Shown: positions 1-44,926, counted from the first letter of the stretch. The stretch: DNA of 44,926 bases from an uncultured bacterium (GCA_937998865.1 CALLBR010000032.1:1-44926); one strand, 5' to 3'. The notes: generated from the sequence alone by a model not told the origin. Numbers and translations: made by a program.

Positions 1-141
1 AAAATTCAAATTTATCTACCATCACATGATGAGGAACAACATAAAAACCACTTATCTCACCTCTAAAAACAATCCAATCCATCTCCATAACATGAAACAG
101 ACATCCCCATTTCTCTAATCCATTTACAACACAATAACTCT
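1..141. repeat. Terminal direct repeat, left copy (circular overlap)
   Basis: Bases 1-141 are identical to 44786-44926, and the gene that runs off the left end continues into 44785 and stops at 44781. An overlap of exactly 141 bases equals the largest default k-mer of the MEGAHIT assembler. It is therefore most simply an assembly overlap of a circular or circularly permuted genome and not a biological terminal repeat. The unique length is 44,785 bp. Confidence 0.93.
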
Positions 142-274
142 GTCCTTTAGCATTAACATAAGAATTTATTTCAACCTTTATTTTTTTAATTTCAAAAGCC
201 TTTTTTAACTCTCGAATTAATCCCCTATTTTGTATTGCAAATTGAATACTACCTCTTTCCTTTACCTTTATCAT
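1..274 (-). CDS. Hypothetical 92-aa protein, 5' part (spans the circle junction)
   Basis: The ATG is at 274-272. The frame stays open to base 1 and continues across the circular overlap, ending with TAA at 44783-44781, for 92 residues in total. The protein starts MIKVKERGSIQFAIQ and ends DKFEFL. It has no signal peptide and no membrane segment, and I recognise no family. A T-rich (A-rich on the coding strand) leader precedes the start, and the MazG-like gene ends 21 bases upstream. It is probably the last member of the small-gene run after terminase. Confidence 0.7.
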   Translation of the reverse strand, partial: MIKVKERGSIQFAIQNRGLIRELKKAFEIKKIKVEINSYVNAKGQSYCVVNGLEKWGCLFHVMEMDWIVFRGEISGFYVVPHHVMVDKFEF

Positions 275-294
275 TTTAATTTAATTTAAATTAT

Positions 295-591
295 TTACAA
301 TTTCATTTTATCACCCAACTCAAACATTATTCTTATCGCAACACATGCAATATCTTTCGCCTCTTCGTAAATTCTTACCGGATCAACATTGTTTTTTTTG
401 ACCTCATCCCACAACTCATCACATTCCTCCAACAAAACAGAATAACCTTCATGATAACTATTATAATTATCTGGGTGCTTTTCTTTGACTTCCTGAATTT
501 GTAACAACAAATCTTTTAAAGCAAATGACCTATCATCATTATTAATTTGCTTCAATAACTTCTTTAACCTTTTTTTCTCTTTCTTTTTCAT
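295..591 (-). CDS. MazG-like nucleotide pyrophosphohydrolase, small form
   Basis: 98 aa. After a lysine-rich helical start, residues about 38-95 hold a segment typical of phage MazG-like proteins: HPDNYNSYHEGYSVLLEE, then a CDELWDEV helix and a second acidic helix with EEAKDIACVAIRI. The pattern of acidic pairs in one helix followed by E-x3-D in the next is the metal-binding signature of all-alpha NTP pyrophosphohydrolases. Such enzymes hydrolyse NTPs or dNTPs to monophosphates. In phages they may clean the nucleotide pool or blunt host alarmone signalling, but that role is inferred. Assignment is by motif only. Confidence 0.65.
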   Translation of the reverse strand: MKKKEKKRLKKLLKQINNDDRSFALKDLLLQIQEVKEKHPDNYNSYHEGYSVLLEECDELWDEVKKNNVDPVRIYEEAKDIACVAIRIMFELGDKMKL

Positions 592-662
592 ATCACTTAT
601 CTACTATATTATAAACTCGACATTTACCAACACCCCAATCAAAGAAACTTCCTCAACAACTA

Positions 663-670
663 CAAATATA
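663..670 (-). promoter_or_regulatory. Possible -7 promoter box TATATTTG
   Basis: The minus strand reads TATATTTG, matching the Bacteroidota -7 consensus TAnnTTTG, in the 127-bp gap (592-718) upstream of the MazG-like gene. No good TTG or TTTG -33 box is seen 19-21 bases upstream, so this is weak. The gap otherwise holds only short broken frames. Confidence 0.35.
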
Positions 671-718
671 ATATTTGTTAATTATCTTCATTATCTTTTT
701 GAGTTAATGGTATAATCA

Positions 719-928
719 CTAAAACGGCATTTCATCGACGACTCCCAACACCTTTAATAACTCGTTAGATTTAGGATGATTCTTTACTATCCCCTCTACA
801 GCATCCCCGTTTATATACCGCCCTACCATTTTCTCTATTTCACTAAACATTGCAATCAAATCATCTCTTAACTCAATCGCTTCTTCTTTTGTCATTTCTA
901 TTCTGACACTTGATACACTACTTTTCAT
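719..928 (-). CDS. Hypothetical 69-aa protein
   Basis: A small soluble protein, mostly helical, with an acidic stretch around residues 12-35 (MTKEEAIELRDDLIAMFSEI) that could form a coiled coil. Its start overlaps the end of the upstream 85-aa gene by four bases (ATGA-type), so the two are probably translationally coupled. I recognise no family. Its place in the run of tiny genes after terminase suggests an accessory function. Confidence 0.6.
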   Translation of the reverse strand: MKSSVSSVRIEMTKEEAIELRDDLIAMFSEIEKMVGRYINGDAVEGIVKNHPKSNELLKVLGVVDEMPF

Positions 929-1182
929 AATTTATCTATTTCTCTATTTATATAATCTAAATCCCTTTCCACTGATCCAATCAAAACATCATAAACGACA
1001 TTATAAATATTCTTATTATTATCCCCTCTAATATTTATCCTCTTACAGCCCGTCCCCAAATTACCGAAAGACAATTCAATATTAGATATATTGGTATTTT
1101 TTTTAAGATCCTCTAATAAATTTTTTAACTTTTTTTCTTTCTCATAAAGATAGTTTGCTTTTTCAATTTCTTCTCTTTTCAT
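925..1182 (-). CDS. Hypothetical 85-aa protein
   Basis: A lysine- and asparagine-rich soluble protein. Residues 1-30 look helical and charged, the middle (about 35-55) looks strand-rich (ELSFGNLGTGCKRINIRG), and a helical tail follows. It overlaps both neighbours by four bases, so it is one link in a tightly coupled chain 1481-719. No recognised domain. Confidence 0.6.
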   Translation of the reverse strand: MKREEIEKANYLYEKEKKLKNLLEDLKKNTNISNIELSFGNLGTGCKRINIRGDNNKNIYNVVYDVLIGSVERDLDYINREIDKL

Positions 1183-1481
1183 AATCCCTTACTTATCTTA
1201 TTTTTTAATTCTTCAAAAACTTTATCACTGATCTCCTTAATTTTTTCCGGCTCAATACCTATCGCTCTTTGTTGCTCATCATCCAATAAAGGCAATAATT
1301 TACACATTTCCTCATCATACCTCTCTACTACTTCAAACAACCATTGACACGTCCTTATTAATTGTTCAACATCTAAAGGAACAATATTTAAACTGTCCTT
1401 CAATACCGCTTCTCTTAAATGGTTCAACTCAAAGAAAACCCCGTGTTTCAATGGATCAATTTTATTCTCTTTTCCTGACAT
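1179..1481 (-). CDS. Hypothetical 100-aa helical protein after TerL
   Basis: I use the ATG at 1481 (MSGKENK). The frame could start three bases earlier at TTG, but the ATG follows an A-rich leader. The protein is acidic and predicted helical, with WLFEVVERYDEEMCKLLPLL near the middle. It begins 10 bases after the stop of the large terminase and is probably cotranscribed with it. No family recognised. Confidence 0.6.
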   Translation of the reverse strand: MSGKENKIDPLKHGVFFELNHLREAVLKDSLNIVPLDVEQLIRTCQWLFEVVERYDEEMCKLLPLLDDEQQRAIGIEPEKIKEISDKVFEELKNKISKGL

Positions 1482-1491
1482 CAATTTTTAT

Positions 1492-2946
1492 TTAAACTAA
1501 AACATCATATTCCTCTAGTATTTCCTTCTCATAGATCATCGTTAAAACATCAGCGCAATCATGATAAGTATTAGCAATGAAATCTCTCTTATACTTCGTA
1601 ACGTGCTTGTGATGTTCCGGGAATCTTTCTTCCCAATCTATCGGAAACTCAATATATTTTGTAACCCCTGTATTATTTGTAATTATCCTACTTTCTTTAT
1701 TCCCTGATTGATGAAATGGCAAAACCTCTACCAATGTCGCTGCCTCTTCAATCCTTCTACCAAATCCCTCACCTCCGTTATTACTTTCAATATGCATTTC
1801 CCTAGTTCTGCATCTTGACAACATCAAAGGTACTTTTTCCTCATTAATTTTCATAGCTTCTTGATTATAAACCATGTCAGTAACTAAAATCCTTTTCTCA
1901 TTATTGTCATCTAAAACAACATCATAACAAACAGAATTCAAATAATCTTTTCCCTTATCTGCTGTATCTGTACAATTACCTTTTTTAATTACTCTTGCTG
2001 GAATCTTTGAATATCTTTTGAACTCTCCATATAATAATCCCTCTTTACTCATCGGATTACCTTGATTCATGCAATTGAACTCATGCTCATTTCTTTTTCT
2101 CTCTGTTTTTAGCTTTTTAATTCCATGTCTTTCCTCCCACAAAGCACAATCCATTTCTCTAGAATCAAACTCAGTTTTGTTTGATTCTTTGATAGCCTCA
2201 AAATTAATCTTTATCCATACATCTGGGTTATCTCTAATCGCTTCTAATATCTCCTCAAATGATCCACATTCCACATAATCACTTGTTTCCTCTATGAACC
2301 CAATCAAATCTTCTTCGTGCCACCTTGTGAAAACTATTAACTGCTGACTATTATTGTGAAGCCTCTTTTGAATTACAGATGTATATAAATCGGTTACTTG
2401 TTTTCTGATTACTGGTGAATTACCTTCAATTGAACTCTTATATAAATCGTCCATAATCATCAAATCAACAGGGTCACCCGTTAACGATCCATTACGTCCA
2501 ATTGCTTTTAAAGAACCTTTTTTATCTACTATCTCAAACTCCTCTGACGTTTGAACATAAGCACTTGATTGATTTGCTTTTGGTGAATCTGCTAAAAAAG
2601 TTTCAGGAAATATTTTATCATACTCCTCGCTACTTATTATCCTTTGTACTTGTCTATTAAATTTTTTCGCAAATGTACTGGAATAAGATGCAATTGCTAT
2701 TTTAGTGTCTGGTCTATCCCCCAACACATAAGACGGCAATATTCTTGTTGAACCTTCTGATTTTCCATGCTGAGGAGGCATTGTAATAATCAGGTTCTTA
2801 ATTTGCTCTTTCGCAAACATATCCAACACCTGATAATAAACTAAATGGAAAGATTTCCAGACGTTACCCGGATAAATACGCTTTGCGTAATCAATTAAAT
2901 TTCTCCTCGCTTTCTCTCTTCTTACATCCTCTACATTAATCCTCAT
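1492..2946 (-). CDS. terL: Terminase large subunit (packaging ATPase/nuclease)
   Basis: 484 aa, normal length for TerL. The N-terminal ATPase carries a Walker A-type loop MPPQHGKS at about residues 56-63 and a Walker B segment DLMIMDD at 161-167. FTRWHEEDLIG further on matches the coupling motif seen in phage terminases. The C-terminal half has the RNase-H-like nuclease pattern: DTADKGKDY around 335, then conserved acidic residues and a terminal ADVLTMIYE helix. The protein threads DNA into the prohead through the portal and cuts concatemers. It overlaps the small terminase gene by 11 bases. Confidence 0.95.
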   Translation of the reverse strand: MRINVEDVRREKARRNLIDYAKRIYPGNVWKSFHLVYYQVLDMFAKEQIKNLIITMPPQHGKSEGSTRILPSYVLGDRPDTKIAIASYSSTFAKKFNRQVQRIISSEEYDKIFPETFLADSPKANQSSAYVQTSEEFEIVDKKGSLKAIGRNGSLTGDPVDLMIMDDLYKSSIEGNSPVIRKQVTDLYTSVIQKRLHNNSQQLIVFTRWHEEDLIGFIEETSDYVECGSFEEILEAIRDNPDVWIKINFEAIKESNKTEFDSREMDCALWEERHGIKKLKTERKRNEHEFNCMNQGNPMSKEGLLYGEFKRYSKIPARVIKKGNCTDTADKGKDYLNSVCYDVVLDDNNEKRILVTDMVYNQEAMKINEEKVPLMLSRCRTREMHIESNNGGEGFGRRIEEAATLVEVLPFHQSGNKESRIITNNTGVTKYIEFPIDWEERFPEHHKHVTKYKRDFIANTYHDCADVLTMIYEKEILEEYDVLV

Positions 2947-3508
2947 TCCCCTCTGCCGCTCTCTCTAATTCATCTAAAGCCTCATCCGACAACTTACCCA
3001 AATCAACAATCTTTCCTGTAACCTCTTTCCCCTTTGTCGTATGATCAATATGATTCACGTTTTTAAAGTTCTCAGGATCAGTATTATTCAACATATATTG
3101 CAGAAATCCATCACTACAATACACCTTCCTCTTTGTAACTGTCTTTGACTTAATTTCAGGTCTACTAACAATCTTCTCTTCTCCTCCCTCTACAACCTTA
3201 ACCATCTTCCTCTCATATTCAATCTTCTCTTCCTCTATTTCATGCCCCTCTAATCGCTTAAACGCTAATTGCTTTGATAAATCTCTTATTCTTTCCATTC
3301 GAGTCTTATCCGCCTCCTTAATTCCATCCGATAGTTCCGAATGATCTCTCATCCAATCATAGTATGTACTAACTCCAATTCCTACTTGTTGACAAATTTC
3401 TGATACCGTTAAATCAGTGTTTTTCCTGAAATTGATAATCAACTCAAACATTTCTAACGTCTTCTTTCCATTGACATTATTTCTTAAACTTCCATCCGTT
3501 CCGCTCAT
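2936..3508 (-). CDS. terS: Terminase small subunit
   Basis: 190 aa. Residues about 33-62 form a helix-turn-helix, LTVSEICQQVGIGVSTYYDW, of the transposase/terminase-like type that recognises packaging-site DNA. A charged central helix follows, and then a C-terminal tail that would contact TerL. The gene sits directly before TerL and overlaps it, the standard phage order. A TTG-N21-TATATTTG promoter lies at 3555-3586, so the packaging genes may start a transcript here. The assignment rests on HTH plus context. Confidence 0.85.
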   Translation of the reverse strand: MSGTDGSLRNNVNGKKTLEMFELIINFRKNTDLTVSEICQQVGIGVSTYYDWMRDHSELSDGIKEADKTRMERIRDLSKQLAFKRLEGHEIEEEKIEYERKMVKVVEGGEEKIVSRPEIKSKTVTKRKVYCSDGFLQYMLNNTDPENFKNVNHIDHTTKGKEVTGKIVDLGKLSDEALDELERAAEGNED

Positions 3509-3554
3509 TGAACTAAACTTTAATTATGCATTGCCTTATTCATTAGGCTTTAAG

Positions 3555-3586
3555 CAAATATACTCGATTTAGACAAAATACTTCAA
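3555..3586 (-). promoter_or_regulatory. Promoter upstream of terminase genes
   Basis: Minus strand: TTG at 3586-3584, a 21-base spacer, then TATATTTG at 3562-3555. This fits the Bacteroidota consensus (TTG/TTTG, about 19-21 bases, TAnnTTTG). It lies 47 bases before the TerS ATG and overlaps the 3' end of the preceding small gene. Confidence 0.6.
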
Positions 3587-3853
3587 TCCTAATTTCTCGC
3601 ACTTCAATTTTAACTCTTTAGGGTTTCTTATTACATGCAAATATCTTCCAATAATAAAAACCACCACACCTATCTTTCTTCCCTTTAAAGAATCATTAAT
3701 ATTTGTCACTATTTCTCTCATAATGACTTTGCAATTTTCATCATCATTTATAATACCATGATGATCATTAAAATTCATCAACGAATAAAAAAGACACTCA
3801 TAATCATAACTAACCATATGCGTACTCATGCCCATCTGTATACCCCTTTCCAT
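3569..3853 (-). CDS. Hypothetical protein, 88-94 aa
   Basis: The longest start is at 3853, overlapping the upstream gene by 44 bases. An ATG at 3835 (MGMSTHM) has an AAAGGGG stretch nine bases ahead and may be the true start. The C-terminal half has a hydrophobic strand pair (KIGVVVFIIGRYLHVI) that could be a buried beta hairpin. No family recognised. The terminase promoter overlaps its 3' end. Confidence 0.5.
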   Translation of the reverse strand: MERGIQMGMSTHMVSYDYECLFYSLMNFNDHHGIINDDENCKVIMREIVTNINDSLKGRKIGVVVFIIGRYLHVIRNPKELKLKCEKLGLKYFV

Positions 3854-4037
3854 ATCCTTCCTCCTTTCCGTGATTATACATAGTTTCTTTAATCAAATCA
3901 TGGTACTCCATTAAACCCATGACCTCAGAATCTTTCACTTTACTCCATTTCACCTCCGCCTTACTCAAATCTGTGTAAATTCGGTTCTCGACAATCTCAG
4001 TGCCGACAACCACAACATAAAAATCTTTCAACATCAT
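3810..4037 (-). CDS. Hypothetical 75-aa protein
   Basis: A small protein that starts MMLKDFYVVVVGTE and ends in a glycine/tyrosine-rich tail, GYGKGYTDGHEYAYG. The first ATG overlaps the stop of the preceding 80-aa gene in a TAATG arrangement, which supports the start and coupling. No recognised domain. Confidence 0.55.
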   Translation of the reverse strand: MMLKDFYVVVVGTEIVENRIYTDLSKAEVKWSKVKDSEVMGLMEYHDLIKETMYNHGKEEGYGKGYTDGHEYAYG

Positions 4038-4279
4038 TATTTCCTCTTTTTAAATATTTCTTCCCAATTATAAGAGGTTTGATTAGTACTATCTAAAACA
4101 CATTTCAAATCTTCTATCAACAATCCATCAAATCCACTACTTGTTTTTTCTTGATTAATCTCCAAAAAACATGCCCTATCATTTCCACAACCTATACACT
4201 TAAATTTTCTCGTTTCTATACTTATAATTCCCCCAATGCCTTTTTTAACCTCACTCATATTTCTCTCTTTTAAATTCAT
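4037..4279 (-). CDS. Hypothetical Cys-containing 80-aa protein
   Basis: A possible internal start at 4258 (MSEVKKG) would give 73 aa. A CIGCGNDRAC cluster at about residues 28-37 and a single Cys further on (DLKCVLD) could bind zinc, but the set is incomplete for a classical ribbon. The gene lies between a helical 187-aa protein and a TAATG-coupled small gene. Function unknown. Confidence 0.55.
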   Translation of the reverse strand: MNLKERNMSEVKKGIGGIISIETRKFKCIGCGNDRACFLEINQEKTSSGFDGLLIEDLKCVLDSTNQTSYNWEEIFKKRK

Positions 4280-4290
4280 TTTTTAAAAAT

Positions 4291-4854
4291 TTATTGTAAC
4301 AACTTGATTTTACTATTCATTAATGACAAATCACCCATATCATCTACCTCTTTAATCATTTTTTCTAATGTTGAATTAGATGCTAATTTTATTCGAGTTA
4401 TCAAAGTTTCAATTTCTATCTCAAATTTAGCTTTTTCAGCATCCAACATTTCTTTTTTAGCTCTGTACTCTTTCAAAAGATTTTTGTAATCTTCTGGAAT
4501 TTCAAAAAAATCAACAAGTTTAAAAAACACTTTATCTTTAGAACCAGAACCCCATGAATTACCCAACCAATCATCCCTATCCGTTCCTTTCAATGCTTTT
4601 TGTAAAACCAATTCTTTTATTTCTTTATTGCTTTTTATTTCAAAATCCCCTGACATTACCTTATGAAAAATGAACATTGAAAGGCTTGGTGGTTGTTCTT
4701 CATCTGACAATTTAAAGCTATCTCTTTTTATTTTAGCTTTATTCTCGATTTGATCTACTAAGAAATTTCTTTGCGCTTGATTCATTTTAATAATTTTTAC
4801 ACACTTTTTACACTGACTTTCAATTGGCATATTTATGAAATGCTCATACACCAT
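4291..4854 (-). CDS. Hypothetical 187-aa helical protein
   Basis: The start at 4854 is five bases past the stop of the 47-aa gene. An internal ATG at 4785 (MNQAQRN), after an A-rich leader, is an alternative and would remove the N-terminal CKKC pair. Residues about 125-165 form a charged helix likely to be a coiled coil (LLKEYRAKKEMLDAEKAKFE). The central WLGNSWGSGSKD loop is distinctive, but I cannot place it in a family. Confidence 0.6.
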   Translation of the reverse strand: MVYEHFINMPIESQCKKCVKIIKMNQAQRNFLVDQIENKAKIKRDSFKLSDEEQPPSLSMFIFHKVMSGDFEIKSNKEIKELVLQKALKGTDRDDWLGNSWGSGSKDKVFFKLVDFFEIPEDYKNLLKEYRAKKEMLDAEKAKFEIEIETLITRIKLASNSTLEKMIKEVDDMGDLSLMNSKIKLLQ

Positions 4855-4858
4855 ATTG

Positions 4859-5002
4859 TTATTTAATATTACTTGATTCTTTTAAAATTTCTTTTGCATG
4901 ATCTTCTGATAAATACTTTTTACTATGCAATTTATCATAACAACTATCAAAATATCTTACAACACAATAATTATCATTTACTACACTTTTCATCTTTTCC
5001 AT
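4859..5002 (-). CDS. Small hypothetical protein, 47 aa
   Basis: Read from the gap: ATG at 5002-5000, TAA at 4861-4859. It begins MEKMKSVVNDNYCVVRYF and continues with two Cys-containing, Lys-rich segments. The stop is five bases before the next ATG. An internal ATG at codon 4 is possible. Codon use resembles its neighbours and spacing fits the small-gene train, so I think it is real. Function unknown. Confidence 0.5.
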   Translation of the reverse strand: MEKMKSVVNDNYCVVRYFDSCYDKLHSKKYLSEDHAKEILKESSNIK

Positions 5003-5102
5003 CTTGAAATAATTTCAACTGTTCTACAATCTTTTTTTTACACCCTTTGGGATCAATACACCCACCCAACAAAAAGCAAGTATAGCACTCTTTTTTACAC
5101 AA
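4974..5102 (-). CDS. Small Cys-rich ORF (TTG start), 42 aa, doubtful
   Basis: An open frame of 42 codons with six cysteines (CKKECYTC, then CIDPKGC, then CSK at the end). It has no ATG. The only start is TTG at 5102-5100, overlapping the TAA of the frame before it. The Cys spacing suggests a zinc or disulfide microprotein. It may instead be the tail of the decayed Cys-rich gene just upstream. Confidence 0.35.
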   Translation of the reverse strand: MCKKECYTCFLLGGCIDPKGCKKKIVEQLKLFQDGKDEKCSK

Positions 5103-5266
5103 ACTTTATTTGATTTAATCTCCTTGCAATTCTTGCCATTTTTGAATACTTCCCATGCTTATCAAAAAATCCCCTGCAACAAAGTATCATGCGTTTTATG
5201 ACAAATGAAATATTTTTGTATTTCAATACACTCCTCAATAATCATATCCTTTCTTTATTTACTTAC
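5095..5266 (-). pseudogene. Broken Cys-rich small phage protein, 3' part
   Basis: On the minus strand the frame reads ...MVSK, TAA, RKDMIIEECIEIQKYFICHK up to 5190. It then shifts by one base into CCRGFFDKHGKYSKM...RRLNQIKFV, ending at 5095. Together these read like the C-terminal two thirds of a roughly 75-80-aa Cys/His protein (CHK ... CCRGF ... IARRL) that I associate with phage genomes. Its probable N-terminal third, ending in the same VSK-TAA, lies 3.4 kb away at 8641-8712. A stop plus a frameshift argue that this fragment is dead. One of the fragments, MIIEEC (5245-5162, 27 aa), has an AAAGGA sequence in front and could still be translated. Confidence 0.55.
5254..5266. repeat. 13-bp direct repeat, left border of cassette block
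   Basis: TTTATTTACTTAC here recurs at 8640-8652, and both copies are followed by one variable base and ATT. The two copies bracket the cassette-like block exactly where the Cys-rich gene is broken. They look like a target duplication or a recombination crossover, although the sequence is AT-rich and simple. Confidence 0.5.
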
Positions 5267-5377
5267 CATTTCCCAACCTCGATCAAATGGTTTATCTACA
5301 CGCTAATATTCTTATATTTTTACTTTAGTAGCAAGCGAGGTGTATCTCTCGTATTAAAGCCCTTAGGTAATTGGAAC

Positions 5378-5404
5378 AAAAAAAGAAAAGCCCCGCGCGC
5401 TTTA
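5378..5404 (-). terminator. Intrinsic terminator after the 257-aa gene
   Basis: The minus strand reads AAAGC-gcgcggg-GCTTT followed by TTCTTTTTTT. It lies 15 bases downstream of the 257-aa gene and would end transcripts leaving the cassette block. Confidence 0.6.
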
Positions 5405-5418
5405 AGTTTTTCAAACTT

Positions 5419-6192
5419 TTATTTGGATTTTAATTTGCGCAATTTTTCTTGCTCATCTTTAATCCTCTGTTCTTGTTTTTCAATATCGTTTAGTCTTTCT
5501 TTTTTTAGAAGTTCAGCTCTCTTAATCTTAAGTTCATCAGTTAAATATGCGTCTGGCAATAAGTCGGTTCTCCTCAAATCGTAATCACTTATTTCATCTT
5601 TATCTCTCACAATTTGTTTGCATATTTCTAATATCTCATCTTCCGTAGCGTTAAACACCATCCCATATTTCGGGTTTATATTTTCACTAAAGATATTCCT
5701 ACCTTCCCAATCAAGCTTACATACCCATTCATTAAATTTACCTTCCCAAATATCCAAACTGTAAGAAATTCTTAAGCTTCTTTTTTCTTTATCTTCGGTC
5801 AGTGTGAAAGGTTTATAATCACTAAAAACAGTTATGCTTTTAGCTTTTAAAATCTCACTTCTATTTATTACATGTTTCTCAATATCGGTCTTGTATTTTT
5901 CACTTTCTCTTAATTCAGCTTTGGCAACCCTTATTTGTGTTTCAATTTCTGCAAGCTCTTTATTTTTAGCCTCTGTTTTTTCGATAATCTTAATTAAATC
6001 ATCGTGTTTCTTCTCAATAGGTGGTTTTGTAAATACTTCTTTTACCACTTCTTTTACTCCGCAAGGCTCATCGTGTTCATTGCCTTCATAATCGCTGTAA
6101 ACGTACATTCTTTCAATTATAAATTGTCCGTTCTCTAAAGTTTCGTGAAGCTCTACTGCTTCTCCATTTCTTAAATAAGCTGTCTTTTCCAT
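5419..6192 (-). CDS. Hypothetical coiled-coil protein, 257 aa (cassette gene 1)
   Basis: The N-terminal 50 residues begin MEKTAYLRNGEAVELHETLE and include YSDYEGNEHDEP, a pattern I have seen in Bacteroidota phage and genomic-island proteins of unknown function. Residues about 62-108 are a charged helix likely to be a coiled coil. A compact middle with several Trp (about 120-170) follows, and a second long Lys/Glu helix (about 220-257) closes it. No catalytic motif is visible. It is the last gene of the cassette block, between hairpin site A and a terminator. Its stop is not in a GTTA boundary, unlike three of the other cassette genes. Confidence 0.7.
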   Translation of the reverse strand: MEKTAYLRNGEAVELHETLENGQFIIERMYVYSDYEGNEHDEPCGVKEVVKEVFTKPPIEKKHDDLIKIIEKTEAKNKELAEIETQIRVAKAELRESEKYKTDIEKHVINRSEILKAKSITVFSDYKPFTLTEDKEKRSLRISYSLDIWEGKFNEWVCKLDWEGRNIFSENINPKYGMVFNATEDEILEICKQIVRDKDEISDYDLRRTDLLPDAYLTDELKIKRAELLKKERLNDIEKQEQRIKDEQEKLRKLKSK

Positions 6193-6293
6193 AATATTTA
6201 GTTTATTAATAATTTAAAATAAAATCCCCACGCTTCGCTTTTCTTTTTTTTAGTGCTTAGTTCGGGATGTGAGGTAATTAAACCGCCAGCTAC

Positions 6294-6351
6294 TAACAAT
6301 TTATAAAATTAACCCTACCGGTCGCTACGCTTAATCTTATAACCATCGTTA
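6294..6351. other. attC-like hairpin site A
   Basis: Plus strand: TAAC (6294-6297), AAT, left arm TTATAA-A-ATTAA, a loop region, right arm TTAAT-C-TTATAA (6331-6342), CCATC, GTTA (6348-6351). The arms pair over 11 of 12 positions with one A/C mismatch. The outer flanks GCTnnTAAC and GTTAnnAGC also pair. The same layout, including the mismatch position and 3/5-nt internal loop, occurs at sites B and C. The terminal GTTA contains the stop codon of the next gene. Confidence 0.6.
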
Positions 6352-6687
6352 TAAGCCATTTAATTCCGAAAGGTTAACTATCTCTTTGCTACGGTTTCTA
6401 CGAAGTATGTCCATACTATTATGTAATTGTGGTATTCCCATAAGTAGTGATTTTTCTACCCAGTAATACCTTCCTATCTCATAAGTGAATTTATTTTCAT
6501 TAAGTATAAATCCAGCGTCTTTTAAAAACTGTTTTGCAAAAGGTATTACTTCTGGTTTGTCAATTTTAATCTTTATCTCGAAGTTTTTAAAACGGCTTAT
6601 AACAACGTGTATATCAAATTGCTCTTTCTTACTTTTTGTTGTTTTCCCCATATCGTAAAATCCTAAATATTTAAATTGTTTTCTCAT
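6349..6687 (-). CDS. Hypothetical 112-aa protein (cassette gene 2)
   Basis: A basic soluble protein with alternating strand-like segments (FDIHVVISRFKNFEIKIKI) and a C-terminal helix. Its TAA stop is the reverse complement of the TTA within the GTTA boundary of hairpin site A. The start lies nine bases from half-site E. The gene therefore fills the space between two sites almost completely, as integron cassettes do. No family recognised. Confidence 0.6.
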   Translation of the reverse strand: MRKQFKYLGFYDMGKTTKSKKEQFDIHVVISRFKNFEIKIKIDKPEVIPFAKQFLKDAGFILNENKFTYEIGRYYWVEKSLLMGIPQLHNSMDILRRNRSKEIVNLSELNGL

Positions 6688-6695
6688 AATTTATT

Positions 6696-6730
6696 TGTGG
6701 CAACTTGGCATACACAAAACGTTACCCACA
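6696..6730. other. attC-like half site E
   Basis: TGTGGCAAC at 6696-6704, then C-ATACAC-AAAAC-GTTA at 6709-6724. The second part matches the right-half pattern of sites A-C (C, 6 nt arm, 5 nt ending in C, GTTA). The matching left arm is absent. Only the outer stem TGTGG...CCACA remains. The site looks like a deleted or recombined hairpin. Confidence 0.45.
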
Positions 6731-6743
6731 ATAAATAAATAAG
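6721..6743. repeat. 23-bp inverted repeat flanking the methyltransferase, left arm
   Basis: This arm begins GTTACCCACA and matches the reverse complement of 7444-7466 at 21 of 23 positions. It contains the stop codon of the methyltransferase gene. Confidence 0.8.
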
Positions 6744-7426
6744 CGTTCGGTACTTTTTTTAGTTCCACCTATCACTCCATTTGCACTAAATGTACTTTTT
6801 GCTTCTTTCTGCCATACGCAAACGAAATCATTAGGTGCATTATATTCACTTACGTACACTTTATTCCCTTGTTTACTTTTAGTTCGTACCCAATCCCAAA
6901 ACAAAATATGGTCAAATTTATTATTGTATTTGGTAGTTCCTTCGTATGGTGGGTCACAGTATATAATGCTATTTTCGGGTATATCTAAATCGGTAAAAGA
7001 GGTATTTGTAAATTCAACACCTTTCAAATTTGGCACTTGCTTCATTATATTATTACAATGTTCTCGCCAATAATCTCTTTTACCTTGCTTATCTCTTCTA
7101 TAACCAGCGTACCATTTGCCACCATACGAGTTAAAGCCTATATATCCATTAAGTGCTTTACTAATTTTTGTTTTGTTATCCTTTGCATTTTTATAATCTT
7201 CCTCACTTACATCCAAAGGCGGTTGCCAATTTTCGTAAACAAGGGCTTTCCACATCTCAATAAGTTCTGTATGTATATCGTTTGCTATTCGGTTTCCTGT
7301 TACTTTGTCAATTAAGTTCATACCGCCCGCAAATGGCTCAACATAGTACTGCCCTTTAGTTCTGTCTTTTAATATAATTGGTAGTAATTCTTTAGCAAAT
7401 CTATTTTTGCTTCCCATATATTTCAT
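6722..7426 (-). CDS. DNA N6-adenine methyltransferase, Dam/D12 class (cassette gene 3)
   Basis: 234 aa. It contains the family signature in order: KYMGSKNRF at the N-terminus, the AdoMet-binding motif YVEPFAGG at 28-35, and the catalytic DPPY at 158-161. It would methylate the N6 of adenine in a short DNA site. No restriction enzyme is next to it, so it is an orphan, perhaps protecting phage DNA. It lies in the cassette block between half-site E and site B, inside a 23-bp inverted repeat, and its TAA stop is embedded in GTTA. Function by motif is secure; the recognition site is unknown. Confidence 0.9.
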   Translation of the reverse strand: MKYMGSKNRFAKELLPIILKDRTKGQYYVEPFAGGMNLIDKVTGNRIANDIHTELIEMWKALVYENWQPPLDVSEEDYKNAKDNKTKISKALNGYIGFNSYGGKWYAGYRRDKQGKRDYWREHCNNIMKQVPNLKGVEFTNTSFTDLDIPENSIIYCDPPYEGTTKYNNKFDHILFWDWVRTKSKQGNKVYVSEYNAPNDFVCVWQKEAKSTFSANGVIGGTKKSTERLFIYCG

Positions 7427-7443
7427 AGGTCTGTGATTATTTT

Positions 7444-7466
7444 CCTTATTTATTAACTGTGGGTAA
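7444..7466. repeat. 23-bp inverted repeat flanking the methyltransferase, right arm
   Basis: The right arm ends TGTGGGTAAC and pairs with 6721-6743 at 21 of 23 positions. Its last four bases (TAAC) are the first bases of hairpin site B. Confidence 0.8.
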
Positions 7467-7586
7467 CAATATGTATAATCTATTGCTACTTAATGCTATT
7501 TCAAAGGTCTATTAATATTTATTTTGTTTATGTTTTACTCAAAGTTTCATCGTACCTAAACGCAACATATCATACATTCAACGTTA
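7463..7586. other. attC-like hairpin site B
   Basis: Plus strand: TAAC (7463-7466), AAT, ATGTAT-A-AT..., then about 80 bases, ...AT-C-ATACAT (7569-7577), TCAAC, GTTA (7583-7586). The stem can be extended to about 16 bp with three mismatches, and the A/C mismatch follows the first six pairs as in sites A and C. At 124 bp it is the longest of the three. It holds no gene and occupies most of the gap between the methyltransferase and the 60-aa gene. Confidence 0.6.
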
Positions 7587-7600
7587 ACTACAAATAAAAA

Positions 7601-7629
7601 TTGCGCTCACTGTTGCGTCGTTACGCACG
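7601..7629. other. Possible attC-like half site F
   Basis: C-ACTGTT-GCGTC-GTTA at 7608-7623 fits the right-half pattern of the other sites, and TGCG/CGCA can pair around it. The GTTA again contains the stop of the adjoining 60-aa gene. There is no left half. The match is short and could be chance. Confidence 0.3.
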
Positions 7630-7803
7630 TTCTATTTTAGTTTTTATAATCCTATATTCGTTTGTTTCGTGTTCTTTTAGTTTCTTTCTACTAAAGGTTG
7701 TATATAAGTTGTCTATCGGTATTTTAAGATCATTAGAAAGGTTTTTAACACTTCCAAATATTCTTACTTCATTAGTTTGTTTATTTATATGTACGTATGC
7801 CAT
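7621..7803 (-). CDS. Hypothetical 60-aa protein (cassette gene 4b)
   Basis: MAYVHINKQTNEVRIFGSV opens a strand pair. A helix-turn-helix-like stretch (NLSNDLKIPIDNLYTTFSRK) follows, and the protein ends with basic residues. It could be a small DNA-binding protein, but this is an inference. Its stop lies in a GTTA boundary. It starts eight bases after the 81-aa gene and is probably cotranscribed with it. Confidence 0.55.
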   Translation of the reverse strand: MAYVHINKQTNEVRIFGSVKNLSNDLKIPIDNLYTTFSRKKLKEHETNEYRIIKTKIERA

Positions 7804-7811
7804 TTTAGATT

Positions 7812-8057
7812 TTATATAAAAATTGCTAATCTTTTCAAACCGTTATTTTCTATCTTAAAAGATTTGTTTTTATCTGACCATCTTTTTAATTTATCATAAT
7901 CTAAAGATTCGCTTATCTTATCTTTTAATATAACGTTAAAATAAGGTTTACTGCCCATAAATTTAACCCCAGTAAAATGATCGCATAAATCTAACCTTAA
8001 ACCTATTTGTTCTTCTATTATCGTTAAGGTTTCTTTTCTTTTATTAATTAAGTTCAT
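7812..8057 (-). CDS. Hypothetical 81-aa protein (cassette gene 4a)
   Basis: A soluble, basic protein. Residues 1-20 are helical, the middle is KFMGSKPYFNVILKD, and the C-terminus is FKIENNGLKRLAIFI, probably a closing beta strand. I recognise no family. It shares one cassette with the 60-aa gene. A 22-codon reading frame (8112-8044) overlaps its start. Confidence 0.55.
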   Translation of the reverse strand: MNLINKRKETLTIIEEQIGLRLDLCDHFTGVKFMGSKPYFNVILKDKISESLDYDKLKRWSDKNKSFKIENNGLKRLAIFI

Positions 8058-8112
8058 ATCCTTCTTTTATGTATCCGCATCCACCTATTACAATTTGCTT
8101 ACCGTCTTTCAT
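8044..8112 (-). CDS. Very small ORF, 22 aa, doubtful
   Basis: ATG at 8112-8110, TAA at 8046-8044. It starts MKDGKQIVIGGCGYIKEGY and runs four codons into the 81-aa gene in another frame. It could be a leader peptide coupled to that gene. Evidence is only position and an open frame. Confidence 0.25.
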   Translation of the reverse strand: MKDGKQIVIGGCGYIKEGYELN

Positions 8113-8140
8113 AATTTCTAGTTTTTTAATTATTACAATA

Positions 8141-8148
8141 CAAATATA
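8141..8148 (-). promoter_or_regulatory. Possible -7 box TATATTTG for cassette gene 4
   Basis: TATATTTG on the minus strand, 84 bases before the 81-aa gene, within the 284-bp gap 8058-8341. No clear -33 box. The rest of the gap holds a 22-codon frame and hairpin site C and nothing else I can name. Confidence 0.35.
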
Positions 8149-8271
8149 ATTAACATATATGTAATACACAGGTAAAAATACAAATATTTTAAATTATTTT
8201 GTAATTTCAACATTTAAAGCCAAGTATTAAGGAGTTTGTAGCTATCGCGCCACGCCATTTTTATCAGTAGT

Positions 8272-8333
8272 TAACAATGTGTAAAATTAATATTTGCCCA
8301 AAAGGAAAAAACGAAATCTTACACTAGACGTTA
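8272..8333. other. attC-like hairpin site C
   Basis: Plus strand: TAAC (8272-8275), AAT, GTGTAA-A-ATT, about 30 bases, AAT-C-TTACAC (8316-8324), TAGAC, GTTA (8330-8333). The stem is six pairs, an A/C mismatch, then three pairs. Arm sequences differ from sites A and B but lengths, mismatch position, the 3-nt and 5-nt internal loop and the TAAC/GTTA ends are the same. That indicates conservation of structure and not of sequence. Confidence 0.6.
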
Positions 8334-8341
8334 TTCGTAAC

Positions 8342-8569
8342 TTAGTCCCACAAAAAGGGGTTCTGTCTTTTTTCATACAATCCAACTACACCATACATAA
8401 TTAATCCAAAAAACAAGATTAATAAGATATATATATAGCTTAAAGGATTTATAGGGTTAAGTCTGTAAGCATCAAAGTATCCCCTACCTAATCTCGGCAA
8501 CCCTTTTTTGCTACGTTCTTCATTTGATACTTTTTGTAAAATTTTTAATTTTATTGCTAATTTTTCCAT
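8342..8569 (-). CDS. Small membrane protein, 75 aa (cassette gene 5)
   Basis: A basic N-terminal half (residues 1-38, KVSNEERSKKGLPRLGRGYF) is followed by one hydrophobic segment at about 44-66 (YIYILLILFFGLIMYGVVGL) and a short tail. It is probably a single-pass inner-membrane protein with its basic side in the cytoplasm. No enzyme motif. It lies between site C and half-site D. Its stop sits nine bases after the GTTA of site C. Confidence 0.6.
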   Translation of the reverse strand: MEKLAIKLKILQKVSNEERSKKGLPRLGRGYFDAYRLNPINPLSYIYILLILFFGLIMYGVVGLYEKRQNPFLWD

Positions 8570-8587
8570 CTTTTAAATTTAAATACG

Positions 8588-8609
8588 CATAACACTATAT
8601 AAAAATAAT
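8588..8609. other. attC-like half site D
   Basis: TAAC (8590-8593), ACT, ATATAA, A matches the left-half pattern of sites A-C, but no complementary right arm follows. It lies at the outer edge of the cassette block, 30 bases from the 13-bp border repeat, as expected if the block was cut through a site. Confidence 0.35.
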
Positions 8610-8639
8610 GTATGCTTATGGCTTTATTAAAGGTTATTT

Positions 8640-8652
8640 TTTATTTACTTAC
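8640..8652. repeat. 13-bp direct repeat, right border of cassette block
   Basis: TTTATTTACTTAC, identical to 5254-5266. It falls at the stop codon of the truncated Cys-rich ORF, so the same VSK-TAA is read at both borders. Confidence 0.5.
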
Positions 8653-8712
8653 TATTCTATTATCACTCAACAAACACTGATCACACCTTTTCTTACAAAC
8701 TTTAAATCCCAT
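8641..8712 (-). pseudogene. Truncated Cys-rich phage protein, 5' part (23 aa)
   Basis: The ATG overlaps the stop of the 80-aa gene (TAATG). It reads MGFKVCKKRCDQCLLSDN then RIVSK and TAA. C-x3-C-x2-C at the N-terminus is the opening of the Cys/His small-protein family whose C-terminal part I see at 5095-5266. Joining both halves at VSK gives a plausible protein of about 76 aa. I read this as the upstream half of a gene split by the cassette block. A functional 23-aa microprotein cannot be excluded. Confidence 0.55.
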
Positions 8713-8954
8713 TATTTCAAATTTTGAATCCACTTAACTAAAAAATTAAACTCTATTCCCTTTGCTAAATTATTGCTTACCAATACTAACAATTCTAAAT
8801 ATGAATGTCTAGTATCGTTTTTTATTTTACACTCTCTTATCAATAACCCACCCTTTTCTCTTGTTATTGACGTAACTCTAATTTTCTCTTCAATTTCTCT
8901 AACCTGACTTTTTAATCTTGACTCTCTAAAAAACTTTTTTGTAAATCCTATCAT
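8712..8954 (-). CDS. Hypothetical 80-aa protein
   Basis: A basic N-terminus (MIGFTKKFFRESRLKSQV) is followed by a charged helix and a C-terminal hydrophobic stretch (SYLELLVLVSNNLAKGIEF). Probably soluble, all-helical. Start and stop overlap both neighbours by a few bases, so it is coupled in the small-gene train 9548-8641. No family recognised. Confidence 0.55.
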   Translation of the reverse strand: MIGFTKKFFRESRLKSQVREIEEKIRVTSITREKGGLLIRECKIKNDTRHSYLELLVLVSNNLAKGIEFNFLVKWIQNLK

Positions 8955-9178
8955 AACAAATCATATTCTTTCATTTTTGAAAACTCCCTCTTTAAATCTA
9001 ATCTATCATCTGAAAACAGATGAAGTATTCTAAATTTAGCATCTCTAAAAAACTCAAATACTTCGCTCACTTCATATAAAACATCATACTTCCCTACCTC
9101 CCAATCTGTCTTTTCAATACACGAATTATCGCCATCAATAACCACCTTATAATTCAATTTTTCCACTACACTACTCAT
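8951..9178 (-). CDS. Hypothetical 75-aa protein
   Basis: A small acidic protein, MSSVVEKLNYKVVIDGDN..., with mixed strands and helices and a FEFFRDAKFRILHLF core. The ATG overlaps the end of the upstream coiled-coil gene by eight bases. No recognised domain. Confidence 0.55.
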   Translation of the reverse strand: MSSVVEKLNYKVVIDGDNSCIEKTDWEVGKYDVLYEVSEVFEFFRDAKFRILHLFSDDRLDLKREFSKMKEYDLL

Positions 9179-9548
9179 TATTATTCAATTTAAAAATTAA
9201 ACCATCTATTTCTCTTTTTAACCTTTCGACCTCTATTTTTAAACCCCTGTTTTTACCATTGATCTTATCAACATCTTTCAACAAATCTTTCACAATCTTA
9301 TCTCTTCTATCAGATTTATTCATTTTCATTCTTTTCTCCTGAACATTGAATATCTCTTTATCCTTCAATTTGATCTGATTTAGTAAATCATTTATTTTTT
9401 GGTTTTGAGCTTTAATAAATTCACTTTGCGCCTCAACTCTTGAATTAACTATTTTCAACTCTTTGTCAAGATTCACACACCTTAACCAATATTTCTCTTC
9501 TTTCCTTAATTCCTCCGACTCGAAATAATTAAAATTAAATTTTTCCAC
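9171..9548 (-). CDS. Coiled-coil protein, 125 aa
   Basis: Almost the whole length (about 20-125) is a charged heptad-like helix rich in Lys, Glu, Leu and Asn, ending EVERLKREIDGLIFKLNNNE. It is likely an elongated homodimer. It is the first gene after a terminator at 9568-9589 and probably begins the transcript of small genes. Function unknown. Confidence 0.6.
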   Translation of the reverse strand: MEKFNFNYFESEELRKEEKYWLRCVNLDKELKIVNSRVEAQSEFIKAQNQKINDLLNQIKLKDKEIFNVQEKRMKMNKSDRRDKIVKDLLKDVDKINGKNRGLKIEVERLKREIDGLIFKLNNNE

Positions 9549-9567
9549 ACTATTTATTTAAAATTAG

Positions 9568-9589
9568 AAAAAGCCCAAATTAATGGGCA
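9568..9589 (-). terminator. Intrinsic terminator
   Basis: Minus strand GCCCA-ttaatt-TGGGC followed by TTTTTC, beginning a few bases beyond the stop of the 179-aa gene. It separates the 10945-9594 unit from the 9548-8641 unit. Confidence 0.75.
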
Positions 9590-9593
9590 TTAA

Positions 9594-10133
9594 TTACGAT
9601 CTGAAAGCGTCTTTAACTTTTTCAAATTGGTCTTTTGACATAATCTTTTTCATTATTCTCTCACAATCTTTCAACTGTTTTTCCAATGAAAAACCGTTAT
9701 TTAATCCTCTATCAATCGTTTTGCTGAATTCAATAAAATCAAACCTCTCAGCCATAAACTCTAAAAACCTATTAAAATACTCCTCATTCATCCACTCTTC
9801 ATAATACAATCCTTTCAACATTTCATGAACCTCCTCTCTATACTTCATTGTTATTGGCAATCCTCCCGGATCAACAACAAAACCATGGATTTCAAAAGGA
9901 TTATAAACGGTGGGAAACATTGGAGGCCATACATTACCCATTAAACCTACATATAACTCACCTCCACTTTCATTGATTTTTTTCAACTCCTCCTCTGTCA
10001 ATTTCCACTTAGCAAATATAAACGGCATATTAGTTTCACTATCTACACATTTGCATGCTACAATGTCATGAGTATTAGGATTATTATTTGCTCCTAATAC
10101 CATGTTTGCCTCTTCAAATTTCTCTGAATTCAT
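9594..10133 (-). CDS. Hypothetical phage protein, 179 aa
   Basis: The N-terminal 80 residues (ACKCVDSETNMPFIFAKWKL, then a Pro-rich GNVWPPMFPTVYNPFE) resemble a small phage domain often found in early regions and of unknown role. Residues 95-179 are helical, with an acidic segment LEFMAERFDFIEF. It ends against a terminator and directly follows the 87-aa gene. I cannot assign a function. Confidence 0.6.
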   Translation of the reverse strand: MNSEKFEEANMVLGANNNPNTHDIVACKCVDSETNMPFIFAKWKLTEEELKKINESGGELYVGLMGNVWPPMFPTVYNPFEIHGFVVDPGGLPITMKYREEVHEMLKGLYYEEWMNEEYFNRFLEFMAERFDFIEFSKTIDRGLNNGFSLEKQLKDCERIMKKIMSKDQFEKVKDAFRS

Positions 10134-10134
10134 T

Positions 10135-10398
10135 TTATATAAATTTTACGTTTTCAATTAATACTCTCTCAATTAATCCTTCATTTGTTCTTATCAGACA
10201 ATTTGTATATTGCCCAACACCATCATTCAACTCCTCATAATCCACACCAAACCCCATAAACAATCCCTCATTACAAAAATCATCCTCAAATCTATTCGTT
10301 CCTTTTTTCCATTTTGTAATTGTATTCCCAACCAAAGAATCATATTTACTTTCCACTGCAATTCCTCTTATCCATTTTTTAAACAAAACCTTCTCCAT
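10135..10398 (-). CDS. Hypothetical 87-aa protein
   Basis: Strand-rich, with MEKVLFKKWIRGIAVESKYD at the start and a C-terminal LIRTNEGLIERVLIENVKFI strand pair. It may be a small beta-barrel-like fold, similar in feel to other phage early proteins. Its ATG touches the stop of the alpha-CTD-like gene (one-base overlap), suggesting coupling. Confidence 0.55.
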   Translation of the reverse strand: MEKVLFKKWIRGIAVESKYDSLVGNTITKWKKGTNRFEDDFCNEGLFMGFGVDYEELNDGVGQYTNCLIRTNEGLIERVLIENVKFI

Positions 10399-10727
10399 TA
10401 CCTGATCTCATCTTTAAAGTTCACACTATGCCTCTTCATCTCTTCCTCTAAATCCTGCAATAACAATTTACCAAAATTCCTCCATCTCAAAACATCTTTT
10501 CTCATGAAATTTTTCAAGTCACTGATTTTATCAACTCCTGCACCCCTGAGAGTATTTATGATCCTTTTATGCCTATGACCCTTATTAAAAATATCCTCAA
10601 TAAGAGTTTCAGGGCTTTTTAACCTTAATGATTCTCTCTTATCTAATAGAACATTACACCCTGTAATTATTTGCCTTAATTCGTAATCACTACACACTTC
10701 TAAAAGCCTTTCTATCTTAAAATCCAT
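10398..10727 (-). CDS. RNA polymerase alpha-CTD-like protein, 109 aa
   Basis: Residues about 54-103 match the C-terminal domain of RNAP alpha. They read RIINTLRGAGVDKISDLKNF, then a helix ending LRWRNFGKLLLQDLEEEM. In the bacterial domain the pattern is aLraaGI-x2-v-dLv...l..irNfGkkSl-eI, a double helix-hairpin-helix that binds DNA and activators. The N-terminal half is helical and charged and has no alpha-NTD features. Such a protein could compete with or replace host alpha-CTD at promoters, or simply be a HhH DNA-binding protein. The resemblance is visible in sequence; the role is inferred. Confidence 0.65.
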   Translation of the reverse strand: MDFKIERLLEVCSDYELRQIITGCNVLLDKRESLRLKSPETLIEDIFNKGHRHKRIINTLRGAGVDKISDLKNFMRKDVLRWRNFGKLLLQDLEEEMKRHSVNFKDEIR

Positions 10728-10750
10728 ACTATTTTATTTATAAATTCAAC

Positions 10751-10945
10751 TTAATTGTAAACTCGTTTGCTTTTCTTTTTCAATACTTTGGTGTAACCAC
10801 AATACTTTACATCATCATCAACAATTATAGGTCTTAGACTCATCATTAAAGGGAACTTATTTATAGACTCTGATAATTTTTGCAATTGGTTAGGCTCAAT
10901 ATATCTAGGATTATTTGGGTTTTCTCTGATCTCACTTAAATTCAT
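10751..10945 (-). CDS. Shortened ParB-like N-terminal protein, 64 aa
   Basis: MNLSEIRENPNNPRYIEPNQ, LSESINKFPLMMSLRPIIVD is the ParB/Srx nuclease-like opening found in phage ParB proteins. The following GGNMR-type loop and helix, which hold the active or CTP-binding residues, are missing. After VDDDV the sequence jumps to GYTKVLKKKSKRVYN, which resembles a later part of the family. It therefore looks like an internal deletion of a longer gene. It may be a remnant or a minimal adaptor. A terminator lies just upstream (10956-10984) and I see no promoter of its own. Confidence 0.6.
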   Translation of the reverse strand: MNLSEIRENPNNPRYIEPNQLQKLSESINKFPLMMSLRPIIVDDDVKYCGYTKVLKKKSKRVYN

Positions 10946-10955
10946 ATCTCTTAAA

Positions 10956-10984
10956 TTTAAAAAAGCTCCCTATTTAGGAGCTTT
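10956..10984 (-). terminator. Intrinsic terminator after the 11845-11008 unit
   Basis: Minus strand AAAGCTCC-taaatag-GGAGCTTT with a following T run. Strong and symmetrical, placed 24 bases after the stop at 11008. Confidence 0.85.
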
Positions 10985-11007
10985 CTTTATCCTGATTAAA
11001 ACTTTTT

Positions 11008-11214
11008 TTAACTCTCTTTTTTGGTGACAGAAGAGCCGTTTTTAGCAACAATAGAGCCGTTTTTAAACTGAAATTTATTTCCATCCTTTATATCCCATCC
11101 ATTAGATTTATTCAGGACTTTTTCAGCTAAACTTTTTTCATGGGCAACCTCTCTCTGTTTGTCTTTACCATCTTTTTTCTTTTCAATTAATTCTACAAAT
11201 ACCTCTTGTGACAT
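11008..11214 (-). CDS. Hypothetical basic 68-aa protein
   Basis: Lys-rich and low in hydrophobics, with a repetitive C-terminal tail (FKNGSIVAKNGSSVTKKES). It sits between the structural-looking 209-aa gene and a terminator, so it should be strongly transcribed from the promoter at 11878-11909. It might be an accessory virion protein. No family recognised. Confidence 0.6.
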   Translation of the reverse strand: MSQEVFVELIEKKKDGKDKQREVAHEKSLAEKVLNKSNGWDIKDGNKFQFKNGSIVAKNGSSVTKKES

Positions 11215-11215
11215 A

Positions 11216-11845
11216 TTAACTTGGTTTAATTTCTGTTAATGGATCAAAACCATCCTCTGGTCTTACAATATCTCTTGTTCCAAACCACCCATCAGGTAAG
11301 AAAAATTTCAGCATCATCATTTCTTGATCAACTAAATTCTCTCCTTTTGAAGGACTTTTTGCTCTAAAAGTTCTTGGTGAAATCTTAATGCCAGCATGTC
11401 CGTTTGTTCCAACTTTTCTAGCCATAATTTTACCTCTACTATCAACCCTATACACAGTTAAATTTTTCGCACACGCTAAGTTTTTCAACGCTGCGTACTG
11501 TTCTGGCGAAGGGGTTCTAATTACCGCTGTTACTAATTGCGGTCCTTCACCCACAGCTATAGATGCCCCGTCAAAATTTTCAGAATCATCTAAATCATCT
11601 GGCTCTGTAAAATTGACCTTTTCTAATTCAGGAGTTATTACAACCTTTGTATTATCCACAGCATCAGGCAAAGCCGTCCAGCTTGTCTCCTCTTCTATAC
11701 CATTCACACCATTTACAAACGTATTATTTGCATCATCTAAAATTTGAAAAATAAATCTAGCGTCTTTTACCCAAACAGGGGTACAAACATTAAAAGGGAC
11801 TGTTTCCAAAGTTTGGTCTCCCTCGCAATTGCAATCAAATGACAT
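11216..11845 (-). CDS. Probable structural protein, tail tube candidate, 209 aa
   Basis: The N-terminus MSFDCNCEGDQTLETVPFNV, a following VWVKDARFIFQILDD strand and a body with alternating strands resemble small Bacteroidota phage virion proteins (tail tube or decoration type). The head-tail module 43025-32917 has no obvious major tail tube gene, and this gene has the strongest promoter of the genome (TTTG-N20-TAGATTTG) and a strong terminator. Both are expected for an abundant virion protein. The location, 20 kb away from the tail genes among recombination genes, is odd. The call is an inference from expression signals and composition. Confidence 0.5.
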   Translation of the reverse strand: MSFDCNCEGDQTLETVPFNVCTPVWVKDARFIFQILDDANNTFVNGVNGIEEETSWTALPDAVDNTKVVITPELEKVNFTEPDDLDDSENFDGASIAVGEGPQLVTAVIRTPSPEQYAALKNLACAKNLTVYRVDSRGKIMARKVGTNGHAGIKISPRTFRAKSPSKGENLVDQEMMMLKFFLPDGWFGTRDIVRPEDGFDPLTEIKPS

Positions 11846-11877
11846 ATTAAATATTTTTAGTACTAAAAAACCTTATC

Positions 11878-11909
11878 CAAATCTAGCTATAAACGTAATT
11901 ATTAACAAA
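11878..11909 (-). promoter_or_regulatory. Strong promoter of the 209-aa structural gene
   Basis: Minus strand TTTG (11909-11906), a 20-base spacer, TAGATTTG (11885-11878). This is a full match to the Bacteroidota -33/-7 consensus. The ATG follows 33 bases later behind an A/T-rich leader. Confidence 0.8.
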
Positions 11910-12254
11910 TTAATAAAATTCTTCGCTTTTGATTTCTCTATATACATCTCTTAACAATTGCTTCCTTTCTTGAAATTCTTCGTATTGCTCCTGCTTGTCA
12001 TGCTCTTCCGGTAACCCTAAAATTATATTACCCTTAAATAGCTTTAACTCTGGATAAGTCCCCTTTGGCAAAATATGTAAAAATTGCCAATGCCATTGCC
12101 AATGCCCCTCTCTATACAGTGGTTTATATGACAATTCAGAAAATGGAGTCCTTTCTGCAATGATTTCCTTAAACATTGTTTTTTGATTGTATTTTTTAGG
12201 TAAATCATTTTTCAGAAAAGACTTCAAATCATTTTTTAACTTTTCTTTATTCAC
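11910..12254 (-). CDS. Hypothetical 114-aa protein
   Basis: A basic, helical N-terminus (MNKEKLKNDLKSFLKNDLPK) is followed by a Trp/His-rich middle (REGHWQWHWQFLHILPKG) and an acidic C-terminal helix. The WQWHWQF segment is unusual but I know no family with it. The start overlaps the 183-aa gene by eight bases. Confidence 0.55.
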   Translation of the reverse strand: MNKEKLKNDLKSFLKNDLPKKYNQKTMFKEIIAERTPFSELSYKPLYREGHWQWHWQFLHILPKGTYPELKLFKGNIILGLPEEHDKQEQYEEFQERKQLLRDVYREIKSEEFY

Positions 12255-12798
12255 CTACTTCTCCCTCTTCCTCATCTTCTGGAAACATATCTAATTGAGC
12301 TTTTTTGTTCATGAACACATATTCATAAACCTCTTCCTCAATCTTATCACAAATTTCCTGCAATTCTTCACCATACTCCTGATTTCCAAAATGCAAAGGT
12401 TTTGTATTAATTGCGTTACCCTCATATGTCCCCATTATTACAACTTTATCTCTTTCTTTCCCACTAAAAGAAATTCCATTAACAGATATTTTGCTAATCA
12501 TTTCTTCAGTGAATTGTTTGGCATACTTTTTCTGCGCTGCGCTTGCACTAAAATTTGAACCATTAACTAAAGACTCAAATAAAGTATATCCATAAAAACT
12601 ACCCAACCTTATTATCAACTTATCAAACAAACTTAATAAATCAGGATGAGGCACTATTGGTTGTGGTCCCTTATATGGTATTTCATAACTCTCATTATCT
12701 GCCGTAAGCATTGCAATCCCTTCAAAATCTAATGATGCTTTATCCTTAGATTTTGCCATTTTCAATTTAAAACTATCCTTCTTTGGTTTTACAAACAT
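12247..12798 (-). CDS. Hypothetical 183-aa protein with acidic tail
   Basis: A soluble protein with a strand-rich centre (NGISFSGKERDKVVIMGTYE) and a strongly acidic C-terminus preceded by KKAQLDMFP. The QLDMF-like peptide followed by acids resembles sliding-clamp or SSB-interacting tails (QxxLF type), which would fit the replication neighbourhood. That is only a pattern-based guess. It overlaps the next gene slightly. Confidence 0.55.
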   Translation of the reverse strand: MFVKPKKDSFKLKMAKSKDKASLDFEGIAMLTADNESYEIPYKGPQPIVPHPDLLSLFDKLIIRLGSFYGYTLFESLVNGSNFSASAAQKKYAKQFTEEMISKISVNGISFSGKERDKVVIMGTYEGNAINTKPLHFGNQEYGEELQEICDKIEEEVYEYVFMNKKAQLDMFPEDEEEGEVGE

Positions 12799-12821
12799 TC
12801 TATTATTTATTTAATTAAAAA

Positions 12822-13268
12822 TTAACTACTAAAATTATTAGGGTTCTCTATGAAATAATCATACTCCGTACCCGCTAACATTTTTACAAACTCAACAAAC
12901 TCGACTAATTCTATTCTATTAAGCTCGTAAACGCTTTTAACCCTCACTAAATCAAATCCTCCACTCTCTTCTTTATCAATCTCCTCCAACATGATAGGAC
13001 ACATTTTTCTTAGTTTCTCATCAGTGCTTTTCAATGATAAGTATTCACCATCCACTTTTTTGAAAATATTTTGAAAATCAGGTACTATTTTTTTCATATA
13101 ATACCCAATAAGACTTTTTGATCCATTCCCCGGAAAAACTACCGCACTCATGATTGCATTACTACCGGGAAATTTCCCAAAAAAATTCATCATTTCATCT
13201 TTATTACTAATTAGTGGAACGCCTTTATCATTTACCTTAACTATCACAGAAAAATTAGTATTCCTCAT
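12822..13268 (-). CDS. NinB-like recombination protein, 148 aa
   Basis: The layout resembles phage NinB/ORF homologues: an N-terminal strand pair, a central GSKSLIGYYMKKIVPDF stretch (compare rSxxQNxYYw-xxVxp), and a C-terminal VYELNRIELVEFVEFVKML helix ending in a short YFIENP tail. NinB-type proteins bind ssDNA and promote recombination. RusA and ERF genes nearby support that role. Similarity is partial, so the call is moderate. Confidence 0.45.
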   Translation of the reverse strand: MRNTNFSVIVKVNDKGVPLISNKDEMMNFFGKFPGSNAIMSAVVFPGNGSKSLIGYYMKKIVPDFQNIFKKVDGEYLSLKSTDEKLRKMCPIMLEEIDKEESGGFDLVRVKSVYELNRIELVEFVEFVKMLAGTEYDYFIENPNNFSS

Positions 13269-13629
13269 TTCCCCTTCTTTTATTTCTATCTAATCCACAA
13301 GACATACAAACACCTAAACTTTCGCTCAAATCTGAAAACAGATAACCACAATTATCACAAACCCTTTTTTCTTTTGGAAACTCTCTTACTTTTAATTTAT
13401 TTGCAAATTCATCAATATTTCCTCCGTGTCTATCTTTCAAAGATAATTTTTCTTTTAAATGAGTTCCTAATTGCTTTACAAACACCGGAATATAATTTGC
13501 TTTACAATCAGATATTATTTTCTCATACCACTCTAACTCACTTTCCCTATACAAATACTTTCCATTTTTATTTCCAATATCTTCTCCTATGATTGGCTCT
13601 ATGCTTAAAAACTTAAACTTACAATTCAT
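13255..13629 (-). CDS. Truncated DUF5131 (Gp37/Gp68)-like protein with zinc ribbon, 124 aa
   Basis: KFLSIEPIIGE followed by WYEKIISDCKANYIPVFVKQ and KDRHGGNIDEF is the C-terminal part of the phage Gp37/Gp68 (DUF5131) family. That family is usually about 240-300 aa with an N-terminal Cys cluster. Here the first half is absent. Instead the C-terminus has a CDNCG...CMSCG zinc ribbon (about 91-113). It starts cleanly at an ATG overlapping the upstream gene, so it is a short natural form and not a broken frame. Biochemical role unknown. Confidence 0.6.
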   Translation of the reverse strand: MNCKFKFLSIEPIIGEDIGNKNGKYLYRESELEWYEKIISDCKANYIPVFVKQLGTHLKEKLSLKDRHGGNIDEFANKLKVREFPKEKRVCDNCGYLFSDLSESLGVCMSCGLDRNKRRGNEEY

Positions 13630-13961
13630 ATTAGCTTTTTTTTATAATGATCTTGTATTTTTTTCATCTCTTGTAAATAATATTCCTCTGCATCAATATT
13701 ATTCTCTAATGCTATTTGAAAACACAAACCTCTGAATTTTTGAGAAGGTGATTTTCCGTTATCATCGACACCTAAATTAGTATTTTTCATACCGTCCTCA
13801 ACTTGCTTTTTTATCTGATCCCCTGAAAAAGCAAAAAAACCACTGACTCCAATCAATTGAATCTCTGTTAATTTATTGATTTCTTCTTTAGTCGCAACTG
13901 TTATTTTATTGATTGTTTTTAACCTATCTACCTTTAAAAACTTTCCTTCTAATATTATCAT
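13626..13961 (-). CDS. Hypothetical 111-aa protein
   Basis: MIILEGKFLKVDRLKTINKI starts a protein with a central conserved-looking segment, GFFAFSGDQIKKQVEDGMKN, and an acidic helical tail. No family recognised. It lies directly between RusA and the DUF5131-like gene and overlaps the latter by four bases, so it probably belongs to the recombination operon. Confidence 0.55.
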   Translation of the reverse strand: MIILEGKFLKVDRLKTINKITVATKEEINKLTEIQLIGVSGFFAFSGDQIKKQVEDGMKNTNLGVDDNGKSPSQKFRGLCFQIALENNIDAEEYYLQEMKKIQDHYKKKLI

Positions 13962-13962
13962 A

Positions 13963-14349
13963 CTAATTATATTTTAATACAAACTCTATTCTCGGATTCA
14001 TCTTTGAGACACTTTTTTGTGCTGTTATCTTAATGCAATCCCTATCGTTTTTTATCCAACAATTCTTTTGAAGACAATCCAAAATTCCTTTAAAACAATT
14101 ATCTAAATCACTCCTCTTACTTTTAAAATAAACGATTAGACCTAAATGAAATTGTCCATTTATTCTTGGGTTGGAATATTCTAATAACTGCAATGCAAAT
14201 TCAGTTTCCCACTGCTTCATCTCCTTTGATTTATACATAATAGCCCTTAATTTAGTGTTATTCCCTCCAATAACCCCTATTTTATACTGATTTGATTTTG
14301 ATAGACACTGACCCAAAATAACTATCTTTTTCGTCTCTTTTTTAAACAT
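13963..14349 (-). CDS. rusA: RusA-like Holliday junction resolvase
   Basis: 128 aa from the ATG at 14349 (MFKKETKK). A longer TTG start would run into the tRNA gene. The signature KRSDLDNCFKGILDCLQ followed by IKNDRDCIKI holds the conserved aspartates (D-x-DN-x2-K, then ND) of RusA. The N-terminal SKSNQYKIG loop also fits. The enzyme resolves four-way junctions so that replicated DNA can be packaged. It follows the tRNA by 15 bases. Confidence 0.85.
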   Translation of the reverse strand: MFKKETKKIVILGQCLSKSNQYKIGVIGGNNTKLRAIMYKSKEMKQWETEFALQLLEYSNPRINGQFHLGLIVYFKSKRSDLDNCFKGILDCLQKNCWIKNDRDCIKITAQKSVSKMNPRIEFVLKYN

Positions 14350-14364
14350 TCCTATTACTATTTG

Positions 14365-14442
14365 TGGGCATATCTGGACTCGAACCAGAATAAACAACCT
14401 TTGCAGGATTCGGCAACCAATTCCTCATTACGCCTTATGCCC
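14365..14442 (-). tRNA. tRNA-Cys (GCA), slightly atypical
   Basis: A 78-nt cloverleaf: acceptor GGGCATA/TATGCCC, T arm TCTGG-TTCGAGT-CCAGA, and anticodon loop CTGCAAA with anticodon GCA. The anticodon stem has four pairs plus a G-G mismatch at its base, and the D stem is short. The discriminator reads A where tRNA-Cys normally has U, so identity is less certain than tRNA status. CCA is not encoded. The 5' end overlaps the last codons and stop of the 310-aa gene. Confidence 0.85.
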
Positions 14443-15360
14443 AAATTCTTCTCTTAAATCAATTTCTAATTCAATCGCTTCTTTGAAAAACTCAACTATT
14501 TTTCTCTCCATACACTTCCTTTCACTACCAAAATCAATAGCCGTGTTTTTAACTCCCTTATTGTGATCTTTTGAAATACTCCTTTTATAGAAATCATTTT
14601 TAAATCCGTTTGCCATAATCTCTACATAATATGCACTTCGGTCTTCTTTACTTATTTCTAGTTCCTCATCTAAAAACCCCCTTTCTAGCAACTTATTATA
14701 ATAAATAGAAACAGAAGAAAACATTGGTTTTACACCATCTTTTTTATACTCATCAAATTTATCTAATAAATCATTTACGAAATAGTCATTTGTTTTTTGT
14801 TTTTCTTCTTCTGATATCTGATTGGTTTCAGAAGGCAATAATTTATACGCCTTACTCCAAACTTTATTTCTATACTCCTTAAAAGCATTCAGGACACGGC
14901 AAACATATTCAACACTAAATGATTGATAATGATTTTTCTCCACCTTATTTCCTGATCCTTTAGGTAAATACTCATCTAATTTACCAACATTCAATAACTC
15001 AAAAGCCAACTCTACTTCCTTATATGATAATTCTGAGTAATATTTTTTTAACAATTCCATGAACCTCATTGCATCATAGACTGCATCATCACCTCCCCAA
15101 TTTTTCAAACCTAAATCCCGGACTATGAATTTTAATGTTTGCTTAATTTCTTCTTTTAATTCTCCATCATCTAAACTTTTTATTGGCTTTCTGGAATTCA
15201 ATAACCCATCTCCAATAATTGAAGCGTTTGCAACACTGCATTCAATTTCACTTAATCCCTTTTGTACTATTTCGTTTGATAAAACTATAAATTTCCTCTC
15301 CGAATTCTTTATTAAATTCTCAGATATTTCCGTTTTTTCTCTTAAAACAATATTACTCAT
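14428..15360 (-). CDS. Replication-associated protein, 310 aa
   Basis: Mostly helical. Residues 60-90 contain a QTLKFIVRDLGLKNW segment, and the middle has FSVEYVCRVLNAFKEYRNKV, which resembles proteins beside replication initiators in Bacteroidota phages. The start overlaps the replisome-organiser-like gene by four bases. The last five codons and TAA lie inside the tRNA gene. I cannot name a biochemical activity. A role in loading or regulating replication is suggested by position only. Confidence 0.6.
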   Translation of the reverse strand: MSNIVLREKTEISENLIKNSERKFIVLSNEIVQKGLSEIECSVANASIIGDGLLNSRKPIKSLDDGELKEEIKQTLKFIVRDLGLKNWGGDDAVYDAMRFMELLKKYYSELSYKEVELAFELLNVGKLDEYLPKGSGNKVEKNHYQSFSVEYVCRVLNAFKEYRNKVWSKAYKLLPSETNQISEEEKQKTNDYFVNDLLDKFDEYKKDGVKPMFSSVSIYYNKLLERGFLDEELEISKEDRSAYYVEIMANGFKNDFYKRSISKDHNKGVKNTAIDFGSERKCMERKIVEFFKEAIELEIDLREEFGHKA

Positions 15361-16079
15361 GACCGATTAAAAAAAGTTAACATATCATCTTTTTTCTCCA
15401 CCTGATCTCCCAAATATTTTATTTGATTCTTTCTGTTATCCCCATCAATGAAATTTTGAACCGTTCCAACCCATCCTTTAAAATTTCTTTTTACTCCTGT
15501 TTTAGTGTTAGACCATCTTTTCACCTTTTCTAAATAATAATTAAGGTCAATATTCAACTCTAAAATCTCCTTAAACTCTTTCAAATTTTCAAATAAAAAT
15601 TCTTTTTTAGAATAAACATCTGAATTCTCAAAAATACTTTTTGAAGATTTATTGATCTTTGTTTTTGGGAATAAATCTGATTCTACGTTAGTAGAATATG
15701 TATTATTAGTTACTGTACTATTATCCTTACACTTTTCTAAATACCCCCCTTTAATATTTTCAATACCCCCCTTTAAAAAATTAAATACCCTAAATTCATC
15801 AACCTTAATGATTCTTTTTACTATCTGTTTTCCATTCTTTACAAGCTCAATTTTTATTAATTCTTTCTCCTTCAATGAATTAATAATTTGGCTGCATCTA
15901 GTTTTCCCTACTCCAAAAAAATCACTGAAATATTGATTGTTTGCATAACAACCTTCCTCATTATCTAATGACTGAATTTCCACTAAAAAAACCTTTTCCA
16001 TAATGCTTAAATCATTACATAACCAAACATCACGGGGAATCCATATTCCCTCAAATCTTCTTCCTTTATCTACTATCAT
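15357..16079 (-). CDS. Replisome-organiser-like winged-helix protein, 240 aa
   Basis: Residues about 12-90 form a winged helix: IWIPRDVWLCNDLSIMEKVF, then NNQYFSDFFGVGKTRCSQII and a basic wing ELIKIELVKNGKQIVKRI. This is the usual N-terminal domain of phage replication initiators/DnaD-like organisers. A Lys/Asn-rich linker follows and then a C-terminal helical region with a WVGTVQNFIDG-like end. It probably binds the replication origin and recruits host helicase, as in related phages. A promoter-leader-terminator element lies immediately upstream. Confidence 0.7.
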   Translation of the reverse strand: MIVDKGRRFEGIWIPRDVWLCNDLSIMEKVFLVEIQSLDNEEGCYANNQYFSDFFGVGKTRCSQIINSLKEKELIKIELVKNGKQIVKRIIKVDEFRVFNFLKGGIENIKGGYLEKCKDNSTVTNNTYSTNVESDLFPKTKINKSSKSIFENSDVYSKKEFLFENLKEFKEILELNIDLNYYLEKVKRWSNTKTGVKRNFKGWVGTVQNFIDGDNRKNQIKYLGDQVEKKDDMLTFFNRS

Positions 16080-16086
16080 CCCAAAT

Positions 16087-16148
16087 AAAAAAACCTTAAT
16101 CAGCCTTTTGCTGGGGCCTCACTTCCAACTACTCAGCCAATTAAGGTT
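16087..16148 (-). terminator. Terminator-like hairpin in the leader of the replisome gene
   Basis: Minus strand AACCTTAAT (16148-16140), about 39 bases with an inner CAGC...GCTG hairpin, ATTAAGGTT (16100-16092), then a run of seven T ending eight bases before the ATG. It may be the end of a small RNA or an attenuator. Confidence 0.7.
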
Positions 16149-16186
16149 ATTAATTTCTTTTTGCTCATTTTGTGAGACCTGAGCTT
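16087..16186 (-). ncRNA. Putative ~100-nt leader or small RNA
   Basis: From the predicted start just below TATATTTG (16199-16192) to the T run at 16087. It can fold a 5' hairpin GCTCA...TGAGC and the long terminator hairpin. It contains no credible reading frame. As the terminator precedes the replisome gene, read-through would control that gene. Confidence 0.4.
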
Positions 16187-16191
16187 TATTT

Positions 16192-16215
16192 CAAATATAA
16201 CTAATTTTAACCAAA
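16192..16215 (-). promoter_or_regulatory. Promoter upstream of leader RNA and replisome gene
   Basis: TATATTTG at 16199-16192 with TTTG at 16215-16212, only 12 bases apart, shorter than the usual spacer. The -7 box is perfect. The position just past the stop of the 55-aa gene supports it. Confidence 0.5.
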
Positions 16216-16374
16216 AAATACTAATTGATTAACCATATCAACGCATCTTATGCCATTTCCAGAATCAATAACTACTGTATCGAACTCTTTTTTAAACCCT
16301 TTTGTGAACTTAACTATCTTCCCTATCCGGAAAATTTTTTCGTTGTACTTATAACCACACTTTCTACCTATCAC
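16207..16374 (-). CDS. Small hypothetical protein, 55 aa (GTG start)
   Basis: Found by reading the gap: GTG at 16374-16372 overlaps the end of the 75-aa gene, and TAA is at 16209-16207. The protein begins MIGRKCGYKYNEKIFRIGKI and contains VVIDSGNGIRCVDMVNQL. It is strand-rich and basic, with codon use like its neighbours. No ATG is available. The length, coupling and composition make it a likely real gene. Function unknown. Confidence 0.55.
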   Translation of the reverse strand: MIGRKCGYKYNEKIFRIGKIVKFTKGFKKEFDTVVIDSGNGIRCVDMVNQLVFFG

Positions 16375-16591
16375 TTTTTACAATTTGAAATTTTAACAAC
16401 TTATTTATTTCTGTTTGATCCTCAATATCAAAAATATATTGATTTTCATTCCCATAACGACACAAACCTAAAATTTCGTTTTCTTTCATATCCTTCTCTC
16501 TCTGTAATTCTTTGATTTTTATTTGCAACTCAGAAATTTCATTAGTCAATTTTAGCTTCAATCGACTTCTTTCTAATTTTCTCCAACTCAT
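16364..16591 (-). CDS. Coiled-coil protein, 75 aa
   Basis: Residues 3-45 are a Lys/Glu/Leu helix with heptad character, and a short IFDIEDQTEINKLLKF tail follows. It starts one base after the stop of the RNase H gene and its end overlaps the 55-aa gene. No family recognised. Confidence 0.6.
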   Translation of the reverse strand: MSWRKLERSRLKLKLTNEISELQIKIKELQREKDMKENEILGLCRYGNENQYIFDIEDQTEINKLLKFQIVKSDR

Positions 16592-16592
16592 T

Positions 16593-17036
16593 TTAAACCC
16601 TTTGTTTTTTCATTTCAATCTTAGCCATTTGGTCACACCAATCATTAATATAGTGTCTTGGTGTTTTTGTGTGCAAATGAGCTTTTACATGTCTACAATC
16701 TACTTTTTTCGCTCCATCGTAACTATTTATTATCTCCCATATTAAATCGGTTACATCGTCCTTATTTTTCCTTTTGATCCTTTCAATACAATAAGTACTG
16801 TCGGTATTTATAAACAACCTATCTATTCTCTTAATATTTCGATTCTTTTTAAGCATATACAATGCATTTGCAATTGCTTTAAGCTCTGCATCACTAGAAT
16901 TTTCAGGACTTTTTATTATACCACTTCCTTTATAAGTGAAGTAATCGCATTTTATCCAGAAAGCAAAACCGCCTAACTTACCATATTTTCTACTTTTTGA
17001 ATAACTAGCATCTGTATTAATTGTAACTCTAATCAT
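16593..17036 (-). CDS. Ribonuclease H-like protein
   Basis: 147 aa, normal for RNase HI. The fold markers are present in order: TINTDASYS (first Asp at 9), SSDAELKAIANAL (Glu 51), LFINTDSTYCI (Asp 79), HVKAHLHTKTP, and NDWCDQMAK near the C-terminus, which supplies the last acidic site. The enzyme cleaves RNA in RNA-DNA hybrids, for example replication primers. It lies one base downstream of the C5 methyltransferase gene, in the DNA metabolism operon. Confidence 0.85.
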   Translation of the reverse strand: MIRVTINTDASYSKSRKYGKLGGFAFWIKCDYFTYKGSGIIKSPENSSDAELKAIANALYMLKKNRNIKRIDRLFINTDSTYCIERIKRKNKDDVTDLIWEIINSYDGAKKVDCRHVKAHLHTKTPRHYINDWCDQMAKIEMKKQRV

Positions 17037-17037
17037 T

Positions 17038-17685
17038 TCACCAAATTAATCCTTGCTTCTCATTTTTTGACTCTATATTTTTTATACATACATCCAAAAT
17101 TGATTTGCCTGTCACATAATCCACTAAATTTCTAGCTATCTTCCTTTTATCTTGCTCTCCTTTATAATCGGTTAAATCGATTTCATGAAAATCCATTAGC
17201 TTATTTATTTCATCTTCTTGCTTCATCTTATGAGGTCTCATTTTTATGTTTTTATCTAAATTGAAATTACTCCAAAACAGATGTCTGCCTATTTTTTTTG
17301 CTTTTATCAACGGCTTGTAAAAAGGTATTACATTTTCAACTATGTAATACCCAGAAAAATAATTATCTAAAAACAATATTTCTTCATACAGTTTTAAATC
17401 TGGATAAACAGGATTTACCACATCATATCTTTTTTTACTAAACCAAAATCTTGCTCTACTATGGCTTGGACATGGGGGTGAACTCCATATAATATCATAT
17501 TTAAAAAAATTACTTTTCAAATATTCGTGAGCATCCCCAATTATCACCTCATCAAAAGGAAATCTTTCCTTATACATTCTAGCCAATTCCGGATCATTTT
17601 CTACTGCTGTTACCTTTACATTACTACCCCATTTATACCTATTCCCTCCCAAACAAGCATAAAGATTTAAAACTTCATATTTCAT
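17038..17685 (-). CDS. DNA cytosine-5 methyltransferase, short form
   Basis: 215 aa. Motif I is LNLYACLGGNRYKW (residues 6-19), motif IV is WSSPPCPSHSRARF with catalytic Cys 72, motif VI is YYIVENVIPF (Glu 117), and a final RNLVDYVTGKSILD corresponds to motif X. The target-recognition region is small compared with typical 300-400-aa enzymes. It should methylate cytosine C5 in DNA and could shield the phage from host restriction. No cognate nuclease is adjacent. Confidence 0.85.
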   Translation of the reverse strand: MKYEVLNLYACLGGNRYKWGSNVKVTAVENDPELARMYKERFPFDEVIIGDAHEYLKSNFFKYDIIWSSPPCPSHSRARFWFSKKRYDVVNPVYPDLKLYEEILFLDNYFSGYYIVENVIPFYKPLIKAKKIGRHLFWSNFNLDKNIKMRPHKMKQEDEINKLMDFHEIDLTDYKGEQDKRKIARNLVDYVTGKSILDVCIKNIESKNEKQGLIW

Positions 17686-17717
17686 AAAAAAAAAGGGCTT
17701 TTACACCCCATGATAAT

Positions 17718-19028
17718 TTATAATTTAACCCCTGATTTACCAAAAATTTCTTTTGTGTATAGATTGATAAAATGCTGCTGAAATCCTCTACTACAATCCG
17801 GCAAATTAGTTTTATAATGCTCATTCTCCTCAATCAACATCGTACAGATATCAAACAAACTTCTATCAATATGATTCTCGCTAATCAATATCTCTTTCTT
17901 ATCAATATTAATTTTAGCTAATGTGTTTTTATCACCAAATACACCAAAAACAAAATTCAACTCTTCATCTATGAAATATCCAGCATCAAAAAGAATGCTC
18001 TTTGCTTCTAAAACCCTATCTAACAACTCGTAATTATGAACCTCAAAGAAATCTCCAATTTTATCTGCTACTCTTAAAGCCCCGACACCTTCAAATTTCG
18101 TGGTTAATGCTTTATAGACATTTTTAGGCACTGTAATCATCCCTCCTGTATCAATATCTAACCCTCTATTATTGATCTCATCCAAAGCCTCTTGGTGAAT
18201 CAATTTAGCATTACCTATTGCTTTACTCCAACTCTTTCCAAACTGCCCATCCCCAAAATAATCCCATCCGTAATCCATTGTAGCCTCATAATGGTCTTTT
18301 TCTTTCCTACAATTTTCTAAAAAATAAGTAGCTGCTTTTTCATCGAAATCACAAATGCAATTGTAAACATCCAATGAAAGACTCCCCATATATTGCCTCA
18401 TCTCATTTATCCTAGCGTTTTTAATATCGTAACTAAAAACGCTTTTTTGCTCTGACTCATGAATCAATATTCCATGCTTATAAATCTTCATTTTCTCCCC
18501 GGAAGGATGAACCGCAAACCTTTGATTTTCAAACATAGGAACATGACCAACAATAAAGTATTTAGACCAATTGTTATAGACCTGCAAAAATTCTGGTGTC
18601 AACTCTATATAAAATTGAGTTTTTCCCAACTTTTTCTCATAATCAACAAAAACTTCACTTTCCTCTACTATTCCATAAACCTCATCTCCTTCATCTAAAG
18701 CATTTGAATACAGTTCCCTAACAATCATCCAATGCTCCCACTCTAATCCCATTCTATCAGTAATTGATGTTCTTTCACCATCAACCAGTAAAATATTAAA
18801 CAACTCTCCTGCAATCTCCTCCTCTTTCACTTCAATATTTACTTTATCTCCGTCAATGATTATATGATAATCAATTTCTTTCCTGACAAGAAAAGCCAAA
18901 ACATACTTTAACCCAGTACCGAACTGACCTATTTTAAATTTACTATTAGTCTTAGTTGATCCACCCATAAGACCAACCAATCTAATATCCAACAATCCTT
19001 TATTTTCAATTTTTAAAAACTTTTTCAT
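17718..19028 (-). CDS. GHKL-like ATPase with degenerate metallopeptidase-like tail, 436 aa
   Basis: IGQFGTGLKYVLAFLVR (about 33-49) matches the glycine-rich lid motif of GHKL ATPases, and RELYSNALDEGDEV (about 104-117) matches the N box (E105, N109, D112). In classical members the N box comes first, so here the motif order is permuted. Near the C-terminus LIEENEHYKTNLPDCSRGFQ resembles a zincin helix with the first His replaced (EExxH in place of HExxH). I know of similar ATP-binding proteins in phages and plasmids but not their function. It has a leaderless-type promoter in the 85-bp repeat directly upstream. Confidence 0.65.
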   Translation of the reverse strand: MKKFLKIENKGLLDIRLVGLMGGSTKTNSKFKIGQFGTGLKYVLAFLVRKEIDYHIIIDGDKVNIEVKEEEIAGELFNILLVDGERTSITDRMGLEWEHWMIVRELYSNALDEGDEVYGIVEESEVFVDYEKKLGKTQFYIELTPEFLQVYNNWSKYFIVGHVPMFENQRFAVHPSGEKMKIYKHGILIHESEQKSVFSYDIKNARINEMRQYMGSLSLDVYNCICDFDEKAATYFLENCRKEKDHYEATMDYGWDYFGDGQFGKSWSKAIGNAKLIHQEALDEINNRGLDIDTGGMITVPKNVYKALTTKFEGVGALRVADKIGDFFEVHNYELLDRVLEAKSILFDAGYFIDEELNFVFGVFGDKNTLAKINIDKKEILISENHIDRSLFDICTMLIEENEHYKTNLPDCSRGFQQHFINLYTKEIFGKSGVKL

Positions 19029-19037
19029 TTTCTACAC

Positions 19038-19122
19038 TTTTTCTTTATTGATTATGACTCAAAACTAAGGAATAAAAAAAAGATAACAAAGCTAATCGTT
19101 ATCTTTTTTTGATAATTGTTAA
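19038..19122 (-). repeat. 85-bp terminator-promoter repeat, copy 1
   Basis: It differs from 22474-22558 at a single base. It contains a hairpin GATAAC...GTTATC (19082-19103) with T runs on both sides, so it can terminate on both strands. It also contains a promoter TTTG (19090-19087)-N19-TAGTTTTG (19067-19060) whose -33 box lies in the hairpin loop. It ends ten bases before the ATG of the GHKL-like gene. Confidence 0.9.
19060..19090 (-). promoter_or_regulatory. Promoter of the GHKL-like gene
   Basis: TTTG-N19-TAGTTTTG on the minus strand, 32 bases before the ATG, inside the 85-bp repeat. Confidence 0.75.
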
Positions 19123-19125
19123 TCC

Positions 19126-19740
19126 TTACTTAAAATGATTTTTTACGTATTGAAAAGCCTCTCCCCTCTCTTTTATAATGTCAATAACTTTTTTATCCCT
19201 ATGGATTGTAAATTTAGTTACATCCTTTTCTTTAATTATTCTTGCTTTGTTAACCTCATCCTCATAACTCTCAACAGAAAGAAAAGATAAATTTGCACTT
19301 TCTATTTCTGAGCAATATAACTGGAATTGAATTTGATTGTAATTAGACTTGAATCTTTTTTTTATGAACTCAATTTGATCCTTTTCATTCAATAATTTAG
19401 CCGGTCTAATTATCCCTAAATAATCCGTCAACCAAATAGTTTTTAATTCATCAAAATCAACAATCTTTCCTCTTTCTACCTTTGCATAATCAATTGTTGA
19501 TATAAAAACGTCTAACTCTTTTGATTGACATTTATATTGAGCATAATAACCATCCTCTAAAAAATTCAAATAATTATCCTCTAATATTGCACCCGTTCTT
19601 AATGCATCAATAGGACTAGCATAAGCATTGTAATAAGGTGGGTTTTCATCAACAAACTTTGTCCACAATTTTGCATACCCTTTTGTTTGTCTCCCAGACA
19701 AAAGTTCTTTTACATCTCCACTCCCTATTTTCATAATCAT
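19126..19740 (-). CDS. YqaJ-like recombination exonuclease
   Basis: 204 aa. A nuclease core of PD-(D/E)XK type is visible: SPIDALRTGAILEDNYLNFL supplies the early Glu/Asp, and STIDYAKVERGKIVDFDELK gives the D...ExK pair (about 87-105). It follows the ERF gene with a four-base overlap. Annealing protein plus exonuclease is the standard phage recombination pair, in which the exonuclease makes the single strand that ERF anneals. Family assignment to YqaJ is by pattern and context. It ends at the terminator in the 85-bp repeat. Confidence 0.7.
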   Translation of the reverse strand: MIMKIGSGDVKELLSGRQTKGYAKLWTKFVDENPPYYNAYASPIDALRTGAILEDNYLNFLEDGYYAQYKCQSKELDVFISTIDYAKVERGKIVDFDELKTIWLTDYLGIIRPAKLLNEKDQIEFIKKRFKSNYNQIQFQLYCSEIESANLSFLSVESYEDEVNKARIIKEKDVTKFTIHRDKKVIDIIKERGEAFQYVKNHFK

Positions 19741-20375
19741 ATTAATCCTTTCTTTTTATATGTATCATAAATAGTATTGACCTGATTTTTATTTAGATCA
19801 TTCAAAACAGCAACATTAAAATGCTTTAATATCTCAACCCTTGCTTTTTCATGATCTTCAAAATAATTAAATATAACCTTCTTTCTATCGTCTAATGTAG
19901 CGACAGATTTGTTTTCAGGGCTTTTATCCTTGTCTGGGTCTTCTCCTGTCTGGATTTTATAAGCGTTCAATAAAGCGTACTTTCTAGCATAAGTAGATGC
20001 TTTACCAAATCCTTTATCATTTGAATCAATCCCTTTCCCAAATGTTTCAATATCAACAAAAATTCCCTCTTTATCTAAATCATAGATTCTCACAGTCATT
20101 TTGATATTATCATGAAACGTCAACTTTTCCTCTCCTTTGTTATTAAGAGTTTTTATAACCTCAGAACTGACTAACTCCTGTTTTAATGGCATTGAAAGCA
20201 ATCTATATTTAGTTTCTGCTTTTTTGACTGCATCTGTTACCGCATAATCACTTACTGCTTTATATGCATAACTCCCTTTCCCCACCATCATATCTTTTTC
20301 AATATTACCTACTTCATTAGATACCATTTGAATTTTCTCAAATATTGAAAGCTCACTAATTTTTCTATCACTCAT
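19737..20375 (-). CDS. erf: ERF-family single-strand annealing protein
   Basis: 212 aa. The family core is clear at about 105-150: TFGKGIDSNDKGFGKASTYA, then RKYALLNAYKIQTGEDPD. An N-terminal FEKIQMVSNEVGNIEKD helix is also typical, and the C-terminal domain is Lys/Asp-rich. The protein anneals complementary single strands for recombination and genome circularisation. It is coupled to the exonuclease gene by a four-base overlap. Confidence 0.9.
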   Translation of the reverse strand: MSDRKISELSIFEKIQMVSNEVGNIEKDMMVGKGSYAYKAVSDYAVTDAVKKAETKYRLLSMPLKQELVSSEVIKTLNNKGEEKLTFHDNIKMTVRIYDLDKEGIFVDIETFGKGIDSNDKGFGKASTYARKYALLNAYKIQTGEDPDKDKSPENKSVATLDDRKKVIFNYFEDHEKARVEILKHFNVAVLNDLNKNQVNTIYDTYKKKGLI

Positions 20376-20377
20376 AA

Positions 20378-20692
20378 CTAATCAATTAATTTAAACTCTT
20401 TATCATGTTTCGACTCGAACCCAAACAAAAAATTAGCATCTACACCAGTCTCTTTGCATATTGTAACTATTTGCTCAAACTCATATTTTTTGTACTCTTT
20501 AATCATCCTGTCTATTGCAACAGATGCCCCATTTCCTTTTCTACTTGGAAAAAGAATTCTACCTAAATTAGCCTTACTTAACACATTCACATGTAAAGGC
20601 TTTCCTTTAGACTCGTTTTTACTTTTTTGTCTAAAGTTTTGCAATTTTATTGCATCCTGTATTCTTATCCTTACAATATTATGCATTACCAT
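20378..20692 (-). CDS. XRE-like regulatory protein, 104 aa
   Basis: The second half reads like a shortened XRE helix-turn-helix of Bacteroidota phages: LGRILFPSRKGNGASVAIDR, an IVTICKETGVDANFLFGFES ending, and a short charged tail. The Lys/Arg-rich N-terminus could contact DNA. It is placed at the head of the ERF/exonuclease operon and could control early transcription. ATG at 20692, preceded by AGGA; a second ATG two codons later is possible. Confidence 0.55.
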   Translation of the reverse strand: MVMHNIVRIRIQDAIKLQNFRQKSKNESKGKPLHVNVLSKANLGRILFPSRKGNGASVAIDRMIKEYKKYEFEQIVTICKETGVDANFLFGFESKHDKEFKLID

Positions 20693-20865
20693 TCCTGCAT
20701 GTTCATTAAACTATTCAACTGATTTTTTAAATCTTCAATATCCTCCATAAGACTCTCACGTACATCTAAACGATTTTCATTTTCTAATTCAATGTTAAGG
20801 TTTTCTATTTGATCCTGTAAATCATCTATACCTAAACTCAAACCGATTACATTACTACTTCTCAT
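20686..20865 (-). CDS. Coiled-coil protein, 59 aa
   Basis: I use the ATG at 20865 (MRSSNVIG), preceded by AGGAAT. The frame is open upstream from a TTG but that part is Cys-rich and unlikely to be coding. Residues 15-55 form one acidic heptad helix (IDDLQDQIENLNIELENENR). It probably forms a dimer. It is the first gene after the small-RNA-like element at 21006-21091. Confidence 0.55.
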   Translation of the reverse strand: MRSSNVIGLSLGIDDLQDQIENLNIELENENRLDVRESLMEDIEDLKNQLNSLMNMQEW

Positions 20866-21005
20866 ATTCCTGAATAAATTTTTAAAAATACAACAACAAA
20901 CCAAACCACCAAAATCCAATTTTCTTTAATTTTTTTCATTTTTATCTCTTTTAATTATATATACAATATTATATGTTTAGGATAACTTTAACAAGCGAAA
21001 AGACA

Positions 21006-21040
21006 TAAAAAAAGGAGCGAATTTTGGGTTTTCGCTCCTT
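21006..21040 (-). terminator. Intrinsic terminator of the 21-kb leader RNA
   Basis: Minus strand AAGGAGCGAA-aacccaaaa-TTCGCTCCTT followed by TTTTT. Ten perfect pairs; one of the strongest terminators in the window. Confidence 0.85.
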
Positions 21041-21078
21041 TAGGGATTAAAAGAGAATAGTGGCTCTCTAAAGTGTAG
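21006..21078 (-). ncRNA. Putative ~70-nt small RNA or attenuator leader
   Basis: Bounded by the promoter TATATTTG (21091-21084) and the terminator at 21006-21040. It can form a first hairpin AGAGA...TCTCT and the terminator hairpin, and contains no reading frame. It lies 141 bases before the coiled-coil gene that heads the ERF operon. Confidence 0.45.
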
Positions 21079-21083
21079 ATATG

Positions 21084-21110
21084 CAAATATAACACTAAAC
21101 CTTAAAACAA
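21084..21110 (-). promoter_or_regulatory. Promoter of the 21-kb leader RNA
   Basis: TATATTTG at 21091-21084 with TTG at 21110-21108 (spacer 16, slightly short). Nothing else in 21041-21122 looks coding. Confidence 0.55.
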
Positions 21111-21122
21111 CCTGAATAATTC

Positions 21123-21272
21123 TTATTTAATCCCAAACTCATATCTTATTACAAATAAACCAAAAGCAAAAGCAATATTATATCCATTTCCGTCCGCGTT
21201 GATTTGTTTTTTTAAATAACCCCACACTTTCCATTTATTATGCTTGCTTTTGTAAAAATGTATATAAATCAT
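21123..21272 (-). CDS. Small hypothetical protein, 49 aa
   Basis: Read from the gap: ATG at 21272-21270, TAA at 21125-21123. It starts MIYIHFYKSKHNKWKVWGYL and ends with a hydrophobic IAFAFGLFVIRYEFGIK, perhaps a beta-rich or membrane-contacting end. It begins four bases after the stop of the upstream 83-aa gene. Composition is protein-like. Function unknown. Confidence 0.55.
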   Translation of the reverse strand: MIYIHFYKSKHNKWKVWGYLKKQINADGNGYNIAFAFGLFVIRYEFGIK

Positions 21273-21276
21273 ATCC

Positions 21277-21528
21277 CTATTTTGTGTAAAATGTTGCAAC
21301 TAAACCTCTTCTAAATTTCCTTTTATAAATATCCTCAACAGAATTTAACGCCTTTCGACATGTATCGACAGCCAATTTATCATCACCTAATATATCAGCC
21401 AATTTATTAACCGTCACAATTTGATCTAAACATTTCCCCACATAATTCCTCCCATTTACTTTTATGTTAAAGTCTTTTGTAACCCACTCAATTACTTCCT
21501 CATCACTTAACTCACTAATCAATTTCAT
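21277..21528 (-). CDS. Hypothetical 83-aa protein
   Basis: Start placed at the ATG 21528 (MKLISELSDEEVIEW), because the longer frame would run back through the terminator hairpin at 21543-21568 from a TTG. Helical, with a basic C-terminus (YKRKFRRGLVATFYTK). No recognised family. Confidence 0.6.
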   Translation of the reverse strand: MKLISELSDEEVIEWVTKDFNIKVNGRNYVGKCLDQIVTVNKLADILGDDKLAVDTCRKALNSVEDIYKRKFRRGLVATFYTK

Positions 21529-21540
21529 AACAATAAATTT

Positions 21541-21568
21541 AAAAGAGCCTCCTCTATTAGAGGCTCTT
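21541..21568 (-). terminator. Hairpin terminator after the DUF932 gene
   Basis: Minus strand AAGAGCCTCTAATAGAGGAGGCTCTT, a nine-base-pair stem with one bulge and four following T. The short T run makes it moderate. Confidence 0.6.
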
Positions 21569-21577
21569 AAACCAAAA

Positions 21578-22468
21578 TTAAACCAACATTCCAACGGCTA
21601 AATCATAAGCCTTTTTATCTGATCTCATTAGACCACCAAACACTTTTGAGTCTTCCCTTGTCTCGTTTCTACCTCCTTTATGAGTTGTATAATGAGTAAT
21701 CCCGTTTAACAATCCCCAAACATTTAACCCTTTATAACTACACTCCTCAATGATAGACTCCTCAATGCTTTTGATTTTATTCAATTTCCTAGTGCTTACC
21801 TCCTTTGAGGTATAATTACCTTCAACATCTTTTCCAATCAAACTCATGTCAACTTCTACAATCCCCTCAATCATTTGTCTGATATCTTCTTTTCTTATTT
21901 CTTTTTCAATCATTAAATCAATTTCATTTTCCATTTTTTTCTCCTCTGACTTAACAACTTCAAAACCTCTCAATGCATCATCCAACATTTTTCTCATATT
22001 GGTAGTATGTCTAATGCTTGTTTTCTTATCCGCAATCCATCTTGTTTGCCCATTCGTGCAACTTAAAACCAAACTTCCTAATGCCAACCTCAAAGAACCT
22101 GTGCCGTCATGAGTATTTGTGATCCTGATATTTTTTTCAACCACATCTCCAACCTCTTTGTATTCCAATAATTTATCAGAACCCTTTAAATCAACTGATA
22201 CTCTTTTTCCATCAGCATAACAATTTGGATTTTTCATTTTATAACCCGTCTCCTCAGATAATTTATAAGCCAGTTCAATCATTTCAGAGTTTTGAAAAAC
22301 TTCATACTGTTTTGTGCAAGTTCCTAAACAACTTCTATTATCCGATCTTACAGCCCCAAAGAATCCTGTTTCCGTTCCATCGGGCAACAAAAGATTTTCT
22401 TTAGTCACTTTCCAATTTAAACCACCATTTTCTAATGTTTCAAAAATTTGTTCTTCTACACTTTTCAT
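21578..22468 (-). CDS. DUF932 domain protein
   Basis: 296 aa. PDGTETGFFGAVRSDNRSCL at about 29-48, then TCTKQYEVFQNSEMIEL, SLRLALGSLVLSCTNGQTRW and a Lys/Glu-rich C-terminal half match the phage/plasmid DUF932 family. Members occur near replication or recombination genes but their activity is unknown to me. It has its own promoter in the second copy of the 85-bp repeat, six bases upstream, and so is probably coexpressed with the GHKL-like gene. Confidence 0.8.
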   Translation of the reverse strand: MKSVEEQIFETLENGGLNWKVTKENLLLPDGTETGFFGAVRSDNRSCLGTCTKQYEVFQNSEMIELAYKLSEETGYKMKNPNCYADGKRVSVDLKGSDKLLEYKEVGDVVEKNIRITNTHDGTGSLRLALGSLVLSCTNGQTRWIADKKTSIRHTTNMRKMLDDALRGFEVVKSEEKKMENEIDLMIEKEIRKEDIRQMIEGIVEVDMSLIGKDVEGNYTSKEVSTRKLNKIKSIEESIIEECSYKGLNVWGLLNGITHYTTHKGGRNETREDSKVFGGLMRSDKKAYDLAVGMLV

Positions 22469-22473
22469 AACTA

Positions 22474-22558
22474 TTTTTCTTTATTGATTATAACTCAAAA
22501 CTAAGGAATAAAAAAAAGATAACAAAGCTAATCGTTATCTTTTTTTGATAATTGTTAA
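22474..22558 (-). repeat. 85-bp terminator-promoter repeat, copy 2
   Basis: It matches 19038-19122 at 84 of 85 positions. It ends the lysis operon (holin stop at 22572) and starts the DUF932 transcript. Same bidirectional hairpin and same TTTG-N19-TAGTTTTG promoter. Confidence 0.9.
22496..22526 (-). promoter_or_regulatory. Promoter of the DUF932 gene
   Basis: TTTG (22526-22523)-N19-TAGTTTTG (22503-22496), identical to the promoter of the GHKL-like gene; ATG 28 bases further. Confidence 0.75.
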
Positions 22559-22571
22559 ATAATGTGGTTTA

Positions 22572-23072
22572 TTATTTTTGTGATGTTTTTATTTTACTAC
22601 CCCCCATATATACACCAATTAAAGGAATAACGTTTTTAACAGCCCTTTCTCCGAAATAGAAAACAATTACTATTCCACATATTAAGTTAAATAGCTTTTT
22701 AATGCTTTCATCTTCCGGCAACTCATAATAACCCATAAAAACCATTATAGCAGTAAACCCCACTCCATAACTAAACAAAGGCCTAAATGCTGCCCTTAAA
22801 AAAACTATGATATTTCCTATCAATCCAAATCCTTTTAATTCGCTTGCAGTACCCTCTAATTTTATAGTTCTTTCATTGAAACCTTTTTCAATTTCAATTG
22901 ATTTCTCTAATGCCTCTAACTCTTGTTTATGTATTACCTCCTGCGCTTTTAAATTGAATTGATTTTTTTCTTCTTTGGTATGTATGAACTCATCAGCTAA
23001 ATCCTTGACATTTTTTATCAATCCTCCCTGCCCGGAAAATATACCTTTTATTAATCCTCCAATTTTACTCAT
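22572..23072 (-). CDS. Holin, 3-TM family
   Basis: 166 aa. The N-terminal soluble helix (about 1-80, charged, EEKNQFNLKAQEVIHKQELE) is followed by hydrophobic segments at about 85-103, 103-118 and 127-145 (LICGIVIVFYFGERAVK), and a short basic tail. This arrangement is typical of the 3-TM holins found in many tailed phages and gene-transfer agents. It would open the inner membrane to release or activate the amidase. It overlaps the amidase gene by eight bases. Confidence 0.75.
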   Translation of the reverse strand: MSKIGGLIKGIFSGQGGLIKNVKDLADEFIHTKEEKNQFNLKAQEVIHKQELEALEKSIEIEKGFNERTIKLEGTASELKGFGLIGNIIVFLRAAFRPLFSYGVGFTAIMVFMGYYELPEDESIKKLFNLICGIVIVFYFGERAVKNVIPLIGVYMGGSKIKTSQK

Positions 23073-23658
23073 GACTATTTATGTAATTTACGATTGCTTT
23101 GAAATGCATTTTTGCAATTCTTTCTCTTCCTTCATCAGACATTATAAACGCCAAATCTTTTTGATGATCCATAAAGAAGTTTTCCGTTAAGACTGCTGGG
23201 CAAATTGTGTTTCTCAAAATATAGAATTGACTTTCTTTATCATTATCTCCATCACTGACATCTTTTCTCATTCTAAATTCTGGAAATTCTTTAGCAGCCT
23301 CACTAAAAAAATACTCTGCTATATTATCGCTTTCCGTCTCTCCTATACTTGTAAATATTTCCCATCCCGTTCCTCCTCCTGCGTTTGCGTGAATAGAAAC
23401 TAAGAAGCAATCTTTATACAATTTTTGAAGGTTATTAGCTCTTTCACACCTTTCAAATAAACTAACATCATTTTTTTCAGGTACTAGCTCAAAATATTTA
23501 ATACCTTCCTTTTTCAACATTTTCATTAATCTGCAAACAATATCTCTATTGAATTCATATTCATATAAAGCTACTTTTCTCGGACTTGTCAATAAACCTT
23601 TGGGGCTTCTCTTACCTTTTGTTTCCGCTCCATGTCCATTATCTAATATAACTTTCAT
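23065..23658 (-). CDS. Endolysin, N-acetylmuramoyl-L-alanine amidase
   Basis: 197 aa, single Amidase_3-type catalytic domain without a wall-binding domain, as usual for phages of Gram-negative hosts. Zinc ligands: DNGHG (His 9), a Glu in YEYEF (about 33-35) and SIHANA (His 90). The catalytic Glu is in VLTENFF (159). It cuts the amide bond between MurNAc and L-Ala. No signal peptide, so release would rely on the adjacent holin. Confidence 0.9.
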   Translation of the reverse strand: MKVILDNGHGAETKGKRSPKGLLTSPRKVALYEYEFNRDIVCRLMKMLKKEGIKYFELVPEKNDVSLFERCERANNLQKLYKDCFLVSIHANAGGGTGWEIFTSIGETESDNIAEYFFSEAAKEFPEFRMRKDVSDGDNDKESQFYILRNTICPAVLTENFFMDHQKDLAFIMSDEGRERIAKMHFKAIVNYINSHE

Positions 23659-24860
23659 ATTTTTCCATTTATGTTTATTTTACTAAAAGCTTGATCGTAA
23701 AACTCTACGGTCCCTATATTTAATGAATTCTTTCTGTTTTTACTTGTATCATATCCTTTTTTAATTTTAACTTCTTTCCCATTTATTTGTATATCATCAT
23801 GGACACTTAAAGACCTCATAGCATCATGAGCATATTCATCAAAAAAGAAACTCTCTAACTTCAACACCTTTTTACTCCTATTTTTTTGAATCCTTATATT
23901 TTCAGTTGTTTGCTCAAAATATTCTTTTATTTCATATTCTCCATTTGAATCCACCTCGTTTAAATGAATCCTAACCTTATTTTTAAAGTTTGGTAATTCA
24001 CTATAAACATAATTATCTCTATTTGAGCTGTGTCTATATTCTAAATAAATTGTTTCCTCTTGATGTCCCTCTTTTGAGAATTCAAAATAATTACTAATTA
24101 ACAAAACATCGTTTGTGTTCTCATCATAGAGAATGAATCTATAATTACACGCCTCTGATAAGAATAATTCATTTGGAGTATATGAGAAATAATAATTCTT
24201 ATCTTGATCATTTACTCCAACCTCATTTACTATTAAAAAATTATCTCTAACTATATCATATCCCCTCATTATAGCAATTCTAACTTTTTCCCTATTTATA
24301 TAATCACTATCCTTAAAATTAACCTGTATTGAAAATTCCTCATTTGGTGAAATGATAGGTATATAACACAAATTATTTCTAAGAAATCCATTTGGTAAAT
24401 AATCTTGCACACCTCTTTCACACGAACAAAAAGACATTGAATTTATATCTTGAATCTTCACATTATTAACCCTGCTAAAATGATAGAAGTTATTGTAATT
24501 TATACTTCTATCCTCTTTACATGGAGGGGTTAACAATCTTATTTCAATCACTAAATTAACATCTCCCCCGGGATGTATAAAAGACTCAAATCCTTGTTCT
24601 CCTTCTGATGTTGCTTTTACATTAAAGCTTGACTGACTTTCTACGAATAAACTTATTTCTCCACCTTCTATATTTTCTATCGTATTTACTACACCATCTA
24701 TATTTAACTCCAATTCATCTAATCTTTCAATTGAATCTCCAAACGAGTTAAAGAATCGAATAACTAAATTTTCTGAAAACTCTATTGAATAACCTCTAAA
24801 CAGAGAAATTGTGTTTTCTAATTCAATTGAAACTCCATAAAAATCTCCTAATTCACTCAT
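23655..24860 (-). CDS. Tail-associated protein, 401 aa
   Basis: Beta-rich, with no catalytic motif. Segments such as AIMRGYDIVRDNFLIVNEVG, FSYTPNELFLSEACNYRFIL and EYRHSSNRDNYVYSELPNF look like the tail proteins seen at the distal end of Bacteroidota phage tail operons. It lies between the tailspike candidate and the amidase and overlaps both by four bases. It is likely a baseplate or fibre-attachment protein by position. Confidence 0.55.
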   Translation of the reverse strand: MSELGDFYGVSIELENTISLFRGYSIEFSENLVIRFFNSFGDSIERLDELELNIDGVVNTIENIEGGEISLFVESQSSFNVKATSEGEQGFESFIHPGGDVNLVIEIRLLTPPCKEDRSINYNNFYHFSRVNNVKIQDINSMSFCSCERGVQDYLPNGFLRNNLCYIPIISPNEEFSIQVNFKDSDYINREKVRIAIMRGYDIVRDNFLIVNEVGVNDQDKNYYFSYTPNELFLSEACNYRFILYDENTNDVLLISNYFEFSKEGHQEETIYLEYRHSSNRDNYVYSELPNFKNKVRIHLNEVDSNGEYEIKEYFEQTTENIRIQKNRSKKVLKLESFFFDEYAHDAMRSLSVHDDIQINGKEVKIKKGYDTSKNRKNSLNIGTVEFYDQAFSKININGKI

Positions 24861-26095
24861 GACTGATTATAATTTGGTATTATATTGATCCTTAATTTTA
24901 TGAATTGAAAAGACAAATCATTTTCGTTAGATACATCATATCCAGACTCTCCGGTATATTTACCACTTCCATCAATTCTCATAGGGTAATTGAAAGTAAA
25001 CTTTTTCCAAACACCGTCAAATATTCTGTCTGCTCCTGCTGTTTGAGCCTCGAAAGTTAGTCTGTTTGGATTTGCTAATAAATTATTAGAATCAATAACA
25101 TTGTTTAGAAAATCAGAAACCCCATTGAATCTAATAATCACATTAATTCTAATCTGTCTTAAATCTATTTCTTTTGACTCCCTAAATCCACTACTACTTG
25201 TATTAACTAGATTGATCGCTGAATTCACATTGAATATTGTATTACTTTCGCTTTCTGGGTCTAAACCCCACTCTTGTGAACTTCTGTTTTGTAGATTTCC
25301 AGTTTTTACAGACCCAATATTAACTCCTTGAAATCCAGAACCAATTAGCGGACTATCTTCCCTAACCAAAAATTCCAATTTCTCTATGTCTCCTAGCCAT
25401 AAAGGATCACTTTCTATAGTTGAAATATTTTCAATCGAACCTACTAACGTTGACTCTCTTATGGAATTATTTATATTGAACTCTACCCCACTGCAAATGG
25501 TTCTTGTTAATTGATTAGACTCCATTCTACTATTTGGTAAAGATGTTATGTTTACCCCTGTATTTATTAAGATACTATTCGATATAAAAGAAGTGTTGTT
25601 AAGGAATAAAGGAGCTGGATCACCTAAAAGACTAGTTATATTTAAATTGCAGTTTAAAAATTTGCATTTATTATATGAACTCCTCATTTGTCCCCTACTT
25701 ATCAATTGCCTGTTTTCCCCTCCAATAAACGTACAATCTGTAAAATTTCCCCTTTGATTAAAGGAATTATTAGCAATTACATTTAACAAAAATCCTGTGA
25801 AAATAATATTTTCAACCGCCCCCCCTTGATTTGAAGGTAACCCAGAAAAGCAAACGCTTTGATTTTGATTTAATGCACTTATTATAACTATTCCGTCCCC
25901 CTTTATATTTCTTGATCCTAAATTTAAATTCTCTTCTGAGTATATTCCTGTTCCGATTACTAACGTTTGCCCTGCTCCTAGAACTGCCAACCCTCCTCTA
26001 ATAGTCAATTTAGGAAAGTCAGGTGTATTTCCTGCATTGCTATCGCTTCCAGACTTACTCACATAAATATTTCCTGATTCTCTAAATTCGTTCAT
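24857..26095 (-). CDS. Tailspike candidate, right-handed beta-helix
   Basis: 412 aa. The start NIYVSKSGSDSNAGNTPDFP is the entry motif of DUF1565/pectate-lyase-like beta-helices. About ten short strand repeats with Asn/Gly turns follow (for example LNLGSRNIKGDGIVIISAL, NIIFTGFLLNVIANNSF). After residue about 290 a separate C-terminal strand-rich domain begins. Such proteins bind or cleave surface polysaccharide. Catalytic residues cannot be identified by eye. Overlaps both neighbours by four bases. Confidence 0.65.
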   Translation of the reverse strand: MNEFRESGNIYVSKSGSDSNAGNTPDFPKLTIRGGLAVLGAGQTLVIGTGIYSEENLNLGSRNIKGDGIVIISALNQNQSVCFSGLPSNQGGAVENIIFTGFLLNVIANNSFNQRGNFTDCTFIGGENRQLISRGQMRSSYNKCKFLNCNLNITSLLGDPAPLFLNNTSFISNSILINTGVNITSLPNSRMESNQLTRTICSGVEFNINNSIRESTLVGSIENISTIESDPLWLGDIEKLEFLVREDSPLIGSGFQGVNIGSVKTGNLQNRSSQEWGLDPESESNTIFNVNSAINLVNTSSSGFRESKEIDLRQIRINVIIRFNGVSDFLNNVIDSNNLLANPNRLTFEAQTAGADRIFDGVWKKFTFNYPMRIDGSGKYTGESGYDVSNENDLSFQFIKLRINIIPNYNQS

Positions 26096-26631
26096 AACTC
26101 ACTTTTCATTTCCTCTAACTTTAATAACTCTTTTTCTATATTTTCTTTCCAAAATATGGTGGAAGAATTTATGAATTTCAAAGCTATATTTTTTTGATCA
26201 ATTGTATACAATACTCCATTAATCTTAACTTCAACAACAGACTCTAAAACATTAAATGACAACTCTTTTACTTGTGCTGTTGGTATTTTTGATATCTCAG
26301 TTAAATCATTAACATCTGAGTCTACTTTGTTTTTTTTATTTAAAATAGCCCCTAATTTCTCATAATAATCTGCCTCTTTTATTTCTATCTCTTGTATATT
26401 CTCAGCATAATTATACTCCTCATCTGAATCAACCGATGCTTTTAGTTTAATAACCCCTTTTGATATACCGAATAGCTCTATCTCATCAACTATTTTTGCA
26501 TGTTCATACCCTTCTACAATTTCATATTTTAATCTCTTTCCACTATCTGCGTACCCTAGCAACAATATTGGTTCATCAACATTTAATTTTACACTTATAT
26601 ACTGTTCTATTATTATGTTTTGTTCTTTCAT
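26092..26631 (-). CDS. Tail protein, 179 aa
   Basis: The N-terminal 100 residues look like an Ig-like beta domain (YISVKLNVDEPILLLGYADS, FGISKGVIKLKASVDSDEEY). The C-terminal part has VVEVKINGVLYTIDQK and ends in a helix. Located between the large tail protein and the beta-helix protein, it may be a connector or fibre-foot domain. No specific family. Confidence 0.5.
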   Translation of the reverse strand: MKEQNIIIEQYISVKLNVDEPILLLGYADSGKRLKYEIVEGYEHAKIVDEIELFGISKGVIKLKASVDSDEEYNYAENIQEIEIKEADYYEKLGAILNKKNKVDSDVNDLTEISKIPTAQVKELSFNVLESVVEVKINGVLYTIDQKNIALKFINSSTIFWKENIEKELLKLEEMKSEL

Positions 26632-26635
26632 TTTA

Positions 26636-29590
26636 TTATCGTTTTTCCCATATTTCTAATTCAACCCTTAAATTAACAGGGTTATATTTTATATCCATGG
26701 GGAATCCTTCTTTTAATACCCCATTATTATCTTGAAACTCCAAGAATCCATAATTAATGTCCTCCATAGATTCTCCAACCATAGCCTCTTTAAACCTCTT
26801 AAATGTTATAAAATCCATGTAGCAAAACAAATTATAAATATAATCACCAAAAATTTCTGGATCATATTCTCTTAACCTTTCTAATTCGAAATTTTGATTC
26901 TCTCTTATTATATCACTATTATTTACACACTCTTGATTAAGATACTGTTTTTCAAAGAAATAATTATTTTTTCCGCTTGTGAATTTAATAGTTTCTCTAT
27001 CTTCTTTCTTTATTAAACCTGATCCAAACCAACTAAAATTATTTATAAGAAAATTTGTAGGCGTATGGTCTATATTATACTCACTATAAATATCTCCACC
27101 ATTAGATACATTTAGAAACCCTGTTAATCTTTCAGGTAGAAACACATCTATATCAAAATATACTTCATAATCATTAATTATTTGCACTCCTACTCCTCCG
27201 ATTGGTTCTACTGTTGAAATTGTTGTTGAGTTTTCATCTTCATTAAAAATAACTTTCTTAATATTAAATGTTCCTACACCAACATGTGTTATAGTACTTA
27301 TTTTATCTGCGAAATCACCTAAATACAGTCCTCCATAAACAAATTCATTTACTACTCGATTTACATTACCTATAAAACCCGGTATATTTCTATCTGAACC
27401 TTTAATTGGATTTACATCATTATGTCTTTGGCATTTTATAATAAAAGTATCATCGTCTTTCTCATCCGATTCATCGGAAGTATCAATAAAACTTAACCTC
27501 CTCAACCTTTCTATCTCAAAGGAATCAGTTCCGACATCTGTTATTAAACTTAATTTATTTTTGTCTTTTTCGATAGGAGTTAAATAATTTCTTATAGTAT
27601 TAAAACCGTTTATTGAATTGTTCTCATTTTCCTCTGCATACACATTAAATCCTAATTCTATTTCATTAAAAATCACATTTTTGTTAAATTTTCTTATTAC
27701 TGGATTCTCAATATTATCAAGAGACATTATTTTTTTATTTTGAAAGAAAAAATTATTTTTTTCTATTAAAACTCTGGTTATTTTCTCATTAGTATCTGTC
27801 TCAAATCCTATACCCGGCTCTCTAATTAAACTAATCCCAGCACCATATCTAAACTTTATAAAATCAATTATCTTTTTTATAGAACTTCTAATTTTTCGTC
27901 CATCTTCTTGCTTCCAAAAAATTATATCTGTAGGCTCATTACCTTTAGCAACTATTTCATTTATGTATTTATAATCAAGATTATTAAATCTAACTTTCTC
28001 TCCCTTACTATAAAATCTTTCGTTTTCATAATCCTCATTTATAAAATTCCTTATTGCAAACCCGTTTGTTATAAAATTAAGGGCTGCACAACCATCTTCC
28101 CCATTTTGTTCTTCACTTTCTAATAAATTTGATTTCAATATCATCCCACTCCCAATCTTCCCGTAAATCATAAAATCTATTTCCGCACTTCCACTATTTG
28201 TATATACTAACTCATTTCCCTTAAAAGCCCCCTGAACCTCTATCAGGCTTAAAACACCATCTAATGCAAATATTTTTCCCTTTGCTCTGCTTTCTTTACC
28301 TATTACAATTTGCCCAACTTGAAAATTTCCAGTTAGATTAATATAATGTATTCTGATCTCACCCACTCCATTCCCACTAATTGCTTTTTGTATTAGCCTA
28401 TTTAAAACGTCATATATAAATCCTCCCTTCGCATTAGATACAGGAAATCTTTGGTTTGTGTTTATTATTGCAAAACCTGACAATACTTCTATAGATCGAA
28501 ATAAAAAATTAAATGCTTGCGCTCGATTAAATCCCCCTACACCAAAAAACCACTGAAATCCATAATAAATCTCATCTCCTCCATTTAATTGTAACTCATC
28601 ATCATATTCCACAAAAACATTGTCCTGAAAAACGCTTGTATTCAAACTCCCTGTTGTGAACAATTCCGTTCTATCTACAAAAACCCCGTTATTAACCCTC
28701 CATATATAAATATTTAATGCTGTTATTTCATCAAAATTTCCCGTCTGTCCGCTTAAGCTTATACCCTCTGTATCTAATACAAAACTAATTGTATGATTAA
28801 TTCTAATTCTTACCCTTGCATTAACTTCTGTTTTGTATAAATGAAGCTTATTTCTCACTATTGGATTTTGATTCACATGCAATCCCTGTAACCCATTGTT
28901 TATAACACCTTCTTCATATTGCATGTAAATATTCCCATAATCACTAAAATCTTTTAAATCTTTAGTTGATTGATTAAATCCAGCTATACCCCATAAACTT
29001 CCTAGGTCTAAATTATTATTAAAAAAACTATCTTCTATTAATATCTCAGAATCTTTATTGTTTTTAATTCCTTCTAATTCATAAACTTTAGAATGCAATG
29101 GCAGATTAAATAAATCAAAATTTTGAATTTTATTCCCACTCAAATCAACATTAGATTCAATATCATTCTCAACATCAAATCTAGTTCTCAATAATTCACC
29201 AAAATAAATTCTCTTAACCCTGAAGTATACTTGATCATCTTCCTCCTCCATACTTGAAGGAATTATATTTCCTTCGTATATTTTTACATATTCTTCCTGA
29301 ATTAGTAAAGAAAAAACAAGCATTATATTAGAATCGCTACCATTTACCTTTATAATTTCATCAATTGCATAAAAAGCTCCATTATGATGATCAAATCCAA
29401 CAAAACTCTCTTCATCTCCAAACTCAAAATTACTTCCTCCCCTATCTTCCAATTCCCTTAAAACATTTATTATAATTGAACTGAATCCAGTGGTTTCCGG
29501 TATTTCGAGTATATTGTTTTCAGTTAAAAAAACACTATCAACATCGACTAACTCGAATTTACTCTTTATATCAAATAACCCTAATGCCAT
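26636..29590 (-). CDS. Large tail/baseplate protein, 984 aa
   Basis: Directly downstream of the tape measure gene, where baseplate hub and fibre-like proteins are encoded. Strand-rich with repeated Asn/Gly loops. The segment around residues 550-570 (KGEKVRFNNLDYKYINEIVA, then a TDIIFWKQE end) resembles the carbohydrate-binding module found in many phage virion proteins. A similar segment occurs in the 441-aa head protein (residues about 100-130). No peptidase motif is visible. Probably the tail tip hub. Confidence 0.6.
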   Translation of the reverse strand: MALGLFDIKSKFELVDVDSVFLTENNILEIPETTGFSSIIINVLRELEDRGGSNFEFGDEESFVGFDHHNGAFYAIDEIIKVNGSDSNIMLVFSLLIQEEYVKIYEGNIIPSSMEEEDDQVYFRVKRIYFGELLRTRFDVENDIESNVDLSGNKIQNFDLFNLPLHSKVYELEGIKNNKDSEILIEDSFFNNNLDLGSLWGIAGFNQSTKDLKDFSDYGNIYMQYEEGVINNGLQGLHVNQNPIVRNKLHLYKTEVNARVRIRINHTISFVLDTEGISLSGQTGNFDEITALNIYIWRVNNGVFVDRTELFTTGSLNTSVFQDNVFVEYDDELQLNGGDEIYYGFQWFFGVGGFNRAQAFNFLFRSIEVLSGFAIINTNQRFPVSNAKGGFIYDVLNRLIQKAISGNGVGEIRIHYINLTGNFQVGQIVIGKESRAKGKIFALDGVLSLIEVQGAFKGNELVYTNSGSAEIDFMIYGKIGSGMILKSNLLESEEQNGEDGCAALNFITNGFAIRNFINEDYENERFYSKGEKVRFNNLDYKYINEIVAKGNEPTDIIFWKQEDGRKIRSSIKKIIDFIKFRYGAGISLIREPGIGFETDTNEKITRVLIEKNNFFFQNKKIMSLDNIENPVIRKFNKNVIFNEIELGFNVYAEENENNSINGFNTIRNYLTPIEKDKNKLSLITDVGTDSFEIERLRRLSFIDTSDESDEKDDDTFIIKCQRHNDVNPIKGSDRNIPGFIGNVNRVVNEFVYGGLYLGDFADKISTITHVGVGTFNIKKVIFNEDENSTTISTVEPIGGVGVQIINDYEVYFDIDVFLPERLTGFLNVSNGGDIYSEYNIDHTPTNFLINNFSWFGSGLIKKEDRETIKFTSGKNNYFFEKQYLNQECVNNSDIIRENQNFELERLREYDPEIFGDYIYNLFCYMDFITFKRFKEAMVGESMEDINYGFLEFQDNNGVLKEGFPMDIKYNPVNLRVELEIWEKR

Positions 29591-29591
29591 T

Positions 29592-32500
29592 TTAAAATCT
29601 ATTTTCTTCCTTAATTTCTTTTTTTATTGTTCCTCCTCTTCTTATATCTTTTCCTAAACCATTTCTACCAAACTTAAAATTATGTATCTCAATATTTTTC
29701 GTGATTTCTAAAAGACTCTCTTTTACTTTATCGTTACTGCTTTTGATTACCCTCTCTAACTGTTGATTTTGATTGTTTTTTCTATTTCTTACCTCTTTTT
29801 CTAAAAGAATTGAACCGCTATCATCCCCTTTCTTTCTTGAATTAAGAATATTTTCAGTAATAGCATTTGTTAAAATCGTTGATCCTTCTGGTATATCTCT
29901 CAACTCCGCAGAATCACCAGTTAAATACATCCTACCATTAGGCTCTAAAACTATCTCTCTTCCTTCCTCGCCTACAAAAGCAAGTCCTCCCGGTGCATTA
30001 TCTGTACCGCCTGAAAAAGCAGGGATTGGAGCGGCTGCTATTGCTGCCGTTCTTAATGCTCCAAAAGCTGCTGTCGCTATCCCAAAAGGCAACCCCACTG
30101 GCAAACCTCCAGCATTTCTAACTGCTTTAATTGTTGCTGCTGCTGTATCTATTAGAGATTGACTTATTGCCAATGCTTTTTGAAAAACAGCAACTCTTCT
30201 ACTTCTCCTAATTTGCTCTTCTTCTATCTTTTCCTTTTCTGCATCAAATCTTTTCTCTATAGCCTCTCTTTGTGTTGCGTTTTCACCTACTATCGCGAGT
30301 TCCCTTTCCCTCTCTTGCTCCAACCTATCAATTCTCAAATCACTCTCTTGCTGTCTTCTTTCATTGATATTACTGAATAATTGACCTATTTGGTTTCCCC
30401 ATTGTGACACCTGACCTGACAAATCAGAAAGGAAGTTTTGCGCCCTTAATAATTGTAAATCTTGCAGCTTCTTTAAAGATTCATCTGTTTTATCTGTTGC
30501 TTTTTTTATCTCAACTGGTATTTGTTCGATTCCTTCTGTTTTTATTTCTATTGTCTTAGGAGTAATTTCTATTTCTTTAATCTTTTTAAACCCTTTTATC
30601 TTTCTCCCTATAGATTTCTCCTCCTTTTCGTCTAATCCTAAAATTATCCTTAACTGATCAGCTCTTTCTTTGATACTATTTTTTAACCCGTCTCCTCCTT
30701 GGATTAAAGCTCTAATTCTTGATATCTCACCATCAATTAAACTAATTCTTTCCTCGTTAAATTTAACTTCATCACTGCTTTGTTTCGCTCTAAAAACAAG
30801 TAACTGAGCATTCTTTTTTTGTGCCTCTGTTAAATCTCCCGTTTTCCCAACTAAATTCTCAATACTCGATGTGTCATTTAGCTTTTCGTTCTTTTGTATT
30901 AAAACGCTTTGCTCCTTTTGTAAATCAATGACTTGTTGAGCTAATTTTATTTGATTCTCCGATATCTTTTGCAAATTCTCCTCCTGTTGCCTCAAAAGGA
31001 TCGTATTCAATATCTCTGTATTTACTTGCTTTTGAATTTTTGCTAACTCCTCTTTTGTCGTTTTTTCAGTTATTAAAGCTGGTAAATAATCTTTATACTC
31101 TGTATTTAACTGATTTATTATCTTTCTACTTTCCTCCTCCGTTGGATTAAGTTTGATCAATACCCCTATCAACGCATTAAACTCCTGTCTTTGCAACTCT
31201 AATGATGACGTTTGCTTTTCTATATCGGGCGTTATTTCCCCTAATATTTTCGTTAAACTTTGAAGAGTTCCCCGGATGAAAGAAGCTATTAAACCATCTC
31301 CTTTTTCTATACCTAACAAAAAACCCTCCCATGCGGAACTTAATAATTTAATATCTCCTGTTAAAGTATCTAATTGCTCTTTTGCAAACCTTTCCGCTGT
31401 CCCTGCTGCGTTTTCTAAAGCCTTCTCATTCTCATTGATCTTATCTGTATTATTTGCAATTACACTAGCAACAACCGCTCCTCTTTTTCCAAACAATTCA
31501 TTAGCTGCTGATAGCCTATCTGTAGAATCATTTATAATATCCATAGCATCCTCCCACGTTAACCCTTTATCAGAAAGATCAATGAATATATTTCTCAATG
31601 CAGTTGCTGCCACAGATGCATCAATATTATTATCAACCGCTACGCCTAAAATTGCGTTTTGTCTTTCTAAACTGACATTTACCGCTTTTGCAGCAGGAGA
31701 AACAATAGATAATGCTGTTTCAAGTTTCGAGAAATTAAAAGCAGATATTTGAGTTGTTTTTGTTAATATATCAGCAACTTTTTTGCTTTCACTGGCTTCT
31801 AATTGAAATGCGTTTAACTGCCCCGCTACCAATCCTGCTGCACTTGCTAAATCCGTTCCTAATGCTGTGGCTGCACTCAGAATCCCAGGAGTCATTTTAA
31901 TAATATTTTCCTGACTTACCCCTAATCTTGCTAATTCTGTTTGTGCTTTAGCAACTTGTGAAGCTGAAAACTCCGTGCTTTTTCCTAATTCTAATTGCTG
32001 CTCTCTTAATTCTGCCGTCTCCTCGCTTGTCTTACCTAGAATACTATTTAAAACACTGTTTGTATCTTGGAAATCTCTGAACGTTTTTATAGCTCTTCCG
32101 ATACCGTTTATAAGCCCCGTCACCGCAACTAATACTGCTGTAAATTTCACACTTATAGCACTTAGAAATTTAGGATAATTTGCAACACTTCTTTGAAATT
32201 GTCCTGCATTTTTATCAATCCTTTTCAACTTCCTATCAAGTGCTGTGACTTCTTTATTTAATCTCCTCGCTTCTTTTGATGATTCTCCCTGTTCTAAAGC
32301 AGCTTTTTTATAACTATTTCTTAGATCAATTAACCTTTTACTCTCTTTCTCATACAAGGTTATTAATCCTAAAGATTGTTTTGCGCTCTCTTTTAACTCT
32401 TTGTTTCTTTCCTGAATTTTTACCTTAACTTTAGCAATATCTTTAGCCTGATCCTTATTTAAACCGCTTAATCTTTTCTTTAATCTTTCCTCTTCTTTTT

Positions 32501-32876
32501 GAAGCTTCAAAGTTTCGTCAGTTGATTTTTTTAATTTATCCTGATCGTCTCTTAACTTCAATATAGATTTATCTAAATCGGATATTTTCTTTTTTAAGTC
32601 ACCATATTGTAATGCGGTTATTTCGCTTTGCGCTGCTATTTCTTTGAGCCTTTCCCTGTTTGTTTCTAAAGTGACATTTAATCCGTCTGTTTGCTCTTTT
32701 AACTGCTTAGATTTCTCAACGATTTTTTTAACCGATGTAGAATATTTTGATCTTGATTGAACTACTTTTTTTATAAAGTTCTCATAGACCTCATCAAACC
32801 TCAATAATAATTCTATCGCTTCTCTTAATTGGCTATCATCTTCTAAATCTAATAGCTCCTTCCATCCATTACTCAT
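29592..32876 (-). CDS. Tape measure protein
   Basis: 1094 aa. Residues about 1-230 are coiled coil. About 265-480 is a TP901-type core: STEFSASQVAKAQTELARLG, GILSAATALGTDLASAAGL, and LRNIFIDLSDKGLTWEDAM. A long coiled-coil stretch follows. A Gly/Ala-rich hydrophobic segment (about 940-975, GIATAAFGALRTAAIAAAPI) and a short globular end complete it. Its length sets tail length; by the usual 0.15 nm per residue this would be roughly 160 nm. It follows the frameshifted chaperone pair. Confidence 0.9.
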   Translation of the reverse strand: MSNGWKELLDLEDDSQLREAIELLLRFDEVYENFIKKVVQSRSKYSTSVKKIVEKSKQLKEQTDGLNVTLETNRERLKEIAAQSEITALQYGDLKKKISDLDKSILKLRDDQDKLKKSTDETLKLQKEEERLKKRLSGLNKDQAKDIAKVKVKIQERNKELKESAKQSLGLITLYEKESKRLIDLRNSYKKAALEQGESSKEARRLNKEVTALDRKLKRIDKNAGQFQRSVANYPKFLSAISVKFTAVLVAVTGLINGIGRAIKTFRDFQDTNSVLNSILGKTSEETAELREQQLELGKSTEFSASQVAKAQTELARLGVSQENIIKMTPGILSAATALGTDLASAAGLVAGQLNAFQLEASESKKVADILTKTTQISAFNFSKLETALSIVSPAAKAVNVSLERQNAILGVAVDNNIDASVAATALRNIFIDLSDKGLTWEDAMDIINDSTDRLSAANELFGKRGAVVASVIANNTDKINENEKALENAAGTAERFAKEQLDTLTGDIKLLSSAWEGFLLGIEKGDGLIASFIRGTLQSLTKILGEITPDIEKQTSSLELQRQEFNALIGVLIKLNPTEEESRKIINQLNTEYKDYLPALITEKTTKEELAKIQKQVNTEILNTILLRQQEENLQKISENQIKLAQQVIDLQKEQSVLIQKNEKLNDTSSIENLVGKTGDLTEAQKKNAQLLVFRAKQSSDEVKFNEERISLIDGEISRIRALIQGGDGLKNSIKERADQLRIILGLDEKEEKSIGRKIKGFKKIKEIEITPKTIEIKTEGIEQIPVEIKKATDKTDESLKKLQDLQLLRAQNFLSDLSGQVSQWGNQIGQLFSNINERRQQESDLRIDRLEQERERELAIVGENATQREAIEKRFDAEKEKIEEEQIRRSRRVAVFQKALAISQSLIDTAAATIKAVRNAGGLPVGLPFGIATAAFGALRTAAIAAAPIPAFSGGTDNAPGGLAFVGEEGREIVLEPNGRMYLTGDSAELRDIPEGSTILTNAITENILNSRKKGDDSGSILLEKEVRNRKNNQNQQLERVIKSSNDKVKESLLEITKNIEIHNFKFGRNGLGKDIRRGGTIKKEIKEENRF

Positions 32877-32881
32877 AAATA

Positions 32882-32911
32882 GCTATTTAATTGCACTTAA
32901 TGCAATTTAGC
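32882..32911. other. Hairpin between chaperone and tape measure genes
   Basis: GCTA, ATTGCA-cttaa-TGCAAT, TAGC: a stable inverted repeat in the 40-bp gap without a T run. It could stabilise mRNA ends or modulate tape measure expression. Confidence 0.4.
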
Positions 32912-32916
32912 CATTT

Positions 32917-33186
32917 TTAACCTTTATTATTTGATTTCTTCTTTTTCCTGTAATGCTCTATTCTTTGCTGAAACTCAAACACAGATAACTTTTTAGGATT
33001 TCTAACACCCATTTCCTCCATTAAAGCAACCATCTCTTCAAATGCTAAATCCTTTTGATTCAAATAATTATTCTCTTGATTAGACCTGAATTCTTTTGGT
33101 TTTTGTAATGACAACAAATAATTATCTACAATTTTTACTATTTTCCTCTGTCTTTCCGCTCCTTCTTCATTACCTCCATAATCCAT
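32917..33186 (-). CDS. Tail assembly chaperone, downstream frame
   Basis: The ATG-initiated part gives 89 aa, but the frame is open and protein-like back to the A10 run at 33297-33306 (it adds HRELKSYFPERYGDSG and NIYSEILRKVIAQNNSV). It should therefore be made as the C-terminal part of a fusion with the 157-aa protein, giving about 266 aa. Its position directly before the tape measure gene is that of gpT in the lambda gpG/gpGT pair. The C-terminus is Lys-rich (HYRKKKKSNNKG). Confidence 0.7.
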   Translation of the reverse strand: MDYGGNEEGAERQRKIVKIVDNYLLSLQKPKEFRSNQENNYLNQKDLAFEEMVALMEEMGVRNPKKLSVFEFQQRIEHYRKKKKSNNKG

Positions 33187-33242
33187 GATTACAGAATTGT
33201 TTTGAGCAATTACTTTTCTTAGAATCTCACTGTAAATATTAA

Positions 33243-33716
33243 CTAATCCACTATCTCCATATCTTTCCGGGAAATAAGATTTAAGCTCTCTGTGAATTTT
33301 TTTTTTACTTGGTTGATCTCGGATAATATCATTGATTTTGTTAATCCATTATCTGATAAAAACTTAATTGTTGTTTTTAAATTGTTTTCACTAAAATCAT
33401 TTACCTCTTCTCCATTGATACTTTTAATCATTGGAATGATACAAAAACTATTAACGTCTAATCCTTTAATTATCATATAATAGTTATTCATCAAGTTCCT
33501 TTGCTCCTCTATAGCTTCCTGCACCTTACCGTTAGAAAGATTTTGGTTTATTAGTGAATGATGCTTATAAACGGAATTCATAGTTGACCCAACACCGCTA
33601 TCTAACAAAAACAATCTTTCCATTTCATGGTCTCTTTCTGCTGAAATCTCTTTTATTGAATCGTACAAAACAACCTTAGTTCTTTTCGAACCTTTTCTCA
33701 AAACTAAATCCCTCAT
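33243..33716 (-). CDS. Tail assembly chaperone, upstream frame
   Basis: 157 aa, helical and acidic, for example SIYKHH-like and NLMNNYYMIIKGLDVNSFCI segments. The frame ends 54 bases past a run of ten A that encodes KKK (residues 138-140). A -1 slip there joins it to the 32917-33186 frame. As in lambda gpG, the short form would be abundant and the fusion minor; both coat the tape measure protein before tube assembly. Confidence 0.7.
   Translation of the reverse strand: MRDLVLRKGSKRTKVVLYDSIKEISAERDHEMERLFLLDSGVGSTMNSVYKHHSLINQNLSNGKVQEAIEEQRNLMNNYYMIIKGLDVNSFCIIPMIKSINGEEVNDFSENNLKTTIKFLSDNGLTKSMILSEINQVKKKFTESLNLISRKDMEIVD
33297..33306 (-). promoter_or_regulatory. Predicted -1 frameshift slip site (A10)
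   Basis: Minus strand GTA AAA AAA AAA TTC. Backing up one base at A AAA AAA gives AAA ATT CAC AGA, open without a stop into the downstream frame. Ribosomal slippage or transcriptional slippage would both work on ten A. Confidence 0.75.
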
Positions 33717-33724
33717 TATCTTTT

Positions 33725-33871
33725 TTAGTTAATTGTTAATATTGTTAATAATCCCATTACAACGATACATAAAACAATGCCCGTGTATTTTATCGCTGAA
33801 TTGATTTTATCCACTTCAAACTCATATCTTTCGCTTTTATACCAACTGCACATATTTTTAACACCCTTCAT
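33725..33871 (-). CDS. Small membrane protein, 48 aa
   Basis: Read from the gap: ATG at 33871-33869 overlapping the preceding gene by 14 bases (or the ATG at 33853), TAA at 33727-33725. A charged N-terminal half (SWYKSERYEFEVDK) is followed by one transmembrane segment, GIVLCIVVMGLLTILTI. It has an orderly N-in or N-out single pass and looks real. It sits between tail completion and chaperone genes, an unusual place for a membrane protein. Confidence 0.6.
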   Translation of the reverse strand: MKGVKNMCSWYKSERYEFEVDKINSAIKYTGIVLCIVVMGLLTILTIN

Positions 33872-34496
33872 AATAATAACACTTAAAATCGAACCTTAAA
33901 CCCCTGTAAGGGTAATAAAGGAATTGAGTGTTTGTGGTATCAAAACTAAAACCCTCGAATATATTATCAGGCTCATCATATACACTTTTCAACTCTACCC
34001 CCATTACACAACCACCGTTTAAACTTTCTGGATATCTAGCGTTTCCGCTTTGCTTTATGATATCCCTTTTTATCTCCTCTATAAAATCCTCATCCCTATC
34101 ACAATCGACCTCGTTTAAATTCATCCAAAAAATACAACTAATCTCTCTTGTGAACTTATTTCTAATCCTTTCCTTATAATCCTCTGACTTCTCATTATCA
34201 TGAGCAATGAAGAAACAATATGATTTATAATTATCCACCTCTAACAAGTTTGCAAAATCATATCCCTCCTTAACAAATATCCCCGGGTAGATATACTTTC
34301 TTTCACTTCTGAATTGATCATCTTTATCCTTTGTATTATTATGGCTCATATAAACCGCTCTGCCAAAAGATTTTTCCAACCAATCGAACTCCTTAAATTT
34401 TTCTTGTAATCCATTAACCACCATATCTATTCCAAAAGGATTAGACACAATATATTCAGGTAAATTTTTTATTGAGTTTGGTGTTAGTCTTTTCAT
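33858..34496 (-). CDS. Head-tail or tail completion protein, 212 aa
   Basis: Mixed alpha/beta, with aromatic C-terminal end FYYPYRGLRFDFKCYYY-like strands. Placed after the gp10-like protein and before the tail chaperones, the slot of the tail terminator/completion protein. No diagnostic motif, so assignment is by gene order only. It overlaps the gp10-like gene by four bases. Confidence 0.5.
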   Translation of the reverse strand: MKRLTPNSIKNLPEYIVSNPFGIDMVVNGLQEKFKEFDWLEKSFGRAVYMSHNNTKDKDDQFRSERKYIYPGIFVKEGYDFANLLEVDNYKSYCFFIAHDNEKSEDYKERIRNKFTREISCIFWMNLNEVDCDRDEDFIEEIKRDIIKQSGNARYPESLNGGCVMGVELKSVYDEPDNIFEGFSFDTTNTQFLYYPYRGLRFDFKCYYYEGC

Positions 34497-34903
34497 AGTA
34501 TTTTTCTAATTCTTTCTTTTACTCCCGGTGTTAATTTTTCTCTTAATTCCTTTTTACTTTCATCAGTCAAACCAAATATTTTAGCACCATAATTATGAAT
34601 CATTAAATCGGTTTTATCATCATCGCCATCAAACAAATATTTTTTTTCGTTTAATATTGGCTTTATCCCTTGGTGAAAATCCCCTGTTTCAAACAGAACA
34701 ATTTTACCCGGTGCTTGCGGTTGTTTAGAATCTTTTACATAATTAGGCATTTCACTACCATCACTTTTCTCTCCTCTTAATAACTGATCCCTATTAAGAT
34801 CAGCCATAAAATTCCTGTTTTCATTAGCCTCTGTTCTTATTATACCTTCTATCCCATTAAGAATATTTTCTATTTTCTCTATAGCCTGAATTATTACGCT
34901 CAT
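34493..34903 (-). CDS. HK97 gp10-like / virion morphogenesis protein, 136 aa
   Basis: An N-terminal helix is followed by NRDQLLRGEKSDGSEMPNY, a PQAPGKIVLFETGDFHQGI strand turn and a basic C-terminal helix (REKLTPGVKERIRKIL). The DxLxxGxxxDGxxxxxY and TGDFxxGI patterns recur in small neck proteins of Bacteroidota phages, equivalent to HK97 gp10. Position between the 441-aa and 212-aa genes agrees. Moderate confidence in the family. Confidence 0.6.
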   Translation of the reverse strand: MSVIIQAIEKIENILNGIEGIIRTEANENRNFMADLNRDQLLRGEKSDGSEMPNYVKDSKQPQAPGKIVLFETGDFHQGIKPILNEKKYLFDGDDDKTDLMIHNYGAKIFGLTDESKKELREKLTPGVKERIRKIL

Positions 34904-36225
34904 GATAATGTACCTAATCCTGCAATTATATCTTCACTTCCATCATCGCAAGGGAAACAACTTTCCCCTAGTCCTGATAAATCAAAGCTAAGTGATTTTA
35001 CCGAACTTTGGTAATTATCGTAAACCGTTCCATAAACTCCCTTTGAATGAAATAACTCTTTTTTAGCCTCGTTTTTTAACTGGTTTGCGAGGTTATTACT
35101 TCCTCTTGTATTGTACGCCATACTACTAAGTAATTTCATTGCCACAGACTGCTTTAAACAACTCTCAAACAAATCCTCTTCCATAGCAATAGCATTACCT
35201 ATATCGCACTTGGTAGTTATGTTGAGATTTAACCCATAATTTTCTGTATATGATTCCGATACCTCCGCAGGATCAAACCCGTCATCAATTACACTCTCAT
35301 CAACCGAAAATCCAGTCACAAAAATAAAATTACTCCACTGCTTATAATACTCATTCCACTTATGATATTTACTATCTGGCATTTCGTTCCATATAATCCT
35401 CATTTTTATAGCTCTTCCGCCTAATGATAATAATTGGCTTTGTCTATACCCTAAATAAAAATCTCCTCCTACATCATGTAAATCTGATTCATAACGCAAT
35501 ATGTTGTCTTCATTGATATTACTCCACACACTGCTTTTAGATTTATTATGATTAATCACAAACGTTGTTAACGGCTCTTGCTGCGAACTATGATACAACA
35601 AAACATTAAGACCATTGAAATTCCCTTCAAAATGATGTCCTATTTTATTGATAATGGTAACTAAAGAGCTTTCACCTTTTTTTTGCCTGATCTTTAAACC
35701 TACAAATTCATTTTCTCCCCTAACTATATCGTCATAATCTGGTTCGCCACTAAAAAGCAATATCCTGTCGTAAATAGATTTCACAACACTCCTTACCTTT
35801 TTATAATTCATCCAATCATCAATCATTTTATCTATTCCAGAATAAACCGATTTTATAAGATAATCACTTAATTCATCTATTTCACTCCAATAATCTTCGT
35901 CTGTCGGTGGGTTTCCTCCTTTAGATTCTGAATCATTTACATATTCATAATTCACACCGTTAAAAGCAACTTTTGACCCTTTCTTATAAATACCGTTTGC
36001 ATCATTATCTGCCGTGTAATCTGGATATTTATAATGAGCGAAATTTTTTATTGACTGATCAATATTCTCTATGCTTTCTAATAAGCTATGAGCATCATTA
36101 AAATAAAGACCACTCCTCGACTCTAATAAACACTCGGCTAATAGTGGATATTCTGGATTGCTAGTTTGATAAAAACCAACCAACCCAAACAAATCCTCTC
36201 TTAATTTTCTTCTATCTACTATCAT
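34900..36225 (-). CDS. Head/neck structural protein, 441 aa
   Basis: Starts MIVDRRKLREDLFGLVGFYQ. A segment at about 98-132 (KGSKVAFNGVNYEYVNDSES and EDYWSEI) resembles the virion carbohydrate-binding module also present in the 984-aa tail protein. The rest is mixed alpha/beta, with a Cys pair near the end. It is between the phospholipase and gp10-like gene; likely neck or adaptor. No family certain. Confidence 0.5.
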   Translation of the reverse strand: MIVDRRKLREDLFGLVGFYQTSNPEYPLLAECLLESRSGLYFNDAHSLLESIENIDQSIKNFAHYKYPDYTADNDANGIYKKGSKVAFNGVNYEYVNDSESKGGNPPTDEDYWSEIDELSDYLIKSVYSGIDKMIDDWMNYKKVRSVVKSIYDRILLFSGEPDYDDIVRGENEFVGLKIRQKKGESSLVTIINKIGHHFEGNFNGLNVLLYHSSQQEPLTTFVINHNKSKSSVWSNINEDNILRYESDLHDVGGDFYLGYRQSQLLSLGGRAIKMRIIWNEMPDSKYHKWNEYYKQWSNFIFVTGFSVDESVIDDGFDPAEVSESYTENYGLNLNITTKCDIGNAIAMEEDLFESCLKQSVAMKLLSSMAYNTRGSNNLANQLKNEAKKELFHSKGVYGTVYDNYQSSVKSLSFDLSGLGESCFPCDDGSEDIIAGLGTLS

Positions 36226-37145
36226 AATTCGTATTCGTCAATGTACTTTTTATCAAAACCTAAATTTTTGCCCTCCCTAATAAATAACCTCATTTTTTCC
36301 TGATCAAATGTAAATGCGTTATTTCCTTGTATTAACTCTTTAGGAGTCCAATGAACCCTTAAATTTATTTTTCTGTTTTGACACAAATTTATGACTTCAT
36401 CTACATTCATGTTTGCAATTTTCATACTCCTCGCATCCCACACCCTTTTTGCTACGTCAAACATGTTTTTTAAATCACCTTCATTTTTTCTCTCAGGTCT
36501 ATCTCTATGTAAAACCAAATCAACTTCTAAAATATCATTTCGTGACCATAAATAATCGGATTCATGACCGTTATCAATTCCACCATCTCCCCACTCCTCA
36601 ACCTCTCCTTCATTATTAGGATATCTTGTGTCTTTTGCCACACTCATCACAAAAGGAGCATTTGCACTGTGCCATATCTTCTTTTTATAACCTTCAAAAT
36701 CACCACTCCACTCATCCGACCGGAAAGAAACATTTTCTTTGTAATTGTATGAGAAAGCAGAAACATACATTATCTTCCCTAAATGATTGATTTTATCAAA
36801 ATCTTTTTCCGTGATAAATTCATTTATCTTTTTCAAAAGATTATTTGATGTTCCAATTGATTTCCTACCACCAACAAAAGACAATCCAAATCTTTTTATT
36901 ATATATCCCCACCTCACCTTTTCTCCTTTAAATGCTGACCTCTCTAATATGTCTTTATTACTTACCGACCCATAAGCCCTTTCTAATTCATCCCATTTAT
37001 TTAGCATTACAAAAGGCAACATTAAAGAGCCTGTACTTGTCCCATCACCTATATCATATTTGATATTTCTTTGTGATAATCGTCCAACAGTAACCGCTCC
37101 GTTTTCTCCTCCTCCTGCGATTGATATGGCTTTTAATTTTTTCAT
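36222..37145 (-). CDS. Patatin-like phospholipase, 307 aa
   Basis: The patatin fold signature is complete: an oxyanion loop GGGENGAV (11-18), a nucleophile elbow G-T-S-T-G with Ser 37, a SANAPFVM block, and the catalytic DGG at 187-189 (WGDGGIDNG). The enzyme would hydrolyse acyl esters of membrane lipids. It lies inside the head-neck operon, overlapped by four bases on both sides, so it is presumably made late and may be packaged. Possible roles are membrane damage at entry or at lysis. The assignment is firm, the role inferred. Confidence 0.85.
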   Translation of the reverse strand: MKKLKAISIAGGGENGAVTVGRLSQRNIKYDIGDGTSTGSLMLPFVMLNKWDELERAYGSVSNKDILERSAFKGEKVRWGYIIKRFGLSFVGGRKSIGTSNNLLKKINEFITEKDFDKINHLGKIMYVSAFSYNYKENVSFRSDEWSGDFEGYKKKIWHSANAPFVMSVAKDTRYPNNEGEVEEWGDGGIDNGHESDYLWSRNDILEVDLVLHRDRPERKNEGDLKNMFDVAKRVWDARSMKIANMNVDEVINLCQNRKINLRVHWTPKELIQGNNAFTFDQEKMRLFIREGKNLGFDKKYIDEYEL

Positions 37146-37645
37146 TTAATTATGATTGATATTAAGAATTCAAACGTTTTATTTCCTTCTGTATTAACTA
37201 TTGTATTTAGAAATCCATGTTGCACATGATTTATATTGTTAGCATCTTCCTGAATTTTCGCAATCAAAACACTATTTACTCCTGATCTTTTCCACCCGTT
37301 GAAATGATTGTCAATACTAGTTAAATATTGTACTGTTTCATGTTCTGTTAATAACGGATGATATAACGCCATCTCTGTCATTTCTCTTATCTTTTTCTCT
37401 CTGGCGTTTACATGTATTTCTGATACATCCGCTAACTCTCCATCATGATTATTAATGATACTTTTCAATACTAATTTATCGTTTTCACTGGCATCAACTT
37501 CAAAATCAACATATATTCTTCCTTTTGTGATATAAGGAGGCGTTAAATAATTACTGATTACACTAGCCCTGATTTCTAAATCTAGTTTTTCAATATTTAC
37601 TTTATTATTTAACGTTTCTGAAATTTTATAAATATAAGCTATCAT
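37142..37645 (-). CDS. Structural protein, 167 aa
   Basis: Strand-rich with an acidic middle and a C-terminal EFLISIIIK strand. NVNIEKLDLEIRASVISNYL and VLKSIINNHDGEL are patterns I have seen in Bacteroidota phage virion operons (head-tail or baseplate). It follows the 391-aa structural gene by 12 bases. No specific function assigned. Confidence 0.5.
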   Translation of the reverse strand: MIAYIYKISETLNNKVNIEKLDLEIRASVISNYLTPPYITKGRIYVDFEVDASENDKLVLKSIINNHDGELADVSEIHVNAREKKIREMTEMALYHPLLTEHETVQYLTSIDNHFNGWKRSGVNSVLIAKIQEDANNINHVQHGFLNTIVNTEGNKTFEFLISIIIK

Positions 37646-37657
37646 AATTATTTGGTT

Positions 37658-38830
37658 TTAACTTCCAATTACCTCAACTAATTCTTCAATTTCTACAACC
37701 ACTCCCCAAATACTTGCTAAATTCCCATTTTCACTTCCTGCAAATTGCAAAGATAAATTATTATTCCCGACGCTTGTCGGATTAACTATAAATGTCTTGC
37801 TAAATGAATAAATCTGGTTTGTCCCTCTTCCATCTAAACTTATTCCTGCTGTATCTTTTGGCTCTTGTCTATGAACATCACTTTCAGTTAAAACATTTTG
37901 AATCCGGCTATCTGCAAAATTTATTAAAGTTCTTAAATCCTGACCACCATCATTAACAGACCAATTGTAATCTACCTTTATTTTATGTTGTGCTATCCTT
38001 TGTATATTGATATCTACTCCTAATTTTTCCGTGAAAACATTTGAATTATTGATCTGCAACGAACTACTTAGAATCACCTGATTCAAACACGGAATAAAAT
38101 TTGATCCATTCCACCTTAAAACTGAATTGTTAATTATTGACACCCCGGACAAATCAACATCACTATGAACTCCTATTGATGCATTTATATCTTGTCTTTC
38201 TTGACTAGTTATTATTTCTCCACTTCCTGCATTGTTTACATCATTATGAATTGTAACACTCCCTTCATCCCCTGAAACCCTATTATTTGTTTCGGTTGTG
38301 ATATTACTAGCGTTTTGAGCTATTGCGGTATCTTGGTTAGAATTTACAAGGATCATTGAATTAACGGTATCAGTAGTTACCCCTAATCTTGTTATGACCT
38401 CTTCTAAATCATTTGTCCAAACACTTCCATTCCATATATAAATGCTTTGTCCCGGCTTTCTATTGAAGAAATAAACACCCTGACCATACTCAACAAAAAC
38501 CGTTTCGTTTATTTGTGGATTAGGCGCAACATTTGCGATATCATCAAAATTAGAAGCTCTGTAATTTGTTACTAACCCACTACCTACATCACTATCCTGA
38601 AAAAAAAAAGTATCTAAGTCGTTAATTAGATTTTCTAAAGATGTGTAGTTATTACCGTCTTTATCTAACCACTCATTAAAATGTCTTTCTTGACCATCTA
38701 CATATCTACCATTCCCAACATTCCAAACACCAACACTATCTTCATTGACATGCAATTGATGAGTGTATTTTGTAACAATCTCATTTTCTACTTTAAACCT
38801 TCCCGGAATGAACTCTATTATTCTAGCCAT
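37658..38830 (-). CDS. Virion structural protein, 390 aa (decoration or fibre-like)
   Basis: ATG at 38830 (MARIIEFIPGRFK); the longer TTG start would enter the terminator. Begins with a short beta domain, then FVEYGQGVYFFNRKPGQSIY, NGSVWTNDLEE, a central Asn/Ser/Thr-rich stretch with helical or trimeric-fibre character (ASNITTETNNRVSGDEGSV), and a C-terminal beta domain. It is directly downstream of the major capsid unit. Likely a capsid decoration, head fibre or upper-neck protein. Confidence 0.55.
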   Translation of the reverse strand: MARIIEFIPGRFKVENEIVTKYTHQLHVNEDSVGVWNVGNGRYVDGQERHFNEWLDKDGNNYTSLENLINDLDTFFFQDSDVGSGLVTNYRASNFDDIANVAPNPQINETVFVEYGQGVYFFNRKPGQSIYIWNGSVWTNDLEEVITRLGVTTDTVNSMILVNSNQDTAIAQNASNITTETNNRVSGDEGSVTIHNDVNNAGSGEIITSQERQDINASIGVHSDVDLSGVSIINNSVLRWNGSNFIPCLNQVILSSSLQINNSNVFTEKLGVDINIQRIAQHKIKVDYNWSVNDGGQDLRTLINFADSRIQNVLTESDVHRQEPKDTAGISLDGRGTNQIYSFSKTFIVNPTSVGNNNLSLQFAGSENGNLASIWGVVVEIEELVEVIGS

Positions 38831-38841
38831 GATGTAAATAT

Positions 38842-38876
38842 AAAAAAAGCCCAACTAAAAAACATTAGAAGGGCTT
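38842..38876 (-). terminator. Intrinsic terminator after the major capsid gene
   Basis: Minus strand AAGCCC-ttctaatgttttttagtt-GGGCTT followed by TTTTT. CTA/TAG inside the loop can extend the stem. Confidence 0.8.
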
Positions 38877-38900
38877 ATAATCAAAATTTGAAGAAAAATA

Positions 38901-39929
38901 CTACAATTGACCAAAAGCAAATAATGGCGTTTCGTCTGCTGTTGATATTGGTGCTACCTGTGGACTTAGATCAATTGACACCTCCCACTCTGTTAATTCA
39001 TCCTGACTATTACCGTTTTGGTCATCTGTATCTGCTCTTTCTGTGTAACCATGAACAGCAAATGATAATCCTGTCATTGGATCAACAATGCTTGAAAATC
39101 CTCCTAAGTAAGAATCAAAGTTCCCTTTTCCTTGTCTGTTTTGCTTTGGAATCCAATCCAAAATACCAGTCATTCCAGCAGGCGCAGCAAAAGCCAACCC
39201 ATTTAAATAATTGCCGTCTGCAATTTCAATAGACTCTTTTGCATCAAAACCTCCAAACTGAAACCCTAAGTTTGTTGAGTTACCGTTACCCTGATTTGCT
39301 TTGAATTCATGAGTCGAATATAATAGTGAACTCAAAATAATATCAAAACTTCCTCTTCCATACTTCTCCTGCCTGAATACTGATTTAATGATGTTCAAGA
39401 ATTCATCAGCATCACCGGACGCAATTTCATACACATTATTTGCTACATTAAAATTGGCTCTTTGAAGAGTCCCAGATGGTGGCGCACTAATCCCATTTTT
39501 ACTTGTATCAAGGAATCCAACAAGCCCCGTTTCAATATCTTCATGAAGGTTAATGAAAGCATTTTGAAACTCGTGCGCTAACATCTCAGCATCTGACAAT
39601 AAGTTATTATCCGATCTCTTTAGAGATGTTGAAAAATTATCCACATAACTATCATAAGCAATATCAACTTCTTGAGTATCTGAATTCCCCCCAGTATGAT
39701 TGTGTGTCCTGCTTCCAGTTGTCGCCCTTTTAGCTCTTTGTTTTAAATATGCTTTCGTGGGTCTGTCCTCACGATCCCTTAAAGTCTTCAAGTCAGGAAT
39801 TAAAAACTGCCTATTTTTCATAAGCATCATCAATACTGAACTTGGTTTTTCTTTCATCTCGGCTTTTTGGAAATTCTCATTTATCATTACCTGAGCCTTT
39901 GCCAATACCGATGCTGCATAATCTGCCAT
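38901..39929 (-). CDS. Major capsid protein, HK97-like fold
   Basis: 342 aa, usual length. The N-terminal arm is helical (ASVLAKAQVMINENFQKAEM). Central and C-terminal regions are strand-rich, with NVANNVYEIASGDADEF, SLLYSTHEFKANQGNGNST and LAFAAPAGMTGILDWIPK. It sits after the scaffold gene and alone between two terminators with its own promoter, as expected for the most abundant virion protein. Fold assignment is by position and composition; no exact motif defines HK97 capsids. Confidence 0.8.
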   Translation of the reverse strand: MADYAASVLAKAQVMINENFQKAEMKEKPSSVLMMLMKNRQFLIPDLKTLRDREDRPTKAYLKQRAKRATTGSRTHNHTGGNSDTQEVDIAYDSYVDNFSTSLKRSDNNLLSDAEMLAHEFQNAFINLHEDIETGLVGFLDTSKNGISAPPSGTLQRANFNVANNVYEIASGDADEFLNIIKSVFRQEKYGRGSFDIILSSLLYSTHEFKANQGNGNSTNLGFQFGGFDAKESIEIADGNYLNGLAFAAPAGMTGILDWIPKQNRQGKGNFDSYLGGFSSIVDPMTGLSFAVHGYTERADTDDQNGNSQDELTEWEVSIDLSPQVAPISTADETPLFAFGQL

Positions 39930-40010
39930 TTATAATTAATTTTTCGTTGAAATACTTTTTTAAGAACAAATACACTGCCATTCACTAGGTATTACATCAC
40001 CTTTTCAATT

Positions 40011-40031
40011 CAAATATAGCACATATTCAAA
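40011..40031 (-). promoter_or_regulatory. Promoter of the major capsid gene
   Basis: TATATTTG at 40018-40011. A TTTG at 40031-40028 is only nine bases upstream, so the -33 side is weak. Its place between the scaffold terminator and the capsid ATG (82 bases on) supports it. Confidence 0.55.
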
Positions 40032-40033
40032 TA

Positions 40034-40064
40034 AATAAAAAAACCCAGTACTTTACGCACCGGG
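40034..40064 (-). terminator. Intrinsic terminator after the scaffold gene
   Basis: Minus strand CCCGGTGC-gtaaa-GTACTGGG (eight pairs, two wobble) then TTTTTTT. Confidence 0.75.
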
Positions 40065-40095
40065 CTTTTATGAACAACCAACCACCTATTAAAAA

Positions 40096-40950
40096 CTACT
40101 CATCAAACTCAAACTCCTCTTTACTCTCTGATGCATCACTATTCGCATCATTTATATATCCTCTCGCTTCCTGAGACAATGGGTTAATATTATTCTCTTC
40201 AAAATACTTACTCATATCAGACATTTTTCTGATCTTTTTAGGATCGGAAAAACCACCGCCTCCGGTATCGTCATCATTCTCTCTTCCTTCCTTCCCGTTT
40301 CTCCATTTCTTTTCTGTCTGAAAATCACTAATAGCATCCTTAAATCCTACATTTTCTCTTGTCTTAGTTTTAAGAACTTCCCCGTTTTTCGTTACTACCT
40401 CTTTCCCTTCATCATCATATCCGAACGACATTTTACTTTGCATAATAGTTAAAGCATCGTCTTTCGTCATCCCCACGGGTAAATCACTTGTGATAAACTG
40501 CTCTAAGGAGCTTCTTATTTTTAACCCTTGATATTTCTGATTGCTCTCGTTAATCTTATTATCCTTTTCCAATATCTCATCCCTTAGTTTTTCGATATCT
40601 GTTTCGAGAGTTTTTATCTTAGGTTCGGGACTTAGCTTTTCATCTTCAATAACCTTATCCTTAAACTTCTTAATGAAATCCTCTGGCTTCCTTCCCTCAT
40701 AATCTAATCCCACTTTTTCCTTTAAGTACTTGATTGTTTTGTTAGTTCCAGTTTTTACACCATCGTCGTACTTTTCCTTTCTCTCCTTATCAATTGAATC
40801 TTCGTACTTTTCCCATTCCTCATCTGTGAAATGTTTCTTTGTTTTGATATCAATTTTTTTTTCCTCTTCACTGGAAATTGCATTTGCCAAATCATCGGCA
40901 GAAATCCCGGCAGTTACCGCCAAAGATTTAATCATTTCTTTACTTAACAT
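40096..40950 (-). CDS. Capsid scaffolding protein
   Basis: 284 aa, highly charged, with a long central coiled coil (about 110-150, PEPKIKTLETDIEKLRDEIL) and a low-complexity GGGGF-rich linker before an acidic tail with a final FEFDE. Position between portal and major capsid genes and composition match phage scaffolds, which shape the prohead and leave before packaging. No protease domain is seen, so maturation may rely on another protease or simple exit. Confidence 0.75.
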   Translation of the reverse strand: MLSKEMIKSLAVTAGISADDLANAISSEEEKKIDIKTKKHFTDEEWEKYEDSIDKERKEKYDDGVKTGTNKTIKYLKEKVGLDYEGRKPEDFIKKFKDKVIEDEKLSPEPKIKTLETDIEKLRDEILEKDNKINESNQKYQGLKIRSSLEQFITSDLPVGMTKDDALTIMQSKMSFGYDDEGKEVVTKNGEVLKTKTRENVGFKDAISDFQTEKKWRNGKEGRENDDDTGGGGFSDPKKIRKMSDMSKYFEENNINPLSQEARGYINDANSDASESKEEFEFDE

Positions 40951-41026
40951 ACTTTCTTTTGCTTTTCATTGAAATCCTACTCCTACCTATAATAAGAATT
41001 AAGAATAATGATATTAATTTTTTCAT
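40940..41026 (-). CDS. Very small hydrophobic ORF, 28 aa, doubtful
   Basis: ATG at 41026-41024, preceded by CTTACTCCT, TAA at 40942-40940. MKKLISLFLILIIG is membrane-like, the rest basic. It overlaps the scaffold start by 11 bases. Only an open frame and signal-like start support it. Confidence 0.25.
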   Translation of the reverse strand: MKKLISLFLILIIGRSRISMKSKRKYVK

Positions 41027-41053
41027 AGGAGTAAGATAATTAATTACAATAAT

Positions 41054-41398
41054 TTACTTTTCCTTTTTACCGAAAATCTTTTTTAGGATATTACTAATAA
41101 TCGTTTCTTCTTTATTAGAATCAACCACTTTAATCCCCAAAATTTCAGCCTCCTTTGCTAACTCATCCCTTTTCTTTTTCGAAAGCTCATCTTTCTTTTT
41201 CTCTTCTGTTACTTCCTCTATGTATTTACCACTTTCGATAATATACCTATCACCCCCTTGTTTTGCTTTTTCAAAAGTCGAATCCATAACGGAAGTTTCA
41301 CGAATGAATTTCCCTTTTTTGTTAGAAACTGATCTAACCACCGCTTTCCCTTTTTTCTCTTTTTTAATCTCTGCTTTGTAAATTTTTACTCTTTTCAT
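41054..41398 (-). CDS. HeH/SAP-like small protein, 114 aa
   Basis: ATG at 41398 (MKRVKIYK), because the longer frame starts with TTG inside the portal gene end. Lys-rich throughout. Residues about 80-112 (ELAKEAEILGIKVVDSNKEE, ending ISNILKKIF) match the HeH/LEM-type helix-extended loop-helix seen at the ends of small phage head proteins, often DNA-binding. Between portal and scaffold, it may be a head-associated protein. Confidence 0.55.
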   Translation of the reverse strand: MKRVKIYKAEIKKEKKGKAVVRSVSNKKGKFIRETSVMDSTFEKAKQGGDRYIIESGKYIEEVTEEKKKDELSKKKRDELAKEAEILGIKVVDSNKEETIISNILKKIFGKKEK

Positions 41399-41414
41399 TT
41401 TATATAAAATTTGA

Positions 41415-43025
41415 TTAATCAATTAATTCCTTATCTGCTAAATTAACACCTTTTATAAACTCTTCAAATTCCTTTTTTAAGACATCAATCTTTTTCATCA
41501 ATACCTCATCCTCGCTTAACCCTGTCCACCATTCGGAAAAGAACACTTTTCTTTTTAACCATTCATCATCAATTAATCCTTTCAGCTTTACGAAATCTTC
41601 ATGTAAAAACGGCTCTAATTTCATACCCTTTAACATGATTGATAACATTTCAGGATCATTCATAAACTCAGATTGATAATATTGAGAAAGGATATGATTA
41701 AGCGTTGATTTTGGAGAACCGTTATTTTTAGCCTTAACATATTTTTCCCATATCTTCTCAGGGTCTTCTACTAAATATCTTCTACCATAAGCAGTTGAAT
41801 TCCCTTTGTAAGCCTCTTTGTAATAAAACTCACCGATCAAATCAACCATCTTTTGCTCCATATCCTGAAAAGCATCTGTGAAAAATTCGAGGCTATCGTT
41901 TTTAGGCTGGACATTTAAAAATGCTGCTGTTGCTGTTGGGTTTTCACTATCCTCATGAGACGTACCCCACATGGTAAAACTCATAAGCATCCAAATAAAA
42001 TTTAATTCTGTCCTTTGCTCTTCTGGTATTTCTAAAGGAGGCACAACATACCCGGCAACATTTGGAGCAATTGTGGGAGAATCTTTTGTCTTTGGTGTAT
42101 TTAACAACATCACATCACTCACATCTTTCTTTAATACCGCTCCCGTTCCTTTACATGGTTTGCACTTTTCCTCTCCTACCCATCCAGCTCCCTTACATGA
42201 TTTACATTTTTTCATGTACATCCAGAAAAAAGGAAACCCATGTAAAAACTCGTGGATAGACTTAATTGTATTTGTTCTTAGATACTTCTCTGCTAATTCA
42301 ATCACTAAATCTAATGGCGAATCACTATATTTTAACTCATCGTTAAGAATATTTGAATTTACTATTGCAGGCACTTTTTCCCAATTATTCTCCAACTTCT
42401 CTACCCTCTTTATTAAATCCCCATCTCTGAAAAATATATAATCATACTGATCATCGAAAAATCTATAGTACTCTCCCGGCATCTCATTCCCATCCTCTCT
42501 ATATTTTTTGAATGGCTCAAACAACACCCAATCAACAACTCTTCCTTCTGTGCTATAATTTCTTATACTTTGGATTGATTTAATTGTTGGGTATGTCTTC
42601 AAACCGTCTTTACTCACTTCAAAGAATACAAGCCCAGAAGGGTCTGAATAAAATTTGTTTGCCTGAATCATTTGAATCCATTTTCTCAATGAATACCCAT
42701 ATCTAACATCTTGAAGCTTTTTGATTAACTCTTTTTTTGTCTTTTCACCAGAAACATTGTAAATCTTACTACCTCCTTTAGCTGTAAATATTTTATCAAC
42801 TGGACGTAATAAATTTGCAATCATGAATTTATTCGAAATAGCAAACTTTTTTCTTAATTCAAATTGCTCCTGATTTTCAAAACCTTCTACTTTTTGCAAA
42901 TGCTCTTCAACCCCTCTTTTGTTTACATGAACATTTAAAACAGCCTGCTTTTCTTTTGCTTCTTTGATGAATTTAGGCTGACCCTTTTTTATGATCTCAA
43001 TTATATCCTTTTCCTTAACAATCAT
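41415..43025 (-). CDS. Portal protein with embedded DnaJ-like zinc motif
   Basis: 536 aa, typical portal length, at the head of the capsid operon, with KFYSDPSGLVFFEVSKDG, LVIELAEKYLRTNTIK and a long C-terminal helical part as in phage portals. Residues 274-294 hold two CxxCxGxG repeats (C274, C277, C288, C291), as in the zinc centre of DnaJ. The insertion lies near the region expected for the stem/wing. The portal assignment comes from gene order and length; the zinc motif is direct from sequence and is seen in some Bacteroidota phage portals to my recollection. Confidence 0.75.
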   Translation of the reverse strand: MIVKEKDIIEIIKKGQPKFIKEAKEKQAVLNVHVNKRGVEEHLQKVEGFENQEQFELRKKFAISNKFMIANLLRPVDKIFTAKGGSKIYNVSGEKTKKELIKKLQDVRYGYSLRKWIQMIQANKFYSDPSGLVFFEVSKDGLKTYPTIKSIQSIRNYSTEGRVVDWVLFEPFKKYREDGNEMPGEYYRFFDDQYDYIFFRDGDLIKRVEKLENNWEKVPAIVNSNILNDELKYSDSPLDLVIELAEKYLRTNTIKSIHEFLHGFPFFWMYMKKCKSCKGAGWVGEEKCKPCKGTGAVLKKDVSDVMLLNTPKTKDSPTIAPNVAGYVVPPLEIPEEQRTELNFIWMLMSFTMWGTSHEDSENPTATAAFLNVQPKNDSLEFFTDAFQDMEQKMVDLIGEFYYKEAYKGNSTAYGRRYLVEDPEKIWEKYVKAKNNGSPKSTLNHILSQYYQSEFMNDPEMLSIMLKGMKLEPFLHEDFVKLKGLIDDEWLKRKVFFSEWWTGLSEDEVLMKKIDVLKKEFEEFIKGVNLADKELID

Positions 43026-43032
43026 CTCTAAA

Positions 43033-43533
43033 TTATTTACTTAAATAATAACTAACACCCACAACTAAAGCAAAATCTTTATATACCTCCCTTTCTGATC
43101 CTATCTTTATTCCTTGATTATCTGTTATCAATACATCTCTCTTAAATCCATTTAAAGCACTCTTTATTCCTAAATCAAATTTCAACCACTCAAAACCAAC
43201 AGAAACACCACCTAAAACGCTTACCCTGTTTTTTTCGTACCAAACATCATTAAAAACACGATCTACTACTGTACCCATCAGAAAATCAATAATTCCAACG
43301 CTTTTAGATACTTCTAATATTACTCCTCCCTGATTTACATTTCTATTTATTGCTAATTCCCCTGAGAATATCAAATCAATCTTATCTCCCTTTGATTTAT
43401 AACCTCCTCTTAAATAATGATATCCAATACCCTCTTCACGCTTATCATTTAAAACTCCCGATCCTAAACCAAAAAAAACCTGAGCATTTACATTCAGGCT
43501 AAAAAACATTAATACAACCACTAAACTTTTCAT
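43033..43533 (-). CDS. Signal-peptide outer-membrane beta-barrel-like protein, 166 aa
   Basis: A clear signal peptide, MKSLVVVLMFFSLNVNAQ, with cleavage after NA/Q, and a mature part of alternating strands (GSGVLNDKREEGIGYHYLRG, VSVGFEWLKFDLGIKSAL) ending in a C-terminal YYLSK, as in small outer-membrane barrels. A phage-encoded barrel on an infected cell could block receptors for other phages, or belong to the lysis or assembly machinery. No homolog assigned. It directly precedes the portal gene. Confidence 0.7.
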   Translation of the reverse strand: MKSLVVVLMFFSLNVNAQVFFGLGSGVLNDKREEGIGYHYLRGGYKSKGDKIDLIFSGELAINRNVNQGGVILEVSKSVGIIDFLMGTVVDRVFNDVWYEKNRVSVLGGVSVGFEWLKFDLGIKSALNGFKRDVLITDNQGIKIGSEREVYKDFALVVGVSYYLSK

Positions 43534-43535
43534 CT

Positions 43536-43955
43536 TTATCTCTTTTTACTTAAAACATAATTTCTAACTGCTCCTATTCCCTGTCCTCCTGTTGCGCCCG
43601 TTATCAATATCATTTTTGTTTCGATACCTACAGGCATTTGAAAGAACAATTCATAAGAAACAACCAATGCTAACAACTTCATACAAATTGAACTAGTCCA
43701 GAAAATTAAAAGACCATTCATATCTTTTGCATTTAATACACCGTCTCCGTTTTCAATACCGCTTTTGACCCAATTTCTAAAACCCTTTGAAATTATTGCT
43801 GCAAATTCAGGCAACCACATCATCACGTTAATAAACCAAAATATAAAATATGGAGGCTCTACCGCCACATTAACCGCTATCTGCATCAACGGGAAAGCAG
43901 ATAGGTTGTAAACATTCATTGTTAAAAATCTTGTTAGCATTAAAAACTTCGCCAT
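43536..43955 (-). CDS. Membrane protein, 139 aa
   Basis: Hydrophobic segments at about 14-34, 36-56 and 82-107 (GLLIFWTSSICMKLLALVVS), the last separated by a charged GIENGDGVLNAKDMN loop, then a Gly-rich end. Probably three membrane passes. It follows the other membrane protein by six bases and is two bases before the barrel gene. Together these look like a membrane module. A second holin or superinfection exclusion factor are options. Confidence 0.6.
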   Translation of the reverse strand: MAKFLMLTRFLTMNVYNLSAFPLMQIAVNVAVEPPYFIFWFINVMMWLPEFAAIISKGFRNWVKSGIENGDGVLNAKDMNGLLIFWTSSICMKLLALVVSYELFFQMPVGIETKMILITGATGGQGIGAVRNYVLSKKR

Positions 43956-43961
43956 AATTAG

Positions 43962-44354
43962 TTATTTCCTTTTAACTCTATATAAATCGACCGACAACAT
44001 ACACAAAGCTATAATAAAAGGCAATAACGGAATTGTACCATGAAACAACCAATACTCTACGACTCTGAATATTTGATAAAGATACAGCCATTTTGTCAAT
44101 TTCTGTAAATCATAAAAACTATTCCATTTATGAATCACCCAACACATTAACACATAAATCAATAATTCCGATGTCTCGAAAACATACCAATACAATTTCT
44201 GCTCAAAATCATCGAATAGAAATAAATCATACTTCTTTCTACTGATTACGGGGAAACATAACAAAAATATCCACCACAGTATCGGATATACTGCAATGGA
44301 TATAATGATAATTTTTAATCTTAATTTACTAATCACGGTCTGGTCTTTCTTCAT
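43962..44354 (-). CDS. Membrane protein, 130 aa
   Basis: I chose the ATG at 44354 (MKKDQTVISK); ATG 44381 would overlap more of the upstream gene. Four hydrophobic stretches (about 11-38, 55-75, 90-105, 105-122) suggest three to four membrane passes with a basic N-terminus. No family recognised. First of three consecutive membrane/envelope genes before the portal. Confidence 0.6.
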   Translation of the reverse strand: MKKDQTVISKLRLKIIIISIAVYPILWWIFLLCFPVISRKKYDLFLFDDFEQKLYWYVFETSELLIYVLMCWVIHKWNSFYDLQKLTKWLYLYQIFRVVEYWLFHGTIPLLPFIIALCMLSVDLYRVKRK

Positions 44355-44757
44355 CTGGATTCTGTCCACCGCTTCCCTCATCAATCATATCCAAACTTAA
44401 ATTCACAATCTGATCAATAACCTCTATAGGTGTTTTATCCGTTTGGCTTTCTGTTGTGATTTTTGCAATAGCAGCTATCAACAACTTACCTTCTTTAGTA
44501 GATGTATTGATATCATCAACATCTACAATAAAACTTTTGCTTCCGTTTAATGCAAACAATTCCTCCGGCGTTATCTCTCTACTCGAAATCTCAAATTGAC
44601 TTCTCGGACACCATGAAATATATCCGTCTGGATATTTTACTAAATAACCATGAATCTCCTGAACATCATCGCTTATTTCTTTTCCTCCTCTTGTAAGGAA
44701 ATCACGATTTGTCATTGGTTTTGCATCAACAATTTTTGTTGTAATGTACTTTCTCAT
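44329..44757 (-). CDS. Hypothetical phage protein, 142 aa
   Basis: The N-terminal 60 residues (MRKYITTKIVDAKPMTNRDF, then GYLVKYPDGYISWCPRSQFE) match a domain widespread in small phage proteins, often joined to other C-terminal domains. Residues 65-130 are different: an acidic segment and a helix, IAAIAKITTESQTDKTP-like, which I do not recognise. It opens the structural side of the genome after the junction-spanning gene. Some relatives carry anti-defence domains after this N-terminus; I see no such domain here. Confidence 0.65.
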   Translation of the reverse strand: MRKYITTKIVDAKPMTNRDFLTRGGKEISDDVQEIHGYLVKYPDGYISWCPRSQFEISSREITPEELFALNGSKSFIVDVDDINTSTKEGKLLIAAIAKITTESQTDKTPIEVIDQIVNLSLDMIDEGSGGQNPDEERPDRD

Positions 44758-44780
44758 TTTAAAATTATATTTAAGATTTA

Positions 44781-44926
44781 TTATAAAAATTCAAATTTAT
44801 CTACCATCACATGATGAGGAACAACATAAAAACCACTTATCTCACCTCTAAAAACAATCCAATCCATCTCCATAACATGAAACAGACATCCCCATTTCTC
44901 TAATCCATTTACAACACAATAACTCT
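44781..44926 (-). CDS. Hypothetical 92-aa protein, 3' part (same gene as 1-274)
   Basis: The right-end copy of the overlap carries the C-terminal part of the junction-spanning gene, ending with TAA at 44783-44781 after ...HHVMVDKFEFL. Count it once. A 23-base gap separates it from the ATG of the next gene. Confidence 0.7.
   Translation of the reverse strand, partial: SYCVVNGLEKWGCLFHVMEMDWIVFRGEISGFYVVPHHVMVDKFEFL
44786..44926. repeat. Terminal direct repeat, right copy (circular overlap)
   Basis: Identical to bases 1-141; see the left copy. Confidence 0.93.

Follow-up and report, generated by a model that had tools for sequence, protein, structure and literature searches.

An integrase-less array of gene cassettes with attC-like sites in a phage genome, probably part of a divergent integron-like system of Bacteroidota and their phages

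The window, i.e. the whole stretch of DNA analysed here (44,926 nucleotides from an uncultured bacterium, GCA_937998865.1 CALLBR010000032.1:1-44926), carries a run of genes on the - strand that are separated by hairpin-forming sites on the + strand. In the original prediction, which was made from the sequence alone, this region was described as an array of gene cassettes with attC-like hairpins inside a phage genome. The features are listed below. Scores are from the models R1, which is built from only four sites, and R2, a second model; site 1 (6294..6351) is a training row in both.

5419..6192, - strand, 257-aa ORF left of site 1 (ORF call)
6294..6351, + strand, attC-like site 1, 58 nt (R1 62.3 bits; R2 41.8 bits, E 6e-6)
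6349..6721, - strand, cassette 1, 112-aa ORF 6349-6687 (no Pfam match) plus site 2, ends GTTATAAGCC / GGCTTATAAC
6600..6724, + strand, attC-like site 2, 125 nt (flanking 10-mers match those of the neighbouring sites 10/10 on both sides)
6722..7583, - strand, cassette 2, methyltransferase gene 6722-7426 plus site 3, ends GTTACCCACA / TGTGGGTAAC
7464..7586, + strand, attC-like site 3, 123 nt (R2 E 4e-5)
7584..8330, - strand, cassette 3, ORFs 7621-7803 and 7812-8057 plus site 4, ends GTTAACTACA / AGTAGTTAAC
8272..8333, + strand, attC-like site 4, 62 nt (R1 56.7 bits; R2 48.3 bits, E 2.4e-7)
8331..8650, - strand, cassette 4 (fossil), 75-aa ORF 8342-8569 plus the decayed site (ORF call, end match)
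about 8584..8650 (right end approximate), + strand, decayed fifth site, R'' box TACGCATAAC at 8584 retained, GTTA end lost from the right half

Read on the + strand, an intact site consists of TAAC-AAY, a 6-nt arm, A, stem, loop, stem, C, a 6-nt arm, 4 nt plus C, and GTTA; the arms and loops vary between neighbouring sites. A scan of the window for perfect arms returned four sites on the + strand and none on the - strand, with 0.135 expected per Markov shuffle. The three hairpins originally described are all present with this anatomy, except that the start given as 7463 is off by one and should be 7464. The site at 6600-6724 was overlooked because of an overlap with the 5' end of ORF 6349-6687, which places it partly in coding sequence; it has the full anatomy (TAAC-AAC-GTGTAT-A-TCAA-A-TTGC ... 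GCAA-C-TTGG-C-ATACAC-AAAAC-GTTA). The A/C reported as a mismatch at a constant position does keep that position (position 7), but the bottom strand has a G-T wobble there rather than a mismatch, and a second conserved A/C is located at position 12, five positions inward of the first. In the order of the array the decayed fifth site follows ORF 8342-8569, and its retained box is complementary at 9/10 positions to GTTATTCGTA, found after the site at 8272-8333. The claim that the sites occupy nearly all of the non-coding space holds roughly, given that the site at 6600-6724 is partly coding and that 8058-8265 is non-coding and outside the sites. As predicted, no integrase was found in the window by tblastn with an integrase set, and the ends of the sites depart from the RYYYAAC/GTTRRRY boxes, which are not matched by the flanks TACTAAC, TTATAAC, GGGTAAC, and AGTTAAC. 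A tRNA search gave no match.

Every cassette gene in the window is antiparallel to its site. The gene at 6722-7426 encodes a D12-class N6-adenine DNA methyltransferase (Pfam PF02086, E 1.9e-17), and both this gene and ORF 6349-6687 end with the stop codon TAA, the complement of the TTA in GTTA. When the 10 nt that start with the GTTA of a site are compared with the 10 nt that end in the TAAC of the following one, the two prove to be reverse complements, with complementarity of 10/10, 10/10, and 9/10 for the three cassettes and 9/10 for the decayed unit; in cassette 1 the outer 6-mer is complementary at 6/6 positions. Since the matched ends pair across the gene, between successive sites, they belong to the cassette and not to the site. 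A search near the ORF at 5419..6192 for a matching left cassette end found none. In known cassettes, the first bases of the circle (R') pair with the R'' of their own attC, mostly over 9-11 nt (PMC2727003). The complementarity of the cassette ends is therefore the R'/R'' rule of integrons and the decisive sign at this locus, although it was missed in the original prediction; it also settles the concern over the poorly fitting R boxes, since the two ends of a cassette are complementary over about 10 nt.

The same rule, which all three adjacent pairs in the window follow, is also found outside it. Among adjacent pairs of sites, the 6-mer outside GTTA and the 6-mer before the next TAAC are complementary at 5/6 positions or better in 54 of 100, a figure that is lowered because intermediate sites were missed by the scanner; between the two flanks of a single site, taken as a control, the same match occurs in only 5 of 210. 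In arrays with a viral integrase, the ends match in 55 of 97 adjacent pairs, compared with 3 of 152 for the flanks of a site itself. Elements of the IS200/IS605 or REP kind were considered for these hairpins and rejected, as the complementary ends flank the gene rather than the hairpin.

The pairing within the sites allows the folding strand to be identified. Compensatory change was counted in 210 cells as against 70 in shuffles (three times the shuffled mean), and pairing drops from 90% to 27% when the partner is slid by one column. On the top strand, A-C/C-A mismatches outnumber G-T/T-G mismatches by 49:6 in phages and by 38:4 in bacteria, in counts that leave out the fixed A/C positions 7 and 12 and that come from a search crediting neither type. 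The predicted fold of the bottom strand is more stable than that of the top strand in 185 of 203 sites. At the L'' position of the extrahelical G, a top-strand A/C, i.e. a G-T on the bottom strand, is found in 74 of 90 phage sites and 40 of 56 bacterial sites. Since the direction of the genes is opposite in phages and bacteria, the bias goes with the site rather than with the transcript, which speaks against an RNA element and for folding of the bottom DNA strand, as in integrons. Overall, this shows that it is the fold of the bottom strand that is under selection, in phages and bacteria alike.

A single degenerate site pattern matches 56 IMG/VR contigs and, among named genomes, 47 contigs, of which only one is not labelled Bacteroidota, with counts biased toward RTGTA-type arms by this way of fetching. 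With a stricter scanner, 1.51 Mb of related loci yielded 211 sites and the shuffled copies yielded none; since most of these loci were fetched by the site pattern, the number gives an extent and not an unbiased rate. Counts were taken from the script scanner and R2 because R1 missed sites with long loops. The original prediction had proposed a covariance model as a check, and together with the pattern scan it places sites beside further cargo genes, in dozens of genomes of phages and Bacteroidota. DNA methyltransferases, from three Pfam families, are abundant among the cargo, which also includes an RNA ligase and a HAD RNA-repair domain. In 176 genomes of the host's order, neither R1 nor R2 found sites outside the window under strict filters, and sites in that order may differ in form. 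About 17 of these 176 genomes carry an integron-type recombinase, and ten integrase-bearing loci of the order contain at most single weak sites according to the scanner. In Cellulophaga phage phi19:1, which gives the best DNA match to the methyltransferase, no sites are detectable around that gene.

An IntI-like protein of about 375 aa is encoded in most of 30 site-bearing genomes. Of 20 bacterial loci with an IntI-like gene, 15 have same-strand sites downstream of the gene and lack them upstream; a tyrosine recombinase beside host arrays, for which a search had been suggested, thus exists. The cut-off of TIGR02249 is exceeded by no protein in the 30 genomes. The best NCBIfam model for the array-linked recombinases is NF040815, with five of seven above its cut-off, and its name, 'site-specific tyrosine recombinase/integron integrase', says nothing of sites or arrays. 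The catalytic residues R, K, H, R, H, and Y are invariant (recombinase alignment A2), the top PDB match of the modelled structure is the integron integrase of V. cholerae (PDB code: 2a3v, E 5.5e-17), and the array-linked enzymes together with IntI1 are separated from the Xer proteins of Bacteroidota in the tree with full support. Alignments against IntI1 and IntI4 reveal that the array-linked recombinase is without about 42 residues, the IntI-specific insertion; in most bacterial members, the N-terminus is extended by about 90 residues that match no Pfam family. In the 2a3v complex, the IntI-specific insertion contacts the extrahelical bases. Therefore, the loss of the insertion would fit the absence of extrahelical bases from the sites. 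The bacterium co-binned with the window has only two tyrosine recombinases, both of which group with Xer in the tree, and none of 16 genomes of its genus has one of the integron type. With tblastn and the integrase set, no integrase was found in any of the integrase-less phage loci (61/61).

Recombinases of this type are also encoded by viruses. A scan with the recombinase alignment returned 80 IMG/VR contigs of up to 349 kb, and 53 viral loci had more than 1.5 kb of upstream sequence available for inspection. Of 152 sites, 146 are found upstream of the viral recombinase gene, on the strand opposite to it, in 49 loci. One supported clade of the tree holds 20 of 22 viral enzymes. Of 30 viral records tested, 6 contain a T4-type portal (108-349 kb); the T4 portal model was more informative than Terminase_6C, which matches few of the viral records. 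The isolated phages in the collection include no close relative of the viral recombinase, the best having about 37% identity. Among cassettes with matched ends, the longest ORF is parallel to attC in bacteria (22:1) and antiparallel in phages (24:1); in arrays with a viral integrase, it is antiparallel without exception (54:0). Because the orientation is opposite, the viral cassettes appear to form a separate pool and not to be borrowed from bacteria. It is possible that in the antiparallel orientation the recombining strand is the coding strand, and the lagging-strand template if transcription and replication are co-directional.

Comparison of phage contigs bears on exchange. Of 271 homology ends that are not at contig edges, 33 fall on site boundaries in both sequences, against a background of about 0.9% of positions near a site boundary, and homology ends at sites are partly favoured by the similarity of the sites itself. 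Phage contig L077 and Polaribacter phage P12002L have in common an 883-bp methyltransferase cassette (74% identity) bounded by both sites, and contigs L111 and L113 share 194 bases at 96% identity starting at CGTTA. Cassettes had been expected to vary among related phages, and homology between different phages does stop exactly at sites. No excised circle, empty site, or pair of states of one array was seen.

The sites share with those of integrons the AAC/GTT ends, the L arms, the asymmetric central spacer, the C before GTT, the R'/R'' complementarity, a preference for the bottom strand (in silico here), and an arrangement of tandem cassettes beside a tyrosine recombinase. Unlike in integrons, there are two conserved G-T pairs (A/C on the top strand) and no extrahelical bases, the R boxes are often off the full consensus, though members such as GCCTAAC fit, the linked recombinase lacks the roughly 42-aa insertion of IntI, and the viral genes are antiparallel to attC. 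In inverted integrons, such as those of Spirochaetes, intI is co-directional with the array. The bacterial arrays resemble these in being downstream of a co-directional recombinase gene; however, the recombinase and the site features are different, and the viral versions are divergent.

Phage CALINs and their methyltransferases, including those of P12002L, were published in 2023 (Qi et al. 2023, PMC9892861), and one of two attC sites tested from P12002L, which may be among the three listed next, recombined with IntI1 (PMC9892861). In P12002L (NC_028924), methyltransferase genes are flanked by sites of the present family at 32223-32281, 38035-38090, and 38879-38936. As in the window, its genes are antiparallel to the sites, whereas its 3' spacer is 6 nt instead of 5 nt. 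That paper describes neither a site family of Bacteroidota and the recombinase belonging to it nor integrases of this type encoded by viruses (PMC9892861). For a subgroup of integron-like tyrosine recombinases, the IntI insertion is reported as not fully conserved (PMC8138268), and integrons have been reported as almost absent from Bacteroidota, with integrase-alone elements and then one complete integron in Salinibacter (PMC9024848). In a search of open papers, with preprints and most subscription papers outside its scope, no literature on this site family or its virus-borne form was found.

The integron-cassette logic of the original prediction is thus supported for a system that is not canonical IntI/attC, as it is without the IntI insertion and the extrahelical bases, and in which the cassettes may be mobile. 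The window very probably carries a CALIN (an integrase-less array) that belongs to a divergent integron-like system found in Bacteroidota and their phages, since there are four intact sites (at least two are needed) and no integrase; movement of its cassettes is what the sequence comparisons suggest. A proposed mechanism can be potentially described as follows. Once single-stranded, a site's bottom strand would form a hairpin, the putative substrate, in which the R and L arms are paired, the central spacer is asymmetric (3/5 nt), and two G-T pairs take the place of the classical extrahelical bases. An IntI-related tyrosine recombinase would join two sites between C and GTTA, and a cassette would enter or leave as a circle composed of the gene and its own site. 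Since the phage itself has no such enzyme, it would be supplied in trans, either from the host chromosome or by a co-infecting large phage. The benefit may be, for example, the swapping of protective DNA methyltransferases. On balance, the evidence leans slightly towards a broader scheme in which Bacteroidota viruses keep an integron lineage of their own, with a monophyletic recombinase in large T4-type phages, antiparallel cassettes, small phages sharing a virus-specific pool, and recognition of the sites without extrahelical bases or the IntI insertion.

Other explanations can be weighed against a CALIN with exchangeable cassettes. The site family may be genuine while the cassettes of small phages, as relics of former integron activity, now undergo passive shuffling through homologous recombination between repeated linkers. 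This is unlikely, since neighbouring sites differ in arms and loops and hence offer scant homology, the cassette-specific R boxes remain matched, which requires renewal or selection, and compensatory selection on site structure is seen in phages too; in its favour are the 61 phage loci without an integrase, the decayed end site in the window, and the short sites in common, which could seed homologous exchange. The sites could also be ordinary attC picked up by chance from bacterial IntI integrons, as has been proposed for known phage CALINs. The TAACAA...C-GTTA ends, the R'/R'' logic, the methyltransferase cargo, and the same sites in the published CALIN phage P12002L agree with such an origin. 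However, it is improbable, because the antiparallel phage genes (24:1, and 54:0 with a viral integrase) were not simply lifted from bacteria with parallel ones (22:1), extrahelical bases are absent from the sites, and the linked recombinases are without the IntI insertion; moreover, R2 has no match on a class 1 integron region (L307) at E up to 1, in a one-way comparison.

That the hairpins between phage genes act as RNA, in the form of terminators, processing sites, or structures in a 5' UTR, is highly improbable. In a transcript the A/C would read as a G-U pair, the bottom strand is both the mRNA strand and the better-folding strand in the window and in other phages, and the hairpins sit between genes within one operon; yet bacteria transcribe the top strand while the wobble bias favours the bottom strand (38:4), the sites adjoin a recombinase, and an RNA hairpin needs no cassette ends that are complementary across a gene. 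Sequence by itself leaves room for an RNA role in phages that is additional to recombination.

The divergent integron-like system proposed here suggests that integrons are common in Bacteroidota and yet have been overlooked, because their sites and integrases are both divergent. Virus-borne versions would be a dedicated platform for gene exchange among phages, carrying anti-restriction methyltransferases, and would help to account for phage mosaicism. The opposite orientation of genes in viruses and bacteria is a clean and testable puzzle. If the broader scheme of a viral integron lineage is true, recombination of single-stranded hairpins would have been solved a second time, in a way that needs neither extrahelical bases nor the IntI insertion. 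The joint loss of the two makes the recognition of hairpin sites directly testable.

A recombinase together with at least three variant sites, which are GC-richer, lies on the Rufibacter tibetensis plasmid NZ_CP012644 (L304), and in one adjacent pair of these sites the six nucleotides outside GTTA of one site and those before TAAC of the next are complementary at 6/6 positions. L304 is a plasmid-borne version of the integron-like system. The array recombinase of Aquimarina also has a relative on Acinetobacter plasmids (matches H55-H60), whose annotation reads tyrosine-type recombinase/integrase or TnpF; the two proteins share 53% identity across 230 residues.

In the order of the window's host, about 17 of the 176 genomes scanned encode an integron-type recombinase. 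In the integrase-bearing genomes L308-L317 the surroundings of this gene yielded hardly any sites, and these genomes may use a further site variant. The sole match in the genome collection with a non-Bacteroidota label, at 3411-3473 of L152 in a Desulfobacterales MAG, reflects either transfer or mis-binning.

L170, L171, L180 and further bacterial integrases begin with an additional domain some 90 residues long (residues 1-90), for which no Pfam match was found; this N-terminal domain is missing in the viral enzymes and also in L164 and L165. In Robertkochia solimangrovi (L174/L205), a five-site array adjoins an interrupted enzyme:

G190:C19 50140-50931, array-linked recombinase with one stop codon inside

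In the viral integrase arrays L251, L256, L275 and L294, cassette ORFs often start within the upstream attC, and therefore otherwise unrelated cassette proteins have an N-terminal stretch in common (e.g. LHISDVMCS, LGISDVMCS, and LGISVVISS). It seems that in these arrays the attC site itself is translated as a short leader.
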